In this document: one piece after another, positions 1-64,000 of the stretch | Layout of the letters: each line of letters opens with the position of its first letter | Position numbering within the stretch: position 1 is the stretch's first letter | Assembly: GCA_003282825.1 (NCBI GenBank) | Contig: QBYM01000004.1 | Span: 1 to 64,000 of the forward strand | Reading direction: 5' to 3' | Length of the DNA stretch: 64,000 nucleotides | Source of the DNA: Pelagibacteraceae bacterium AG-325-J17 | GTDB taxonomy: Bacteria; Pseudomonadota; Alphaproteobacteria; Pelagibacterales; Pelagibacteraceae | Translations under genes and position numbers: made by a program | Notes under the pieces: model-generated | What the model was told of the DNA's origin: nothing | The model's input: the letters and a program-made list of their open reading frames with translations, nothing else | Databases searched by the model: none

Positions 1-306
1 CTAAAAGCTGTTAAAGGTCAATGGGGAAGAAGAAAAAATACAATCCGAGTTGCAAAGCAAGCTATGGAAAAAGCTATGCAATATGCTTATAGAGATCGTA
101 GAAATAAAAAAAGGGAATTTAAATCTCTTTGGATACAAAGAATTAATGCAGGTGTGAGAGCCGAAGGCATGACTTATTCAAGGTTTATTAATGGATTAAA
201 TAAGTGCGGAATTAAAATTGATAGAAAAATTCTAGCTGAGATAGCGTATGATAGTCCAGAAGCCTTTAAAACTATAGTTCAAAAAGCACAATCTGCTTTA
301 AATTAA
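1..306 (+). CDS. rplT: 50S ribosomal protein L20, C-terminal part (5' end outside window)
   Basis: The reading frame is open from base 1 (no start codon in the window) to a TAA at 304-306, giving the last 101 residues of L20. The basic segment [17 protein letters not shown] followed by [13 protein letters not shown] and LWIQRINAG is typical of L20. L20 binds 23S rRNA early in 50S assembly. It is followed 43 bp later by pheS, the rplT-pheS-pheT order familiar from many bacteria, so the missing upstream genes are probably infC and rpmI. The ORF-track start at 64 is an internal Met, not the true start. Confidence 0.95.
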
Positions 307-349
307 TCTTCACTATTGTTTTATTTTCCTGAAGAAATAATCTGTTAAA

Positions 350-1417
350 ATGTCTGATCTAAAAAAAATAAGAGATGAATTTATTTCAAAACTGAAGGGT
401 AAATTAGATCTCTCAGAGATAAATCAAATAAAATCCGATCTATTTGGTAAAAGTGGATTAGTTTCTTCTCAATTTAAAAAAATTGGAACAATAGTCGAGT
501 CCGAAAGAAAAAAATTTGCATCTGATTTAAATGTTATTAAAGATGAGCTACAAGATTTAATCAATTCAAAAATAAATGAAGTTAAAAATGCAGAAATAAA
601 TAAGAAATTGGATAGAGAAAAAATTGATATAACTCTACCAGAAAGACCTTTCGTTAGAGGAAAAATTCACCCAGTTTCACAAACAATTGATGAAATATCG
701 TCTATATTTTCTGAAATCGGTTTTAGTGTAGAGGAAGGTCCTGATGTAGAAAATGAATATAATAATTTTACTGCACTAAATACTCCTGATAACCATCCAG
801 CAAGAGATATGCATGATACTTTTTATTTAGATGAAAAAAAACAAAAATTATTACGTACTCATACTTCTCCAGTTCAAATTAGAACCATGTTAAAAGACAA
901 ACCACCATTTAAGATTATTGCCCCAGGCAGAACTTATAGATCAGATAGCGATCAAACACATGCTCCCATGTTTCATCAAGTTGAAGGACTTCATATAGAT
1001 AAAAATATAAATATGGGTCATTTAAAAGGATGTTTAAATCATTTAATCAAAGAGTTTTTTGAAGTAGATAAAATTAAAATGAGATTTAGACCTAGCCATT
1101 TTCCTTTTACTGAGCCATCTGCTGAAGTTGATATCGGATATGAAATGAAAGATGGAAAAATAATAATTGGAGAAGGTGATCAATGGCTTGAAATTCTAGG
1201 ATGTGGAATGGTTCATCCAAATGTTTTGAAAAATGTGAAAGTTGATCCGATAAAGTTTCAAGGGTACGCATTTGGCATTGGAATTGACAGATTAGCAATG
1301 TTAAAATATGGGATCAATGACTTAAGAGCATTTTTTGATTGTGATTATAGATGGTTGAATCATTTTGGATTTGATCCTTTGGATGTACCAACAAATTATA
1401 GAGGCCTTAGCAGATGA
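350..1417 (+). CDS. pheS: Phenylalanine--tRNA ligase alpha subunit
   Basis: Catalytic subunit of the alpha2beta2 phenylalanyl-tRNA synthetase, which charges tRNA-Phe in the cytoplasm. At 355 aa it has normal length: an N-terminal coiled-coil arm of about 90 residues that contacts tRNA, then a class II catalytic core. Motif 2 appears as [21 protein letters not shown] and motif 3 as [14 protein letters not shown] near the C-terminus. The stop codon overlaps the pheT start by 4 nt (ATGA), so the two are translationally coupled. The 43-bp gap after rplT holds no obvious terminator. Confidence 0.98.
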
Positions 1418-3819
1418 AAATTACATTTGATTGGCTTCAAGATCATTTAAAGACTAATTTAAAAGAAAAACATCTTCTAAAGCAACTTACCAATATAGGA
1501 TTAGAAGTGGAAAGTGTGGATAGTCTATCTTCTGATAATAAAGCATTTAAAATAGCAAAAATTGTCAAAACTGAAAAACACCCAAATGCAGATCGACTTA
1601 AAGTTTGCGATGTTGATGTTGGAGAAAAAGAATTTAAAAAGGTTGTTTGTGGAGCTGCTAATGCAAGAAAAGGACTAATTACTATTTATGCACCACCAGG
1701 CGCAACTATTCCTAAAACTAAAACAAAATTAGTAGTAGCTAAAATTAGAGATGTCACTTCTTATGGAATGCTTTGTTCAGAGTCAGAATTAAATTTGTCT
1801 GATGAAAGTGATGGGATAACTGAATTATCAACTAAATTTGAAAAAAGTATCGGTAAAAATTTTTTTGCAAAATCAAAGTCCAATCTTATTGATTTGTCAA
1901 TAACGCCTAACAGACCAGACTGTCTTGGTTTTAGAGGAATAGCCAGAGACCTTGCTGCATCAGGTTTTGGAAAATTATTGGAATTAAAAGAAAAAAAAAT
2001 TAAATCAATAACAAAACAAACTTTAAAAATTAAAATTATCAAAGAAAAAAATCAAGGATGTACTGCTTTTGGAAGCTGTTTAATTACAAATGTAAAAAAT
2101 ACAGAAAGTCCCCAATGGCTAAAAAATAAATTAATTTCAGTTGGTCAAAAACCAATATCAGCGATAGTTGATATTACAAATTATGTTATGCTTGATATAA
2201 ATCGTCCATTGCATGCATATGATGCTGATAAGATTGAAAAAAGTATAATTGTTCGAAATTCAAATCCTGGAGAAAAATTTACTGCTCTAGACAATAAAGA
2301 TTATAAATTGGAGAAGAATATGTGCGTGATAAGCGATCAAAAAGGAGTTTTAGGGTTAGGTGGAATTATTGGAGGAATTAGATCAGGTACAGAATTAGAT
2401 ACTAAAAATATATTGTTAGAATCAGCCTATTTTGAACCAAGATCAATTAGAAATACATCAAAAAAATTAAATCTCGATACTGATGCAAAGTTTAGATTTG
2501 AAAGAGGTATTGATCCATTATCCATTAAAGCAGGCTTAAATAAAGCAGCATCATTGATAAAAGAAATTTGTGGTGGAAAAATTAGTAAAATAGATGTCCA
2601 AAAAATTGAAACTCATAAAACTCAAATTGTTAAATTTGATACCAATTTATTTGAAAAAATATCTGGTTTTAAAATTTCTGTCAAAGAAATGATAAAAATT
2701 TTAGAAGATCTTGGTTTTAAATGTAAAAAAGAAAAAAAATATTTGAAGTTAACTGTTCCATCATGGAGACCTGATATATCGCAAGAAATAGATATTGTTG
2801 AAGAATTAGTAAGGATAAGTGGTTTTGATAAAATAAAAATTATACCCCCAATCAAAGAAAGAACTAAACCTACACTAACTCAAACGCAAAAAATGTTTCA
2901 TTTTTTACAAAGAGCAATTGCCTCAAAAGGGTATTTAGAGGCGATAACCTGGTCTTTTACAGACTCAAATTATAATGATTATTTTAAACAAACAAAAAAA
3001 GAAATTAAAATTATAAATCCCATAAGTTCTGAATTAGGAGTTTTGAGAAGCTCAATATTTTCAAATCTGATTATGTATATGAGTAAAAATCTAGATAGAG
3101 GTTTTAGAGATTTATCAATATTTGAGATAGGTCCTGTTTTTTTTGGTTCTAGTCCAGGCGAACAAACAACAGTTGTGTGTGGTTTATCATCAGGTAAAAA
3201 ATCTAGACTATCTTGGATTGATAAAGAGAGAGACGTGGATGTATTTGATGTTAAAAGAGATGTGGTACAAACTCTAATCGAAGCAGGTTATAATTCTGAC
3301 AAATTTTTTATAGATGACGATACACCAAATTATTATCACCCAGGTAAGTCAGGTAGAATTTTCCTAAATAAAGATAAAGATCAAGTTGCAGCATATTTTG
3401 GTGAGATTCATCCAAATATCTTAAAAAAGATAGATATAAAAATAGACACTTTGATAGGTTTTGAAATTTTTCTTGAACATTTAAAGTTTTCTAAAAAAAC
3501 GTTGAATGATCAGAAGTCAAAATTTACTACCTCAGATTTTCAAAAATCAGAGAGAGACTTTGCATTTATAGTTAATAAAGATGTAAAAGCCCAAGATTTG
3601 ATAAATGCTATTTCTGGTGTTGATCAAAAATTAATTAGCAATATAAAAGTCTTTGATGTCTATGAAGGTGAAAATATTCCTGATAATCAAAAGTCGATAG
3701 CAATCAACTTAACAATACAGTCATTAGAAAAAACATTGAACGATAGTGATTTAGAAAAAATTAATAAATTAATTATCGAAACAGTAGAAAATAAAACTGG
3801 TGCTAAAATTCGATCCTAA
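1414..3819 (+). CDS. pheT: Phenylalanine--tRNA ligase beta subunit
   Basis: Partner of PheS, 801 aa, full length. The N-terminal EMAP-II/OB-fold tRNA-binding domain (about residues 40-150) shows [19 protein letters not shown]. The B3/B4 editing region and B5 domain follow, and the C-terminal ferredoxin-fold anticodon-binding domain (about 705-801) begins near [15 protein letters not shown]. The beta subunit supplies tRNA recognition and hydrolysis of mischarged Tyr-tRNA-Phe. The start overlaps the pheS stop by 4 nt; lepA follows after 8 nt. Confidence 0.98.
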
Positions 3820-3827
3820 AAATTAAA

Positions 3828-5636
3828 ATGAGCACTATTGATAACATAAGAAATTTTGCAATTATTGCCCACATTGATCATGGTAAATCTACAATAGCTG
3901 ATAGAATAATTCACAAGTGTGGGGGATTAACTGAGAGAGAAATGAAAGCTCAAGTTTTAGATTCAATGGATATTGAGAGAGAAAGAGGGATAACTATTAA
4001 AGCACAAACAGTTAAATTAAATTACAAGGCCAAAAGTGGAAAAGAATATATCTTAAATATAATAGATACACCTGGACATGTTGATTTTAGTTATGAGGTT
4101 AGTAGATCTCTTTATGCCTGTGAGGGCTCCATATTGATTGTAGATAGTACTCAAGGTGTAGAGGCTCAAACTCTAGCAAATGTATATCAAGCAATGGATA
4201 TAAATCATGAAATCATTCCAGTACTAAATAAAATTGATTTACCAGCATCAGATTTAGAGAAAACCAATAAGCAGATTGAAGATGTAATTGGTATAGATAC
4301 TGAAAATGCAGTCCCATGTTCTGGTAAAACTGGGGAAGGTATTGAAGAAATTTTAGAACAAATAATTAACAAATTGCCAAGTCCAAAAGGAAACCTCAAT
4401 GAGGATTTAAAATGTTTATTAGTTGATAGTTGGTATGACACTTATCTTGGAGTGGTAATTTTAGTAAGAGTTATAAACGGTAAGATTAGAAAAAATATGA
4501 AAGTTAAAATGTTATCGACTAGTCAAGACTATGTTATTGAAAAAGTTGGAATTTTTACTCCAAAACCAAAAGACATAGACGAATTAAAAGCTGGTGAAAT
4601 TGGTTTTATAACAACTGGAATAAAGATTTTGTCTGAAACTAAAGTTGGGGATACAATTTGTGACTCTGAAAAACCTTTAGTTGAAGCTTTACCAGGATTT
4701 AAACCAAGTAAACCAGTTGTTTTTTGTGGATTATTTCCAGTTGATAGTTCTGAATATCAAAAACTAAAAGATGGATTAGCAAAATTACAACTAAATGATG
4801 CTAGTTTTTCATTTGAAGCTGAGTCTTCATCAGCTTTAGGATTAGGTTTTAGATGTGGATTTTTAGGTCTGCTTCACCTTGAGATAATCACTGAAAGATT
4901 AGAAAGAGAATTTGATGTTAACTTATTAACAACTACTCCGGGGGTTGTTTATAAAGTTCATCTGAATAAAGGTGATATTTTAGATCTACAAAATCCATCA
5001 AGTCTTCCTGATCCAACATTAATTAAATTTATTGAAGAGCCTTGGATTAAAGCTACAGTTATTACACCAGATCAGTACTTAGGCTCAATTATAAAATTAT
5101 GTCAGGATAAAAGAGGTATACAAACTAATTTAAGCTATTCAGGTAACAGAGCTGTTTTAAGTTATGAATTACCTTTAAACGAGGTAGTTTTCGATTTTAA
5201 TGACAGAATTAAGTCAATGACCAGTGGTTATGCTAGTTTTGATTATGAGATCGTTGGGTATAGAGAAGGTGAACTTGTTAAACTCGGTATCTTAGTAAAT
5301 GGTGAGACTGTTGATGCTCTAGCAATAATGATTCATAAAGATTTTGCTCAAAGAACAGGAAGAGAAGTTTGTGAAAAACTGAAAGATTTAATTCCAAGAC
5401 ATAATTTTATGATTCCAGTACAAGCGGCGATTGGTGGAAAAATTATTGCAAGAGAAACTATCAAAGGTTTTAAAAAAGATGTTTTAACAAAAATTCATGG
5501 TGGTGGTGCCACAGATAGAAAAAGAAAATTATTAGAAAAACAGAAGAAAGGAAAAGCTAGATCAAAACAATTTGGTAAAGTTGAAATTCCTCAAGAAGCG
5601 TTTATTGGGGTTTTAAAAATTAACAACAAAACTTAG
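3828..5636 (+). CDS. lepA: Elongation factor 4 (LepA), translational GTPase
   Basis: A 602-aa translation GTPase. The G motifs are intact: AHIDHGKST (G1), DTPGHVDF (G3) and NKIDLP (G4). EF-G-like domains III and V and the LepA-specific C-terminal domain (RRHNF-type region, ending in [23 protein letters not shown]) are present. LepA acts on the ribosome (back-translocation or initiation/biogenesis roles have been proposed for the family). It is the last gene of the plus-strand rplT-pheST-lepA run. Its 3' end overlaps the convergent oxidoreductase gene by 4 nt, leaving no room for a separate terminator. Confidence 0.98.
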
Positions 5637-6466
5637 CTATGTTTTAGCAATTTTTTTTCAATTTTAAACAGCAATTTATAAGTTTCAATATTTGAATTTA
5701 AATCATTTATATGTTTAGAGTTACAATATTTTTCTAACAGGATTTTGACGGTTCTTTGATTTTTTTTTAAATAACCATTATAATTTTTTTTTTTTTTATT
5801 TTCATAAAAAATTACTTTTTTTGAAGGTTTGTTAAGATTATTTGAAAAATATAGAAATATCTCAAAATTATTTAGTGTAAACGATAAATCTAAATATTCT
5901 ATAATTTTACTTTTAATTTTCATTTTTTTATATTTTAAAATTTTAAATTTATTTGGTTTACCAAAAAGATTTGTGATGATTGCAAGTGGATGCGGTAGCC
6001 AATCAAAAAAGGGCTTTTTATAGGAATTATAGCGTTCATGTTTTCCATAAATCATTTCGATTTTACTTAAATTATTGATTTTACTAAATTTTTTTAAGAC
6101 TTTATCTTTTTCAAAATTTAAAAGATCATTGTGATGAATTAAAATTTTTTTTTTAAAATTTTTATTTAAGATAAGCAATTTTTTAAATTGATTTAAATTT
6201 TCAACTATAGGTTTTTCAATAATAATATCTTTATTAGCTTTGTAGGCATGTCTTAAATATTTAAAGTGTGTCCAAATTGGTGAAGTAATAATAAAAACAT
6301 CAATATCTTTCTCATTAAAAATTTTTTTAATTGATAATAAATTTTTGTTTAAAATTTTTCTTGTTAAAATTTTTTTTAAGCAAAAATTATTTTTTCTTTT
6401 AATTTCTTTTGCAAAAATTTTTCCCATTTTTCCATATCCAATTAAACCAACATTAAATATTTTCAT
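5633..6466 (-). CDS. Gfo/Idh/MocA-family NAD(P)-dependent oxidoreductase
   Basis: The N-terminal Rossmann fold has GLIGYGKMG, followed by [11 protein letters not shown] and the family EKP motif ([10 protein letters not shown]), where the lysine is usually catalytic. At 277 aa it is shorter than most Gfo/Idh proteins (about 320-350), and the C-terminal beta-sheet domain is compact. The family oxidises or reduces sugars and sugar nucleotides. As the last gene of the minus-strand sugar operon it probably acts on a keto-deoxysugar made by its neighbours; the exact substrate cannot be read from the sequence. Its start overlaps the methyltransferase stop by 4 nt. Confidence 0.8.
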
Positions 6467-7719
6467 TGTAATATTTTCGGTTTTGGAAATGGAACTAAAA
6501 ATTTCAAACTTTTTCTCTTTTTTAATTTATTTTTTTTTATATTTTTAATTATTATGTCAGAGTAATTCCAAGCAAAAATAATAAGAATATCTAAATTTCT
6601 TCGGAATAGATATCTTGGATCTAAAATTTTTATTTGAGTACCAGGTAAATATAAGCCTTGCTTAAGTTTATTATCATCAAAGATAAATTTTAAAGCTTTA
6701 TGTTTATCTAAATTAAAATAATTCAGCAATGTTGTTGTCTTTGCTGCCGCACCATATCCAGCAATATTATAATTTTTTTCATCAAAGTTTTTAAGAATCT
6801 TTTGAAGTTGAACCTTACAATTATAAATTTTCTCTCTGAATTTCTTGTATGTGTTAATATTAAATAGTTTATATATTTTTTTTTCTTTAATAAATTGATT
6901 ATTAATTTTTTTTTTATTTCTAGTTCTTGAATTTTTTGTAATGTAAACTCTTAAAGATCCTCCTTGTGCCTTAGTTATTTCAAAGTCAAATAATTTTAAA
7001 TTAAACTTTTTTATGAATTTAGAGATTGGAGACAACGCATGATAGTCTAAATGTTCGTGATATATTGTATCAAATGTATTTTTTTTCAAAACAGATCCTC
7101 TATAGGAAACTTCAAAAATAAAAATACCATCATCTTTTAGTAAATTTTTAACCCCTCTAAAAAAATCATTCAAGTTTTCTACATGAGCACAAACGTGATT
7201 TGCCGTAATAATATCAAATTTTTGATATTTTTTTTTTATCTTAAAACTTGTTTTTTCTGTAAAAAAATCGTCAATTTGTATTATACCTTTATTAGTAGTT
7301 AATTTTTTTAGATTTTTTGCTGGATCTATTCCTACCCTAAAAAATTTTTTTTTATTAAAAAAATTCAAAAAAGTACCATCGTTAGATGCAATATCTAAAA
7401 TTTTACCACCTTTTCTTTTAAACTTTTTTTCTATTTTTTTAGCGTAGTTTTTAAAGTGTAAAAAATTTTTATAAGAAGTATTTGTTTTATATAGGTAATT
7501 ACTAAACATTTTTTCAGGTTTAACGGAATGTGATAATTGTAAGTGGCCACAACCATTACATAAATTTAAGCTCAGAGGGTATTTTTTTAATTTATTACTA
7601 ACATTCTTATTCGAATAAGAATTTGCTAAAGGTGTGTAGCCTAAATCGAAGACTCCAATAATATCTTTATTGCCACATAAACGGCAGCATTTTAATAAAA
7701 CACAATCTTTTTTCTGCAC
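6463..7719 (-). CDS. SAM-dependent sugar C-methyltransferase with N-terminal zinc-binding domain
   Basis: A 418-aa protein with the three-part layout of deoxysugar C-methyltransferases of the TylC3/NovU type. It has an N-terminal zinc domain (CRLCGNK about residues 12-18, CNGCGHLQ about 54-61), a central SAM fold (ILDIASNDGTFL) and a C-terminal Rossmann-like domain (YGAAAKTTTLLNYF). YHEHLDYH near the centre matches the conserved HEH segment of the family. The known chemistry is methylation of a 4-keto-6-deoxy sugar nucleotide, which suits the adjacent RmlB-like dehydratase. It shares one base with the cupin gene upstream and overlaps the oxidoreductase downstream by 4 nt. Confidence 0.8.
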   Translation of the reverse strand: MQKKDCVLLKCCRLCGNKDIIGVFDLGYTPLANSYSNKNVSNKLKKYPLSLNLCNGCGHLQLSHSVKPEKMFSNYLYKTNTSYKNFLHFKNYAKKIEKKFKRKGGKILDIASNDGTFLNFFNKKKFFRVGIDPAKNLKKLTTNKGIIQIDDFFTEKTSFKIKKKYQKFDIITANHVCAHVENLNDFFRGVKNLLKDDGIFIFEVSYRGSVLKKNTFDTIYHEHLDYHALSPISKFIKKFNLKLFDFEITKAQGGSLRVYITKNSRTRNKKKINNQFIKEKKIYKLFNINTYKKFREKIYNCKVQLQKILKNFDEKNYNIAGYGAAAKTTTLLNYFNLDKHKALKFIFDDNKLKQGLYLPGTQIKILDPRYLFRRNLDILIIFAWNYSDIIIKNIKKNKLKKRKSLKFLVPFPKPKILQ

Positions 7720-8144
7720 TATTTATACTTTGAAATTATCGCTTTCACTTTTTTTTCTTTATCCATATTTAATCTTACTAAGTCATTTTCATAATCAAAC
7801 TTAGATCTTTTTCTGCTGCTATAAGATAAAAAATGTGTAGTTTTTAAAAAATATGCTAAATGATCTTGATCATAAGTAGTAAAAAACAAGTCACCTTTTT
7901 TCATAATTTTATAATTTAATTTTGATCCTTTTTTTCTATTTCTATAAAAAAATAAAATTTCACCTTTTAAAATATAACAAAAATGCTCATCTTTTTTATG
8001 ATAGTGATTTGCTCTTATTGACCCTTTTTTTGAAAAAATTTCAATACATGATGAAAATCCTTTATCTAGAATCTTTAATAAATAACCTCTTTCATCCTTA
8101 AAAACTTTTCCAGTTTTATGTATAAATTTAAATTTTTTTTTCAT
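7719..8144 (-). CDS. Cupin-domain protein, probable sugar-nucleotide isomerase/epimerase relative
   Basis: A 141-aa single-domain cupin. Metal- or substrate-site residues are visible in RANHYHKKDEHFCYILKGE (cupin motif 1), and DQDHLAYFL corresponds to motif 2. The position between an RmlB-like dehydratase and a C-methyltransferase suggests a ketoisomerase or epimerase acting on dTDP-4-keto-6-deoxyglucose, like FdtA/WxcM or RmlC relatives. The fold is seen in the sequence; the reaction is inferred from context. Its start overlaps the dehydratase stop by 4 nt. Confidence 0.65.
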   Translation of the reverse strand: MKKKFKFIHKTGKVFKDERGYLLKILDKGFSSCIEIFSKKGSIRANHYHKKDEHFCYILKGEILFFYRNRKKGSKLNYKIMKKGDLFFTTYDQDHLAYFLKTTHFLSYSSRKRSKFDYENDLVRLNMDKEKKVKAIISKYK

Positions 8145-9106
8145 ATTTTTTTAAAAATTTTATAATTTTTTTTATACCATTTAACTATCATTGGCAGATC
8201 TTTTAATAAATTTCTTTTTGGTCTCCATCCTAATTTTTGAATTTTTTTTGAGGAAACTGAATATCTTTTATCATTATACAACCTATCATCAGTGAACTTG
8301 ATAAATTTTTTTGGATTTTTTTTAAAAATTTTACAAATATGTCTGGCAATATTAATATTTTTTTCAAAAAAACTACTTCCAATATTGTATATACCTTTTT
8401 CCCTTTTTTTTACTAAAAAGATCAGTGCATTAGCAAAATCAACTGCAGATAAATAAAATCTTATATTTCTTCCATTCCCATGAATAGGTATAGGTTTATT
8501 TTTTATCAAATTTACAATTGAGGTTGATATTAATTTTTCAGGATATTGTCTAATACCATAAATATTATTTGCTCTAACAATAATTATTTCCTTTTTATAA
8601 GTATACTTATAACTGTTTATTAAAACTTCTGCAGCAGCTTTTGAGGCTGAATAAGGATTGGTGGGATTTACTAATTGGTTTTCATAACAAGTTCCAGTTA
8701 TTTTTTCTCCATATACCTCATCTGAACTTACATGAAGGATCTTTTTAACTTTTCTTTTTATACATTCTAATAAAAAAGCATGAGCACCAAGTGAATTTGT
8801 TTTTGTAAAATTTAGTGGGGAAATAAAAGAATTATCCACATGACTTTCAGCAGCAATATTAATTGCTAGATCACAATTTTTTAATAATCTACTATATTTA
8901 TTGGTATTAATTATATCACATTTAATAAACTTTACTCTTTTAGATTTTGTAATCGAGGAAATGAAATATCTATTCCCTGCATAAGTTAATTTATCTAAAA
9001 TTATGATATTACATTTAGGAAAATTTTTAAAAAAAGATTCAGCTACATGAGAACCAATAAATCCAGCTCCACCAGTAATAAAAATTTTTTTTAATTTGTT
9101 TTTCAT
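8141..9106 (-). CDS. rfbB: dTDP-glucose 4,6-dehydratase-like NAD-dependent epimerase/dehydratase
   Basis: Extended SDR protein of 321 aa. It has the NAD-binding GGAGFIGSH, the dehydratase catalytic SSDEVYGE (Asp-Glu pair) and the YxxxK motif in NPYSASKAAAE. These fit RmlB/RfbB, which turns dTDP-glucose into dTDP-4-keto-6-deoxyglucose. It is the first gene of the minus-strand sugar operon. No rmlA, rmlC or rmlD lies in the window, so the dTDP-glucose supply must come from elsewhere, or the substrate is another NDP-hexose. The 69-bp divergent spacer before the GT17 gene contains TATAAT-like boxes for both directions. Confidence 0.8.
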   Translation of the reverse strand: MKNKLKKIFITGGAGFIGSHVAESFFKNFPKCNIIILDKLTYAGNRYFISSITKSKRVKFIKCDIINTNKYSRLLKNCDLAINIAAESHVDNSFISPLNFTKTNSLGAHAFLLECIKRKVKKILHVSSDEVYGEKITGTCYENQLVNPTNPYSASKAAAEVLINSYKYTYKKEIIIVRANNIYGIRQYPEKLISTSIVNLIKNKPIPIHGNGRNIRFYLSAVDFANALIFLVKKREKGIYNIGSSFFEKNINIARHICKIFKKNPKKFIKFTDDRLYNDKRYSVSSKKIQKLGWRPKRNLLKDLPMIVKWYKKNYKIFKKI

Positions 9107-9175
9107 TTGTTTTATAATGGTGTACTAAACAATTAAAAGATTTATAATAAAAGCCTTAAATTTTGCAAATATAAA

Positions 9176-9994
9176 ATGAGGATATTTGACTGTTTCATGT
9201 ATTTTGATGAAGATTTGCTATTAGATTTAAGATTAAATATTTTAAACGATTTTGTAGATAAATTTATAATAGTAGAATCAAATTTAACTCACACTGGAAA
9301 ATTCAAAAAGCTTAAATTTGATATTAATAAGTTTGAAAAGTTTAAGCACAAAATAAGTTATTATCCACTGGAGAAGTTAGAAATTGATAAAAATTTAAAG
9401 TTAAAAAAAAATTGGTCACAATATCATTTGATAGACCAATCAATTAGAAATTCAATTTCAAAATATCTAACTGATGCTTCAGATGATGATTGGATTTTAA
9501 TTTCGGATATTGATGAGCTACCAAATCCAGATGTTATTCAAAATTTTAATAAAAGAAAAAAATATTCATTTTTTAAACAACAATTATTTTATTACAAATT
9601 TAATTTAAAATGTATATCAGAACCCCCATGGTATGGATCGCGTTTATGTGTTAAAAAGTTTCTTAAATCACCACAATGGTTGAGAAATATTAAAGTGAAT
9701 GATGGAAATAACTTTTTCAAAAAATTTTTTTATAATCATCAGATATTAGAAAATGGTGGATGGCATTTTAGTTCAGTTAAAAAACCATCTGAAATTATAA
9801 CTAAACTCAAATCATTTGCACACAATGAACTAGTTAAAGAATATATGCTAAATGAAAATTACATAAAAAATAAGATAGAAAATTATCAAGATATTTTTGA
9901 AAGAAATGTTATTCTAAAAAAAGTTGAATTGAACAATGATTTACCAGAATATCTTATGAGAAATATAAGCAAGTATAGTGAATTTATAATTTAA
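9176..9994 (+). CDS. Glycosyltransferase family 17 protein
   Basis: The opening [20 protein letters not shown] and [12 protein letters not shown] are typical of GT17, the family of animal beta-1,4-mannosyl-glycoprotein GlcNAc transferase (MGAT3) and scattered bacterial homologues. [16 protein letters not shown] supplies the acidic nucleotide-sugar/metal motif, and GGWHFSSV lies in the C-terminal half. The protein is 272 aa with no membrane segment. It probably adds a sugar to a surface glycan; donor and acceptor are unknown. It diverges from the sugar operon. A TATAAT box is at 9143-9148 about 28 nt before the start. Confidence 0.8.
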
Positions 9995-10012
9995 CTATTA
10001 TATTCACAGCTA

Positions 10013-10102
10013 GGAGAGGTGGCCGAGTGGTTGAAGGCGCACGCTTGGAAAGCGTGTAAAGGGGAAACTCTTTCATGGGTTCGAATCCCATTCTCTCCAC
10101 CA
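10013..10102 (+). tRNA. tRNA-Ser (anticodon GGA)
   Basis: A class II tRNA with a long variable arm. The acceptor stem ggagagg pairs with tctctcc, and 3' ACCA is encoded. The anticodon arm cgctTGGAAagcg reads GGA for UCC/UCU serine codons. The variable arm is about gtaaaggggaaactctttc, and the T-loop ttcgaat is canonical. It lies directly downstream of the GT17 gene at the edge of the sugar island, a frequent position for island insertion. Confidence 0.97.
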
Positions 10103-10186
10103 TGAATAAGCTTTGTTTTCTCAGTTATATTTAGCCTTTTTTACTCTTTATTAAATTATAAAAAGAGCAATTTCATTTAAAAATGG

Positions 10187-10192
10187 TATAAT
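10187..10192 (+). promoter_or_regulatory. Probable sigma-70 -10 box for gyrB
   Basis: TATAAT lies 24 nt before the gyrB start in the only sizeable gap (114 bp) between tRNA-Ser and gyrB. I see no convincing -35 at 16-18 bp. An imperfect hairpin, CTCTTT (10144-10149) with AAAGAG (10162-10167), precedes it and may be a weak end signal for the tRNA transcript. Confidence 0.45.
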
Positions 10193-10195
10193 TAA

Positions 10196-12280
<2,085 letters not shown>

Positions 12281-12283
12281 AAG

Positions 12284-13564
12284 ATGAAGTTGTTTGAAAC
12301 TTCAAAGCAATATTCCTTAAAAAAATCAATATACATTAATCTTAGATGGATTGGAACTATCGGCCAATTTATATCAGTATATCTAGTATATTTTTATTTT
12401 AATTTTAATTTTAATTTTTTATATTCAAATATTATTATAGCTATTGGAGTTATAAGTAATCTTTATTTAATTTTCATTTATAAAAAGACTCAACTAAGTG
12501 ATAGATCGGCTTTAATTTATTTATTTATTGATATTATTCAGTTAAGTGGACTTCTATATCTAACAGGAGGGATAATAAATCCATTTGTAATTTTTTTAAT
12601 TATTCCAAGTGTTTTTGCCTCTTCAAATTTAAGTTTTAGAACAAACTCCTTATTAGTGTTGATTACTTCTATATCAATTTTATTTTTGACGTTTTACTCC
12701 CAGGAACTACCTGAGCCCTTAAATGATCACTTTCATGTAAGTCCATATTATTATTATTCTATACCTTTGGCTTTGGTAATAGCTTTACTTTTTTTAAATT
12801 ATTTTGCCATTATTTTTGGAACAGAGTCTAAGCTAAGAAAAGATGCTTTAAATAAAATGGAAGCAATAATGGCCAATGAGCATGAAATGTTATCTTTGGG
12901 TGGTCAAGCAGCAGCAGCAGCTCATTCATTAGGTACTCCTTTATCAACAATTAAAATTATAACACAAGAATTGTCTAAACAACTTAAAGGACAAAAAGAT
13001 GTAATACAGGATATTGAACTTTTATCTAGTCAAGTCGAGAGATGTAATGAAATATTAAGGAAATTATCTCTTAATCCAAATGAAGAAGATGATTTTATTG
13101 ATGAAGATTTATCTATGAGAGATTATCTTAAGGAAATTATTTTATCATTTAGAGAAATAAGTAAAAAAGATTTTATTTTAAATTTAGATCAAGATTTTAA
13201 TTCTAAGAGAATAACAAAATCTATTGAAATTGTTTATGGTTTAAGAAATTTCATAGGTAACGCAAATAAGTTTTCTAAAAGTAAGGTTTTTATTAATTTG
13301 AAAAGTAATAATGATTTTACAATGGTTGCAATTGAGGATGATGGAGATGGATATCCGAGCGATATATTATCAAAAATAGGCGAGCCATATTTAAGATCAA
13401 CCAAGACTTCTAATAAAGAAAAAAAGGGATTAGGTTTAGGATTATTTATAGGCAAAACTTTATTAGAAAAAAATTTCGCCTCAGTAAATTGTTCGAATTC
13501 TGAAACCAGAAGTGGGGCTGAAGTAGTCATTAAATGGAATAACAAAGATTTATTTAATCTTTAA
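12284..13564 (+). CDS. regB: RegB/PrrB-type redox-sensing membrane histidine kinase
   Basis: A 426-aa sensor kinase. The first ~180 residues hold about five or six membrane segments, including GGIINPF (residues 95-101), the quinone-associated GGXXNPF motif of RegB. The dimerisation box is [14 protein letters not shown] with His214. Cys254 in VERCNEIL matches the redox-active cysteine region of RegB. The C-terminal ATPase domain has GNANKFSKS (N box), EDDGDGYP and [11 protein letters not shown] (G box). In R. sphaeroides/R. capsulatus RegB-RegA controls respiration, photosynthesis and carbon metabolism by redox state. Oddly, the residue after His214 is Ser rather than the usual Glu. No RegA or SenC gene is nearby. 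Its 3' end overlaps convergent cobT by 4 nt. Confidence 0.82.
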
Positions 13565-15366
13565 TGTAAATTTTTTTTATTCTTAAATAATTCACTTAGT
13601 TGTGAAATCATTACATCACCCAACTCGTTTACATCTGTAATTTTTATAGCTCTACTGTAATACCTTGATACATCATGGCCTATACCAATCGCTAAAATTT
13701 CTGTTTCGGTTTTATCTTCAATAAACCTAACAATTTTTTTTAGATGTTTTTCTAAAAAATCTCCTGAATTAACAGATAGAGTTGAATCATCTACAGGAGC
13801 TCCATCTGAAATTACCATTAGTATTTTGCGTTCTTCTTTTCTTTTTTTCAACCTACTAAAGGCCCACGAAATAGCTTCCCCATCTATGTTTTCTTTTAAT
13901 AATCCTTCTTTTAGCATTAAGCCAAGATTATTTTTAGATTGTCTCCATTGCGTGTCAGCTCCTTTATAAATTATATGTCTTAAGTCATTGAGTCTTCCAG
14001 GTGTTTTTAGTTTTCCTTCTTTGTTCCATAATTCTCTACTTTTACCACCTTTCCAATTTTTGGTAGTAAAACCTAATATCTCAACTTTTACTGAACATCT
14101 TTCTAATGTTCTTGATAAAATATCTGCACATATGGCTGCAATAGTTATTGGTCTGCCCCGCATTGAACCAGAATTATCAATCAATAATGTAACTACAGTA
14201 TCTTTGAAATCTAAATCTTTTTCTTTCTTAAATGATAGAGAATTATATGGATCTAAAATAATTCGTGGTAATTTAGAACTATCTAACAATCCTTCTTCCA
14301 AATCAAATTCCCAAGTCCGATTTTGTTTTGCTAGTAATTGTCTTTGAAGTTTATTTGCAAGTTTTGTTATTATATCTTGAAAACTGACTAATTGTTGATC
14401 TAAAGTTTTTCTTAATTTTGAAGCTTCTTCGGAATTTTCTAGATTTTCAGCTTTGGTAATTTCATCAAATTTACTTGTGAAAATTTTATAATCCAAATTT
14501 AAATCTGAGATATTTTTTTTTTGAAGAATCTGTTCTTTTTGTTGGTCAAAATTTGTATCAACTAATTGTTCATCCAATCTATATTCATCGACTTCATAAT
14601 CAGAATCAAGACTGGCGTCAGTCTCGTCCTCTTTATTTTGATCCTTTTTATCTTCATTATCGTTCTCTTGATCGTCATTGGAGGGATTGTTTTGACCATC
14701 CTCCTGATTTTCATCATTTTTTTCTTCATTATTTTCATTTTGAAATATTTCCATTTCTTGTAATATTTCTGAAAATTTTGAGGAATACTCATTTTGGAAT
14801 TCCAAATTTTTTTTTAAAAAATTTATATGTTTTTCAATTGCTTGATCGAAGTCTTTTTCCCAGAAACTTAACATAGTTTTTGATTGTGTATTTAATTCTA
14901 TTCCATGAAATTTTTTGAGCATATATAATTCAAAGGCTTCATTTATGATAACATCTTCTTTGTTTTTTAACTGATCTTTTCTTTTTAATTCAATTACTTG
15001 ATTATAATTTTCTATAAGATTTTTTTGTATCCCCTTAAGCATTTTACAACCTAAAGATTCATATCTTATTTTTTCAGCAATAGAATAAAGAGATTTACAT
15101 GATAAATTAGATGGTGAATTTTTCTTAAAAATTTTGTCATCAGAAAATTTTTTTTTTAAGGCTAAAGAATCAGCCTCAGCTCTTGCTTTAATAAAATCTT
15201 TTTTTGAATTTAAATTTTCTAAATCAAAATTGTCAAAAAATTTTGACTTTTCATTTTTATCTGGCTTGTGTTTGTTTTTGAAATCATCTGAAATTGCTCT
15301 TGCTGTAGATGTTAAAGCTTGTTTTAATTTTTCTTTTAAAATTTCATTCTTGTTGTCACTTTTCAT
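13561..15366 (-). CDS. cobT: CobT-like VWA-domain protein (cobaltochelatase subunit CobT family)
   Basis: A 601-aa protein with three parts. These are an N-terminal helical domain, a strongly acidic low-complexity linker of about 60 residues (Glu/Asp/Asn runs around residues 205-270), and a C-terminal von Willebrand A domain with the MIDAS motif DNSGSM and a later [13 protein letters not shown]. In aerobic cobalamin synthesis CobT pairs with CobS and CobN to insert cobalt. No other cobalamin gene is in the window, and published SAR11 genomes are not known for de novo B12 synthesis, so a MoxR/VWA-type role in maturing another protein is equally possible. One base separates it from cobS. Confidence 0.85.
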
Positions 15367-16341
15367 CTAAATTTGAATGTTTGCTAGAGATTCAGGAAGT
15401 TCTTCTCCAAAACATCTTTGATAATATTCTGCAATAGTGTTTTTTTCTATTTCGTCACATTTATTCAAAAAGGTCACTCTGAAGGCATATCCTATATCCT
15501 TAAAAATTTCAGCATTTTCTGCCCAATGTAAAACAGTTCTAGGACTCATCACTGTAGATATATCTCCCGCTATAAATCCTTTTCTGGTTAAAGAGGCTAC
15601 CTTAATCATATTAGAGACTTTCTCTTTACCTTTAGTATTATTTAAACTTTTATTTTTTGCCAAAACTATATCCATTTCTTTTTCAAGATTAAGATAGTTT
15701 AACGTTGTTACAATATTCCACCTATCCATTTGTCCTTGGTTTATTTGTTGTGTCCCGTGGTAAAGACCAGTTGTATCTCCCAGACCTACAGTATTTGACG
15801 TAGCAAATAATCTAAAAAATTTATTTTGTTTCAGTACTTTGTTTTTATCTAAAAGAGTAAAGTTACCCTCTGCTTCAAGGATTCTTTGTATAACAAACAT
15901 TACATCGGGTCTACCCGCATCATACTCATCAAAAACTAATGCTACTGGATTCTGAATAGACCATGGTAAAATTCCCTCATTAAATTGAGTAACTTGTTTT
16001 CCATCTTTCAGAACAATTGCATCTTTTCCAATTAAATCAATACGACTTACATGACTATCAAGGTTAACTCTTATGCATGGCCAATTCAATCTTGCTGCTA
16101 TCTGCTCAATATGTGTTGATTTACCTGTTCCATGGTAACCTTGAACTAAGACTCTTTTATTGAATGCAAAGCCCGAAATTATTGCAAGAGTGGTATCTCT
16201 ATCAAATTTATAACTTTTATCTATTTCAGGCACATATTCACTTTTTTCAGAAAAAGCGTTTACCTCCATTTCGGTGTCAATTCCAAAAGATTGTTTTATA
16301 GAAACTTTTATATCAGGCTGTATGTTTAAGTTAGGTGTCAA
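15367..16341 (-). CDS. cobS: CobS-like AAA+ ATPase (cobaltochelatase subunit CobS family)
   Basis: A 324-aa AAA+ ATPase of the MoxR clade. It has Walker [10 protein letters not shown] (about residue 70), Walker [10 protein letters not shown], and sensor region [19 protein letters not shown], with CobS-typical [10 protein letters not shown]. CobS hexamers dock with CobT as a chaperone-like motor. The gene order cobS-cobT next to a DnaJ-like gene and bolA is widespread in alphaproteobacteria. Its start overlaps the DnaJ-like gene's 3' end by 11 nt, so the three minus-strand genes form one unit. Confidence 0.88.
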
Positions 16342-16858
16342 TTTTTTTCCTATAAGTATTTTTAAGTTGAGTATAAGCTAGTGTAATTAATTTAAGTTTT
16401 TCCTCATATTTTATATTTCCAGAATTCATATCAGGGTGAAATTTTTTAACAAGTATTTTGAATTTTTCTTGAACTTTTTGCCATTTTATACCCACTGAAA
16501 CTCCTAAGATACTAAAGGCTTTTATATCTTTATGATCAAATTTAAATTGACGCATATGATTAAACTCACTTTTAAATTTTTCTTTATCTAGTTCATCTTT
16601 TAAAGTGTCATTCCACAAAACTTTAAAAAAGTTATCTGAAGAACTAAAGCTTTGGGTAGGTTTATGCCAAATCATGTCAGATTTTAAAAAATCAATTACT
16701 TGCTGGTCATCCATACCTGAAAAATAATTCCAATTCTTATTGAATTCTTTCACATGTTCTAAGCACAACATTCTATATTTTTTACTATTATCCTTTTCTA
16801 TTGGAGCCTTATATTCTCCCAATTCTTTACAATTATTCCAGTCACAAATATTTTTCAT
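16331..16858 (-). CDS. DnaJ-domain protein with N-terminal Cys motif
   Basis: The J-domain lies at the C-terminus: [19 protein letters not shown], then [10 protein letters not shown] with the essential HPD, then a helix III/IV region. The N-terminal ~60 residues contain CDWNNC and a later CLEH, a possible zinc site. I chose the Met at 16858 ([10 protein letters not shown]) rather than the ORF-track start at 16894, which would overlap the divergent bolA start; that leaves 21 bp between the two genes. It is probably an Hsp70 co-chaperone for CobS/CobT or their client, by genomic linkage only. Confidence 0.8.
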
Positions 16859-16879
16859 GATATATAATAAATAATACTT

Positions 16880-17140
16880 ATGAATATAAATCAATTAATT
16901 GCAATTATAAAAAAAAAGTTAACAAATCAAATTGAAATAGATAATATTCTAATTGAAGATAAGTCCTTTCTTCATAAAAATCATCCTGGAAATCAATTAA
17001 ATAAATTTCATTTAAAAATTTCTTTAAAGTCCAAAGAATTAAAAAAAATAAGTAGAATTGAAAGTAATAAAAAAATTTATAATATCTTGGACAAAGAATT
17101 AAAAAAATTTATTCATTCTTTGCAAATATTAATTGATTAA
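16880..17140 (+). CDS. bolA: BolA family protein
   Basis: An 86-aa BolA-fold protein. HKNHPG (about residues 32-37) and FHLKISLKSKELKKISRIESNK correspond to the conserved core, and the C-terminal LQILI helix/strand closes the fold. BolA proteins work with monothiol glutaredoxins in Fe-S cluster handling and stress responses. It diverges from the dnaJ-cobS-cobT unit, the usual alphaproteobacterial arrangement. It overlaps the convergent aroB 3' end by 12 nt. Confidence 0.88.
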   Translation: MNINQLIAIIKKKLTNQIEIDNILIEDKSFLHKNHPGNQLNKFHLKISLKSKELKKISRIESNKKIYNILDKELKKFIHSLQILID

Positions 17141-18235
17141 TTCTTTTTTAAAAAATAGTCTTAGGGTAGTCTTTTTATATCTTTTACTAATTATTGGACT
17201 CCCAATTTTTTTTAATAGAACTAAATTTATTTTATTAGAATTATTTTTTTTATCTGTCATCATAAAATTTAAAATTTTATTGAGATCCTTTAATGAAAAA
17301 TATTTTTTTAAATTAAATGGTAATTTCGAATTATAAATATGCTTTCTTATTAAGTTATACTCTTTAAAATTTAAAAATTTATTTTTGTAACTAAATGATA
17401 AAGCTGTATTCATTCCTAAAATTACAGCTTCACCATGATTTAATTTTTTAGAAAAACCTAATGATGCTTCATATGCGTGAGCAAAAGTATGACCAAAGTT
17501 TAATATTTTTCTCATACCATTTTCTTTCTCATCTTTTTCAACAACTAATTTTTTTATTTTACAACTTTCATATATAGCCTTATCTATAAATGGTGATTTG
17601 AGTTTTATAATATTAAAAAAATTTTTATTTAAAAAATAATAAAAAACTTTATTGGATATAACTGCGTGTTTCAAAATTTCACCATATCCACAAATAACTT
17701 CTCTTTTGCTGAGAGATTTCAAAAAATTTGTATCACTAATTACTAGTCTCGGCTGGTAGAAACTTCCAATAAGATTTTTCCCTTGATTTGTGTTTATTCC
17801 AGTTTTGCCTCCTATAGATGAGTCTACTTGAGATAGTAAAGTAGTAGGTATGTTTATAAATTTTAAACCTCTTTTAAATAAACTTGCAGCAAAACCACTT
17901 ACGTCACCAGTAATTCCACCTCCAACTGCTATTAAACAATCTTCCCTAGAAAAATTTTTTTCAAGTAAAATTTGAAGAATTGAATTAGTTGTTTTTTGAT
18001 TCTTATTTTTTTCATTAGCAGTTATCAAAAAAATAAATATTTTTTTATTTTTTAACGATTTTTTAATTTTAGAAATAAATTTTTTCGGAACATTTTTATC
18101 TACCACCAATAAGCATTTTTCAAAATTTATTGAATTATTAAACATTAACTTGGATATATTAGAGATTACATTGGAACCTATTAATATAGGATATTTACCA
18201 GAACTTGATTTAATTATTAGTTTGGATATTTTCAT
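17129..18235 (-). CDS. aroB: 3-dehydroquinate synthase
   Basis: A 368-aa NAD- and metal-dependent enzyme of the shikimate pathway (DAHP to 3-dehydroquinate). Diagnostic segments are VGGGITGDVSGFAASLFKRG, IPTTLLSQVDSSIGGKTGIN, the metal-ligand stretch GYGEILKHAV, and ILNFGHTFAHAYE. It lies downstream of aroK on the same strand; the two coding regions overlap by 26 nt, so they are likely translated as a unit. aroA is elsewhere in this window (50978-52297). Confidence 0.96.
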   Translation of the reverse strand: MKISKLIIKSSSGKYPILIGSNVISNISKLMFNNSINFEKCLLVVDKNVPKKFISKIKKSLKNKKIFIFLITANEKNKNQKTTNSILQILLEKNFSREDCLIAVGGGITGDVSGFAASLFKRGLKFINIPTTLLSQVDSSIGGKTGINTNQGKNLIGSFYQPRLVISDTNFLKSLSKREVICGYGEILKHAVISNKVFYYFLNKNFFNIIKLKSPFIDKAIYESCKIKKLVVEKDEKENGMRKILNFGHTFAHAYEASLGFSKKLNHGEAVILGMNTALSFSYKNKFLNFKEYNLIRKHIYNSKLPFNLKKYFSLKDLNKILNFMMTDKKNNSNKINLVLLKKIGSPIISKRYKKTTLRLFFKKELIN

Positions 18236-18735
18236 ATTTATCTATAACTTTATTCATTATTTCGGTTTTTGATTTATTATTACAATTTATTTTAAATAAG
18301 GCTTTAGCATAATATTTAGATCTATTTTTAATCATATTTGTTAATTCCATATTAGAAGTATTTAATACCAAAGGTCTTTTAGTACTATTTTTAATTCTTT
18401 TTATAAGCAAATCACTGTTTAATTTAAGCCAAAAAGATATGTGGTTATTAATAACTTCATTTCTTATATTTTTATTAATAAAAGCGCCCCCACCCAAAGC
18501 AACAATAATTTGTTTTTTTTTTAGTATATCTAGTGTTAATTTTTCTTCAAGCTCTCTAAAAAATTTTTCACCCTTAATCTTAAAAATATTTGAAATTTTC
18601 ATTCCTAACTTATCCTCTATACATTTATCAACATCAAAAAAAATCCAATTTAAGTTTTTTTGAAATTAAAAAACCAATAGATGATTTTCCAGATCCCATC
18701 ATACCTAAAAACACAATATTTTTACTTGATTTCAT
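18210..18735 (-). pseudogene. aroK: Shikimate kinase, reading frame broken by one +1 shift
   Basis: From an ATG at 18735 the frame reads a P-loop GMMGSGKSS, then stops early. The downstream frame (ORF 18210-18602) continues as LGGGAFINKN, KRPLV and the lid. Removing one base in the A8 run at 18636-18643 joins them into a 174-aa kinase with FFDVDKCIEDKLGM across the junction. Shikimate kinase phosphorylates shikimate upstream of aroA. Conserved residues on both sides argue for a functional gene with a base-calling insertion. It overlaps aroB by 26 nt. Confidence 0.85.
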
Positions 18736-18792
18736 AATTTTCTTTATTGAAAAATCACAAATATGTCTTAATTTGAAATTAACTAAAGTTAT

Positions 18793-18972
18793 ATGCAATT
18801 TATAAAAAAAACAAGTTCAAGCAAGAGTATTATTGGGATAATTACCAAAATAGCTTTAGTTTCAATTACTATTCTTTTAGTTATTTTTTTATTAAATAAA
18901 ATAGATTTTCCGGCACCTAAAAAAGAAATAGAGAAAATAATTAATAATGAAAATTTCAAAATTGTTAAATAA
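18793..18972 (+). CDS. Small single-pass membrane protein of unknown function
   Basis: A 59-aa ORF below the ORF-track cut-off. It has a basic N-terminus (FIKKTSSSK), one hydrophobic helix (about residues 13-35, KIALVSITILLVIFLL) and a charged tail with PAPKKEIEK. It overlaps the start of the downstream secreted-protein gene by 26 nt, so the two are probably coupled and may act together at the inner membrane/periplasm. It diverges from aroK, with 57 bp between starts. No family recognised. Confidence 0.5.
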   Translation: MQFIKKTSSSKSIIGIITKIALVSITILLVIFLLNKIDFPAPKKEIEKIINNENFKIVK

Positions 18973-20723
18973 AAACTGTTTATCAATTATATTAATTTTG
19001 CTATTTGGACTGAATTCATTTGCAGAAGATCAACCTGTTGATATCTGGGACATTGATAAAAATAAATTAGAAACTGATTCTTTGAGTGATGACGATAAGG
19101 TACTAAAAGAACAAATAGTAAGTGAAACAAAATTCAAATCTAACGTTTATAAAATGCAATCTGAGAAAGAGGTAAATGCAATTAACCTTGAGGATAGATT
19201 GGACTCACAGGAAATTAAAATTGTTGGATTGTATGATCCTGATGATTATGGTCTCAATATAAATATGTGGTCAAATACTAATGGAGACCAATTAAAAATT
19301 CTATTTGATAAATTAAATAATATGCCTTTATCAAATGATGCTGTAGAAATTATTAACATATCTCTTTTGACTAATTCTTATTACCCACAAAAAAATATTA
19401 CAGAAAAAGAATTTCAAAAAATTTAAATCAGATTGGCTTATTAAAAACTCAAATTTAGAACTTATTGAGGAATATTTGATTAAAAATCAAATTATTAATT
19501 CACATCCAAAATTAACCAAGTTCTTAGTTGATCAATATTTGTCGGATACGAATATTAAAAAAGCATGCGAAATTTTTTCAAAAAATACTGAGCCAATATT
19601 TGATGAATATCTCTCAAAATTCAATATTTATTGTTTAATTAAGGATAATAAAAAGGAGGAAGCACAGCTCATTTTAGATCTTAAAAAAGAACTTGGATTT
19701 AAAGATAAATATTTTGAAAAAAAAATTAATTATCTACTAGAGTATACAGACAAAATAGATGATGAAATTTCTGAAAAATCAATTTTTGATTTTTACTTAG
19801 CTCATCAAACTAATCCAAATTTTAAATTTGAGCCAAATGATAAAACTAAGAAAATAATTTGGAAATATCTTTCCTCTGCAAATTTATTAAATTCTTTCAA
19901 AGAAACGGACACTTCTGAATTAGATAAAATTGCAACTATCGAAAAGGCAGTCCATAATCAGAATTATCCTGAAAAAGATTTATTAGAATTATATAAAAGA
20001 TTTCAATTTAATATAAATCAACTTTTGAACGTTAAAGACGCTTATAAAACTTTACCCAATATAGAGGCAAGAGCACTAATATATCAAAAAATTTTATTAG
20101 AATCAGAAATAGTTGAAAAACTGAAATTTCTTAAGATATTAAAAGAATCTTTTGAAAATGATGGTCTAGCGAACGCTTTTGATACAGAGTTAAAAATGTT
20201 TCTTAAGGGCATAAAACCAACTGAGATACCTGACAACCTAACAAGTTTTTATTATACAAATATTAAAATTGAAAAAAATTTAGATAAAAAAATAAAAATT
20301 AACAATGATATTATTCATCAATCAAAGCTTATTAATTATTTCAATGGGGATTATGCAAAATCTAAAATTGAAAAAGATACTAATAACTTATTAAAGAAAA
20401 TACAAAAAAACAAAAAATATTTTTTGTCCAAGAAAGATGTCATTTTGATAGAGTCATTAAAATATGATGGAATAGAAATCTCAGAAAAATATGACGATTT
20501 ATACAAAATAGATGAAAATGAGATCCCGACTGATATTCAAATAATGATTAACAATGAAGAAACTGGTTTAGCTCTTTTGAGAATTGCGGAAGTTATTGGT
20601 CAAGATAGAATTGAAAGAATTGATGAAGATACTATTTATTTTATAGTTACTACACTCAATCAATTAAATATTGATAGAATAAGAAATCAAATATTACTTC
20701 AAGTTCTCCCTTTAAAAGTTTAA
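18947..20723 (+). pseudogene. Secreted protein of unknown function, frame broken by one +1 shift
   Basis: The N-terminus is a signal peptide (lysines, then SIILILLFGLNSFA, cleavage likely before EDQ). Two ORFs (18947-19426 and 19476-20723) join when one A is removed from the A6 run at 19416-19421, giving a 591-aa protein that reads through QKFKSDWLIKNSNLELIEEY. The remainder is Lys/Glu/Leu-rich and looks helical, with helix-turn-helix pairs that could be solenoid repeats, but I recognise no motif. It is probably periplasmic. It follows the small membrane protein and precedes def by 23 bp. Confidence 0.6.
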
Positions 20724-20746
20724 AATTTAGTTTATTTAATTAATAA

Positions 20747-21274
20747 ATGAGCATTAAAAAAAATTATTACTGTACCAGATGAAACTTTAAAAAAAAATCT
20801 CTGAACCCATTGAAAAAGTTGGAGTAAACGAAAAAAAATTAATTAATGATTTATTTGAAACAATGTATCATTCCAAAGGTATTGGGTTAGCAGCAGTACA
20901 AGTGGGTATACTTAAAAGGATTGTAGTCATTGATATATCAGCTAAAGATGAAAAAAATAAGCCTTTAAGCTTTATAAATCCTAAAATAAAAAAAATTAGT
21001 GATGAAACCTCAATCTACGAAGAAGGATGTTTATCAATACCTGATACTTTTATTGAAATTGAAAGACCTAAAATTTGTGAATTAGAATACATAGATTTAG
21101 ATGGCAAAGTTCAAAATATGAAATGTGATGGACTTTTATCAACTTGTCTTCAGCATGAAATAAATCATTTAGATGGTAAATTGATAATTGATCATTTGTC
21201 AAAGTTAAAAAAGAGATTTAATTATTAAAAAAATCTCAAAGACAAAAAAAAATCCAGATAGAATAGTAGTTTAA
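20747..21274 (+). pseudogene. def: Peptide deformylase, frame broken by three +1 shifts
   Basis: Conserved blocks are intact: GIGLAAVQVG, EGCLSIPD and the metal-binding QHEINHLDG (HExxH). The ORF track shows only the middle. The N-terminus is recovered from ATG 20747 (MSIKKIITVPDETLKKIS) after removing one A from each of the runs 20756-20763 and 20789-20797. The C-terminus is recovered after removing one T near 21222, ending in PDRIVV directly before fmt. The repaired length is 174 aa. Deformylase removes the formyl group from nascent proteins, and def-fmt is a standard pair. Because def is essential, the shifts are most likely sequence errors. Confidence 0.88.
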
Positions 21275-22207
21275 ATGGCCAAAAAAATTATTTTTATGGG
21301 TACACCTTTATTTGCTGTACCAATTTTGAAGTCCTTATATCAAAATGGTTATCCAATTTCTGTCGTTTATACTCAACCACCTCAAAAATCTCATCGAGGT
21401 CAAAAAATAAACAAATCTCCAATTCAGGGTATTTCTGAAACATTGAACATAGATTTTAGATGTCCAGAAAATTTAAAAGATAATGATGAAGAATATGAAT
21501 TTATAAAAAATTTAAATGCTGATCTCGCTGTTGTAGTTGCTTATGGCAAGCTAATTCCTAAAAATTTTTTAAACTTAACGAAAAAAGGTTTCATAAATAT
21601 CCATGGATCTATTCTACCTAGTTGGAGAGGGGCTGCTCCGATTCAAAGATCGATTATGAATTTAGATAAAGAAACGGGCATAAGTGTTATGAAATTAGTT
21701 GAAACATTAGATAGTGGACCTGTCAGTAATATTTATAAAATTAAATTAGATCAAAATAATAGTGCTGAAGAAATTTCAGAAAAACTATCCTTTTTAGCTG
21801 CCGAAAAAATTTTAGATGATATTGATGATATACTTGATGATAAAGCAAAGTTTATAGATCAAGATCATTCAAAAGCCTCTTATGCTAAAAAAATTGAAAA
21901 AATCGAAGGTGAAATTAATTGGAATGATGAAGCAGAAAAAATAATTGGAAAAATTAATGGTTTATTTCCTGTTCCTGGTGCTTTTTTTAATTTTAAAGGT
22001 GAAAGGTACAAAATTTTAAAAGCTGAAATAGGAAATGGTATAGGCCAAACTGGTGAAGTGTTATCTGATAAATTAGAAATTGCGTGCACAAACAATCAAT
22101 CAATAAAAATCCTTGAGATACAAAGACAAGGAAAAAAACCTCAAAAAATTGGTGAATTTATGCTCGGATCAAGTATTAGAAAAGGTTCATTATTATCTAA
22201 TGCCTAG
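21275..22207 (+). CDS. fmt: Methionyl-tRNA formyltransferase
   Basis: A 310-aa enzyme that formylates initiator Met-tRNA using 10-formyl-THF. The N-terminal formyl-transfer domain contains MGTPLFAVPIL, AYGKLIP and the catalytic GSILPSWRGAAPIQR with the following D in ETLDSGP. The C-terminal OB-like domain begins around INWNDEAEKI. It starts on the base after the repaired def stop, and truA overlaps its end by 8 nt. Confidence 0.97.
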   Translation: MAKKIIFMGTPLFAVPILKSLYQNGYPISVVYTQPPQKSHRGQKINKSPIQGISETLNIDFRCPENLKDNDEEYEFIKNLNADLAVVVAYGKLIPKNFLNLTKKGFINIHGSILPSWRGAAPIQRSIMNLDKETGISVMKLVETLDSGPVSNIYKIKLDQNNSAEEISEKLSFLAAEKILDDIDDILDDKAKFIDQDHSKASYAKKIEKIEGEINWNDEAEKIIGKINGLFPVPGAFFNFKGERYKILKAEIGNGIGQTGEVLSDKLEIACTNNQSIKILEIQRQGKKPQKIGEFMLGSSIRKGSLLSNA

Positions 22208-22941
22208 ATATCAGATATTAGTAGAATATGCTGGAAGTAACTTCAGAGGATGGCAAGTTCAAAAAAAAGGGAAGACGGTTCAAGGCTTGATACAGGAAAA
22301 AATTTCAAGACTTTTAAAAGAAAAAATAATTATTTATGGTGCAGGTAGACTTGATAGTGGAGTTCATGCAAAAGAACAGTCTGCACATTTTGATTATAAT
22401 ATTGAAATAAAAAAAAAAGACAGGTTTTTACAATCAATAAATCATTTTTTAAGAAATGAAAATATTACAATTCTCAATTTAAAAAAGAGAGATAAAAACT
22501 TTCATGCAAGGTTTTCTGCTAAAATGAGAATATATAATTATATTATTATTAATCGATTAGGCCAACCTACTTTAGAAAAAAAATAGGTGTTGGCACATTA
22601 TGAAAAAACTTGATTTAGACATAATGAAAAAAGGTGCTAAAAAATTTATAGGGACTAAAGATTTTTCAACTTTCAGAGCATCTAGTTGTAGGGCAAAAAG
22701 TCCAATAAAAACTATGAAGTTGGTAAAAATAAAGTCCTCAAAAAATAAAATTGAAATAGAGTTTAGATCCCAATCATTTTTACAAAAACAAGTACGTTCA
22801 ATGGTGGGTTGTTTAAAGTATTTGGGTGAAAAAAAGTGGTCGTTAAATAAATTTGAGAATGTTATGAAGTCAAAAAAAAGAAGTTTATGTGCTCCACCGG
22901 CACCACCAGAAGGGCTTTATTTAACGAGAGTTATTTACTAA
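22200..22941 (+). pseudogene. truA: tRNA pseudouridine38-40 synthase, frame broken by one +1 shift
   Basis: The true start is the ATG at 22200 (MPRYQILVEYAG), inside the fmt end, not 22113. The first part has GWQVQKKGKTVQG and the catalytic aspartate in GAGRLDSGVHA (canonical GRTDAGVHA). Removing one A from the A8 run at 22576-22583 joins it to ORF 22600-22941 as EKNRCWHIMKKLDL, giving 246 aa that end in APPEGLYLTRVIY. TruA modifies anticodon-arm positions 38-40. The stop overlaps the convergent SET-domain gene by 21 nt. Confidence 0.88.
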
Positions 22942-23409
22942 TTTTTTTTTACTCATAGCGAATTTTTTATGGATTCGCCATCTAGACTCTTCTCGAACAA
23001 TATAACCACAGCAATTTTTAGCTCGACATTTGCATGGAAATTGTTTGTAGTCTTTATCAAAGCCAAATCCATAATCACAAGTAAATTCCTCTCCTTTTTT
23101 AATATCTTTTATAGCTGTTATCCAAATTTTTAAACCTTTGCCATCATATTGAGAGTTAGGATCACAGCTATGGTTAATTAATCCTGCTGTATTCCATGAA
23201 AAATCTCCATCGAGTGTATACCTTTTGTTTAAAGTAAACAAATATATTGGTTTATTGTTATCATATTTGTCGGACTCATCAACTTGCTTGTTAGTAATTA
23301 TCTTACCTGAGTAATTAATAATTTTTGTTCCTTCTTTAATGTCTTTGGCTGCATAAAGTCCCCGACCTTTATTATCAATTTTTGATTTTTTAATTTTGTA
23401 CAATTTCAT
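22921..23409 (-). CDS. SET-domain protein lysine methyltransferase
   Basis: A 162-aa stand-alone SET domain with a post-SET cysteine cluster. GRGLYAAKDIKEGTKIINYSG is the SET-N strand region, NHSCDPNSQY the SAM-binding NHSC motif, and FTCDYGFGFD the catalytic tyrosine region. CKCRAKNCCGYI is the CxCxxxxC post-SET zinc site. The family methylates protein lysines; bacterial targets are mostly unknown. It lies immediately downstream (same strand, 30 bp) of a deacetylase-family gene, so both may act on protein lysines, which is an inference. Confidence 0.85.
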   Translation of the reverse strand: MKLYKIKKSKIDNKGRGLYAAKDIKEGTKIINYSGKIITNKQVDESDKYDNNKPIYLFTLNKRYTLDGDFSWNTAGLINHSCDPNSQYDGKGLKIWITAIKDIKKGEEFTCDYGFGFDKDYKQFPCKCRAKNCCGYIVREESRWRIHKKFAMSKKKLVNNSR

Positions 23410-23439
23410 GAGGGATAGATATAATGAGCTAGAAATTAA

Positions 23440-24365
23440 TCAATTGAATTCAATAAGTGCGTTAACATGTTCATTAGCACTATTAGCTAAAGCGTTCAAA
23501 TCATATCCACCCTCAAGTATTGAAACAACTTTTCCTTGAGTAAACTTTTTAGTAGCATTCAAGGTTCTTTTGGTAATCTCATAAAAGTCTTTTGAACTTA
23601 ATTGAAATTGAGCTAAAAGGATCATCTTTATGTGCATCAAAACCTGCTGAGAATAAAAGAAAATCAGGTTTATATTGAACTAATCTCTCTAAAACTCTAT
23701 CAAAAGCATTAAAATATTGTTCAGAATTGGTACCAGCGGGTAAAGGAATATTTAGAGAGTTGTTAAAGTCTCCCTTATCTTTTTCTGTCCCTCCTCCTGG
23801 ATAAAAAAGGATATTGGTGAGTAGAAATATATAATGAATTTTTATTATCACGCATGACATCATAGTTTCCGTTACCCCAATGAACATCAAAATCTACACA
23901 AGCAATTCTTTTATATTTATATCTATTAATTAGATAATTTGTTGCGACTCCAGCATTTGATATACAACAAAATCCCATAGCTTTATCTTTTTCAGCATGA
24001 TGTCCAGGAGGTCTTGCTAAACAAAATGCGTTTTTAAATTGATTATTTTCTATTCCATCAATTGCTTTAATTGTTGAACCTGCAGCATCAAAAACTGCTT
24101 TTTTGCTTTCGGGTGACACAACTGTATCCCCATCTAAAAACTTAAGGCCTTTTTGTGGAAAAGAATTATTCAAATTCTCAATATATTCTTTTGAATGTGT
24201 CATTGATAAAATATCATCAGGCACACTAACCGGGGTTTCCCAAATTAAATCATTTCTTTTTTTTAATTTTTCTTTTATGGCAATTACTCTTTTAGGCTGT
24301 TCAGGATGACCATCACCTGTATTATGTTTTTCATAAGAATCAGAATTTATAATCGCTGTATTCAT
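23440..24365 (-). pseudogene. Histone deacetylase family (AcuC/acetoin utilisation-like) protein, frame broken by two +1 shifts
   Basis: Three ORFs in successive frames give one 307-aa HDAC-fold hydrolase once one base is removed from the A6 run at 23803-23808 and one from the A4 run at 23615-23618. Zinc-site and catalytic motifs are present: ARPPGHHAEKDKAMGFC (His-His dyad), VDFDVHWGNG (metal Asp/His), SAGFDAHKDDP (metal Asp) and LEGGYDL. Members deacetylate acetyl-lysine, polyamines or related amides. The gene starts 4 nt inside the dapE 3' end (minus-strand run dapE-HDAC-SET). Confidence 0.85.
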
Positions 24366-25519
24366 TTAAAGTAATTTTGCAAAATGTTCTCATAAATTTT
24401 TGTTAAATTTTTTAAATCTTTTAAAGATACTGCTTCATCCACACGGTGCATAGTCCTTCCAACTAAACCAAATTCTAAACCAGGTGATATAGATTTGATA
24501 AATCGTAGGTCTGAAGTTCCACCTGTAGTAGATAATTTTGGTTTTATTTTAGCAATTTTTTTAATAGTGTTTTGTATCATATATGTTGTTTTATCTGGCT
24601 TAGTTAAAAAAGCTTCACCAGAAACCCTATAATCAATTTTGAATTTTGATTTGTAATTTTTATTTGTTCTAAGAAAAATTCTGTTAAGTCTTTTTTTGAT
24701 AGAAGCTGAAGAATGTTTGTTATTAAACCTAATGTTAAATGTTGCCTCAGCTTTCGCAGGAATAACATTATCAGCAGTGTTGTTTATATTTATTTTTGTA
24801 ACTTCTAAGTTTGTAGGCTGAAAATCTTTTGTCCCTTTATCAAATTTAATATTTTTTAACTCATTTAAAATTTTTACAATAATTGTTGAGGGATTATTTG
24901 CTCTATGGGGATATGCGACATGACCCTGTACTCCAGATATAGTTAATTTGCCAGTCAAACTACCTCTGCGACCAATTTTAATCATTTCACCTAATCGATT
25001 TGGATTTGTTGGTTCACCGACTAAACAAAAATTTATTTTTTCTTTTTTTCTTTTAAGATATTCTACCACTTTTTTCGTTCCATTCACCGCATCACCTTCT
25101 TCGTCTCCTGTAATCAATAAACTAATTGATCCATTAAATCTTTTATTTTTTGATAAAAAAGTGCTCACAGCAGAAACAAAAGCTGCAATAGAGCTTTTCA
25201 TATCATTTGCGCCTCTTCCAATTAAATGACCTCTTTTTATAGATGGTCTAAAAGGATTTATTGTCCAATCTTTTATATTTCCTGGAGGGACAATATCAAC
25301 ATGGCCAGCAAACATAAAATTAGGACTTTTAGACCCTAATCTTGCATATAAATTTTTTACAGGTGAAAAACCTTTTTCTTTGAATTCTAATATTTTTGTT
25401 TTGAAACCAAGTTTTTTTAATTTTTTTTCTAAAAACTTCATCACTCCAGCATCTACTGGAGTAACAGTTGGAAACCTAATTAGCTCTTTAGCTAATTTTA
25501 ATTCATTAATCGTTTGCAT
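24362..25519 (-). CDS. dapE: Succinyl-diaminopimelate desuccinylase
   Basis: An M20-family dinuclear zinc hydrolase of 385 aa that releases LL-diaminopimelate for lysine and peptidoglycan. Metal-site motifs are FAGHVDIVPPG, GRGANDMKSS and ITGDEEGDAVNGT with catalytic Glu. SGEAFLT and STTGGTSDLRFI are DapE-like. It is preceded by dapD on the same strand with a 2-nt gap, giving two consecutive steps of the succinylase branch. Confidence 0.96.
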   Translation of the reverse strand: MQTINELKLAKELIRFPTVTPVDAGVMKFLEKKLKKLGFKTKILEFKEKGFSPVKNLYARLGSKSPNFMFAGHVDIVPPGNIKDWTINPFRPSIKRGHLIGRGANDMKSSIAAFVSAVSTFLSKNKRFNGSISLLITGDEEGDAVNGTKKVVEYLKRKKEKINFCLVGEPTNPNRLGEMIKIGRRGSLTGKLTISGVQGHVAYPHRANNPSTIIVKILNELKNIKFDKGTKDFQPTNLEVTKININNTADNVIPAKAEATFNIRFNNKHSSASIKKRLNRIFLRTNKNYKSKFKIDYRVSGEAFLTKPDKTTYMIQNTIKKIAKIKPKLSTTGGTSDLRFIKSISPGLEFGLVGRTMHRVDEAVSLKDLKNLTKIYENILQNYFK

Positions 25520-25521
25520 AA

Positions 25522-26325
25522 TTAGTCTCTTAGAAGATCGTTAATTGAAGTCTTTGACCTAGTTTTAGAGTCCACAGTTTTAATTATATGAACAGCATAT
25601 AGATCTTTATGTGTGCCTGGTACAACTACTGAATACGGAGGTATACGACCTTTCGTAATTTCTCCATTTGATCTATTAATAATTTTAGTACTTTGGCCTA
25701 TATAGCATCCCATTGAGAGAACACTTCCTTCCTCAACAATTACTCCCTCAACAACTTCAGACATGGCTCCAACAAACACATTATCTTCAATGATTGTTGG
25801 TAATGCTTGAGCAGGTTCTAGTACTCCGCCGATTCCAGAACCAGCAGATATATGGCAACTTTCTCCAATCTGGCAACAACTACCAGCACGGCTAAACGTA
25901 TCCATCATAGTTTTAGCCCCAATGTAAGCACCAATGTTTACATAACATGGCATAAGAACAGCATCTTTTCCTACGAATGATCCTTTTCTAACAGGCGAGT
26001 TTGGTACCATTCTAAAACCAGCTTTTTCATGGTCTTCTTTTGTCCAACCTGCAGTTTTACCTTTTAATAAATGAGCTTTGTCATACCAACTAGAGTATGG
26101 TCCATTTAAATTTTCCATTGGGTAAATTCTAAAACTTAACATGATTGCTTTTTTTAAATGCTGGTGAGTAATCCATTCACCATTTACTTTTTCAGCAACA
26201 CGAGATTTGCCACTATCTAAATCACTTATAACTTGATTAATAGTGTTCTTTAAAGATTGATCTGAATTAGGATTTACTTGATCTTTGTTTTCCCAAGCAT
26301 CATTTATAATTTTTTCTATAGACAT
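25522..26325 (-). CDS. dapD: 2,3,4,5-tetrahydropyridine-2,6-dicarboxylate N-succinyltransferase
   Basis: A 267-aa left-handed beta-helix acyltransferase using succinyl-CoA in the DAP/lysine pathway. Hexapeptide-repeat segments run through FVGKDAVLMPCYVNIGAYIG, SCHISAGSGIGGVLEP and VIVEEGSVLSMGCYIGQST. The N-terminal helical domain (EKIINDAWENKDQVNP) is typical. It lies between the HAD hydrolase (3-nt gap) and dapE. Confidence 0.97.
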   Translation of the reverse strand: MSIEKIINDAWENKDQVNPNSDQSLKNTINQVISDLDSGKSRVAEKVNGEWITHQHLKKAIMLSFRIYPMENLNGPYSSWYDKAHLLKGKTAGWTKEDHEKAGFRMVPNSPVRKGSFVGKDAVLMPCYVNIGAYIGAKTMMDTFSRAGSCCQIGESCHISAGSGIGGVLEPAQALPTIIEDNVFVGAMSEVVEGVIVEEGSVLSMGCYIGQSTKIINRSNGEITKGRIPPYSVVVPGTHKDLYAVHIIKTVDSKTRSKTSINDLLRD

Positions 26326-26328
26326 AAT

Positions 26329-27018
26329 TTACTGACTTTTTAATAACCTTATTTCTTTTAGAAATAAAGATAGATTTTCAATTTTGTGTGAAATAAAATC
26401 TTTATCAGCATCCATTTTTCCAAAATGCTCATCATTAATTAACCAAACAGTTGCACACCCACGCTCATACCCGATACTTAGGTTTTTTGCAATATCCTCA
26501 ATATAAATCGTTTCTTTTGGATCAATACCAAATTTTTTAACCATTGTGTCAAAAGTCTCTGCCTCAGGTTTGGGCACATATCCAGCATCTTTGATATCAA
26601 AAACTTTATCTCTACCAAATAAATCATACACTCCTAGATGTGTTAAAATATTTGCAGCATGGTCTGCAGAACCGTTTGTGAAGATAAATTTTTCCATATT
26701 TAATTGTTCAAGCTCATATCTCATAATTTTATCTGCTTTCATAAATGATAAATCTATATCGTGAACGAAGGATAAGAATTCATCTGGAGAAATTCCATCA
26801 TGTATCATTAATCCTCTTAGAGATGTATTGTATTTGTAAAAGTAATTAGTTTGTAATTCTTTGGCTTTATCTTTATCAATCTTAAGTTTTTCAGATATAA
26901 ATTGTGTCATTCTCTTTGAAACTTGACCAAATACTCGCTCTAGAGAATAATTGTTATGTTTACCATAACAAACACCATCAAGATCGAGGAGAAGATATTT
27001 TTTTTCTTTTAAGTTCAT
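26329..27018 (-). CDS. HAD-superfamily hydrolase, probable pyrimidine 5'-nucleotidase
   Basis: A 229-aa HAD protein. Motif I is LLLDLDGVCYG (nucleophile Asp), motif II IFTNGSADHA, motif III Lys in GYVPKPEAETFD and motif IV YIEDIAKNL. The cap is small and helical, as in the Sdt1/PHM8-like pyrimidine 5'-nucleotidase group commonly placed next to argB and dapD in alphaproteobacteria. Substrate is inferred from family. The start overlaps the argB stop by 4 nt. Confidence 0.82.
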   Translation of the reverse strand: MNLKEKKYLLLDLDGVCYGKHNNYSLERVFGQVSKRMTQFISEKLKIDKDKAKELQTNYFYKYNTSLRGLMIHDGISPDEFLSFVHDIDLSFMKADKIMRYELEQLNMEKFIFTNGSADHAANILTHLGVYDLFGRDKVFDIKDAGYVPKPEAETFDTMVKKFGIDPKETIYIEDIAKNLSIGYERGCATVWLINDEHFGKMDADKDFISHKIENLSLFLKEIRLLKSQ

Positions 27019-27863
27019 TTTCTGATTAATGTACCTGAGCCCTTATCTGAAAAAATTTCCCATAAACAAGAATGTTGTTTTGTACCATTAATTATACCAG
27101 CAGCAGTAACTCCATTATTTACAGCTGTTAGGCACGCGTTTACCTTAGGTATCATCCCGGAATTAATTGTTTCATCTTTTATCATCTCTAAAATCTCAGA
27201 AGAAGAAATTTCTGCTATCAGTTTTTTTTCTTTATTTAAAACACCATCAACATTTGTCATTAAGAGCAATCTTCTTGATTTAAGAGATTTCGCAACAGCC
27301 ATCGCCGCAGTATCACCATTAATATTGTGTGTTTGATTATTTTCATCTAACCCTAATGGGGAAACAATAGGTATTCTGTTTTGTTTAATAATATCTAATA
27401 AAATTTTGTTATTAATTTTTTTTGGTAGACCAACAAAACCAAGCTCTTTTGCTTCTGGCACCACCTCGATTATGTTATTTTTTTTTGTGTTAATAGAAAC
27501 AGCTTTAGACCCCATTTTTTCTAAAGAAGATACGATATCATTGTTAAAATCAATAAGAACTCTTTCAACAATATCTATAATTTTTTTATCAGTAACTCTT
27601 AATCCTCTTATGAAATTTGATTGAATATTAGATTTATCTAATTCCCTTTTTATTCTTGGCCCACCACCATGAACTACTACGATAGAGAGACCTAATTTAT
27701 TTAACAAACATATATCAGCTATGAAGTTTTCAAATATATTTCTATCGATAAAAACGTTACCTCCATATTTAATTACTATTAATTCATTTTTGTATTTTTC
27801 AATATATTTAGATACTTCTTTTATGGGTGGTCCATTTTCTGGTAATAATTTTTTTAGATCCAT
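27015..27863 (-). CDS. argB: Acetylglutamate kinase
   Basis: A 282-aa amino-acid kinase fold enzyme that phosphorylates N-acetylglutamate in arginine synthesis. It has VIKYGGNVF (ATP-binding Lys), VVHGGGPRIKRELD, the NAG-site FIRGLRVTD and NINGDTAAMAVA. GSGTLI at the end suggests the arginine-sensitive hexameric class lineage. argD and argF are at 56.9-59.0 kb. In many alphaproteobacteria engB sits between yidC and argB; here only 28 bp separate them. Confidence 0.96.
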   Translation of the reverse strand: MDLKKLLPENGPPIKEVSKYIEKYKNELIVIKYGGNVFIDRNIFENFIADICLLNKLGLSIVVVHGGGPRIKRELDKSNIQSNFIRGLRVTDKKIIDIVERVLIDFNNDIVSSLEKMGSKAVSINTKKNNIIEVVPEAKELGFVGLPKKINNKILLDIIKQNRIPIVSPLGLDENNQTHNINGDTAAMAVAKSLKSRRLLLMTNVDGVLNKEKKLIAEISSSEILEMIKDETINSGMIPKVNACLTAVNNGVTAAGIINGTKQHSCLWEIFSDKGSGTLIRK

Positions 27864-27891
27864 CAGCTTTTATATGATTACAACAACAACA

Positions 27892-29574
27892 TTATGTTGC
27901 AGTTTTAACTGTTGTTCTTTTCATAATAAAAACTTGTTGAGCCATAGTTAAGATATTATTTACAGTCCAATAAATTACTAAACCACTAGGAAACGGAGCA
28001 AGTATTACAGTTAAGAAAAGTGGAAAAAACATAAATATTTTTGCTTGCATAGCATCGGTAGGAGCAGGATTAAGTTTTTGTTGCACCCACATTGATACAC
28101 CCATTGCTACAGGCCATGCGCCTATAACTAAAAAAGATGGTACATCATATGGTAGTAAACCAAACAGATTAAATAAACTAGTTGGATCACGTTCACTTAA
28201 ATCATGAATCCAACCATAAAAAGGCATCTGCCTCATTTCAATGGTTACAAATAAAACTTTATACAAAGCAAAGAATACAGGAATTTGGACAAGTATTGGT
28301 AAACACCCTGACATTGGGTTTACTTTTTCTTTTTTATAAAGTGCCATCATTTCTTGCTGTAACTTCATTTTATCATTTTTATGAAGCTCTTTAAGCCTTA
28401 CCATTTCTGGTTGGAGCGCTTTCATTTTTGCCATACTTCTGAATGAAAAATTAGCAAGTGGAAAAAAGGCTAACCGAATACAAATTGTAATTGCAATTAT
28501 AGCTAAACCATAATTACCAAGAAGTTTAAAAAAATAATCAATTCCAAAAAATAATGGTTTAGTTATGAAATATAAAAAACCCCAATCTATAACTAAGTCA
28601 AACTTATCTATATTTAATGATTCAGCATATCCATCAATAACATCTACTCTTTTAGCAGCTACAATTATTTGCAAGCTATCTTCAATTGAACTATTTTGGT
28701 TAAGTTCTAGAGGCTCTGTGGTAATAAAATTTGCTCTAAACTTATTTTTATAATCAAATGTTGTTTTAAATTCTTTGTTTTTAGGTGGTATGATTGAGGC
28801 TACATAATATTTATCTCCAACACCTAACCAACCTTTTTGAGCAGTACGAGAAAATTTTTGATCTTGAATATCATCATAATCCTCTTCAATTAATTCATCA
28901 TCTAAAGTAGCAATTGGACCCTCATGAAGAATATAGAAGTTAGATAAACCTTCAGGAATTTTATTTCTAATTATTTGACCATAAGAATAAAAATTATATT
29001 TCTTGTTAGTAGAATTTATTACTTTTTGATTTATAGAAAATAAAAATTTGTCATCTAAACTTATTTCTTTTTCAAAAGTTATTCCTTGTTTATTAGTCCA
29101 AGATAATTTTATAGGTGATTTTTCTGTGAGAATATCATTTCCAACGATAGACCAGACTGTATCAGAACTTGGAATATCAATATTTTTATCGGTAGTAACG
29201 AATCCACTTTCAATAAAATAACCCTCTTCAATATTTCTTGGCCCTAGTAGTGTTACTTTTTCTTCACTTTCCAGACTTATTTTATAATCTTTAAAAGTTA
29301 AATCATCAATTGCTGCACCCTTTAATGCAATAGATCCAATGATACTTTGGTTTTCAAATTTTACTCTATCACTTTTTTCTAATGCTTCTTCTCTAGATAT
29401 CTGAACTAAAGTTTCTTTTTGTTCTAAAATTGGAGTATCGGTATTTTGTTCTATCTTATTTTTTTCAGATAAATTTTGTTTTGTTATTGATTGCTCTGGA
29501 GTAAAAAACAATGCATATAAAACTATTACAGCTGAAGATAAGGCTATTGCAGCTATTACGTTTTTAGATTCCAT
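27892..29574 (-). CDS. yidC: Membrane protein insertase YidC
   Basis: A 560-aa inner-membrane insertase/foldase. An N-terminal membrane anchor (IALSSAVIVLYALFF) is followed by the large periplasmic P1 domain (about residues 60-330), then the conserved insertase core with five hydrophobic segments. Core motifs are MAKMKALQPEMVRLKE, MALYKKEKVNPMSGCLPILVQIP and FSGLVIYWTVNN-like PSGLVIYWTVNNILTM. It works with SecYEG or alone. It is the end of the rpmH-rnpA-yidD-yidC operon and shares one base with yidD. Confidence 0.97.
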   Translation of the reverse strand: MESKNVIAAIALSSAVIVLYALFFTPEQSITKQNLSEKNKIEQNTDTPILEQKETLVQISREEALEKSDRVKFENQSIIGSIALKGAAIDDLTFKDYKISLESEEKVTLLGPRNIEEGYFIESGFVTTDKNIDIPSSDTVWSIVGNDILTEKSPIKLSWTNKQGITFEKEISLDDKFLFSINQKVINSTNKKYNFYSYGQIIRNKIPEGLSNFYILHEGPIATLDDELIEEDYDDIQDQKFSRTAQKGWLGVGDKYYVASIIPPKNKEFKTTFDYKNKFRANFITTEPLELNQNSSIEDSLQIIVAAKRVDVIDGYAESLNIDKFDLVIDWGFLYFITKPLFFGIDYFFKLLGNYGLAIIAITICIRLAFFPLANFSFRSMAKMKALQPEMVRLKELHKNDKMKLQQEMMALYKKEKVNPMSGCLPILVQIPVFFALYKVLFVTIEMRQMPFYGWIHDLSERDPTSLFNLFGLLPYDVPSFLVIGAWPVAMGVSMWVQQKLNPAPTDAMQAKIFMFFPLFLTVILAPFPSGLVIYWTVNNILTMAQQVFIMKRTTVKTAT

Positions 29575-29825
29575 TATTTTTTAACCTTTATTTTTTTGTC
29601 AACTGGATCAAATCCTTCTCCACCCCCTAAAAATTTTATAGGATGGCAAGATAAAATTCTTTTAAAACTCATATATAAACCTTTTAATAGACCAAATTTT
29701 TTTAATGCATCAATACTATAATCTGAACAAGTTGGTAAATATCTGCAAGAGTCTCCTATTAAAGGGCTTATCAAATATTTATATCCTTTTATTAATTTTA
29801 TCAAAATTATAGTGAGAATATTCAT
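29574..29825 (-). CDS. yidD: Membrane protein insertion efficiency factor YidD
   Basis: An 83-aa protein with the DUF37/YidD signature: [26 protein letters not shown] (cysteine pair), [10 protein letters not shown], and [19 protein letters not shown]. It is a peripheral inner-membrane protein that assists YidC-dependent insertion. It sits between rnpA and yidC with single-base overlaps on both sides, the canonical position. Confidence 0.95.
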
Positions 29826-30166
29826 TATTTAATTTTTTTAAATTCCTGAAATAAGGTTTCTTTTATATTAGTATAATCACTGTGTAACACACTCGCCTTA
29901 CATATAACAAGATAAGAAAAATTAAACTTTATTGTTACTTTTTTTACTGCTTCATTCATAATGTTTCTTAGTCTTCTTTTAATTTTATTTCTTTGAACCG
30001 CATTTCCTATTTTTTTCTTTGTCACAAAGGAAATATTTAGTTTATCATTATTTTTCTTATCTAATTTACCAAAGAAAATTGTAGCATATTTGTTTGATAC
30101 TTTTTTCTTTTTAAGCAATGATTTAAATTCTTCGTTTTTTGAAAGAGCAACAATTTTGCTTCTCAT
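29825..30166 (-). CDS. rnpA: Ribonuclease P protein component
   Basis: A 113-aa basic protein subunit of RNase P, which trims tRNA 5' leaders. The RNR region reads [22 protein letters not shown], and [11 protein letters not shown] is the conserved central loop. It follows rpmH by 4 bp and shares one base with yidD. It binds the catalytic RNA, whose gene is not in this window. Confidence 0.95.
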
Positions 30167-30170
30167 TAAT

Positions 30171-30311
30171 TTAACCAGATACAGTTAATGATTTTCTGCC
30201 TCTAGCTCTTCTTCTAGCTAAAAGTTTTTTCCCACCCTTAGTTTTCATTTTCGACCTAAAGCCGTGTTTTCTCGCTCTTTTGATTTTTGATGGTTGGTAT
30301 GTTCTTTTCAT
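30171..30311 (-). CDS. rpmH: 50S ribosomal protein L34
   Basis: Too short for the ORF track. A 46-aa protein beginning [18 protein letters not shown] and containing [18 protein letters not shown], unmistakably L34. It is the first gene of the rpmH-rnpA-yidD-yidC operon. A good promoter lies 33 bp upstream (30344-30372). Confidence 0.97.
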
Positions 30312-30343
30312 AATTGTGGTTAAATTTTTATTAAATTTGGCCC

Positions 30344-30372
30344 TTTATAGTAATTAAATATATAAATAGCAA
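30344..30372 (-). promoter_or_regulatory. Sigma-70-type promoter of rpmH-rnpA-yidD-yidC
   Basis: On the minus strand a -35 TTGCTA (30372-30367) and a -10 TATAAA (30349-30344) are separated by exactly 17 bp, placing transcription start about 25 nt before rpmH. This is the only gap upstream of the operon. Confidence 0.6.
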
Positions 30373-30403
30373 ATAGAAGATTTTATAAATACGATAATGA
30401 ATA

Positions 30404-31126
30404 ATGGAAAAAACTAAAAAAATTAAAATATTTGTAGGTTTATCTTACTTAATCTTGATATCCATATTTCTGTTTTTGTTTTTTTCAAAATTTAGTCTTC
30501 AAGAGATTACATCTTACAACTTTATAAAAGAAAATAGATCATATTTCTTAGAACTTAAAAATTCTAACTTATTTTTTATATCAACAATTTTTTTGTTTTT
30601 TACGATTTTATGGGTATTTCCATTTTTAGGATTTGGATCTCCAATAGCTTTAATTGGTGGATTTATTTTTGGAAAATGGTTGGGGACAATTCTTGTAGTA
30701 TTAGGTTTAAGCATAGGAGCAACCTTTTTATATTTGTTTGGTAATTTTTTTTTAAAGGATCTAATTAGAGAAAAATTTTTAAAAAGATACCAAAGCCTCG
30801 AAATTAAATTTAAAAAATCAGAATTTTTTTATTTATTAATTTATCGTTTTATAGGGGGAATTCCTTGGCAACTTAGTTGTCTTTTACCAACAATTTTTAA
30901 TGTAAAAGCAATTAATTTCTTCTTCGCAACATTAATAGGCATTATTCCTCAAATTTTTATAGCTGTTTCAATTGGTAGTGGACTTGAAAAGGTTATTGAT
31001 CAAAATTCAGAAGTTCCTGGATTATCAGAAATAATTTTTTCTTCAGAAGTATACGTTCCTATTCTAGCTTTTTTTATTTTAGTCCTGTTAACTATTCTTC
31101 TTCGAAAATTGTTTTATAAAAGCTGA
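30404..31126 (+). CDS. TVP38/TMEM64 (VTT-domain) membrane protein
   Basis: A 240-aa multi-pass protein. The first segment is near residues 10-28. The VTT core holds PFLGFGSPIALIGGFIFG and YRFIGGIPWQLSCLLPTIFNV, the re-entrant-loop motifs shared with DedA and TMEM41/VMP1 proteins, and a final helix (ILAFFILVLLTILL) closes it. Relatives are proposed lipid scramblases or transporters; substrate unknown. It diverges from rpmH and ends immediately before the minus-strand tRNA-Thr. Confidence 0.85.
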   Translation: MEKTKKIKIFVGLSYLILISIFLFLFFSKFSLQEITSYNFIKENRSYFLELKNSNLFFISTIFLFFTILWVFPFLGFGSPIALIGGFIFGKWLGTILVVLGLSIGATFLYLFGNFFLKDLIREKFLKRYQSLEIKFKKSEFFYLLIYRFIGGIPWQLSCLLPTIFNVKAINFFFATLIGIIPQIFIAVSIGSGLEKVIDQNSEVPGLSEIIFSSEVYVPILAFFILVLLTILLRKLFYKS

Positions 31127-31200
31127 TGGTGCTCCCACCCTGTACTGACCAGGGAACTAGTCCTTACCAAGGACTTGTTATACCATTTAACTACAGGAGC
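31127..31200 (-). tRNA. tRNA-Thr (anticodon GGT) with non-canonical T-loop
   Basis: The minus strand folds as a full cloverleaf of 74 nt including CCA. The acceptor is GCTCCTG/TGGGAGC with A73, the D-arm is GTTA-AATGGTA-TAAC, and the anticodon arm is AGTCC-TTGGTAA-GGACT (GGT, threonine ACC/ACU). The variable region is 4 nt and the T-stem is CCCTG/CAGGG. The T-loop reads GTCAGTA instead of TTCNANT, so T54 and A58 are both replaced by G. ORF 31126-31323 is a shadow of this gene. Confidence 0.88.
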
Positions 31201-31216
31201 GATTATCACAAATTGT

Positions 31217-31246
31217 ATTATATTGATAATAAAGCATTTTTTTCAA
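31217..31246 (-). promoter_or_regulatory. Sigma-70-type promoter of tRNA-Thr
   Basis: The minus strand carries TTGAAA (31246-31241), an 18-bp spacer and a perfect TATAAT (31222-31217), 16 bp before the tRNA 5' end. This independent promoter supports expression of the unusual tRNA. Confidence 0.6.
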
Positions 31247-31300
31247 ATTATTGCCTTAATTTTTTGATTAATATGATTTATATCTACTTAAAGAAATTAT

Positions 31301-31501
31301 ATGGGCATTCATTACGATTATAAATCTACTAAAAGTGCTAAGCTGATGGAAAAGCAGGCCAAAAGAGAAAAAAAGCTTGCTGAAAAAAAAGCTAAACGGC
31401 TTGCAAAAGAAGGCCCAAAAAAAGAAGATGACCATGATAAAACTTTAGATGCGTCAAAGCCTATAACATTAGATTTTCTAACTAATCCAAATAAAGAATG
31501 A
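31301..31501 (+). CDS. Small, highly charged Lys/Glu-rich protein
   Basis: A 66-aa ORF starting MGIHYDYKSTKSAKL. The central part (KQAKREKKLAEKKAKRLAKEG) is a charged helix, and the C-terminus (ITLDFLTNP) is more hydrophobic. Similar short basic proteins are common hypothetical genes in alphaproteobacteria, and I do not know a function. Its stop overlaps the next tiny gene (ATGA), which in turn overlaps dcd, so three genes appear coupled. Confidence 0.6.
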   Translation: MGIHYDYKSTKSAKLMEKQAKREKKLAEKKAKRLAKEGPKKEDDHDKTLDASKPITLDFLTNPNKE

Positions 31502-31599
31502 GTATAAAAGAAAAAAATGAGCGATTAAGCTTAGCGCTAAGAAAAAATTTAAAAAAAAGAAAATTGTTTCAAAAAAAAAATAAAAAAAAGAATAAATAA
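31498..31599 (+). CDS. Tiny basic protein upstream of dcd
   Basis: A 33-aa ORF too short for the ORF track: [22 protein letters not shown] then a Lys/Asn-rich tail. It resembles the short RLxxALRxNLxRRK proteins found next to murA in other alphaproteobacteria, from memory only. It is coupled by ATGA to the upstream gene and by TAATG to dcd. The tail has long A runs, so base-calling errors could alter it. Confidence 0.5.
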
Positions 31600-32154
31600 T
31601 GTCAGTTCTTTCCGATAAGTGGATAAGAAAAATGTGTAAAGAGAAGGATATGATCTCACCTTTTGAAGAAAAACAGATTAGAGGTGATAGTATTTCTTAT
31701 GGTCTTTCTTCATTTGGTTATGATGCAAGAGTATCTGATGAATTTAAGATTTTCACTAATGTAAATTCAGAAATTGTAGATCCAAAAAACTTTAAACCAA
31801 CTAATTTTGTCACAAAAAATACTTCAGAATGTATTATACCACCAAACTCTTTTGTGTTAGCTAGAACTATGGAAAAATTTAAAATACCAGAGGATGTTTT
31901 GGTAATTTGTTTAGGGAAATCTACATATGCAAGATGTGGTATTATAGTTAATGTTACTCCATTAGAACCAGGTTGGGAAGGTTACGTAACACTTGAGTTT
32001 TCTAACACTACACCATTACCTGCAAAAATTTATGCCAATGAAGGTGTTGCTCAATTTATTTTTCCTTAAGGGCAATGAAAAACCTGAGGTAACTTATGCG
32101 GATCGTGATGGCAAATATATGGGTCAAACTGGTGTAACTTTACCTAAAGTTTAA
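31599..32154 (+). pseudogene. dcd: dCTP deaminase, frame broken by one +1 shift
   Basis: ORF 31599-32069 carries the family motifs ([20 protein letters not shown], the catalytic Glu in [12 protein letters not shown]) and stops at FIFP. Removing one T from the T5 run at 32059-32063 restores [23 protein letters not shown] and QTGVTLPKV, giving 184 aa. The enzyme deaminates dCTP to dUTP, feeding thymidylate synthesis. murA begins 3 nt after the repaired stop. Confidence 0.88.
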
Positions 32155-32156
32155 TA

Positions 32157-33410
32157 ATGCAAAAGTTAGAAGTTTTTGGAGCCAATAAGCTCAAGGGAGA
32201 GATCAATATTTCAGGTTCAAAAAATGCTTCCTTACCAATTTTAGCTGCAACTTTGTTAACAAATAAAAAAGTCTATTTAGATAATTTACCAAAAGTTAAA
32301 GATATTGAAACAATGATTAATCTACTTAGGTCACTGGGTTCAAAAACAAAATTTAATAAAAAAAATTTAGTAGTTGATAATTCTAAACAAAATAAAAATT
32401 TTGCTTCCTATAATTTAGTTAAAACTATGCGTGCTGGAATATTAGTTCTTGGTCCTTTACTTGCAAAATTCGGTAGAGCCAAAGTATCTCTTCCTGGTGG
32501 TTGTGCAATTGGTACTAGACCTGTTGATCTTCATCTGAAAGCTTTATCAAAATTAGGTGTAAAATATAAAATAACTCAGGGCTACATTCATGCATTAGCT
32601 CCAAAAGGTTTAATAGGTTCAAAAATTACTTTTTCAAAAATTTCAGTAGGAGCAACTGAAAATTTGATAATAGCCGCTACATTAGCTAAAGGAACCACAA
32701 TATTAAAAAATTGTGCAATAGAACCAGAGATAAAAGATTTAACAAATTTTCTAATTAAATTAGGATGTAATTTAAAATGGTTATCAAATCGAACAATTAG
32801 AATTAAAGGGGTAAAAAATATACATGAAATTAAATATTCAGTGATGTTTGATAGGATTGAAGCGGGAACATATTTAGTTGCAGCCGCTGCTACAGAGGGA
32901 AATTTAAGAATCAAAAAAGTAATTCCAGAAGTAATAAAGACTGAGATTGATATTTTAAAAAAAATTGGTGCAAAAATTTTAGTAAAAAAAAACCAAATTC
33001 ATATTTATGGAAGTAAGAAAATAAGAAACACAAATATAAAAACGGCACCTTATCCAGGTTTTCCCACAGATTTACAAGCTCAAATTATGGTATTGCTGTG
33101 TAAAGCAAACAAAAAATCTTTGATTAAAGAAGACATTTTTGAAAACAGATTTATGCATGTTTCAGAATTAAATCGAATGGGTGCTAAAATTTTAATAAAA
33201 GGGAACAAAGCTTTGATAGAGGGAAATATTAAATTTAATGCTGCAGAATTAATGGCAACAGATTTAAGGGCTTCGGTTTCTCTTATTCTTGCAGCTCTTA
33301 CAACTAAAGGTAAATCAATAATAAACAGAATTTATCATTTAGACAGAGGGTATGAAAATATAGAAAAAAAATTAAAGAGAGTTGGTGCAAAAATAAGAAG
33401 GATAAATTAA
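32157..33410 (+). CDS. murA: UDP-N-acetylglucosamine 1-carboxyvinyltransferase
   Basis: A 417-aa enolpyruvyl transferase, the first committed step of peptidoglycan synthesis. GSKNASLPILAATLL opens the fold. LPGGCAIGTRPVDLH contains the active-site cysteine targeted by fosfomycin. PYPGFPTDLQAQ and RAGILVLGPLLA are conserved. It starts the murA-DUF2948-hisD-infA set typical of alphaproteobacteria and shares one base with the DUF2948 gene. Confidence 0.97.
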   Translation: MQKLEVFGANKLKGEINISGSKNASLPILAATLLTNKKVYLDNLPKVKDIETMINLLRSLGSKTKFNKKNLVVDNSKQNKNFASYNLVKTMRAGILVLGPLLAKFGRAKVSLPGGCAIGTRPVDLHLKALSKLGVKYKITQGYIHALAPKGLIGSKITFSKISVGATENLIIAATLAKGTTILKNCAIEPEIKDLTNFLIKLGCNLKWLSNRTIRIKGVKNIHEIKYSVMFDRIEAGTYLVAAAATEGNLRIKKVIPEVIKTEIDILKKIGAKILVKKNQIHIYGSKKIRNTNIKTAPYPGFPTDLQAQIMVLLCKANKKSLIKEDIFENRFMHVSELNRMGAKILIKGNKALIEGNIKFNAAELMATDLRASVSLILAALTTKGKSIINRIYHLDRGYENIEKKLKRVGAKIRRIN

Positions 33411-33808
33411 TGGGGAAAAAATATTTAGCCCAAATTATTGCAAATGATAATGAGGGTTTACAAATGATTTCAGCCTGTAGTGCTGGTGCAAAAGTAAGAG
33501 TTTCAGATATTAAATATCTTAGCTCAAGTAAAGTTTTTTTATTATCTATTGAGCGTACTAAAATCGAAGGTGAACAAAATAACAAAAAGATTAATAGTAT
33601 TTGTCGGTTTGATTTCGTAGATAATGTAAAATCTAAGAATATTAACCAGAAAAATGAGAAATTAATAATAGAACTTATTGCAATAGACTATATGAAAAAT
33701 AATGATAATTATGAAATTAATTTAATTTTTAAAAATAATGCTCACATTGTTTTGACAACAGAAGCTATTGAAGTAAGGCTAGAAGATCAAAATGAGATCA
33801 AAGAATAA
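33410..33808 (+). CDS. DUF2948 family protein
   Basis: A 132-aa protein matching, in position and pattern, the DUF2948 proteins between murA and hisD in alphaproteobacteria (IIANDNEGLQMISACSAGAKVRVSDI; ending IVLTTEAIEVRLEDQ). Function is unknown. It shares one base with each neighbour, so it is translated within the murA-hisD unit. Confidence 0.75.
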   Translation: MGKKYLAQIIANDNEGLQMISACSAGAKVRVSDIKYLSSSKVFLLSIERTKIEGEQNNKKINSICRFDFVDNVKSKNINQKNEKLIIELIAIDYMKNNDNYEINLIFKNNAHIVLTTEAIEVRLEDQNEIKE

Positions 33809-35091
33809 TGAAAATATTAAAAAGTAATAATAAAAGTTTTGATAAAGTTTTAGATAATCTACTTATAAAACGAAAATATAAGATTAAATCCAGCTTAATT
33901 TCAGTCACTAGCATTATCAACGATGTGAAAAAAAATGGAGATAAAGCTTTGTTAAAATATGAAAAAAAATTTAACCAAAATAAGACTATTATTCCCTCAT
34001 CTAAACAAATTTCAAAATCAATAAAATCTTTAGATAAAAAAGTTAGAAAAGCAATTGATCTTGCATATTCAAGAATTTATAAATTTCATTCTTTTCAAAA
34101 ATTCAAAAACATTTCGTACTCTGATAAATTTAAGAATAAACTTGAATATAAATATTTGCCAATCGAGTCTGCTGCAATTTATGTTCCAGGATCCTCTGCT
34201 TCGTATCCCTCTAGTGTTTTAATGAGTACAATTCCTGCAATAGTTGCTGGAGTTAAAAGAATAGTAATGATTAATCCTAGTTATAAAGGAAAACAAAACC
34301 CAGCAGTTTTATATGCAGCTAAAAAATGCAAAATAAAAGAAATTTATTCAATTGGTGGTCCTTCGGCTATTGCTGCAGCAGCTTATGGAACTAAAAAAAT
34401 TAAAAAAGTTGATAAAATAGTAGGACCAGGAAATTCTTTTGTGGCAGCTGCTAAAAAAGAGGTTTTTGGTGATGTTGGAATTGAAGGTATGACCGCAGGA
34501 CCATCTGAAATTTTAATTGTCTGTGATAAATTTTCAAATCCAGAGTGGGTTGCAAGTGATTTAATTGGTCAAGCTGAACATGATGTTTTAGCACAATGTA
34601 TTTTGATTTCAAAAGATAAAGGTTTAATCCAAAAAGTTAAGACTGAAATCTCAAAGCAATTAAAAGAATTACCAAGAGTTTCTATTGCAAAAAAAAGTTT
34701 AATTAGTAATGGAATTTTAATACATATTAATTCAGATAAAAAGATCACAGAAGTGATAAATAAAATTGCACCTGAACATTTAGAATTAAACGTAAAAAAT
34801 TATAAATCATTTATACCTAAAATCAAAAATTCAGGTTCAATTTGTTTAGGTAAATACGCAGTCATGGCGATGACTGATTATAATGTTGGATCAAATCATG
34901 TATTGCCTACTAATAGTTCAGCAAAATATTCTAGCGGAATAAGTGTTAACGAATTTTATAAAAGAATTTCATATATAAACTTATCAAAAAAGGGTATTGA
35001 AAGTCTTGGACCATCAGTTATAACTCTTGCAAATTATGAAGGGTTAGCTGGTCATGCTCAATCTGTTAAAAAAAGAATAAGGAGAAAATAA
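33808..35091 (+). CDS. hisD: Histidinol dehydrogenase
   Basis: A 427-aa zinc/NAD enzyme for the last two steps of histidine synthesis. [41 protein letters not shown]-type [11 protein letters not shown], the catalytic Glu-His pair in APEHLEL and NHVLPT are present. It precedes infA by 2 nt. Other his genes here are hisZ and hisG at 37.4-39.1 kb. Confidence 0.97.
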
Positions 35092-35093
35092 AT

Positions 35094-35309
35094 TTGTCAA
35101 AACAGGATTTACTTGAATTCAAAGGTAAAGTAACTGATTTATTACCTAACGCTATGTTTAGAGTTCAATTAGAAAATGGTCATGTCGTTACTGCACATAC
35201 TGCAGGCAAATTAAGAAAAAATAGAATAAGAGTATTACAAGGTGATAATGTGACAGTAGAAATGACCCCTTATGACCTTACAAAAGGCAGAATAATCTTT
35301 AGAGGTTAA
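35094..35309 (+). CDS. infA: Translation initiation factor IF-1
   Basis: A 71-aa OB-fold protein ([40 protein letters not shown]). The start is TTG at 35094, supported by AAGGAG about 9 nt upstream inside the hisD end, and the N-terminus MSKQDLLEF matches the family. IF-1 occupies the ribosomal A site during initiation. tRNA-Phe follows after 6 bp. Confidence 0.96.
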
Positions 35310-35315
35310 TCTTTT

Positions 35316-35390
35316 GCCTCGGTAGCTCAGGAGTAGAGCAGAGCCCTGAAAAGGCTTGTGTCGGAGGTGCGAATCCTTCCCGAGGCACCA
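35316..35390 (+). tRNA. tRNA-Phe (anticodon GAA)
   Basis: Cloverleaf with acceptor GCCTCGG/CCGAGGC, A73 and encoded CCA. The D-arm is GCTC/GAGC with a short loop, and the anticodon arm GAGCC-CTGAAAA-GGCTT reads GAA. The T-stem is GGAGG/CCTTC. The T-loop is TGCGAAT rather than TTCGAAT, placing G at the normally invariant position 55. It is probably cotranscribed with infA (6-bp gap). Confidence 0.93.
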
Positions 35391-35400
35391 TCAAAATATC

Positions 35401-35429
35401 TTGAAAATTCTTATAATAAAAATTAACAT
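35401..35429 (+). promoter_or_regulatory. Possible promoter of the cold-shock gene
   Basis: TTGAAA (35401-35406), a 17-bp spacer and TAACAT (35424-35429, 4 of 6 consensus bases) precede csp. This would leave a leader of about 30 nt with AAAGGA ahead of the start. The -10 is weak; other TATAAT-like words nearby lack a -35. Confidence 0.3.
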
Positions 35430-35465
35430 CGTAAGATAATAATAACAAAAGGACTAAGAAATAAG

Positions 35466-35678
35466 ATGAGTACATTAAAAGGAACAGTTAAATGGTTCAA
35501 TGGCAAGAAAGGCTTTGGATTCATTGAAAGAGAAGATAAAGAAAAAGATGCTTTTGTCCATGCGAGCGCAGTGAAAGCAGCTGGTATGAGATACCTTAAT
35601 GAAGGTGATAAAATAGAATTTACTCTTGAAGATGGTCCAAAAGGCCCATCAGCGGTAAATTTAAAAAAATTGGACTAA
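35466..35678 (+). CDS. cspA: Cold-shock-domain protein (CspA family)
   Basis: A 70-aa single cold-shock domain: GTVKWFNGKKGFGFIERED (RNP1 KGFGFIE) and DAFVHASAV (RNP2), ending PSAVNLKKLD. It binds single-stranded RNA/DNA as an RNA chaperone. The AAGGA ribosome site is about 12 nt before the ATG, a little far. It is followed by a clear hairpin terminator, so it is probably monocistronic. Confidence 0.96.
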   Translation: MSTLKGTVKWFNGKKGFGFIEREDKEKDAFVHASAVKAAGMRYLNEGDKIEFTLEDGPKGPSAVNLKKLD

Positions 35679-35691
35679 TACTAAAATTTTT

Positions 35692-35734
35692 AAAGGACGT
35701 TTTTCTCACAAATAGATTAACGTCCTTTTCTTTT
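35692..35734 (+). terminator. Rho-independent terminator after cspA
   Basis: Perfect stem AAAGGACGTT (35692-35701) with AACGTCCTTT (35719-35728), 17-nt loop, then TCTTTT. This is the strongest terminator-like structure in the window. The loop contains TTCTCACAAA, repeated in the next hairpin. Confidence 0.75.
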
Positions 35735-35756
35735 AAGGGTTGAATAATTTAAATAT

Positions 35757-35785
35757 TTGTCATAAAAGACCCGCATGATTATAAA
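35757..35785 (+). promoter_or_regulatory. Sigma-70-type promoter for the leader / tRNA-His-hisS-hisZ-hisG unit
   Basis: TTGTCA (35757-35762) and TATAAA (35780-35785) are separated by exactly 17 bp, immediately after the csp terminator. Transcription would begin near 35792 and run through two hairpins before tRNA-His at 35902. Confidence 0.55.
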
Positions 35786-35791
35786 TAATAC

Positions 35792-35860
35792 ACTGATGAT
35801 AACTTCAAACAGTTCTCACAAAAACTGTTTCCATAGCCTATAGGCTATTTATTTATAATA
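35792..35860 (+). ncRNA. Candidate small RNA or attenuating leader with two hairpins
   Basis: Downstream of a good promoter lie two successive perfect inverted repeats. One is AAACAGTT/AACTGTTT (35807-35814 and 35823-35830, 8-nt loop); the other is the 16-bp palindrome ATAGCCTATAGGCTAT (35833-35848), followed by TTATTTATAATATAATTTT. The second could end a ~65-nt small RNA or attenuate the tRNA-His-hisS operon. No protein-coding frame fits. The structure is seen; the function is inferred and unproven. Confidence 0.35.
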
Positions 35861-35901
35861 TAATTTTAAATCCACACAAAAATAATATAAAAACAAGGAA
35901 T

Positions 35902-35976
35902 GCCTGGGTGGTGTAACGGTTAGCACGAAAGTTTGTGGAACTTTAAGTTTGAGTTCGATTCTCAGCCCGGGTACCA
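35902..35976 (+). tRNA. tRNA-His (anticodon GTG), A73 and no encoded G-1
   Basis: Acceptor GCCTGGG pairs with CCCGGGT (a G1-U72 wobble closes it), followed by A73 and encoded CCA. The D-arm is GTGT/GCAC, the anticodon arm AAAGT-TTGTGGA-ACTTT reads GTG, and the T-loop TTCGATT is canonical. The base before G1 is T, so the usual G-1:C73 histidine identity pair is absent, as reported for many alphaproteobacteria. hisS starts 4 nt after the CCA, so tRNA and synthetase share a transcript. Confidence 0.95.
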
Positions 35977-35980
35977 AAAA

Positions 35981-37375
35981 ATGAATAAAGAAAATAAACT
36001 AGTTCCTGGATTACCTCCAGGATTTGAAGATCGTTGGGATAAAAAAATTCTTCTCAAAAAAAAGCTTTTAGAAGCTATTGAGAATAATTTTATAAAATTC
36101 GGAGCTGAAGCTCTTGAAACTCCCTCGTTCGAAATCGCAGAAAATATAGGATCTTTTTTGGCAGAAGATGAAGCTAATCCTATGTCTGATGTATTCTCAT
36201 TTAAGGATGGAGACAAGAATATAACTCTTCGTTACGATCTCTCAAGTCCCCTTGCAAGATTTTATGCTCAAAACAACCAAGAACTTCCATCAATCTTTAA
36301 GCGATATCAAATTCAAAATGTATTCAGAAACGAAAAAGCTGGAAATGGTCGATACAGAGAATTTATGCAAGCAGATTTTGATATTGTTGGAAATGTTAAT
36401 CCTGCACAAGCAAATGCAGAGCTTTGTAATTTAATATCAAGCACACTAGCAGATTGTGGATTAAAAAAAGATCAATTTACAATTAATGTGAGTAACAGAA
36501 AAATAGTTCAGGGTTTAATTGATGATTTAAAAATTTCTGAGGAAAAACAAACAAAAGTTATTAGAGCAATTGATAAACTCGATAAGCCTGGTTTTGGGTT
36601 AAAGGGGGTTGAAGACTTACTTAAAAAAGAGAGAAAAGATCAAAGTGGAGCTATCACTAAAGGAGCTGATTTAAGCAATGAACAGGCAGCACAAATATTA
36701 AATTTTCTAAAAATAAAAGATTTAAAAAAATTAAAAGAAACTTTAAAAAATCCATTATCTCAAGAAGGAATTCAAGAATTAGAGAATATATTTCAATTAC
36801 TTGGATATGGTTCAAATTTAAATCAAGTTAAAACAAACTTTACGATTGTGAGAGGGCTCTCGTACTATGATTCATTTATAGTTGAAACAAATTTAAATTT
36901 TAAAGTGACTAATAATAAAGGTAAGGAAATTGAGTTAGGTAGTATCTGCTCAGGAGGATCGTACGCCAAACTTATTTCAAGGTTTAGAGGTGTTGATGTT
37001 CCTGGGACTGGAATTAGTTTTGGTGTAGACAGGTTGTTATTCGCATTAATTCAGTTAAACCAAATTCAAGTACAATATCAGAAACCAGTTTTAGTTTGTG
37101 TCATGGATGAAAAATATTTAAAGAATTATTATGAAATTGTTGATCAATTAAGAGATAATAATATTAATGCAGAAGTTTTTTTAAACACTAAAAAAAATCT
37201 TGGTAAACAACTCGATTTAGCAAACAAGCGTGAATTAATAGTAGCAATTATTTGTGGGGAAAATGAGTTTAATGATAATACTGTGACCATTAAAAACCTT
37301 AGAGGTGTTAAGGGTGAAAATAACCAAACAATCCCAAAATCAAATTTAATAAATGAAATCAAAAAACTTATCTGA
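35981..37375 (+). CDS. hisS: Histidine--tRNA ligase
   Basis: A 464-aa class II synthetase. The true start is ATG 35981 (MNKENKLVPGLPPGFEDRW); the ORF-track start at 35933 lies inside tRNA-His. Motif 2 is RYQIQNVFRNEKAGNGRYREFMQADFDIVG, the histidine motif is VRGLSYYDSF, and motif 3 is GISFGVDRLL. The C-terminal anticodon-binding domain (about 370-464) follows. GRYREFMQAD fits the alphaproteobacterial HisRS type that recognises A73 tRNA-His, judged by eye. It overlaps hisZ by 23 nt. Confidence 0.95.
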   Translation: MNKENKLVPGLPPGFEDRWDKKILLKKKLLEAIENNFIKFGAEALETPSFEIAENIGSFLAEDEANPMSDVFSFKDGDKNITLRYDLSSPLARFYAQNNQELPSIFKRYQIQNVFRNEKAGNGRYREFMQADFDIVGNVNPAQANAELCNLISSTLADCGLKKDQFTINVSNRKIVQGLIDDLKISEEKQTKVIRAIDKLDKPGFGLKGVEDLLKKERKDQSGAITKGADLSNEQAAQILNFLKIKDLKKLKETLKNPLSQEGIQELENIFQLLGYGSNLNQVKTNFTIVRGLSYYDSFIVETNLNFKVTNNKGKEIELGSICSGGSYAKLISRFRGVDVPGTGISFGVDRLLFALIQLNQIQVQYQKPVLVCVMDEKYLKNYYEIVDQLRDNNINAEVFLNTKKNLGKQLDLANKRELIVAIICGENEFNDNTVTIKNLRGVKGENNQTIPKSNLINEIKKLI

Positions 37376-38405
37376 AAAAATCCTTAAGTCTGTTAAAGGC
37401 AAGGGATTTAAATATATTGAATTACCCTCAGTAATTGAAACTAATCATATTGTTCAAAGATCTGGTGAAAATTTTAGAAAATTTATTTTTTCATTTATTG
37501 ATCAAAATGGGAATGAGCTATGTTTACGTCCAGATTTAACAATAGTTTCTTGCCTAAGATATTTAGAAAGTAACTTAAGAGGTAAAGAAAAAATATTTTA
37601 TAGTGGGCAAGCGTTTAGGAAATCTCAAAATAGAAAAGACTCTATAATTAGAAATCAAATTGGATTTGAAATCATTGGTTCTAAAGATGAAAAAAATGAT
37701 GATAAAGAAATTATTAACACTTCTTTAAATTCTTTAAAAAATTTAAAATATACCTCGGGCACTTTAACATTAGGAAATGTTGAAATATTTAAACTTTTAA
37801 TATCTAAACTGGATATTCCAACTAGATGGAAATTAAGATTATCAAGACATTTTTGGAGAGAAGACTATTTTAATGATTTGTTGAAAAGGTTGGAAACAAA
37901 CTCTGATGTTGATCCAACTATAGTTGAGATAGATAAAAAACGTTATCTAAAAATGCTCAGAGGTGACAAGAACTCAATCGTTGCTGAAAGATCAATTGAA
38001 GAAATTTTAAAGCGTTTTGATAAAAAGATAAAAGATCCAAGACGTCCGAGTAAAGGAAGAAATGTATCAAAAATTATTAAAGAGTTTTTAAAGATTAAAT
38101 GTCCAATCAATAAAGCTGCAGATGTATTAAACAAATTCTTTAAGAAATATCAAATAAACTTAGTGGTAGATCAAAGATACTTTCCAACCTCAGTTAACAG
38201 AACTTCAAAACTAAATGTAGTTTTTTCAACCTCATTTGGAAGACAACTTGAATATTACACAGGTATGGTTTTTAAAATTGATATCAAATTAAATAATAAG
38301 ATTAAAAATATAATTAATGGTGGAAGGTATGATCAATTAATTTCTGACCTTGGATCTAAAAAACAAATATCAGCGGTAGGGGCTGCATTAAATTTAAATT
38401 ATTAA
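37353..38405 (+). CDS. hisZ: ATP phosphoribosyltransferase regulatory subunit
   Basis: A 350-aa HisRS-like protein without a full aminoacylation set, fitting HisZ. Conserved parts are LPSVIETNHIVQRSGENFR, LCLRPDLTIVSCLRYL, YSGQAFRKSQN, GFEIIGS and the C-terminal GGRYDQLISDLGSK with VGAALNL. HisZ forms a hetero-octamer with short-form HisG and makes it histidine-sensitive. It sits between hisS and hisG, one base before hisG. Confidence 0.93.
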   Translation: MKSKNLSEKILKSVKGKGFKYIELPSVIETNHIVQRSGENFRKFIFSFIDQNGNELCLRPDLTIVSCLRYLESNLRGKEKIFYSGQAFRKSQNRKDSIIRNQIGFEIIGSKDEKNDDKEIINTSLNSLKNLKYTSGTLTLGNVEIFKLLISKLDIPTRWKLRLSRHFWREDYFNDLLKRLETNSDVDPTIVEIDKKRYLKMLRGDKNSIVAERSIEEILKRFDKKIKDPRRPSKGRNVSKIIKEFLKIKCPINKAADVLNKFFKKYQINLVVDQRYFPTSVNRTSKLNVVFSTSFGRQLEYYTGMVFKIDIKLNNKIKNIINGGRYDQLISDLGSKKQISAVGAALNLNY

Positions 38406-38406
38406 A

Positions 38407-39094
38407 ATGAAAAATATAATCAATATAGGAATTCCAAGTAAAGGCAGGCTTAGAAAAGACGTTTTAAACATTTTTAAAAAGAAAAAATTAAAACTAGTTT
38501 CTGAACGAGGTGAGAGGGACTTAATTGGTTCTATTAAAAATAAATCAAACATTAAAATTCTTTATTTGCATGCAAGAGAAATTATTCAAAGACTAGGAGA
38601 TGGTTCTTTAGATATAGGTTTTTCAGGCTTTGATTTACTTAAAGAAGGAGAAATTAATATCCAAAAAAAAAATTAACTTAGTCAAAAAGTATGAGTTTGG
38701 AAAAGCAACTCTAGTTGTTGCTATTCCAGATCCGTGGATTGATGTGCAAACAGTAGCTGATTTGGAAGAAATTGCTTTTGAATTTAGGGATAAAAAGAAA
38801 AAAAAATTAAGAGTTGCAACCAAGTATCCAAACTTAACTAAAGAATTCTTATTCTCTAAGGGTGTAACACAATTTCAATTAGTTGAAAGTTTGGGCGCTA
38901 CCGAGGCTTATCCTTTTACAGGTTCTGCAAATTTGATTACTGATATCAGTTCTACTGGTGAGACTATAAAAAGTAATAATTTACGTATCCTTAAAGATGG
39001 TGAGATTTTAAAATCCCAAGCATGTATTTTTACTTCAAGGAAAAACTTTAAAAAAAAAGGTTTAAAAGCTTTAGTCAAATTACTTACCAAGTAA
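38407..39094 (+). pseudogene. hisG: ATP phosphoribosyltransferase catalytic subunit (short form), frame broken by one +1 shift
   Basis: ORF 38407-38676 begins NIGIPSKGRLRKDVLNIF and includes LDIGFSGFDLL, then stops after an A10 run (38663-38672). Removing one A continues as NIQKKINLVKKYEFGKATLVVAIP and reaches the PRPP region (ESLGATEAYPFTGSANLITDISSTG). The repaired length of 228 aa matches short HisG, which needs HisZ, encoded just upstream. It commits ATP and PRPP to histidine synthesis. Confidence 0.88.
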
Positions 39095-39211
39095 TTTATC
39101 TTTGAAATAAATTAGGATTATTTTGATAATATCTAAATTTCTAAATATTGCGTAAAGAGCTATCAAAATGGCTATTATAAATATAATTTTCAAAATAAAA
39201 TATAATTCCAT
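39080..39211 (-). CDS. Possible 43-aa membrane protein
   Basis: Below the ORF-track cut-off. MELYFILKIIFIIAILIALYAIF is one strong transmembrane helix, followed by a basic tail ending LGK. A Shine-Dalgarno-like AAGGG lies 6 nt upstream. It diverges from rmuC (30-bp spacer) and its stop overlaps the end of hisG by 15 nt. It fills an otherwise empty 147-bp gap. Function unknown; it could be a chance ORF. Confidence 0.35.
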   Translation of the reverse strand: MELYFILKIIFIIAILIALYAIFRNLDIIKIILIYFKDKLLGK

Positions 39212-39241
39212 TAAAAACCCTTATAATACAAGTTACGAATC

Positions 39242-40333
39242 ATGGACACAATTTTATTAATTATTTTAGTTTCTTTGTTAGGCACAACATTAGCTATTTT
39301 GTATTTGAATATCAGATCTAAACCCAAGTCAGAAAGTAAAGAGCCAGAAGAAATAGCTAACTTAAAAACTGAAATAGTTACATTAAAAGATACATTAAAT
39401 AATACTATCAATACTTCACTTGGTACCATGTCGACTTCCTTCAATGCATTATCAACTGGGGTTACAAAAGATATGACTGAAGCCTTAACAAAAGTTGATG
39501 AGAAGGTTGGTAGTTTTAATCAACAGGTACAATTACTAAATCAAAGCCAGGAGGGTATTACTAAAATTTTAGCAGGTGTTAAAAAATATGGAACTTTAGC
39601 AGAGTATTCTCTTGATGCTTTAATTAAAGATTTATTGCCTGCATCTCAATTCATGACAAATGTTAAAATGAAAGAAGATACGAGTGAAAATGTAGAATTT
39701 GCAATTAAACTTCAAGGAGATGTTTTAGTTCCAGTAGACTCTCATTTTCCTGTAGAAAAATTTAAAGCAATTACTGATGCACATGAAGCCGATGATAAAA
39801 GAGAAGTTGCTGATGCTAGAACAAAACTAGCAAGTGCTTTTAAAGCTAAAGCTAAAAGTGTAATGGAAAAATATATAGTTCCACCTAAATCAACAGATTT
39901 TGCAATAGTGTATGCACCAACAGAGAGTCTTTATAAAGAATTGACTGAATATCAAGATCCAAGCACAAAAGAGCTATTAACTCAAGAACTAATGAAAAAA
40001 TATAAAATAGTAATTTGTGGCCCTAATACTCTTTCAGCTTATTTACAATCCTTACATATGGGATTTCAATCACTGAAAGTTCAAAAAGGGGCTACAGAAA
40101 TATATAATCATCTTAAAACTATCACCACAAGATTTGAAAAACATTTCGATAATATAATTACACTTAGAAAAAAATTAGAAGAAGCGATGAATGTGGTAGA
40201 TAAGTTTGGTACTGATGCAAGATCAATTAGTAGAACTTTAGAAAATATAAAAGATCCCGAGCAGGTTGAGAAAGCTGTTCAAACAGAAAATGTAGAAAAA
40301 TTTGTTGAAAGAAATAAACAGCTTAAAAATTAA
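39242..40333 (+). CDS. rmuC: DNA recombination protein RmuC
   Basis: A 363-aa protein. An N-terminal membrane anchor (ILLIILVSLLGTTLAILYL) is followed by a coiled-coil stretch (about 30-115) and the RmuC core with PVDSHFPVEKFKAI, FAIVYAPTESLYKEL and VICGPNTLSAYL. RmuC is a predicted PD-(D/E)XK-like nuclease that limits inversions at short repeats. It is followed by two more nuclease genes. Confidence 0.93.
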   Translation: MDTILLIILVSLLGTTLAILYLNIRSKPKSESKEPEEIANLKTEIVTLKDTLNNTINTSLGTMSTSFNALSTGVTKDMTEALTKVDEKVGSFNQQVQLLNQSQEGITKILAGVKKYGTLAEYSLDALIKDLLPASQFMTNVKMKEDTSENVEFAIKLQGDVLVPVDSHFPVEKFKAITDAHEADDKREVADARTKLASAFKAKAKSVMEKYIVPPKSTDFAIVYAPTESLYKELTEYQDPSTKELLTQELMKKYKIVICGPNTLSAYLQSLHMGFQSLKVQKGATEIYNHLKTITTRFEKHFDNIITLRKKLEEAMNVVDKFGTDARSISRTLENIKDPEQVEKAVQTENVEKFVERNKQLKN

Positions 40334-40370
40334 TTTCTTTTTTCCTTTAATACCGATTATAAGAAACTTC

Positions 40371-41057
40371 ATGCAATGGAATAGAAAATATGATTATCCT
40401 TCGTCATCAAGAGCAACAGTAGATGGAATTAGAAGATATGTACTAGGAGAGTCAAAACTACCAAGTGTTACTTCAATTTTAGATGCAACCAAATCTGAAG
40501 AAGATAAAGCAGCTTTAGCCAATTGGCGCGAAAGAACTGGTCAAAAAGAAGCCGAAGCAATTACAAAAGCTGCGAGCAGTCGAGGTTCTAAAATGCATAA
40601 TTATTTAGAGTCTTTTCTTTTAGGAAGAGAAAATTTAAGTTTTTTTGAAGATGGTGAACAATACAAATCTATGGCTAAACAAATTATTGATAAAGGTTTA
40701 AAAAATAGGTTAGAAGAAATATGGGGAGTTGAATGTACTCTTTACTATCCAGAAAAATATGCAGGAACTGCTGACTGTGTTGGTGTTTATGAAGGACAAT
40801 CTTGCATAATTGATTTTAAGCAATCTAATAAACCAAAAAAAGCTGAGTATATAGATTCATGGTTTTTACAAACCAGCGCGTATTCTTTAGCTCACAATAT
40901 TGTGTATAATACAAACATCACATCTTGTGTAATTCTTGTTTGTACAGTAGATAATCTATTTCAAGAATTTAAGATTCAAGGCTCAGAATTAATTACTTAC
41001 CAAAATTTATTCTTAGGAAGACTAAAAAAATTTAATGAACTCTCAAATTTAATTTAA
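40371..41057 (+). CDS. PD-(D/E)XK nuclease, MGME1-like exonuclease
   Basis: I use the Met at 40371 (MQWNRKYDYP; 228 aa) rather than the ORF-track start at 40302, which lies inside rmuC. Features are LPSVTSILDAT, RGSKMHNYLE, the acidic site GTADCVGVY and the D-x-K core IIDFKQSNKPKK with a following LQTSAYS. This order resembles the single-strand exonucleases related to mitochondrial MGME1 and phage exonucleases. Substrate is inferred; it lies 2 nt before exonuclease I. Confidence 0.72.
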   Translation: MQWNRKYDYPSSSRATVDGIRRYVLGESKLPSVTSILDATKSEEDKAALANWRERTGQKEAEAITKAASSRGSKMHNYLESFLLGRENLSFFEDGEQYKSMAKQIIDKGLKNRLEEIWGVECTLYYPEKYAGTADCVGVYEGQSCIIDFKQSNKPKKAEYIDSWFLQTSAYSLAHNIVYNTNITSCVILVCTVDNLFQEFKIQGSELITYQNLFLGRLKKFNELSNLI

Positions 41058-41059
41058 AA

Positions 41060-42496
41060 ATGGATAAAATAGTAATTTACGACACAGAAACGACTAACAG
41101 TACTATTTGGGGATCAATTATTGAAGTCGGGGCAATTGTAGTTGATAAAAATCTTAAAGAGATTGGAAAACTAAATATCAGAGGCAGAATGCCAGAAGGA
41201 GAAGTCCCTTCTGCTAAAGCACTTTTAGTTAACTCTACAAGTATTGATTTACTTACTAAAGGCAATTATTCACATTATGAATTTTTAAGTGCAGTTGAAA
41301 ATTTCTTTATAAAAGCTGCTCCAGCTATGTTTATGGGCTGGAGTAATTTAAATTTTGACAGAAGAATGTTTCATTTCAATTTTTTCAAGGGAAATAGGTA
41401 TCCTTATTTAACTCACTCTTCACCAAATCAGGAACACGATGGCTTACATGTAGCAAGAGCTGCTCAAACTATAGATTCTAAAACATTAAAAACAGAATTA
41501 ACAGAAGCAGGAAATGAGAGTTTGGCCTTGGAGGGTTTGGCCCGTCAGCAAGGTTTTGATATTTCAGCAGCACACACTGCTTATGTAGACGCACATAATT
41601 CCTTAAAAATTTTAAGAATTATAAAAGACAAACATAAAACAAATTGGGAAAAATTTTTAGGCACTTCGACAAAAAGTAGTGTGGAGTCTATTTTAAAAGG
41701 TGAGGGTATATATTCAATTTTTGAAAATGTTAAAGGGAGAAATATGATGTATCTAGTTTGCACATTACATCCAAATCATTGCTTTCATCCTTCTTATGCA
41801 TCTTGGGGTTATTTATGGGATTTAAGAAGAGATCCAGAGCCATTTTTAAATATGTCAGTCAATGAGCTTAAAGCAAATTTAAAAAAGATTAGTCCTAAAG
41901 CAACTCGAGTGATTAAAACCAATAAAGCTCCAATAGTTTTAGATAAAAAGTTTGCATTAAAAGAAAAGGCTTATGCTGATCTTGATTTAGAGACAATTAA
42001 AAAAAGAGCAGAATTAGTAAGAAGTAGTGAAAAATTTTGTCAAAATATTCAAATTATTAATAGGGAAGCAGCAGAGGAAAAAGCACAAACCAAAACCCAA
42101 GAAGATTTATTACCTGAGGAAACTCTTTATGAAAAATTTATCCCTAACAAAGATACAGCTTTATTCAAAATATGGCATAGCTCTTCCTGGGAAGAAAAAT
42201 TAAGAATGTTAGATAAATTTCAAGATAAAAGATGTAGCTGGTTTGGACAAAAAATTATCTATCAAGAGGCACCACAAATTTTACCACCAGATTTATACAA
42301 AAATATTAAAAGTGAAATTGCGAGACGAATTTTAAGTAAAAACAAAGAAAAGTGGCAAACAATTGGAATGGCTTATAATGAAATCGATATATTACGAGAT
42401 CAAGCAGATAATAAAGATGATGATGAAGAACTTAAAAAATTAGATGAAATTAATGAATTTATTATGTCTATTGAAAAAAAATATGAAATTGCCTAG
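41060..42496 (+). CDS. sbcB: Exodeoxyribonuclease I
   Basis: A 478-aa single-strand 3'-5' DNA exonuclease. The DEDDh fold shows IYDTETTNSTIWGSIIEVGA (motif I), FMGWSNLNFDRRMFH (motif II) and HTAYVDAHNSLKIL (motif III). The SH3-like and helical C-terminal parts follow, ending in an acidic tail. It degrades single strands during recombination and mismatch repair. It is the third in a row of DNA-processing genes. Confidence 0.93.
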   Translation: MDKIVIYDTETTNSTIWGSIIEVGAIVVDKNLKEIGKLNIRGRMPEGEVPSAKALLVNSTSIDLLTKGNYSHYEFLSAVENFFIKAAPAMFMGWSNLNFDRRMFHFNFFKGNRYPYLTHSSPNQEHDGLHVARAAQTIDSKTLKTELTEAGNESLALEGLARQQGFDISAAHTAYVDAHNSLKILRIIKDKHKTNWEKFLGTSTKSSVESILKGEGIYSIFENVKGRNMMYLVCTLHPNHCFHPSYASWGYLWDLRRDPEPFLNMSVNELKANLKKISPKATRVIKTNKAPIVLDKKFALKEKAYADLDLETIKKRAELVRSSEKFCQNIQIINREAAEEKAQTKTQEDLLPEETLYEKFIPNKDTALFKIWHSSSWEEKLRMLDKFQDKRCSWFGQKIIYQEAPQILPPDLYKNIKSEIARRILSKNKEKWQTIGMAYNEIDILRDQADNKDDDEELKKLDEINEFIMSIEKKYEIA

Positions 42497-42530
42497 TTGA
42501 CTTTAGGACACTAATTTATAGAAAGGGATT

Positions 42531-42848
42531 ATGCTTGTAGATTTTAAAGATGAAGACTTTGATAATAAAGTTAAAAATGAAGATGTGTCAGTTATTCAAT
42601 TTAGTGCTGCTTGGTGTGGACCATGTAAGGCCTTAAAGCCAGTTATGGATAAATTAGCTGAAGAGTATAAAGATAAAGCAGGATTTTATTATGCAGATAT
42701 TGAAGATGGTGGGATAAATACAGGAAGTGCTGCAGGAATAAGAGGTGTGCCCACAGTTATTATTTACAAAAAGGGTATAGAAGTAGATAGGAAAGTTGGT
42801 GGAGTACCAGAAAGCCACATGAAAGAATTTTTAGAAAAAAATATCTAA
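42531..42848 (+). CDS. trxA: Thioredoxin
   Basis: A 105-aa thioredoxin with the redox site WCGPCK (about residues 28-33), cis-proline region GVPTVIIYKKG and C-terminal helix. GAAAGG is close upstream (AGAAAGGGATT before ATG). It reduces cytoplasmic disulfides. Its end overlaps the convergent folC by 4 nt. Confidence 0.9.
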   Translation: MLVDFKDEDFDNKVKNEDVSVIQFSAAWCGPCKALKPVMDKLAEEYKDKAGFYYADIEDGGINTGSAAGIRGVPTVIIYKKGIEVDRKVGGVPESHMKEFLEKNI

Positions 42849-44107
42849 TTTAAGTTTAAAACTTCTGAACATAAATAAAGTGATCCAGTAATTATTAATA
42901 AGTCTCCTCGATTTAATTTTATAGATTTTATAGCCTTTTCAACACTTTCTGCATACTTTACATTTGGTAAGTGATTAAATTTATCTTTTAACTTTTTACC
43001 GCTAATAGCATTTGGTTGATTTGGTATATCAACAGTTGTAATTGATGAAATATTTTTTAGATATCCAATATAACTTTCATGGTCTTTATTGGCCATCATG
43101 CCAACTATTATATGTTTATTACAATCTAAACTTTGGAGGTAATCATTTAATACCCTTGCACCATCTTCATTATGATCTCCTGATATTAAAAATAGATTAT
43201 CCTTAACTAAATTTTTTAAGTTTCCAGTAGTAATCTCTTGAAGTCTTGCAATGTTGTTAATTTTTTGGATGCCTATTTTGATATTTTCATCTTTTATATT
43301 AAAATCTAACATTCTTAAGGTTGCTATAGCGGTTGAGATATTCTCTAATTGATAAAGACCAAGAACATTTGGTTCTGGTAGTTTCAATCCACCAAATTTA
43401 TCCTCATAATAAAAGTAACCATTTTCTCCATTTGTAAAAGAAAAGTCTTCATTAAAGAAAATCTTGTTTGATTGATTCTTAGAAATATTCCTTTTGATAT
43501 AGTTCATCGTATTTTGATTTTGTTTTGCTACTATGACATTTGAATTCAAAAGATTTGAAGTTTTTTCAAAAACAATTTTCTCAATAGTTTGGTCATTTTT
43601 AGGAAGCCAATCCAAATGATCTTTGCTTATTGATGTTATGATGGTTGCTAAATTTTTCTTTAGTATGTTAGTGGCATCAAATCTAAAAAATAACCCAGAC
43701 TCAACTAAGTTAATATTCTTTGGATATTGAGCAGCCTTATAAAAGTAACATGCTGTAAGAATTTCAAAAAAAGTAATTGGCTGATTATTATTAACTTTTT
43801 CTACTTCTTCAAAGAGGTCAGCTAGTTCATCATCTTTCAGCTCCTGGTTATTAAATACAAACCTTTCATTTATCTTTTGTATGTGGGGGCTAGTGTAAAC
43901 ATTGCATTTTATATTTGCCTCTTTTAAGATTGAATAACATGCTTGAATGGTTGAATTTTTCCCATTTGTGCCCACCACATTTATAGCTTTAATTTTATCT
44001 TGTGGATTTCCAAGCTTTTCACAAAGATTTAAAATTCGATCTAGGCTTAGATCAATTTCTTTAGGATGCAACTTTAGAAAGCGACTGAGTATTTTCTGTA
44101 GTTTCAT
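42845..44107 (-). CDS. folC: Bifunctional folylpolyglutamate synthase / dihydrofolate synthase
   Basis: A 420-aa Mur-ligase-type enzyme that adds glutamate to dihydropteroate and folates. VVGTNGKNSTIQA is the ATP loop (usually GTNGKGS), YTSPHIQKINERF the omega-loop region, and SGDHNEDGARVL the ligase domain. The N-terminus KILSRFLKLHPKEIDLSLDRI is family-like, so the start at 44107 is credible although it overlaps accD by 47 nt. It is the last gene of the long minus-strand run. Confidence 0.95.
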   Translation of the reverse strand: MKLQKILSRFLKLHPKEIDLSLDRILNLCEKLGNPQDKIKAINVVGTNGKNSTIQACYSILKEANIKCNVYTSPHIQKINERFVFNNQELKDDELADLFEEVEKVNNNQPITFFEILTACYFYKAAQYPKNINLVESGLFFRFDATNILKKNLATIITSISKDHLDWLPKNDQTIEKIVFEKTSNLLNSNVIVAKQNQNTMNYIKRNISKNQSNKIFFNEDFSFTNGENGYFYYEDKFGGLKLPEPNVLGLYQLENISTAIATLRMLDFNIKDENIKIGIQKINNIARLQEITTGNLKNLVKDNLFLISGDHNEDGARVLNDYLQSLDCNKHIIVGMMANKDHESYIGYLKNISSITTVDIPNQPNAISGKKLKDKFNHLPNVKYAESVEKAIKSIKLNRGDLLIITGSLYLCSEVLNLN

Positions 44108-44990
44108 TTCCTTCAGTGCTTATAGCAGAATTTTTCCTTAACAATATTGATAATAAATTTCCAATTTTTTCAGACAGATTTTTTCTTTCAATAATTATGT
44201 CTACAAAACCAGTTTTTTCAACATATTCGCTTTTTTGAAAACCCTCTGGTAGCTCTTCTTTGACAGTGCCCTGAATTACTCTTGCACCAGCAAAAGCTAT
44301 TAAAGCTCCTGGTTCAGCAATATGAATATCACCTAACATAGCATATGAAGCTGTAATACCCCCAGCCGTTGGATCAGTAATACAAACTAAGTAAGGAAGA
44401 TTATTTTTTTTAAGTTCATTAATTGCAAGAGTTGTTCTAGTCATTTGAGATAATGAAATTAAACTTTCCATCATCCTCATTCCACCACCAGCGCTAATAC
44501 ATAAAAATGGAGTTTTATTTTCTATAGCGTGTTGAATACCATACAGAAAAGCCTCTCCTTCAGCAGCAGCCATTGAGGCTCCTAAAAAATCAAAGTCAGA
44601 TGCCACTGCAGTGATTTTAATATTATTAATTGATCCACTTACCACCATCATTCCACAATCCATTCCAGTTTTTTTTCGTGCACTCTTTAATCTGTCTTTA
44701 TAAGATTTTGAGTCTGTCCATTCTAAAGGATCATCTTTTGGAATAGGTGTTTTAAAAATCTCATAATTATTTTTTCCAAATAAAATATCAAATCTTTGTC
44801 TCGGTTTTATACGATGATGTTTATTACAGTCAGAACATACCCAAAGGTTTTCTTCCAAATCTTTCTTTAAGATTGGACCTTTACAGCATGACGTCCAGTC
44901 ACTATTAGCTATATCTTCTTTGGATGCTCTTTTATGTATAGCAGTTTTAATTTTTTCACCTGCTTTTATTATTTTAGTAATCCAATTCAT
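44061..44990 (-). CDS. accD: Acetyl-CoA carboxylase carboxyltransferase subunit beta
   Basis: A 309-aa subunit that, with AccA, transfers CO2 from biotin to acetyl-CoA. The N-terminal zinc ribbon (CCKGPILKKDLEENLWVCSDC) and crotonase-like core (ISAGGGMRMMESLISLSQM, ITDPTAGGITASYAM) are intact. The gene order trpF-trpB-trpA-accD-folC is a classic alphaproteobacterial set. It overlaps trpA by 4 nt and folC by 47 nt. Confidence 0.97.
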   Translation of the reverse strand: MNWITKIIKAGEKIKTAIHKRASKEDIANSDWTSCCKGPILKKDLEENLWVCSDCNKHHRIKPRQRFDILFGKNNYEIFKTPIPKDDPLEWTDSKSYKDRLKSARKKTGMDCGMMVVSGSINNIKITAVASDFDFLGASMAAAEGEAFLYGIQHAIENKTPFLCISAGGGMRMMESLISLSQMTRTTLAINELKKNNLPYLVCITDPTAGGITASYAMLGDIHIAEPGALIAFAGARVIQGTVKEELPEGFQKSEYVEKTGFVDIIIERKNLSEKIGNLLSILLRKNSAISTEGNETTENTQSLSKVAS

Positions 44991-45790
44991 TTAATTTTAT
45001 TTTTTAATTTTCTCACTACATTAGTAACATTTATGACAGTATTTTGTCTTTTTTTAATTGATTTTGTAATTTCTTTGCAAATCGCACTTCCAACAACTAA
45101 TCCATCAGCCTTTTTCAATAATTTTATAGTCTTTTCAGTAATACCGAATCCAATTACAACATTTTTTGATTTATTTTGTTTTTTAATTTTTTGGTATTCT
45201 TGAATTATTCTTTTTGGTGAAACTTTTAATTTTCCTCCTGTAGTAGATAACATACTAATATAATATATCATGTCATGAGAGTCTTTGATAATTTTTTTTA
45301 ATCTTAATTTAGAGGTAGTAGGCGAAATAAGCTGAATAAAATTAATCTTATTTTTTTTGCATTTTGAAGCAAAAATTTTATTTTCTGGATGAGGTAGATC
45401 CACAACTATTAAGCCATCAACTTTTGATTTCTTACATTTTTTAATAAATTTATTTTCGTTGTATTGATAAATCATATTATAATAGCCCATTAGTATAATT
45501 GGTTTGTCTTTTCTAAATTTCTTAAATTTGCTTACAATCGAAAAGATATCATTTATTTTAACCCCATTTTTTATTGCACGATAAGCACTTGTTTGAATTT
45601 GTCCCCCATCTGCAATAGGTGTGTTATGTGGAAATCCTAATTCACAAATATCAGCATATTTTGAGATTGATTTTAAAATTTCTAATGATTTTTTTTTAGT
45701 ATTGTCACCTGCTACAGTGTAGGTAAGAAGAGCAGGCCTATTTTCTTTTTTAGCTTTTTTAAAAGATTGATTTATTAGAGAATTATTCAT
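44987..45790 (-). CDS. trpA: Tryptophan synthase alpha subunit
   Basis: A 267-aa TIM barrel that cleaves indole-3-glycerol phosphate to indole for TrpB. It has ICELGFPHNTPIADGGQIQ (catalytic Glu), VDGLIVVDLPHPE (catalytic Asp region), ISMLSTTGG and VIGFGITEK. It shares one base with trpB and overlaps accD by 4 nt. Confidence 0.96.
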   Translation of the reverse strand: MNNSLINQSFKKAKKENRPALLTYTVAGDNTKKKSLEILKSISKYADICELGFPHNTPIADGGQIQTSAYRAIKNGVKINDIFSIVSKFKKFRKDKPIILMGYYNMIYQYNENKFIKKCKKSKVDGLIVVDLPHPENKIFASKCKKNKINFIQLISPTTSKLRLKKIIKDSHDMIYYISMLSTTGGKLKVSPKRIIQEYQKIKKQNKSKNVVIGFGITEKTIKLLKKADGLVVGSAICKEITKSIKKRQNTVINVTNVVRKLKNKIK

Positions 45791-47019
45791 TAATATTTAC
45801 CCAATCTATCCTTTAAAATATCTCTATCTTTTTTGGCATCCCCACAGGAATTGACTATTAAAATTGTATCCTTACTTAATTTCGGTGCAATCTTTATGGC
45901 TTCAGCAAAAGCATGACTTGGTTCTAAACTTGGATTTAGTTTTTCAAATTTTGTTACCATCTTATATGCGTTTAAAGCAGCTTCATCTGTTGCATACGTA
46001 TATCTTGCTCTTTTGGTATCTTTCAAAAAACAATGAATCGGACTAACTCCAGGATAATCAAGACCAGCACTGATTGACTCTGTATCTTGAATTTGTCCCT
46101 CATTATTTTGACATACATAAGACGCGGCACCATGCAAAATTCCAATCTTAGCATTTCTACTTAAAGGAGCTGCATGTAATTTTGATTTCTTAGGTCCTCC
46201 AGCTTCTACACCAATTAATTCAATATGCTTTTTATCATAATCAATAAATTCGCTCCAAAAACCATAAGCTGAACTTCCACCTCCAACACAGTTAATTAAT
46301 TTTATTTTTTTTGGAATTTTCTTAAATTCTTTTTTCAATTGAATTTTAAGTTCTCTTGAGATTTGAGCTGTAGACCATCCACAGATTTTAACAAAAATGT
46401 TAGGGCCAACAGTTGAACCCACACACATGTGAGTATTATCACAATTTGAAACCCAATATCTCATACATTCACTCACTGCATCTACTAAAGTTTGACTTCC
46501 AGAATATACTGGTACAATCTCTGCACCATTTCTTCTCATTGCATCACAATTTGGTTTTTGTCTCTTAATATCTTTAGCTCCCATAAAAATTTTACATTTT
46601 AGACCAAACTTTTTTGCCGCCATACTTAGCATTTTTCCCGCATATCCAGCACCTGTATCACCTACTATATATTTTTTACCCATTGCCTTACAGATTAAGG
46701 CGTGAACAGTTGCATTATATATTTTGTGAGCTCCACCATTTGCCTCTGAAACAACTTTTGCCCAAATTTGTGCACCACCCAAATGACTAGATAAATTTTC
46801 TAATTTAATAAATGATGTAGGAGATCCTACGTAATTTTTAAAATAAAAATCTCTTTTTTTTATAAAATTTCTTTTTTTTCTTAGTTTATGAAATTCTTTT
46901 GTAAGATCCTCTACAGGTTTTTTAAGAGTTTCTGGAATAAAACTTCCACCAAATTTACCACCCCAGAAACCAAATTTGTCGTGTTGATCAATTAAAGGAA
47001 TATTTTTTTTAAGCTTCAT
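45790..47019 (-). CDS. trpB: Tryptophan synthase beta subunit
   Basis: A 409-aa PLP enzyme that condenses indole with serine. The PLP lysine lies in GGAHKIYNATVHAL (family form SHKxNxAxxQAL). GDTGAGYAGKML and CVGGGSSAYGFWSEFID (canonical GGGSNAIG) form the phosphate and cofactor site, and GLDYPGVSP is conserved. A few positions in these motifs differ from the common TrpB consensus. It overlaps trpF by 11 nt. Confidence 0.95.
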   Translation of the reverse strand: MKLKKNIPLIDQHDKFGFWGGKFGGSFIPETLKKPVEDLTKEFHKLRKKRNFIKKRDFYFKNYVGSPTSFIKLENLSSHLGGAQIWAKVVSEANGGAHKIYNATVHALICKAMGKKYIVGDTGAGYAGKMLSMAAKKFGLKCKIFMGAKDIKRQKPNCDAMRRNGAEIVPVYSGSQTLVDAVSECMRYWVSNCDNTHMCVGSTVGPNIFVKICGWSTAQISRELKIQLKKEFKKIPKKIKLINCVGGGSSAYGFWSEFIDYDKKHIELIGVEAGGPKKSKLHAAPLSRNAKIGILHGAASYVCQNNEGQIQDTESISAGLDYPGVSPIHCFLKDTKRARYTYATDEAALNAYKMVTKFEKLNPSLEPSHAFAEAIKIAPKLSKDTILIVNSCGDAKKDRDILKDRLGKY

Positions 47020-47638
47020 TATTTAAATCAGTTAATTTATTTAAGAAAGTTTCTATTTTGTTAATATCTTTTAATCCAGAAGTTTCCAACCCTCCAGATA
47101 TATCAATAATATCTGCTATTTTCTTGTATTTTTCAAGATCATCATTAATCTGAATATTTCCTGCTAGCATTAGTTCTTTATCAGACTGGATATTCTCAAT
47201 TAAAGAATGATTGAATGACATACTTTTTTCGTATCCTTTACTATCAAATAAATAGATATCAGAAACATCCTTATATAACTGATAGTTTTTAACATCTTCA
47301 GAATTTTCAATAGTTAATGCGGTTATAATCTTTTTATTATATGTATTTTTTATAAATCTTATTTTATCAACACTACAGTTATAGAGCTGATAATAATCAA
47401 AGGGTAAATTTTTAATTTCTTCAAGAATAACTTTTTCAGGATTAACCAGGACTGCAACATAAAATGAATTTTTTTTATCAATATCAGTCAGCTCTATTAA
47501 TTTTTTTATATCAACATACCTTTTTGATTTTGGGTAATTAACAATGAAACCTATAAATTGAGGAGGACTTTTATGATTGACTATATACCTTAAAGTTTTG
47601 GTGTCAGAGACACCACAGATTTTTGATTTAAGAATCAT
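47009..47638 (-). CDS. trpF: Phosphoribosylanthranilate isomerase
   Basis: A 209-aa divergent TIM barrel. KSKICGVSDTKTL contains the catalytic cysteine (KICG), FIGFIVNYPKSKRYV the GF.. segment, LAGNIQINDD and DISGGLETSG the phosphate-binding part. It catalyses an early tryptophan step. The middle is poorly conserved, but the ends and operon place it firmly. It overlaps pyrF by 4 nt. Confidence 0.88.
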   Translation of the reverse strand: MILKSKICGVSDTKTLRYIVNHKSPPQFIGFIVNYPKSKRYVDIKKLIELTDIDKKNSFYVAVLVNPEKVILEEIKNLPFDYYQLYNCSVDKIRFIKNTYNKKIITALTIENSEDVKNYQLYKDVSDIYLFDSKGYEKSMSFNHSLIENIQSDKELMLAGNIQINDDLEKYKKIADIIDISGGLETSGLKDINKIETFLNKLTDLNNEA

Positions 47639-48309
47639 TGACTTAAATGATCGATTAAAGATGAAATATTTTTTTTAATGTTACCTTTAGTTATAGGCCT
47701 ACCTATTACCAGCCAATCACTTCCATTTTTAAAAGCTTGCTTGGGTGTTAAAACTCGTTTTTGATCATTAGCTTTTAGGTTAATTCTAATTCCAGGGGTA
47801 ATTATTTCTTTTTTAAATACTTTTTTGACTATAATTACTTCTTGAGGACTACATACTATGGCATCAAGTTTTGCTTTATTTGCTAATTTAGCTTGATGAT
47901 AAACTAATTTTCTTACATCTTTGTTAAAACCAATTTCTTTTAATGATTTATTATCCAGAGATGTCAAAATTGTGACTCCAACCAACTTAGTTTTACCTGA
48001 AACTTTTTTACAAGCTTTAAGGGCCTCTGGTCCGCTACTTATATGAATTGTCAAATAATTAACTTTTAAATCTTTAATTGCCTTAATTGTTGAAATACAT
48101 GTATTGGGTATATCGTGAAGTTTAAGATCCGCAAAAGTTATTTTATTTTTTAAATTTGATAAAAAGTTTCTACCATTCTTTGAGTTAAGAAACTCTAACC
48201 CAAATTTATAACCAATTTTTAGTTTTGGACTTTGTGTTTTTTTGATAATTTCTTTGATTTTTGAGATGTTATTAGTGTCACAAGCAACAAATATTTTATT
48301 CTTTTTCAT
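47635..48309 (-). CDS. pyrF: Orotidine 5'-phosphate decarboxylase
   Basis: A 224-aa enzyme making UMP. ACDTNNISKI, the catalytic FADLKLHDIPNT (D-x-K-x-x-D), TIHISSGPEAL, TPGIRIN and DWLVIGRPIT are present. pyrF followed by trpF is common in alphaproteobacteria. It overlaps ihfB by 14 nt. Confidence 0.95.
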   Translation of the reverse strand: MKKNKIFVACDTNNISKIKEIIKKTQSPKLKIGYKFGLEFLNSKNGRNFLSNLKNKITFADLKLHDIPNTCISTIKAIKDLKVNYLTIHISSGPEALKACKKVSGKTKLVGVTILTSLDNKSLKEIGFNKDVRKLVYHQAKLANKAKLDAIVCSPQEVIIVKKVFKKEIITPGIRINLKANDQKRVLTPKQAFKNGSDWLVIGRPITKGNIKKNISSLIDHLSQ

Positions 48310-48589
48310 TATTTAACTTTTTAAACAAGTCTTTTGACATTTTCCATTTTATTGTTCTTTTTTTTGGGACATTAATTTTTGTGCCTGTTTTAGGGTTTCT
48401 TCTTATTGACTCTCTCTGGATATTTGTACGGAATGTTCCAAATCCTCTTAATTCTACACCTTCACCTCGATTAAGAGTATTTCTAATTTCTTTTAAAATT
48501 ATATCTATAAGCTTATTTAAATCGCGAGATAGAAAATTAGGGTAGGATTTTTTTAACTGTTTTATTAGCTCTGATTTTACAATTGCCAA
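48296..48589 (-). CDS. ihfB: Integration host factor subunit beta
   Basis: A 97-aa HU/IHF-family DNA-bending protein: KSELIKQLKKSYPNFLSRDL, VELRGFGTFRTNIQRESIRRNPKTGTKINVP (the DNA-clasping arm), then IKWKMSKDL. It lies between rpsA (9-bp gap) and pyrF, a usual place for ihfB. The alpha subunit is not in the window. Confidence 0.93.
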   Translation of the reverse strand: MAIVKSELIKQLKKSYPNFLSRDLNKLIDIILKEIRNTLNRGEGVELRGFGTFRTNIQRESIRRNPKTGTKINVPKKRTIKWKMSKDLFKKLNNEKE

Positions 48590-48598
48590 TTTTATACT

Positions 48599-50326
48599 TT
48601 AATCTTTATTTTTGTCTTTTTTCTTTAAATCTTCCGATAAAGATGAAAATGGTAAATTTTTACCTGAACCCTCAGATCCATATTTTTCTAGAGCTTCTTT
48701 TTTTTCTATCTCTTCTAGAAGTTTAATACTTAGAACAACTTTTCTTTTTTCAATATCTAATTCTGCAATGGCACAATCAATTCTTTCTCCACCAGTAAAT
48801 CTTGATGGTCTTGAGTCAGCTGCGTTGATTGCGATGTTTGATTTTTTAATTAATAAATCAAGATCACATCCTTCAGGCTTTACATTCAATCCTTTATTAT
48901 CTGTAGAAATTATTTTAACCGTAATTGTTTGCTTAATTTTTTTATCCTTAAACCAATTAAAAGGATCTGGTTGAGTTTGACGGAAACCAACTCTAATTTT
49001 TTGATCTGGAACTTTTATTTCTAAAACTTTAACCTTTATTTTGTCACCTTTTTTATATTTAATTAGTTCTTCCTCACCATTATTTGAATAAGTTAAATCA
49101 TTACAATGTAAAAAAGTATCAATTTCAATATCTTCAATTTTAACAAATAGCGAGTATTCATTTTTATTAACAATTTCACCTTCTGCAATTGTACCTACAG
49201 GAAATTTTTTTTCAAAAGTCTCAAAAGGGTTTTCTAAAGTAAGTCTATGTGAAATTGCTACTCTTCTTTTTTCTTTATCTATTTCTGTTATAACGCAATC
49301 AATCTCGTCATTTATTTTAAACATTTTTTTAGCAGTAGCATTTTTTTTACTCCAACTTAGTTCACTTGAATGAAGTAAAGTAGTTAAACCTGGTTCTAAT
49401 TCACAAAAAGCACCAAAGTCCATAATCTTTACCACCTTAACTTTGTAAACTTTATTTAGTGCATAGTTTTCTATATGTTCAAATGGATCTGGAGATAGTT
49501 GTTTTACTGAACAACCAACTTGTAATTTTTCTTTATCAACAGTGATTACTTTGAGGTCATGTTTTTCTCCAATGTTAAAAACTTCATCTGGATGATTAAC
49601 TCTTGAGTATGATATTTCTTGAAGATGAACTAGAACATCTAATTCACCGTTTACATTAAAAAAACATCCAAATGTACTATAACCTTTTACCTCTGCACCT
49701 TTAATAATATCTCCTACTTTATATTTTTCTATTATTTTGGCTTTATCTTCTTTTTTAAAAGACGATATAATCTCTCTTCTTGAAACACACGCATTACCTC
49801 TTATTTTATCCAATTTAATTAAAGCAAACTTCTGAGGCTCATTCATCAAATGACTTATATCTTTTAAAGGTTTGTCACTTATTTGAGAACCTGGTAAAAA
49901 CATTAGAGAACCAGTGTCTATGTGCTCTACAATGCATCCACCTTTACACTTTGAAGTAATTTTTCCCATTATAGGTTCATTTTTTTCATAGGCCTGAACA
50001 AGCTTATCCCAGCCTTTTATTTTTTGAGCTTTATTTGCTGAAACTAATACCTCACCATTTTTATCCTCAATTTTTTCTAATAATACAGAAATTTTTTCAC
50101 CTATTTTAATTTTTTCTCCCAGACCCATGCTTTTAAGTTCGTTAATATCTAAAACAGGCTCGCTTTTTAATCCTTCAACAAAAAGGAACACAAATTTGTC
50201 AGTAATCTTATTTATTTTACCATCAATAATTTTACCTTCTTCTATTTGAATTTTTGAAAGTTGTGAATTTAGTAGTTTTTCGAATTCTTGAGTCTCAGGG
50301 CTTGAAAGATCTTTATAAATTTCCAT
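48599..50326 (-). CDS. rpsA: 30S ribosomal protein S1
   Basis: A 575-aa protein with six S1 OB-fold repeats. Examples are VGDIIKGAEVKGYSTFGCFF, VYKVKVVKIMDFGAFCELEPG and FPVGTIAEGEIVNKNEYSLFV; the first two repeats are the ribosome-binding type. S1 recruits mRNAs with weak Shine-Dalgarno sites, relevant in this A+T-rich genome. It follows cmk with a 14-nt overlap, the conserved cmk-rpsA-ihfB order. Confidence 0.97.
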   Translation of the reverse strand: MEIYKDLSSPETQEFEKLLNSQLSKIQIEEGKIIDGKINKITDKFVFLFVEGLKSEPVLDINELKSMGLGEKIKIGEKISVLLEKIEDKNGEVLVSANKAQKIKGWDKLVQAYEKNEPIMGKITSKCKGGCIVEHIDTGSLMFLPGSQISDKPLKDISHLMNEPQKFALIKLDKIRGNACVSRREIISSFKKEDKAKIIEKYKVGDIIKGAEVKGYSTFGCFFNVNGELDVLVHLQEISYSRVNHPDEVFNIGEKHDLKVITVDKEKLQVGCSVKQLSPDPFEHIENYALNKVYKVKVVKIMDFGAFCELEPGLTTLLHSSELSWSKKNATAKKMFKINDEIDCVITEIDKEKRRVAISHRLTLENPFETFEKKFPVGTIAEGEIVNKNEYSLFVKIEDIEIDTFLHCNDLTYSNNGEEELIKYKKGDKIKVKVLEIKVPDQKIRVGFRQTQPDPFNWFKDKKIKQTITVKIISTDNKGLNVKPEGCDLDLLIKKSNIAINAADSRPSRFTGGERIDCAIAELDIEKRKVVLSIKLLEEIEKKEALEKYGSEGSGKNLPFSSLSEDLKKKDKNKD

Positions 50327-50981
50327 TAATGTTTAATTTTTTGTCTATAATTTTTTTTATTTTTAAAAAACAGGCTCTTTTAGATAAATTTGACGTGTTA
50401 ATCAATATAGAATCTTTGGTTTTCTTTAGAGGGGAAATTTTACGATTATAGTCACTTTTATCACGTTTTTTAATGTTTTTTAGAACGTCTTTATAATTAA
50501 TTCTTTTATTAAGCCCCTTAAGCTCGTTATATCTTCTTAAAGCTCTGGTTTTAATATTTGCTGTTATAAAAAATTTTAAATTTGCATCTGGGATGATTTT
50601 GTAAGTAATATCTCTACCATCTAAACAAGAACCATCAAATTTTTTTGGGGGATTATATGCGCACTTTAATTGAAATGAGTGCACTAATTTTCTAATATTC
50701 TTGTTTCGTGCAATTAAAGAAGCTTCAGTTCCAATTTCATCAGTTAAAAGCTTTTTGCTTTTAAGCTTATCTAAATTTAAATTTTTAATTTCTCTTTTTA
50801 TAAAACTTTCATTATATCTATTTCGATGACTGGTCTTAAGATAAGCTATCATTCTATAAATCTTTCCTGTGTCTAAATATAAAAGATTATAATGTTTTGA
50901 TATTGTTTTACATAAAGTGCCAGCACCAGCCGCTGCAGGTGAATCAACTGCAATTTTTAATATATTTTTTCTAGATTTCAT
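50313..50981 (-). CDS. cmk: (d)CMP kinase with altered Walker A motif
   Basis: A 222-aa cytidylate kinase by length, neighbours and motifs: LDTGKIYRMIAYL, LDGRDITYKIIPDANLKFFITA and the lid region RDKSDYNRKISPLK. However, the P-loop, normally DGPAASGKGT, reads DSPAAAGAGT (residues 13-22), so the ATP-binding lysine is Ala20 and the first Gly is Ser14. The codons (TCA, GCT) are clear. It phosphorylates CMP/dCMP. The aroA-cmk-rpsA order is standard; it overlaps aroA by 4 nt. Confidence 0.92.
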   Translation of the reverse strand: MKSRKNILKIAVDSPAAAGAGTLCKTISKHYNLLYLDTGKIYRMIAYLKTSHRNRYNESFIKREIKNLNLDKLKSKKLLTDEIGTEASLIARNKNIRKLVHSFQLKCAYNPPKKFDGSCLDGRDITYKIIPDANLKFFITANIKTRALRRYNELKGLNKRINYKDVLKNIKKRDKSDYNRKISPLKKTKDSILINTSNLSKRACFLKIKKIIDKKLNINGNL

Positions 50982-52297
50982 TTTGTCAACATTTTGATGA
51001 TGCTTAGAAATGAAGGAAAAGAAGTTTTTATAGAATCTTTGTCATATATATGCCACTCTCCTCCAAACGATAGTGCAGCAATAACACTTGTCATAAAGAC
51101 TCTATGATCTTTTAAATAATTCTTTATTTCAATTTTTTTATTTATTTTCAACTTTGGGTTTCCAAATATTTTAATTGAATTTTTTGTTGTAATTGTTTTA
51201 ACTCCCATCATTCTTAGAATTTTTGAACCCCATTTTAATCTTGGACTTTCTTTTTTATTAAGTTCTTCTAAACTTTTAAAAAATGATACACCTTTTGCTT
51301 TTGCTGCTATCAAAAAAATAATTAAGAATTCATCAATAGTCTCACTGTTTAATTTTGAGGGACAGTTTATAGATTTCAATTTTTTTGGACTTTTAATAAA
51401 AATGTCAGCTACCATTTCTCCTTTATAGATTTTTTTTTTTGAAAATGAGATCTTAACTCCCATTTTTTTCAAAATAGTAAGTATTCCAGATCTTGATGGG
51501 TTAATATTTACATTTCTTATTAATAATTTAGAATTTTTACTTAATACAGTTAGAGCAATAAAAAAAGCACTAGAACTTATATCAGATGGAATTTTATAAT
51601 TTATTGGATTAATTTTTGTTACTTTATTTATCTCAATTAAATCAAATTTTTTCTTTTTTTTAATCTTTATTGGTAAATTTAAATGTTTAAAAAAAAGTTC
51701 TGTGTGATTTCTTGATTTTTTTGCTTTTATAATCGTCCTTCCATTTGTCTTTATTCCTCCGAACATAATACTACTTTTACATTGGGCAGATCCTTTTTTT
51801 TCATAATATTTAATTGGTTTTAATTTATTAGATCCTTTTATGGTTAATGGTAATCCATAGTTTTTATCAAGCTTAAAAGTTGCACCAAAATCACTTAGTG
51901 GATCAGTTACTCTTTTAAAATCTCTTTTTGATAAGCTTTTATCACCTATCATTTTGATTGGGACTGGAGTATCTATTAAAATTCCAAGAATTAATCTGCC
52001 AAGTGTTCCAGAGTTTTTTGCGTTAATAGTAAGGTTTTTTTTATATCTATATCCGTCAATTCCTTTACCGTAAACTTTGCATATCTTATTATTTATAATA
52101 ATTTTTATTCCAAGTTTTCTTACAGCCTGTATGGCAGCCATAACATCTTCAGAAAAAAGTAAATTCTGGGCTTTTGAAACTCCATTAGATAGAGATGAGA
52201 TTAATACCCATCTGATGCTTAAGCTTTTATCACCAGGAATTATAATCTTTCTATTAAAGTTGTTTATTCTTTTGTTAAAAATTATCTTATTTGCCAT
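50978..52297 (-). CDS. aroA: 3-phosphoshikimate 1-carboxyvinyltransferase (EPSP synthase)
   Basis: A 439-aa enzyme of the shikimate pathway. Motifs are IPGDKSLSIRWVLISSLSNG, KNSGTLGRLILGIL (family NSGTxxR), GSAQCKSSIMFGG (SAQvKS), SRNHTELFFKHL, PSDISSSAFF and KDHRVFMTSVIAAL. GAQC-like substitution makes the exact class uncertain, but the fold and operon are clear. It lies 6 bp downstream of lptB. Confidence 0.95.
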   Translation of the reverse strand: MANKIIFNKRINNFNRKIIIPGDKSLSIRWVLISSLSNGVSKAQNLLFSEDVMAAIQAVRKLGIKIIINNKICKVYGKGIDGYRYKKNLTINAKNSGTLGRLILGILIDTPVPIKMIGDKSLSKRDFKRVTDPLSDFGATFKLDKNYGLPLTIKGSNKLKPIKYYEKKGSAQCKSSIMFGGIKTNGRTIIKAKKSRNHTELFFKHLNLPIKIKKKKKFDLIEINKVTKINPINYKIPSDISSSAFFIALTVLSKNSKLLIRNVNINPSRSGILTILKKMGVKISFSKKKIYKGEMVADIFIKSPKKLKSINCPSKLNSETIDEFLIIFLIAAKAKGVSFFKSLEELNKKESPRLKWGSKILRMMGVKTITTKNSIKIFGNPKLKINKKIEIKNYLKDHRVFMTSVIAALSFGGEWHIYDKDSIKTSFPSFLSIIKMLTK

Positions 52298-52303
52298 TAA
52301 TAA

Positions 52304-53080
52304 TTAATTAAATTTAAAACTGTTACCAAAATAAGCATTTTTAGCATTAATATCTTTAACAAGATTTGATGGAGTATCTTGTGCAATTATTTTACAATTA
52401 CTTAAAATCATAGCTATATCTACGCAAGCTAAAAGGTCTCTTGCCTGATGATCACAAATACAGATAGTTATTTGATTTTCCTGTTGAAGATTAACTATTA
52501 TTTCTTGTAACATTTTTATAGTTAACACATCTAAGGCTGCAAAACATTCATCTAAGAGAAGTACTTTTGGATTGCTCAATAAAGATAATGAAATAACTAA
52601 TTTTTTTTTCTGACCTCCTGATAAAAATTTTGCTTTTATATTTTTAACATTTTCTAGTTCAAACTTCGAAAGCAAATAATCAATTCTTTCTTGTCGTAAA
52701 TTTTTATTTTGTATTACGATTTCACTAATAGCTTTAAGATTATCTAGAAGTGTTAAATCATTAAAATAGCCACCATACTGTGGTACATATCCAACTTTAA
52801 ATTTTTTAGTTCTTAAATAAATAGGATACTGAGATACATCTTCACCATTAATTTTAATTTTTCCATGTTTAGGGTTGATTAATCCTGTTATAAGATTAAA
52901 AATAGTTGACTTACCCACACCATTTGGACCAAGCATGCCAAAAATTTGACCTTCATTTATTTTAAAACTTATATTATCCAGAATTAACCTATTACCATAT
53001 GCAAGAGATATATTTTCAAATTCGATTATAGATTTAATTTTTTTAAAAGATTTGATTCTAAATTTTTTAATTACTGCCAT
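52304..53080 (-). CDS. lptB: LPS export ABC transporter ATP-binding protein
   Basis: A 258-aa ABC ATPase: Walker A GPNGVGKST, Q-loop GYVPQYGGYFNDLTLLDN, signature LSGGQKKKL, Walker B VLLLDECFAALD and H-loop CDHQARDLL. The last part (NAYFGNSFKF) resembles the LptB end. With LptF/G it drives LPS from the inner membrane. It overlaps lptC by 14 nt. The usual lptA between lptC and lptB is missing here. Confidence 0.88.
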   Translation of the reverse strand: MAVIKKFRIKSFKKIKSIIEFENISLAYGNRLILDNISFKINEGQIFGMLGPNGVGKSTIFNLITGLINPKHGKIKINGEDVSQYPIYLRTKKFKVGYVPQYGGYFNDLTLLDNLKAISEIVIQNKNLRQERIDYLLSKFELENVKNIKAKFLSGGQKKKLVISLSLLSNPKVLLLDECFAALDVLTIKMLQEIIVNLQQENQITICICDHQARDLLACVDIAMILSNCKIIAQDTPSNLVKDINAKNAYFGNSFKFN

Positions 53081-53660
53081 TTTTTTTACTTAAAGATTTA
53101 ATATTTACTTTTTTATTTTCTTCATACATAGAAATCTTAATATCTTTTGTTTTAATATCCACCTCAATTACATCTGCTTTTAGTGAACTTTCTTTGTTTT
53201 TGAAAATTACATTTTTAGAAATTATCATTAAATTCTTATTTAATGAAAATTCAAGATATTCTCCTATAATTATATTATCTAGATATTGAATTTTTACATT
53301 TTTTGAAAAAATAGTATCAAAATTATCAATATCATATTTACCAAAGTTAGAGGATATATCTATAGTATTATAATTTCTTAATTTTATTACAGCATCAATT
53401 GTAGTTAAATAAATAATATTTGAATTATTTTGATCAATAATTCCTTCAGTTGCCTTTAAAATATATTGATTACCACTAGAGTCTTTAGACTTATATTCAA
53501 CATCTTTGATAACATTTGAGCTTTCTATTTCCTCTTGAACAATTTCTTTTTTTTCCTCTATTAACTCATTATTATTCTGATTTAAATTGAAAATGATTAA
53601 TAATAACAGAATTAAAATAGAAATTATAAAAGATACTCTTAAAAAAAAACTTTTTTCCAT
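53067..53660 (-). CDS. lptC: LPS export protein LptC
   Basis: A 197-aa bitopic protein. The N-terminal anchor (SFIISILILLLLIIF) and periplasmic beta-jellyroll-like domain (KDSSGNQYILKATEGIIDQN ... DTIFSKNVKIQYLDNIIIGEYLEF) fit LptC/LptA-type folds. It receives LPS from LptB2FG. It sits between kdsD and lptB as in other proteobacteria. Sequence identity in this family is low, so part of the call rests on context. Confidence 0.82.
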   Translation of the reverse strand: MEKSFFLRVSFIISILILLLLIIFNLNQNNNELIEEKKEIVQEEIESSNVIKDVEYKSKDSSGNQYILKATEGIIDQNNSNIIYLTTIDAVIKLRNYNTIDISSNFGKYDIDNFDTIFSKNVKIQYLDNIIIGEYLEFSLNKNLMIISKNVIFKNKESSLKADVIEVDIKTKDIKISMYEENKKVNIKSLSKKNGSN

Positions 53661-54629
53661 TTAAGATATATTTGACTGCAAAATATTATGAATATGAAGT
53701 ACACCTATTGTTTTAAGTTTATTTTTTTTATTAAAAACACATAAGGAAGTAATTTTCTTACTATTCATTACAGAAAGAGCTTTAGCTGCTAGTTCATTTT
53801 TATCTATTCCAATTGGGTTTTTAGTCATAATTTTACTAACTAACAAATTATGCAAATTTTGTTTCTTTTGAGTAAATCTTCTTAATTCTCCATCAGTAAT
53901 TATCCCTCTTGTTAACTTTTTTTTATCTCTTACAAGTAAAAAACCTAATTTTTTTAAATTTAAAATTTTTAATGCATCTTTCATTTTTAAATTTTCACTA
54001 ACAAAAGGTATAGCTTTATCTTTAAGCATTATATCTTCTACTGTTTTTAATTGTGATCCTAAAGTTCCAGCAGGGTGAATTTTTTTAAAATCTTTATTAT
54101 TGAACTTTTTTTGTCTCATTGTAGCAATCGCTAATGCATCGCCTAAAGAGAGCTGTGATGTCGTACTTGAAGTTGGAATAATACTACCTGCCTCAGTAAC
54201 TTTTGGTATTAACAGTTTAATATCTGCAGATCTGTAAAGCACAGAGTCTTTTTTTGAAACAATTCCTATTAGTAAAATTTTGTTTCTATTAACATATTGT
54301 ATGATATTTTTTAATTCATTAGTTTCTCCTGAATTACTAATTAGAATTACAATATCTTTTTTTGAAATACTTCCTAAATCTCCATGAGAGGAGTCGCTAG
54401 CTGATAGATAAAATGAAGGAGTCCCAACGGATGAAAATGTTGCTGCTATCTTATTTGCAATTAGTCCACTTTTTCCAACTCCACACAGGATAACTTTGGA
54501 TTGGCATTTAACAATTTGTTCAACAGCTAAATTAAATGAATTGCTAATACTATTTCTTAATTTGTTTAATGCTTTTATTTCTAGATTTATTACATCCTTA
54601 CCAATTTTGATAAAATTTTTTTTTTTCAT
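53661..54629 (-). CDS. kdsD: Arabinose-5-phosphate isomerase (KpsF/GutQ family)
   Basis: A 322-aa enzyme that makes arabinose 5-phosphate for Kdo. The SIS domain includes VILCGVGKSGLIANKIAATFSSVG, SDSSHGDLG and ISNSGETNELK, followed by IPTSSTTSQLSLGDALA and two C-terminal CBS domains (about 205-322). kdsB for Kdo activation is at 59.7 kb. It is immediately followed by lptC. Confidence 0.95.
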   Translation of the reverse strand: MKKKNFIKIGKDVINLEIKALNKLRNSISNSFNLAVEQIVKCQSKVILCGVGKSGLIANKIAATFSSVGTPSFYLSASDSSHGDLGSISKKDIVILISNSGETNELKNIIQYVNRNKILLIGIVSKKDSVLYRSADIKLLIPKVTEAGSIIPTSSTTSQLSLGDALAIATMRQKKFNNKDFKKIHPAGTLGSQLKTVEDIMLKDKAIPFVSENLKMKDALKILNLKKLGFLLVRDKKKLTRGIITDGELRRFTQKKQNLHNLLVSKIMTKNPIGIDKNELAAKALSVMNSKKITSLCVFNKKNKLKTIGVLHIHNILQSNIS

Positions 54630-55241
54630 TTAATGAGACCAGATATCATCTTTAAAAAAAGCTAAATCAAGTTCAACCCTTGTTTTTAAAAATTTAAGAC
54701 AATCTTTATATAAATCAATCCTTTTTTCTCTAATTAAAATATTATTTAATTCATTATGTATTTTGTGAAGGTAAATTACATCATTTGCACAATATTTCAT
54801 TTGAGCAGGTGTTAAGTCTCCACCAAAATCTGAACTTTGAAATTGTTTACTTATATCTACATTTACAAATTCTTTTATTAGCGTTTTTAAGGAATGATTA
54901 TCAGAATATGATCTCGCAAGTTTTGATGCAATCTTAGTATCAAGGATATTATTTGTATCAGTTTTAAGATAATATTTTATATGAGCAATATCAGCTCTAC
55001 CATAATGAAAAATTTTTGTAATATTATCATTATATAATATTTTAGATAAATTTGGAGCTTCATATTTAGATCTATCGAGCTGAATTATATGAGCATCAGA
55101 ATCTCCTGAAGAAACTTGTATTAAACACAAAGGATCACGTCTGACATTTAGACCCATGAACTCTCCATCAACAGCTATTACGTTGCCTAAATCTAAATCA
55201 TCTGGTAAATCATTTTTGTGAAGTTTAATATCAATACTCAT
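54630..55241 (-). CDS. Short ribonuclease D-like 3'-5' exonuclease
   Basis: A 203-aa DEDDy exonuclease domain without the C-terminal HRDC domains of full RNase D. AVDGEFMGLN supplies motif I, IFHYGRADIAHI motif II and MKYCANDVIYLHKI motif III with Tyr. Likely an RNA-trimming enzyme, as in the short alphaproteobacterial homologues usually placed beside kdsD/lptC. It is the first gene of the long minus-strand run; only 17 bp separate it from the divergent NDUFA9-like gene. Confidence 0.9.
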   Translation of the reverse strand: MSIDIKLHKNDLPDDLDLGNVIAVDGEFMGLNVRRDPLCLIQVSSGDSDAHIIQLDRSKYEAPNLSKILYNDNITKIFHYGRADIAHIKYYLKTDTNNILDTKIASKLARSYSDNHSLKTLIKEFVNVDISKQFQSSDFGGDLTPAQMKYCANDVIYLHKIHNELNNILIREKRIDLYKDCLKFLKTRVELDLAFFKDDIWSH

Positions 55242-55258
55242 TATTCAGTCATATATAT

Positions 55259-56221
55259 ATGAAAGCAAAAAATTGTCTAATTTTTGGTGGAAGTGGCCAA
55301 ATAGGAAGACATCTTATTAGAAAGTTAACTAAAAACAACTATAGAGTAACCGTAGTTACCAGGAATATCCATCAAAAAGGTCATATTATTAAAACGCAAG
55401 GAAATGCAGGATTTATCAATATCGTTGAAGCAAATATTTTTGATGAAATTAAAATCAAAAAATTATTTGTGGAAGCAGATATTTGTATAAATTTAATAGG
55501 AATATTATTCGAAAAAAGAGGAAATTCATTTAAGAATATACATACGGTATTTCCGTCAATTTTAGCAAAACTTTGTAAGCAATACAATTTAAAACATTTT
55601 ATTCATTTGTCAGCACTAGGGATAAGTGATGCAGTTGACTCTTTATATGCAAAAACTAAAATAGAAGGGGAAAAAGAAATACTAAAAAATTTTTCTTTAT
55701 CTACAATTTTAAGACCCTCAATAGTTTATTCTGTAGATGATAATTTTACCACAAATTTTATGACTTTACTGAATAGATTGCCAATTTTCCCACTTTACTA
55801 CTCAGGAAGAACAAAGTTCATGCCAATACATTCTTCCGATATAGTTAATGTAATTTTTACTGTAATTTCTCAAAATATTTATTCTCAAATTATTGAGTGT
55901 GTTGGTCCAGAAACAATTACATTCAAGGAAATTTTGGAAAAACTATTACTATTAATTGATAAAAAAAGATTTTTAGTAACTTTTCCACTTCCTTTAGCTA
56001 GATTATCTGCGAAATTTTTTCAACTTTTTCCCAAACCTTTACTCACTGAAGATCAATTAGCACTATTGAAATATGATAATATTAAATCAGGTAATTATAA
56101 AACTAATTTTGATTTAGGATGTCCTGCGAAATGTTTTTTTGAAAAAGAGGTTGAAAAATATTGTTACATGTGGAGAGAAGGAGGTCAATTCTCACTAAAT
56201 AAAAGTAAAAAAAAAAATTAG
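55259..56221 (+). CDS. NDUFA9-like atypical SDR, complex I assembly/associated protein
   Basis: A 320-aa NAD(P)-binding protein. GGSGQIGRHLIRKL is the Rossmann motif, HLSALGISDAVDSLYAKTKIEGE contains a YxxxK-like pair, and RPSIVYSVDDNF and the later FMPIHSSDIV segment match the NDUFA9/39-kDa complex I subunit relatives common in alphaproteobacteria. It may bind NADPH structurally near complex I; enzymatic activity is uncertain. It ends before the convergent gcrA (30 bp). Confidence 0.82.
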   Translation: MKAKNCLIFGGSGQIGRHLIRKLTKNNYRVTVVTRNIHQKGHIIKTQGNAGFINIVEANIFDEIKIKKLFVEADICINLIGILFEKRGNSFKNIHTVFPSILAKLCKQYNLKHFIHLSALGISDAVDSLYAKTKIEGEKEILKNFSLSTILRPSIVYSVDDNFTTNFMTLLNRLPIFPLYYSGRTKFMPIHSSDIVNVIFTVISQNIYSQIIECVGPETITFKEILEKLLLLIDKKRFLVTFPLPLARLSAKFFQLFPKPLLTEDQLALLKYDNIKSGNYKTNFDLGCPAKCFFEKEVEKYCYMWREGGQFSLNKSKKKN

Positions 56222-56251
56222 GCAAACGTATATTGAAAAATTAAATAAAAA

Positions 56252-56746
56252 CTAAGCTGATTTAATTTTTTTTTCAATGAACTCTGGAACCTCCTCTTTA
56301 TCAGTTACATCCTCTTTCTTGCCTTTTGGTTGATATGCATAAAGAAGATGAAGTTTACAATATGAAAAATCTTTGAGAGAAGATCTTCCACAAAAATAAA
56401 AGTTTTTCTCATCAGGATGACCTATTGGCCATTTACAAGAATTTTCATCTAATTGTTCTAAAGTTTTAGGATTTTCTGGTTCAAAATCTTTTTCAATTAT
56501 TAAAGATTTAAATTTACTTCTGCGACCCTTTTTAGATTTAATATCTTTATCAATTACTGCATTTTCAAAACTTTCATTTGAGGTTGCCGTTCTAGTTTTT
56601 ATTTTTGCTGATAAATTAAGCCTATGAGCTTTACCAATCACTGCATTCCTGCTAATTCCACCAATTATCTCAGCTATTTGGCTAGCTGTATTTCCTTTTC
56701 CCCATAATTCTTTTAATTTAGATACTTTTTCTTCAGTCCAGCTCAT
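56252..56746 (-). CDS. gcrA: GcrA family cell-cycle regulator
   Basis: I take the start at 56746 (MSWTEEKVSKLKELW), which matches GcrA, rather than 56785. The 164-aa protein has the N-terminal HTH (GKGNTASQIAEIIGGISRNAVIGKAHRL) and a C-terminal Cys/His cluster (CKWPIGHPDEKNFYFCG, YCKLH) found in the sigma-70-binding domain. In Caulobacter GcrA activates promoters with CcrM-methylated GANTC sites. I found no GANTC in its own upstream gap, and no ccrM is in the window. Confidence 0.9.
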   Translation of the reverse strand: MSWTEEKVSKLKELWGKGNTASQIAEIIGGISRNAVIGKAHRLNLSAKIKTRTATSNESFENAVIDKDIKSKKGRRSKFKSLIIEKDFEPENPKTLEQLDENSCKWPIGHPDEKNFYFCGRSSLKDFSYCKLHLLYAYQPKGKKEDVTDKEEVPEFIEKKIKSA

Positions 56747-56922
56747 TTTAACTATATAATGTGTTAATATATTTATTAACCACAATATACTGATATATAT
56801 AAAAAATAAACAAGGATTTTTTATTAGTTATGCACACATATTTGAAAAAACAATTATATTTATTATTCAATCGTAACTTGTATTTAATTTTTTAGTTTAT
56901 AAAAAGTTTATAAAATAGAAAA

Positions 56923-58089
56923 ATGAGTTATTTAGCTAAAAACTATAATAGAAAAAAAATATCCTTTGTAAAAGGTAAAGGAAGCTTCCTTTACACTAAA
57001 AATGGGAATAAATATTTAGATTTTGTTCAGGGAATAGCTGTTAATTCATTAGGGCATGCTCATCCACAATTAGTTAAAGCTATTAACCAACAATCAAAAA
57101 AACTCTGGCATGTATCCAATGCATTTGAAATACCTGAAGGTGAAGAGTTAGCAAAAAAATTAGCAGAAAAAACTTTTGCAGATTATATTATGTTTCAAAA
57201 TAGTGGCGCAGAAGCTACTGAAGCTGCTATAAAAGTTGCAAGAAGATATTTTTTTTCAATAGGAAAACCAAATAAAAATAGAATTATTTGTATAAAAAAT
57301 TCATTTCATGGAAGAACTTTAGCTGCAATCTACGCTAGTGGTTCTAAAAAAATGACAGAAGGTTTTGGCCCAAAGGTTGGGGGTTTTGATCATTTTAATT
57401 TTGGAGATCATAAAAAATTAAAAAAATTAATTTCAAAAAAAACAGCTGCAATTATGGTTGAAACAATTATGGGAGAAGGTGGAATTAAAAAAATACCAGA
57501 TTGGTGCCTAAAAGGATTAAGAAAACTATGCAACAAAAAAAGAATTTTATTAATATTAGATGAAGTCCAATGTGGAATAGGTAGAACAGGAGATTTCTTT
57601 GCATTTGAAAGCTCTAAAGTGAAGCCAGACATAGTACCCATTGCAAAAGGGATTGGTGGTGGATTCCCTATAGGGGCAGTTTTAATGAATAAAAAAGTTG
57701 CTTCTGGTATGACCGCAGGAACACATGGATCAACTTTTGGGGGCAATCCACTTGCAATGAAAGTTGGTATTACAGTTTTAGATATTATATCAAAAAAAAG
57801 CTTTTTAAATAAAGTTAAATCAAATTCTAAATACTTCCATATTCATTTAGGGAAAATTAAAAAAAAGTTTCCGAATATTATAAAAGAGGTAAGAGGCCAA
57901 GGTTTTCTAATTGGCTTACAACTTTATAAAGACCAAACAAAATTCATAAAACAACTTATGAATAATAAATTATTAACAATTAAAGCTGCGGAAAATGTTG
58001 TTAGAATTTTGCCTCCTTTAAATGTAAAAAAAACTGAAATTGATAAAGCTATTAAAATCATAAAGAAGGTTTGTTCAAAATATAACTAA
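56923..58089 (+). CDS. argD: Acetylornithine / succinyldiaminopimelate aminotransferase
   Basis: A 388-aa class III PLP aminotransferase. GIAVNSLGHAHP, FQNSGAEATEAAIKVAR, FHGRTLAA, LDEVQCGIGRTG and the PLP lysine in PIAKGIGGGFPIGAVL are intact. It serves arginine synthesis and may also serve the DAP branch next to dapD/dapE. It is followed by argF with a one-base overlap. The 176-bp gap to gcrA holds A+T-rich DNA with no clear promoter pair. Confidence 0.95.
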   Translation: MSYLAKNYNRKKISFVKGKGSFLYTKNGNKYLDFVQGIAVNSLGHAHPQLVKAINQQSKKLWHVSNAFEIPEGEELAKKLAEKTFADYIMFQNSGAEATEAAIKVARRYFFSIGKPNKNRIICIKNSFHGRTLAAIYASGSKKMTEGFGPKVGGFDHFNFGDHKKLKKLISKKTAAIMVETIMGEGGIKKIPDWCLKGLRKLCNKKRILLILDEVQCGIGRTGDFFAFESSKVKPDIVPIAKGIGGGFPIGAVLMNKKVASGMTAGTHGSTFGGNPLAMKVGITVLDIISKKSFLNKVKSNSKYFHIHLGKIKKKFPNIIKEVRGQGFLIGLQLYKDQTKFIKQLMNNKLLTIKAAENVVRILPPLNVKKTEIDKAIKIIKKVCSKYN

Positions 58090-59018
58090 TGAAACATTTT
58101 ATTAATCTTAAAGATATCTCATCAAAAGATCTTAGAAAAATCTTATTAGATGCTAAAAAAAGAAAAAAAAAAAGAAATTCACTCAATACTCTTGAGATAG
58201 ATAAAGGATCCCCTCTAAAAGGTAAACTATTAATTCAAATGTTTGAAAAATCAAGTTTAAGAACTAGGCTGAGTTTTTATCTAGCAATAAAGCAACTAGG
58301 GGGAGGTACATTAACTTTGAGAGCCAATGAACTTCACTTAGGTTTAGGAGGAGAGACATTAGAGGATACAGCAAAAATTTTATCAACATATGGTGATGGC
58401 TTTATGTTAAGAACAGATAAAGATAAAAAAATAGAAAATTTCAAAAAATTTCTTACAATACCAGTAATAAATGGTTTAAGTCCTTCTTCACATCCAACAC
58501 AAGTTTTATCTGATATTTTTACTGTAGAAGAAATTAAAAAAAAACCAATCTCAAAAATGAATATAGCATGGGTAGGAGACTCAAATAATGTACTAAATAG
58601 TTTAATAGCAGCCTCTATAAAATTTAACTTTCAATTAAGCGTTGGATGTCCAAAAAAATATTCCCCTAGTAAACCAATCTTAGATTGGGTCAAGAGTTTT
58701 AAAAATAAAATTAATATTTTTGATAATGCAACTAAAGCAGCATCTAAAGCAGACGTAATATTTTCAGATAAAGTGATATCTTTGAATGATAAAGTGAACA
58801 AAAAGAAAAAATTAAATGATTTTAAAAATTTTAGGATTACAAAAAAATTAATGGAAAAAGCAAAAAGTGATTGTATATTTTTACATTGTTTACCAAGAGG
58901 CTCAGAGGTAGATGAGGAAGTTTTTTTTAGCAAACAATCAAAAGTTTGGCAGCAAGCTCTCAATAGAGTACATGTTCAAAAAAGTATTTTATTGTATTGC
59001 TTTGGAAAACTAAGGTAA
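58089..59018 (+). CDS. argF: Ornithine carbamoyltransferase with divergent motifs
   Basis: A 309-aa transcarbamylase. The carbamoyl-phosphate motif reads KSSLRTRLSF (usual STRTR), HPTQVLSD is normal, and AWVGDSNNVLNSL matches. The ornithine region reads FSDKVISLN where most have TDVWxSMG, and FLHCLPRGSEVDEEVF carries HCLP. The Asp and Ser of the ornithine loop and the Arg residues are kept. It makes citrulline from ornithine; the changes leave some doubt on substrate (ornithine or acylornithine). It overlaps the convergent cytochrome gene by 9 nt. Confidence 0.9.
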   Translation: MKHFINLKDISSKDLRKILLDAKKRKKKRNSLNTLEIDKGSPLKGKLLIQMFEKSSLRTRLSFYLAIKQLGGGTLTLRANELHLGLGGETLEDTAKILSTYGDGFMLRTDKDKKIENFKKFLTIPVINGLSPSSHPTQVLSDIFTVEEIKKKPISKMNIAWVGDSNNVLNSLIAASIKFNFQLSVGCPKKYSPSKPILDWVKSFKNKINIFDNATKAASKADVIFSDKVISLNDKVNKKKKLNDFKNFRITKKLMEKAKSDCIFLHCLPRGSEVDEEVFFSKQSKVWQQALNRVHVQKSILLYCFGKLR

Positions 59019-59549
59019 AGATAAAGGACTATCTGAATTTTGGTTTAGATATTTGATAACCGAAGCTCTATCTTTTTCTTTTCTTAGTCCTGCAAAAGCC
59101 ATCTTTGTTCCCTTAATCCATTTAGCAGGTTTTATAAGGTAGCCATTAAGCTCTTCAAAGGTCCATGACTTTTCATATCCTGCAAGAGCTTTTGAATATT
59201 TATAATCACTAACAGCTCCAACCTTTCTACCAACTACATTATACAAAGCTGGACCAATTTTATTTTTTCCCCCTTTTACAATAGAGTGACAAGCCGCACA
59301 CTTTTTAAATATTTTTTCTCCACTAGCAACATCACCCATTGACATTAATACAGCAATATCAAATACCTTTTCTATCGTTTCATTTGTGGAAGCAACCGTT
59401 GTAGTAATTTGATCTACTTCAACGCTGTAGCCAGGGGTTTCAGGTTTTTCAACATGAAAAATGACTCCAGAAATCTTACCTAATCCAATAATTAGCAAAG
59501 CAACCATTAAAATAGCTGCAATCACCTTATTAATTTCAAAAGAATCCAT
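59010..59549 (-). CDS. Membrane-anchored c-type cytochrome
   Basis: A 179-aa class I cytochrome c of the CycM/c552 type. The N-terminal uncleaved anchor (VIAAILMVALLIIGLGKISGVIF) is followed by a linker, the heme-binding CAACH (about residue 84) and the axial Met in GTKMAFAG. Such proteins carry electrons from bc1 to cytochrome oxidase in alphaproteobacteria and resemble mitochondrial cytochrome c. It diverges from kdsB. Confidence 0.92.
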   Translation of the reverse strand: MDSFEINKVIAAILMVALLIIGLGKISGVIFHVEKPETPGYSVEVDQITTTVASTNETIEKVFDIAVLMSMGDVASGEKIFKKCAACHSIVKGGKNKIGPALYNVVGRKVGAVSDYKYSKALAGYEKSWTFEELNGYLIKPAKWIKGTKMAFAGLRKEKDRASVIKYLNQNSDSPLSLP

Positions 59550-59628
59550 TTTATAAAAATATATTTTGAACGTATAACACTATAAATTAAAAATTGCTTA
59601 TATTTTAATGTACAATTTTGCCTCTGTT

Positions 59629-59634
59629 TATAAT
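59629..59634 (+). promoter_or_regulatory. Possible -10 box for kdsB-pheA
   Basis: A perfect TATAAT lies 22 nt before kdsB in the 107-bp divergent gap with the cytochrome gene. No clear -35 stands at 16-18 bp. Confidence 0.4.
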
Positions 59635-59656
59635 CTAAAACTAAATAAAAAATAGA

Positions 59657-60394
59657 ATGAAAACATTAATTATTATCCCATCTAGATTGTCAGCAACCAG
59701 ATTACCTGGCAAACCATTACTTAAAATTAATGGTTTATCAATTATTTCACATGTTTTTAAAAAGGCTGAGGAGACAAATATTGGTGAAGTCTTTGTGGCA
59801 ACTCAAGATCAAGCAATTATTGATGATGTAAAAAAAAATGGTGGTCAGGCAATATTAACTAATAAAAATCATAAAACTGGCACTGATAGAATAAATGAAG
59901 CAATTAAAAAACTTGGAAGGACAGATGTCGAATTAATTATGAACCTTCAAGGAGATGAACCATTAATGAATGTAGCAGATATTCAAAAGTTGCATGCTCA
60001 AATGGTTAAAACAAAATTTGAATTGGGTACTTTAGCTTCAAATATTATAGATCAAGAATCATATGATAATTTAAATGTAGTAAAAGTTGTTACTAAAGAG
60101 AGTTTAGATAATAGTCAATTTCCAGAGGCTATTAATTTTGCAAGAAAACTTAATGATAAACCTAAAAATATTTATAAGCATTTGGGTATCTATTGTTATA
60201 AACTAAAAACTCTTGAAAAATTTGTTTCACTTAATCAATCTGCTAATGAAATTAAGTTTAAATTGGAACAGTTGAGAGCGCTGGATAATGAAATAAAGAT
60301 TAATGTTGCATTTGCAGAATCTTCTCCAATAGGTGTTGATACTAAAGAGGATTTTGTAGCCATAAAAAAAATAATGGAATATAAATCTAAATGA
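59657..60394 (+). CDS. kdsB: 3-deoxy-manno-octulosonate cytidylyltransferase
   Basis: A 245-aa enzyme that activates Kdo as CMP-Kdo for lipid A core. IPSRLSATRLPGKPLLKI, the CTP/Mg residues in NLQGDEPLMN, and SPIGVDTKEDF are typical. Works with KdsD encoded at 53.7-54.6 kb. It overlaps pheA by 4 nt. Confidence 0.96.
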   Translation: MKTLIIIPSRLSATRLPGKPLLKINGLSIISHVFKKAEETNIGEVFVATQDQAIIDDVKKNGGQAILTNKNHKTGTDRINEAIKKLGRTDVELIMNLQGDEPLMNVADIQKLHAQMVKTKFELGTLASNIIDQESYDNLNVVKVVTKESLDNSQFPEAINFARKLNDKPKNIYKHLGIYCYKLKTLEKFVSLNQSANEIKFKLEQLRALDNEIKINVAFAESSPIGVDTKEDFVAIKKIMEYKSK

Positions 60395-61221
60395 ATAAAA
60401 TATATTTTCAAGGAACTTTTGGAGCATACTCGCATTTAGCAGCATTATCAATTAGTCCTAAAGCAGAAATATTACCTTGTAAAACTTTTGATGAATGTTT
60501 TTTAAAAGCATCAAAAGACCCAAATTCAAAAATCATAATTCCTGAGTCAAATAGAATTACAGGCAACATTGGTATTGAGTATTTGATTTTTGAATACAGG
60601 CTTAACATTTATTCAGAATATTTTCAAAAAATTGAACATAATTTATTGGGTATTCCTGGCACAAAAATTTCTGATATAAAAGATGTTTATTCACATGGTC
60701 AAGCATTATCGCAGTGTTCTAAATTTATAAAATCAAATAATTTAGTTGAACATGTAAGAGCAGATACTGCAGGGTCAGCTGAGATGATTTCAAAAGATAA
60801 AGATAATAAAAAAGCAGCAATTGCATCTTTACTAAGTGCAAAAACTTATGGTTTAGAAATAATAAAAAAAAATATTGAAAATGAAAATGGAAATTTAACT
60901 AGATTTTTAATTATGGGAAAAAATATCTCTCAACCTGAGTTTGGTAAAAAAAAATATATTACTTCATTTTTATTTAAACTTAAAAGTAAACCAGCAGCTT
61001 TATATCAATCTTTAGGTGGATTTGCTATTAACGGAGTTAATTTAACAAAATTACAAAGCTATCCTGAAAAGAATAGTTTTGATTCTTTCTTTTTTTTATG
61101 TGATCTTGATGGTCATATTGAAGATCGAAGAGTACAAAAATCTTTAGAAGAATTAGGATTACATTGTCAAGATTTTCACGTCCTAGGTGTTTTTGAAGCT
61201 GACAAACAACGAGAAAAATAA
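60391..61221 (+). CDS. pheA: Prephenate dehydratase
   Basis: A 276-aa enzyme converting prephenate to phenylpyruvate. FQGTFGAYSHLAAL opens the catalytic domain, and VRADTAGSAEMISKD and NLTRFLIMG follow. The C-terminal ACT domain (about 190-270) starts at TSFLFKLKSKPAALY and contains NLTKLQSYPEKN, the Phe feedback site (ESRP-like). No chorismate mutase domain is fused. The usual T-x-R-F-x motif is present as LTRFLIM. Confidence 0.94.
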   Translation: MNKIYFQGTFGAYSHLAALSISPKAEILPCKTFDECFLKASKDPNSKIIIPESNRITGNIGIEYLIFEYRLNIYSEYFQKIEHNLLGIPGTKISDIKDVYSHGQALSQCSKFIKSNNLVEHVRADTAGSAEMISKDKDNKKAAIASLLSAKTYGLEIIKKNIENENGNLTRFLIMGKNISQPEFGKKKYITSFLFKLKSKPAALYQSLGGFAINGVNLTKLQSYPEKNSFDSFFFLCDLDGHIEDRRVQKSLEELGLHCQDFHVLGVFEADKQREK

Positions 61222-61236
61222 AATTTTATTCTTTTC

Positions 61237-61266
61237 TTGTAGACTAGAAATTATTACTGCTATAAT
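61237..61266 (+). promoter_or_regulatory. Probable promoter of the SRP RNA
   Basis: A perfect TATAAT (61261-61266) lies 6 nt before the SRP RNA 5' end. An upstream TTGTAG at 61237-61242 (18-bp spacer) is a weak -35; TAGACT at 61240 is an alternative at 15 bp. Confidence 0.55.
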
Positions 61267-61272
61267 ACTTTT

Positions 61273-61356
61273 GGAGGCTAGAGGTGGGTGCTGCTTGAAC
61301 CCGACCAGATCTTAACGGAAGCAGTCGTAGAGACAGTTATTCAGGTTCTAGTCTCC
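61273..61356 (+). ncRNA. ffs: Signal recognition particle RNA (4.5S type)
   Basis: An 84-nt RNA closed by a 10-bp stem (GGAGGCTAGA with TCTAGTCTCC). The apical SRP54-binding domain is CAGATCTTAACGGAAGCAG, aligned base for base with the usual CAGGTCCGGAAGGAAGCAG. The AAGCAG internal loop is kept, while the tetraloop reads TAAC instead of GGAA. It binds Ffh for cotranslational targeting. It lies 14 nt before dnaX, the conserved ffs-dnaX-ybaB-recR order. Confidence 0.92.
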
Positions 61357-61370
61357 TTAATAAAATTTAT

Positions 61371-63014
61371 ATGAATAATAATTCTAAAGTATTAGCTTTA
61401 AAATATAGACCTCAGATTTTTGAAGATCTTATTGGTCAAGATGTTGTTTCAGAAACTATAAAAAATTCCATTAAAGCTGACAAAATACCTAATGCATATT
61501 TATTTACTGGAATTAGAGGCATAGGAAAAACAACAATTGCAAGAATAGTTGCAAAATCTATTAATTGTTCAAAACCACTTGATAATCAATGTAAAATAAA
61601 ATGTAAAAATTGCGATGCTATAACTAATTCAAATCATATTGATGTTTTGGAAATGGATGCTGCAAGTAAGACTGGTGTTGATGATGTGAGAGATTTAATT
61701 GAATTCTCAAGATATGGACCCACTATAGCAAAATATAAAATTTTTATAATTGATGAAGTTCATATGTTGAGCAAACAAGCGTTCAATGCTTTGTTAAAAA
61801 CATTAGAGGAACCACCTGAATATCTTAAATTTATTTTTGCTACGACAGAAATTAAAAAAATTCCAATTACAGTTGTATCAAGATGTCAAAGGTTTGACTT
61901 ATCAAGAATAAAATCATCTGAATTATTCGAATTTATAAAAAAGATTAAAGATAAAGAAAATGGTAAAGCTTCAGACGAAGCTTTAAGATTAATCGTAAAA
62001 ATATCAGAAGGTTCAGTTAGAGATGCCTTATCTCTATTAGATAGAGCTCTATTAAGTTTAGATAAAGGGGCTGAATTAGACTTAAAAGCGGCTCAAAAAA
62101 TTTTTGGTTATTTTGATAAGTCACAACTAATAGATCTCTTTAAACTAATTTTTGAAGGAAATGAAAAAAAGGTTATTTCAATTTATAGAAAAATTTATGA
62201 CCAGGGAGTTGAACCAAAAATTTTTATTAATGATTTTTTAGAAATACTTTATTATTTAAAAAATATAAATTCATTAAGTTTAGAAAGTACAAATTTTTCT
62301 TTAAATGATGATGAATTTAGAAAGATTAAAGAAATTTCTAATGTTTTAGAAAGTCAAACACTAATTTTATTTTGGCAGTTCACTATAAAAACTCTTGAAG
62401 AACTAGATATTGTTTCAAATCAAAATTTATCGATTGAAATGTTTTTGACAAGGCTGATACATTTAAGTTCTTTAAATTTAAAAGATAATTTCGAAAAAGA
62501 AATTAAAATTGATAATCCTATTGAAAATAAAGAAACTAATATTTCCTCTAAAATGATTAATCAAATAAAGAATGTTTCTCAAGAGGAAAAAAATAAGCCA
62601 GAAGTTCAAACTGAAATTAAAGCTAATAAAAATTTTATTATTAAGTCATTTAATGATTTAATTGAGATTTGTTCAAATAAAAAAGAAATAAAATTAAAAT
62701 ATGAGCTTGAAAAAAATGTTCATCTTGTAAAGTTTGAAAACAATAGAATTGAAATATCTTTTAACGAAAGTTTAAATAAAAATTTTGTAAAAGAATTATC
62801 GTCTAAACTTTTTGAATGGACTAATGAAAGATGGATAATTACATTCAGTAAATCAAAGGGGGCAAGGTCTATAAAAGATCAGCAAAAAAAAATTAAAGAA
62901 AAATTAATTAACGACTCTAAAAACTCTGAAATTTATAAAGATATGATTAACAATTTTCCTGATGCTGAATTAATTAATGTTCAATCAAAAGACAAAGGTG
63001 ATGATCATGACTGA
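61371..63014 (+). CDS. dnaX: DNA polymerase III subunit gamma/tau
   Basis: A 547-aa clamp-loader ATPase. GIRGIGKTTIAR is Walker A, the four-cysteine zinc module lies at CSKPLDNQCKIKCKNC, and FIIDEVHMLSKQAFNALLKTLEEPP holds Walker B and the SRC region (VSRCQRF). The C-terminal ~150 residues are a divergent tau-like part. It loads the beta clamp. It overlaps ybaB by 8 nt. Confidence 0.96.
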   Translation: MNNNSKVLALKYRPQIFEDLIGQDVVSETIKNSIKADKIPNAYLFTGIRGIGKTTIARIVAKSINCSKPLDNQCKIKCKNCDAITNSNHIDVLEMDAASKTGVDDVRDLIEFSRYGPTIAKYKIFIIDEVHMLSKQAFNALLKTLEEPPEYLKFIFATTEIKKIPITVVSRCQRFDLSRIKSSELFEFIKKIKDKENGKASDEALRLIVKISEGSVRDALSLLDRALLSLDKGAELDLKAAQKIFGYFDKSQLIDLFKLIFEGNEKKVISIYRKIYDQGVEPKIFINDFLEILYYLKNINSLSLESTNFSLNDDEFRKIKEISNVLESQTLILFWQFTIKTLEELDIVSNQNLSIEMFLTRLIHLSSLNLKDNFEKEIKIDNPIENKETNISSKMINQIKNVSQEEKNKPEVQTEIKANKNFIIKSFNDLIEICSNKKEIKLKYELEKNVHLVKFENNRIEISFNESLNKNFVKELSSKLFEWTNERWIITFSKSKGARSIKDQQKKIKEKLINDSKNSEIYKDMINNFPDAELINVQSKDKGDDHD

Positions 63015-63324
63015 TTTTAATAAAATTTTAGATAAAGCTAAAGAGTTGGAAGCTAAAATGAAAGAAAGTCAAAAAAAAATTAAAGAAATAAGAGTTGAAG
63101 GAGTTTCAGGATCAAACTCAGTAAAAATAACTCTAGATGGGGAAGGAGAGATGCAGACAATTAAGTTGTCTGATGAAATTATGCACGAAGACAAAGTTAT
63201 AATTGAAGATTTGATTGTTGCAGCGCATAATTATGCTAAATCTCAGCTTAAATCAAAAACTTCAGAAGAAATTTCAAAAGCCACAGGAGGTTTTGGAATA
63301 CCTGGTTTTAAATGGCCTTTATAG
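63007..63324 (+). CDS. ybaB: YbaB/EbfC family nucleoid-associated protein
   Basis: A 105-aa protein. I choose ATG 63007 (MTDFNKILDKAKELEAKMKE), with AAAGGTG about 7 nt upstream, over the ORF-track start at 62977. The N-terminal helix, the GVSGSNSVKITLDGEGE strand and the Gly-rich end (TGGFGIPGFKW) match YbaB. It binds DNA and lies between dnaX and recR as in most bacteria. Confidence 0.93.
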   Translation: MTDFNKILDKAKELEAKMKESQKKIKEIRVEGVSGSNSVKITLDGEGEMQTIKLSDEIMHEDKVIIEDLIVAAHNYAKSQLKSKTSEEISKATGGFGIPGFKWPL

Positions 63325-63327
63325 GAA

Positions 63328-63939
63328 ATGCAAAATATTAGTGAGATTGAAGAACTTATAAAATTAATTTCAAGACTTCCAGGTTTGGGTCCTAAATCAG
63401 CTAAACGTATTGTTTTAAAATTAATTAATAATCGTGATGAATTGGTTAAGCCGATAGCTAATGTATTGGCCACAGTTTATAAGAATGTGAATAGATGTAA
63501 TTCTTGTGGATCATTAAAGTCAAATTTAACAGGTTGTATTAATTGTGATAGTTCAAAAAATAAATATACAAAAATCTGTGTAGTCGAAGATATTGCTGAT
63601 CAATGGTCAATTGAAACTTCAAATATTTTTCAAGGATACTTTCATATTTTAGGTGGTACGATTACCTCTGTGGGCCAGAGAAAGGAAGATCTTTTGATTA
63701 ATTCATTAGTCGAAAGGGTTAATAGAGATAATATTGAAGAGGTAATTTTAGCAACTAGTGCAACTGTTGAAGGTCAAACTACTGCATATTATGTTCAAGA
63801 TAGTCTTAAAAATACTAAAGTTAAGATCACAAAACTTGCTCAAGGATTACCAGTTGGAGGAGAGATTGAAAGTTTAGATGATGGTACTTTATTTTCTGCT
63901 TTCAAAAATAGGTCAAAATTAAATTCTAATTCTGATTAG
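63328..63939 (+). CDS. recR: Recombination protein RecR
   Basis: A 203-aa gap-repair protein acting with RecF and RecO. LPGLGPKSAKRIVL is the HhH motif, CNSCGSLKSNLTGCINC the zinc finger, and CVVEDIADQWSIE with FHILGGTITSV the TOPRIM part; GLPVGGEIESLDDGTL closes it. It follows ybaB by 3 bp. Confidence 0.96.
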   Translation: MQNISEIEELIKLISRLPGLGPKSAKRIVLKLINNRDELVKPIANVLATVYKNVNRCNSCGSLKSNLTGCINCDSSKNKYTKICVVEDIADQWSIETSNIFQGYFHILGGTITSVGQRKEDLLINSLVERVNRDNIEEVILATSATVEGQTTAYYVQDSLKNTKVKITKLAQGLPVGGEIESLDDGTLFSAFKNRSKLNSNSD

Positions 63940-64000
63940 ATTTTTTTAAAATTCTATTTAAATGTAGAAGTGGCTCTGTATACCCAGATGGTTGCTCTTT
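63926..64000 (-). CDS. C-terminal end of an unidentified minus-strand gene (partial)
   Basis: The minus strand is open from the window edge to a TAG at 63928-63926, giving 24 residues (KEQPSGYTEPLLHLNRILKK then SNQN). The composition looks coding and it would converge on recR with a 14-nt overlap, as seen at many junctions here. Too short to identify. Confidence 0.35.
   Translation of the reverse strand, partial: KEQPSGYTEPLLHLNRILKKSNQN

Follow-up and report, generated by a model that had tools for sequence, protein, structure and literature searches.

A clade of SAR11 cytidylate kinases lacking the Walker A lysine

Known cytidylate kinases and the cmk gene of the window

The P-loop lysine is regarded as near-indispensable in P-loop kinases. 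In the T. thermophilus cytidylate kinase (Cmk) in complex with ADP and CDP, this residue is Lys15, which bridges both beta-phosphates; the transferred phosphate is held by two LID arginines, and the donor is held by the backbone amides of the P-loop (PMC7259600). In the mycobacterial CoaE, Lys14 is reported to take part in ATP binding and in stabilisation of the phosphoryl intermediate (PMC3019153). The alanine mutants of R131, R110, and R188 of the Yersinia Cmk are inactive, and both E. coli and Yersinia are reported to tolerate deletion of cmk, though their growth is impaired (PMC3603445). A literature search, largely confined to journals open without subscription, found no paper on a Cmk devoid of the P-loop lysine.

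The window, i.e., the whole analysed stretch of 64,000 nucleotides from Pelagibacteraceae bacterium AG-325-J17, contains a single cytidylate kinase gene (Table 1). The gene order is aroA-cmk-rpsA, as described in the original prediction, and the coordinates of both neighbours confirm it. The cmk ORF starts with ATG and contains neither a frameshift nor a stop, so the earlier statement that no frameshift lies near the P-loop also holds. The encoded protein matches PF02224 with a score of 152.7 bits (cut-off 26, E=1.5e-44) and the (d)CMP kinase profile TIGR00017 with a score of 148.1 (cut-off 135.55). The AlphaFold2 model of the protein has a pLDDT of 83.8, and each of its 21 best PDB matches is a Cmk. 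Its descent, profile matches, fold, locus, and contact residues all mark the window protein as a Cmk. The replacements of Lys20 by Ala and of the first P-loop Gly by Ser, on which the original prediction was built, are confirmed by the codons GCT and TCA in DSPAAAGAGT. The Walker A pattern GxxxxGK is thus present without its lysine (SPAAAGAGT), and for this reason the protein is classed as a Cmk variant rather than a standard Walker A kinase. It has the fold, the gene neighbourhood, and the NMP-site and LID contacts in common with the known Cmks (E. coli 1kdo/2cmk, S. aureus 2h92, and T. thermophilus 3akc); however, the aligned solved structures keep the Walker A lysine and the first P-loop Gly, both of which are absent here.

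Table 1. Features of the cmk locus and their positions in the window
Feature	Position	Strand	Basis
cmk, lysine-less cytidylate kinase, 222 aa	50313..50981	minus	ORF, Pfam and TIGR profile matches
P-loop, residues 13-22, DSPAAAGAGT (family D-G-P-x-x-x-G-K-G-T)	50916..50945	minus	sequence, alignment
Codon 20, GCT, Ala replacing the Walker A lysine	50922..50924	minus	sequence, alignment
Codon 14, TCA, Ser replacing the first P-loop Gly	50940..50942	minus	alignment
Codon 40, AAG, Lys of DTGKIYR, candidate substitute	50862..50864	minus	alignment; position compared with structures in PMC7259600, PMC3603445
LID residues 173-180 (R173-D177-R180 = E. coli R181, D185, R188), all invariant	50442..50465	minus	alignment
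Codon 187, Lys, second candidate substitute	50421..50423	minus	alignment
aroA, adjoining cmk upstream at almost every lysine-less locus	50978..52297	minus	
rpsA, downstream neighbour, 14-base overlap with the cmk end	48599..50326	minus	

The E. coli residues S36, Y40, R41, R110, R131, D132, R181, D185, and R188 correspond to T38, Y42, R43, R97, R123, D124, R173, D177, and R180 of the window protein; R131, R110, and R188 of the Yersinia enzyme are R123, R97, and R180. Throughout the lysine-less clade described below, R43, R97, R123, D124, R149/R150, R173, D177, and R180 are invariant, and the contact residues of the NMP site and the LID as a whole, T38 and Y42 among them, are invariant or nearly so. 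Since all other substrate-contacting residues are kept, the lysine-less protein, judging by its sequence, very probably still phosphorylates CMP.

Extent and origin of the lysine-less clade

The original prediction supposed that a similar motif occurs in other SAR11 Cmks and suggested aligning Cmks of many Pelagibacterales. This turned out to be correct: 139 lysine-less SAR11 sequences were collected, in which position 20 is occupied by Ala (135 sequences), Gly (3), or Ser (1) and never by Lys; every one of the 139 has Ser at position 14. The sample of 60 same-genus genomes yielded 32 full-length lysine-less Cmks, the window protein included. A scan of the collection with their alignment gave 517 related stretches, and the best 80 of the 517 all bear the label Pelagibacterales, Pelagibacteraceae, or Pelagibacter. 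Among the matches listed, the closest named relatives are SAR11 single-cell genomes (Pelagibacterales). A sequencing error, a frameshift, or chance can be rejected as the cause, since the same position is lysine-free in 139 sequences from many separately assembled genomes.

The family survey revealed deeper members in other genera, with the P-loops DSP[SV]AAGAGT (L214, L232, L233), DSPAAAGAGS (L242), and DSTAGSGSTS (L239). The motif used in the genome search, which does not catch these deep variants, matched in 83 of the 198 genomes of the order, all from the genus of the window. Among 398 Pseudomonadota genomes, the same motif was found in no further Cmk; three other genomes of the 398 had matches, which were considered as a sign of wider spread, but the matching proteins are not Cmks. 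Of the 50 Cmks read from Alphaproteobacteria at large, every one has the P-loop lysine. Among the sampled genomes, the lysine-less Cmk is found in SAR11 only.

On the Cmk tree, constructed with the P-loop columns excluded, the lysine-less proteins form one clade with a support of 100/96, and the minimum number of changes is one. Given this single clade and single change, the sequences indicate that the lysine at position 20 was lost once and that later drift took place among small residues only.

The median pairwise dN/dS of close members of the clade is 0.075. The codons of Ala20 are GCT (76), GCA (51), GCC (5), and GCG (3), in AT-rich loci (around 27% G+C) where Lys would be AAA; such synonymous drift of the codon suggests that the residue itself is held. 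In the complete single-contig genomes G012, G126, G135, and G163, the lysine-less protein is the only Cmk above the cut-off. Each of the four encodes one ADK-family protein, so no backup UMP/CMP kinase of the ADK type was found in them. Their Adk (GPPGAGKG) and Tmk (EGIEGSGK or EGIEGTGK) retain the lysine, and the change is therefore special to Cmk. The thymidylate kinase of G012 is apparently split across two frames (L349 and L350; G012:C1:600430-600980). The original prediction had also raised the case of a second, normal cmk in the same genome; none was detected in the complete genomes, and the genome of the window (77% complete) gave no other Cmk match.

Exchange with the normal enzyme and copies outside the operon

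When 61 genomes of the same genus were compared, 34 were found to carry the lysine-less Cmk and 18 the normal one, with no genome having both intact (Fisher p=4e-9, kinship ignored). In 12 genomes, aroA and rpsA are adjacent without an intervening cmk; in genomes of this group, a normal Cmk (DGE[AS]ASGKST) is encoded elsewhere, and in both of the two loci read, its gene adjoins an rpoZ-like gene. In other genomes, the aroA-rpsA slot itself is filled by a normal Cmk. On a tree computed from the AroA and RpsA parts on either side, which represent a single locus and may themselves recombine, the lysine-less state requires 12 changes (gains or losses), and eight are still required after removal of the cmk-free loci. 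Twelve changes on the tree of the flanks as against one clade on the Cmk tree point to repeated gene exchange, and the sequences thus indicate that lysine-less and normal cmk genes were swapped many times.

Repeated replacement in the same slot, together with mutual exclusion, suggests that the lysine-less protein has the same role as the normal Cmk. It is highly improbable for this reason that the donor, the substrate, or the function has changed and the ATP:CMP phosphotransferase role is gone, as might be supposed from an altered donor-binding P-loop next to an intact CMP site; the P-loop, moreover, is still glycine-rich and keeps its Thr.

Two other features of these genomes can be noted. 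No Cmk match was found in the near-complete (90-96%) same-genus genomes G233, G254, G321, G029, G353, and G361, nor in G365, G369, G375, G386, and G390, which are complete to the same degree; this can be explained either by an assembly gap or by true loss. In L243-L248 (genera g10, g12, and g15), aroA and cmk share one frame of about 655-670 aa, which appears to encode a bifunctional fusion protein and has the usual lysine in its P-loop; the L247 fusion ORF (P-loop DGKVSSGKTS), which has the lysine, was left out of the lysine-less counts.

The G264 genome contains two lysine-less copies. The copy between aroA and rpsA (L283, G264:C2 around 115787) is wrecked, with the P-loop DLPAAVSAGIQ and a reading frame broken over several frames, while the second copy (L265, G264:C2:152779-153387) is intact. 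A redundant lysine-less copy visibly decays, and the other copies do not. L265 adjoins genes for a NeuB-family protein, a sugar isomerase-like protein, and a HAD-type phosphatase. Activation of sialic-acid-type sugars uses CTP, and CMP is released; a CMP kinase would suit such surroundings. Of two further lysine-less genes outside the operon, both next to sulfation genes, L215 is located beside an ATP sulfurylase-like gene, an APS kinase gene, and a sulfotransferase-like gene, and L360 has a neighbour that resembles the ATP sulfurylase of L215.

The loss of the catalytic lysine and the decayed copy in G264 could suggest that cmk is dead or dying and is retained through its place in the aroA-rpsA operon. 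This is barely credible: dN/dS is about 0.075, the contact residues are invariant down to 51% identity, and intact lysine-less copies exist outside the operon too. The decayed copy itself looks very unlike the others and coexists with a second, intact one. The low dN/dS and the invariant contacts support the opinion expressed in the original prediction that the gene is not dead.

Candidate substitutes for the P-loop lysine

Two lysines close to the P-loop had been suggested earlier as replacements. Lys25, which is located five residues after Ala20 and not four, as was originally given, is conserved to the same degree in the Cmks that have the P-loop lysine, and E. coli has it as Lys23; since normal Cmks have it too, it is not a replacement. 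Lys9 has to be abandoned as well because position 9 varies between Lys, Thr, and Ser inside the lysine-less clade. Lys49 seemed specific in the first genus sample, but it is Ile in four of the five deep lineages. Lys168, Lys207, and Lys209 are conserved, with no structural reason for them to be near the phosphates.

The best candidate is Lys40, the equivalent of E. coli Ala38, located in DTGK-IYR; its service as a substitute for the P-loop lysine is plausible, if tentative. We take position 40 to be that of Asp33 of adenylate kinase, near Mg2+. In the 139 lysine-less sequences, this position is Lys in 129, Arg in 9, and Met in 1 (L064), and in the set thinned to 102 sequences, the numbers are 93, 8, and 1, i.e., a basic residue in 101 of 102. 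It is basic in 10 of the 50 Cmks from Alphaproteobacteria at large, and of the 71 SAR11 Cmks with the P-loop lysine, 28 have Lys or Arg there; Lys40 is therefore not specific to the clade. Helix alpha-2, at the N-terminus of which position 40 is located, lines the ligand site (PMC3603445), and the arginine holding the CMP phosphate follows three residues (one helical turn) later (PMC7259600).

The sister clade of the lysine-less proteins, formed by the lysine-bearing Cmks of genus g8 (L193-L201, P-loop DGPAASGK[GNH]T) with a support of 87/70, contains DSGK with Lys40. The g8 proteins thus share Lys40 with the lysine-less clade but retain the P-loop lysine, Gly14, and Pro187. The residues after the P-loop lysine of L194-L201 are unusual (GKNT and GKHT). 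Since the lysine-bearing sister clade has Lys40, this residue probably predates the loss; with Lys40 already present, the P-loop lysine could have turned redundant and been lost.

It is quite unlikely that some other basic residue stands in for the lysine. The main contender would be Lys187, located after the LID: position 187 is basic in all 102 thinned sequences (94 Lys, 8 Arg), whereas E. coli and the sister clade have Pro, which places this change on the branch where the lysine was lost. However, in the predicted model, which has low confidence in part of this region, Lys187 belongs to the linker that leads into the last strand of the core (E192-195), topologically away from the phosphates.

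Possibly, no substitute is needed, and the LID and core arginines with Mg2+ provide a low turnover sufficient for slow SAR11 cells, Lys40 being nothing special. All the arginines are invariant, SAR11 cells grow slowly, and L064 has Met40. Deletion of cmk is reportedly survivable in E. coli and Yersinia (PMC3603445), and since it is tolerated with a growth defect, modest activity could suffice. Nevertheless, we consider this explanation unlikely, given that almost every member has a basic residue at position 40 and that a plainly worse enzyme should not so often displace the normal form or persist beside it; the normal form is readily gained by exchange, so persistence of such an enzyme would not be expected.

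We therefore find it rather probable that these proteins are working (d)CMP kinases of a SAR11-specific clade, which arose by a single loss of the lysine together with the Gly-to-Ser replacement, with takeover by Lys40 as the most likely solution. According to this scheme, the ancestor probably had both Lys40 and the P-loop lysine; the Walker A lysine would then have been lost once, alongside the change of Gly to Ser where the P-loop begins. Backbone amides of the P-loop, together with the Ser/Thr hydroxyl, would still bind phosphate, and its charge would still be neutralised by the arginines of the NMP site and the LID. The bridging between donor and acceptor phosphates would most likely have passed to Lys40, at the beginning of helix alpha-2.

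It is possible, though doubtful, that in a whole clade of P-loop NMP kinases the catalytic lysine has left the P-loop and is now provided by the helix of the acceptor site (Lys40), via an ancestor with both, and that both designs are still rivals for one place in the genome. To our knowledge, no such relocation has been described before for a P-loop kinase. The WNK protein kinases, which lost the canonical ATP-binding lysine and use one from elsewhere, may offer an analogy; however, their fold is unrelated, and the relocation is structurally shown there, whereas for Cmk it is a proposal. If it is true, two Cmk designs vie for one slot in a very abundant bacterial group. A near-indispensable lysine was apparently removed once and has been absent through the whole radiation of the clade, and the product has been repeatedly swapped with the normal enzyme. 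The normal proteins, the normal proteins with Lys40, and the lysine-less proteins make up a natural sequence set for testing how the lysine becomes dispensable. They also call for caution in annotation and in pseudokinase calls based on the Walker A lysine.
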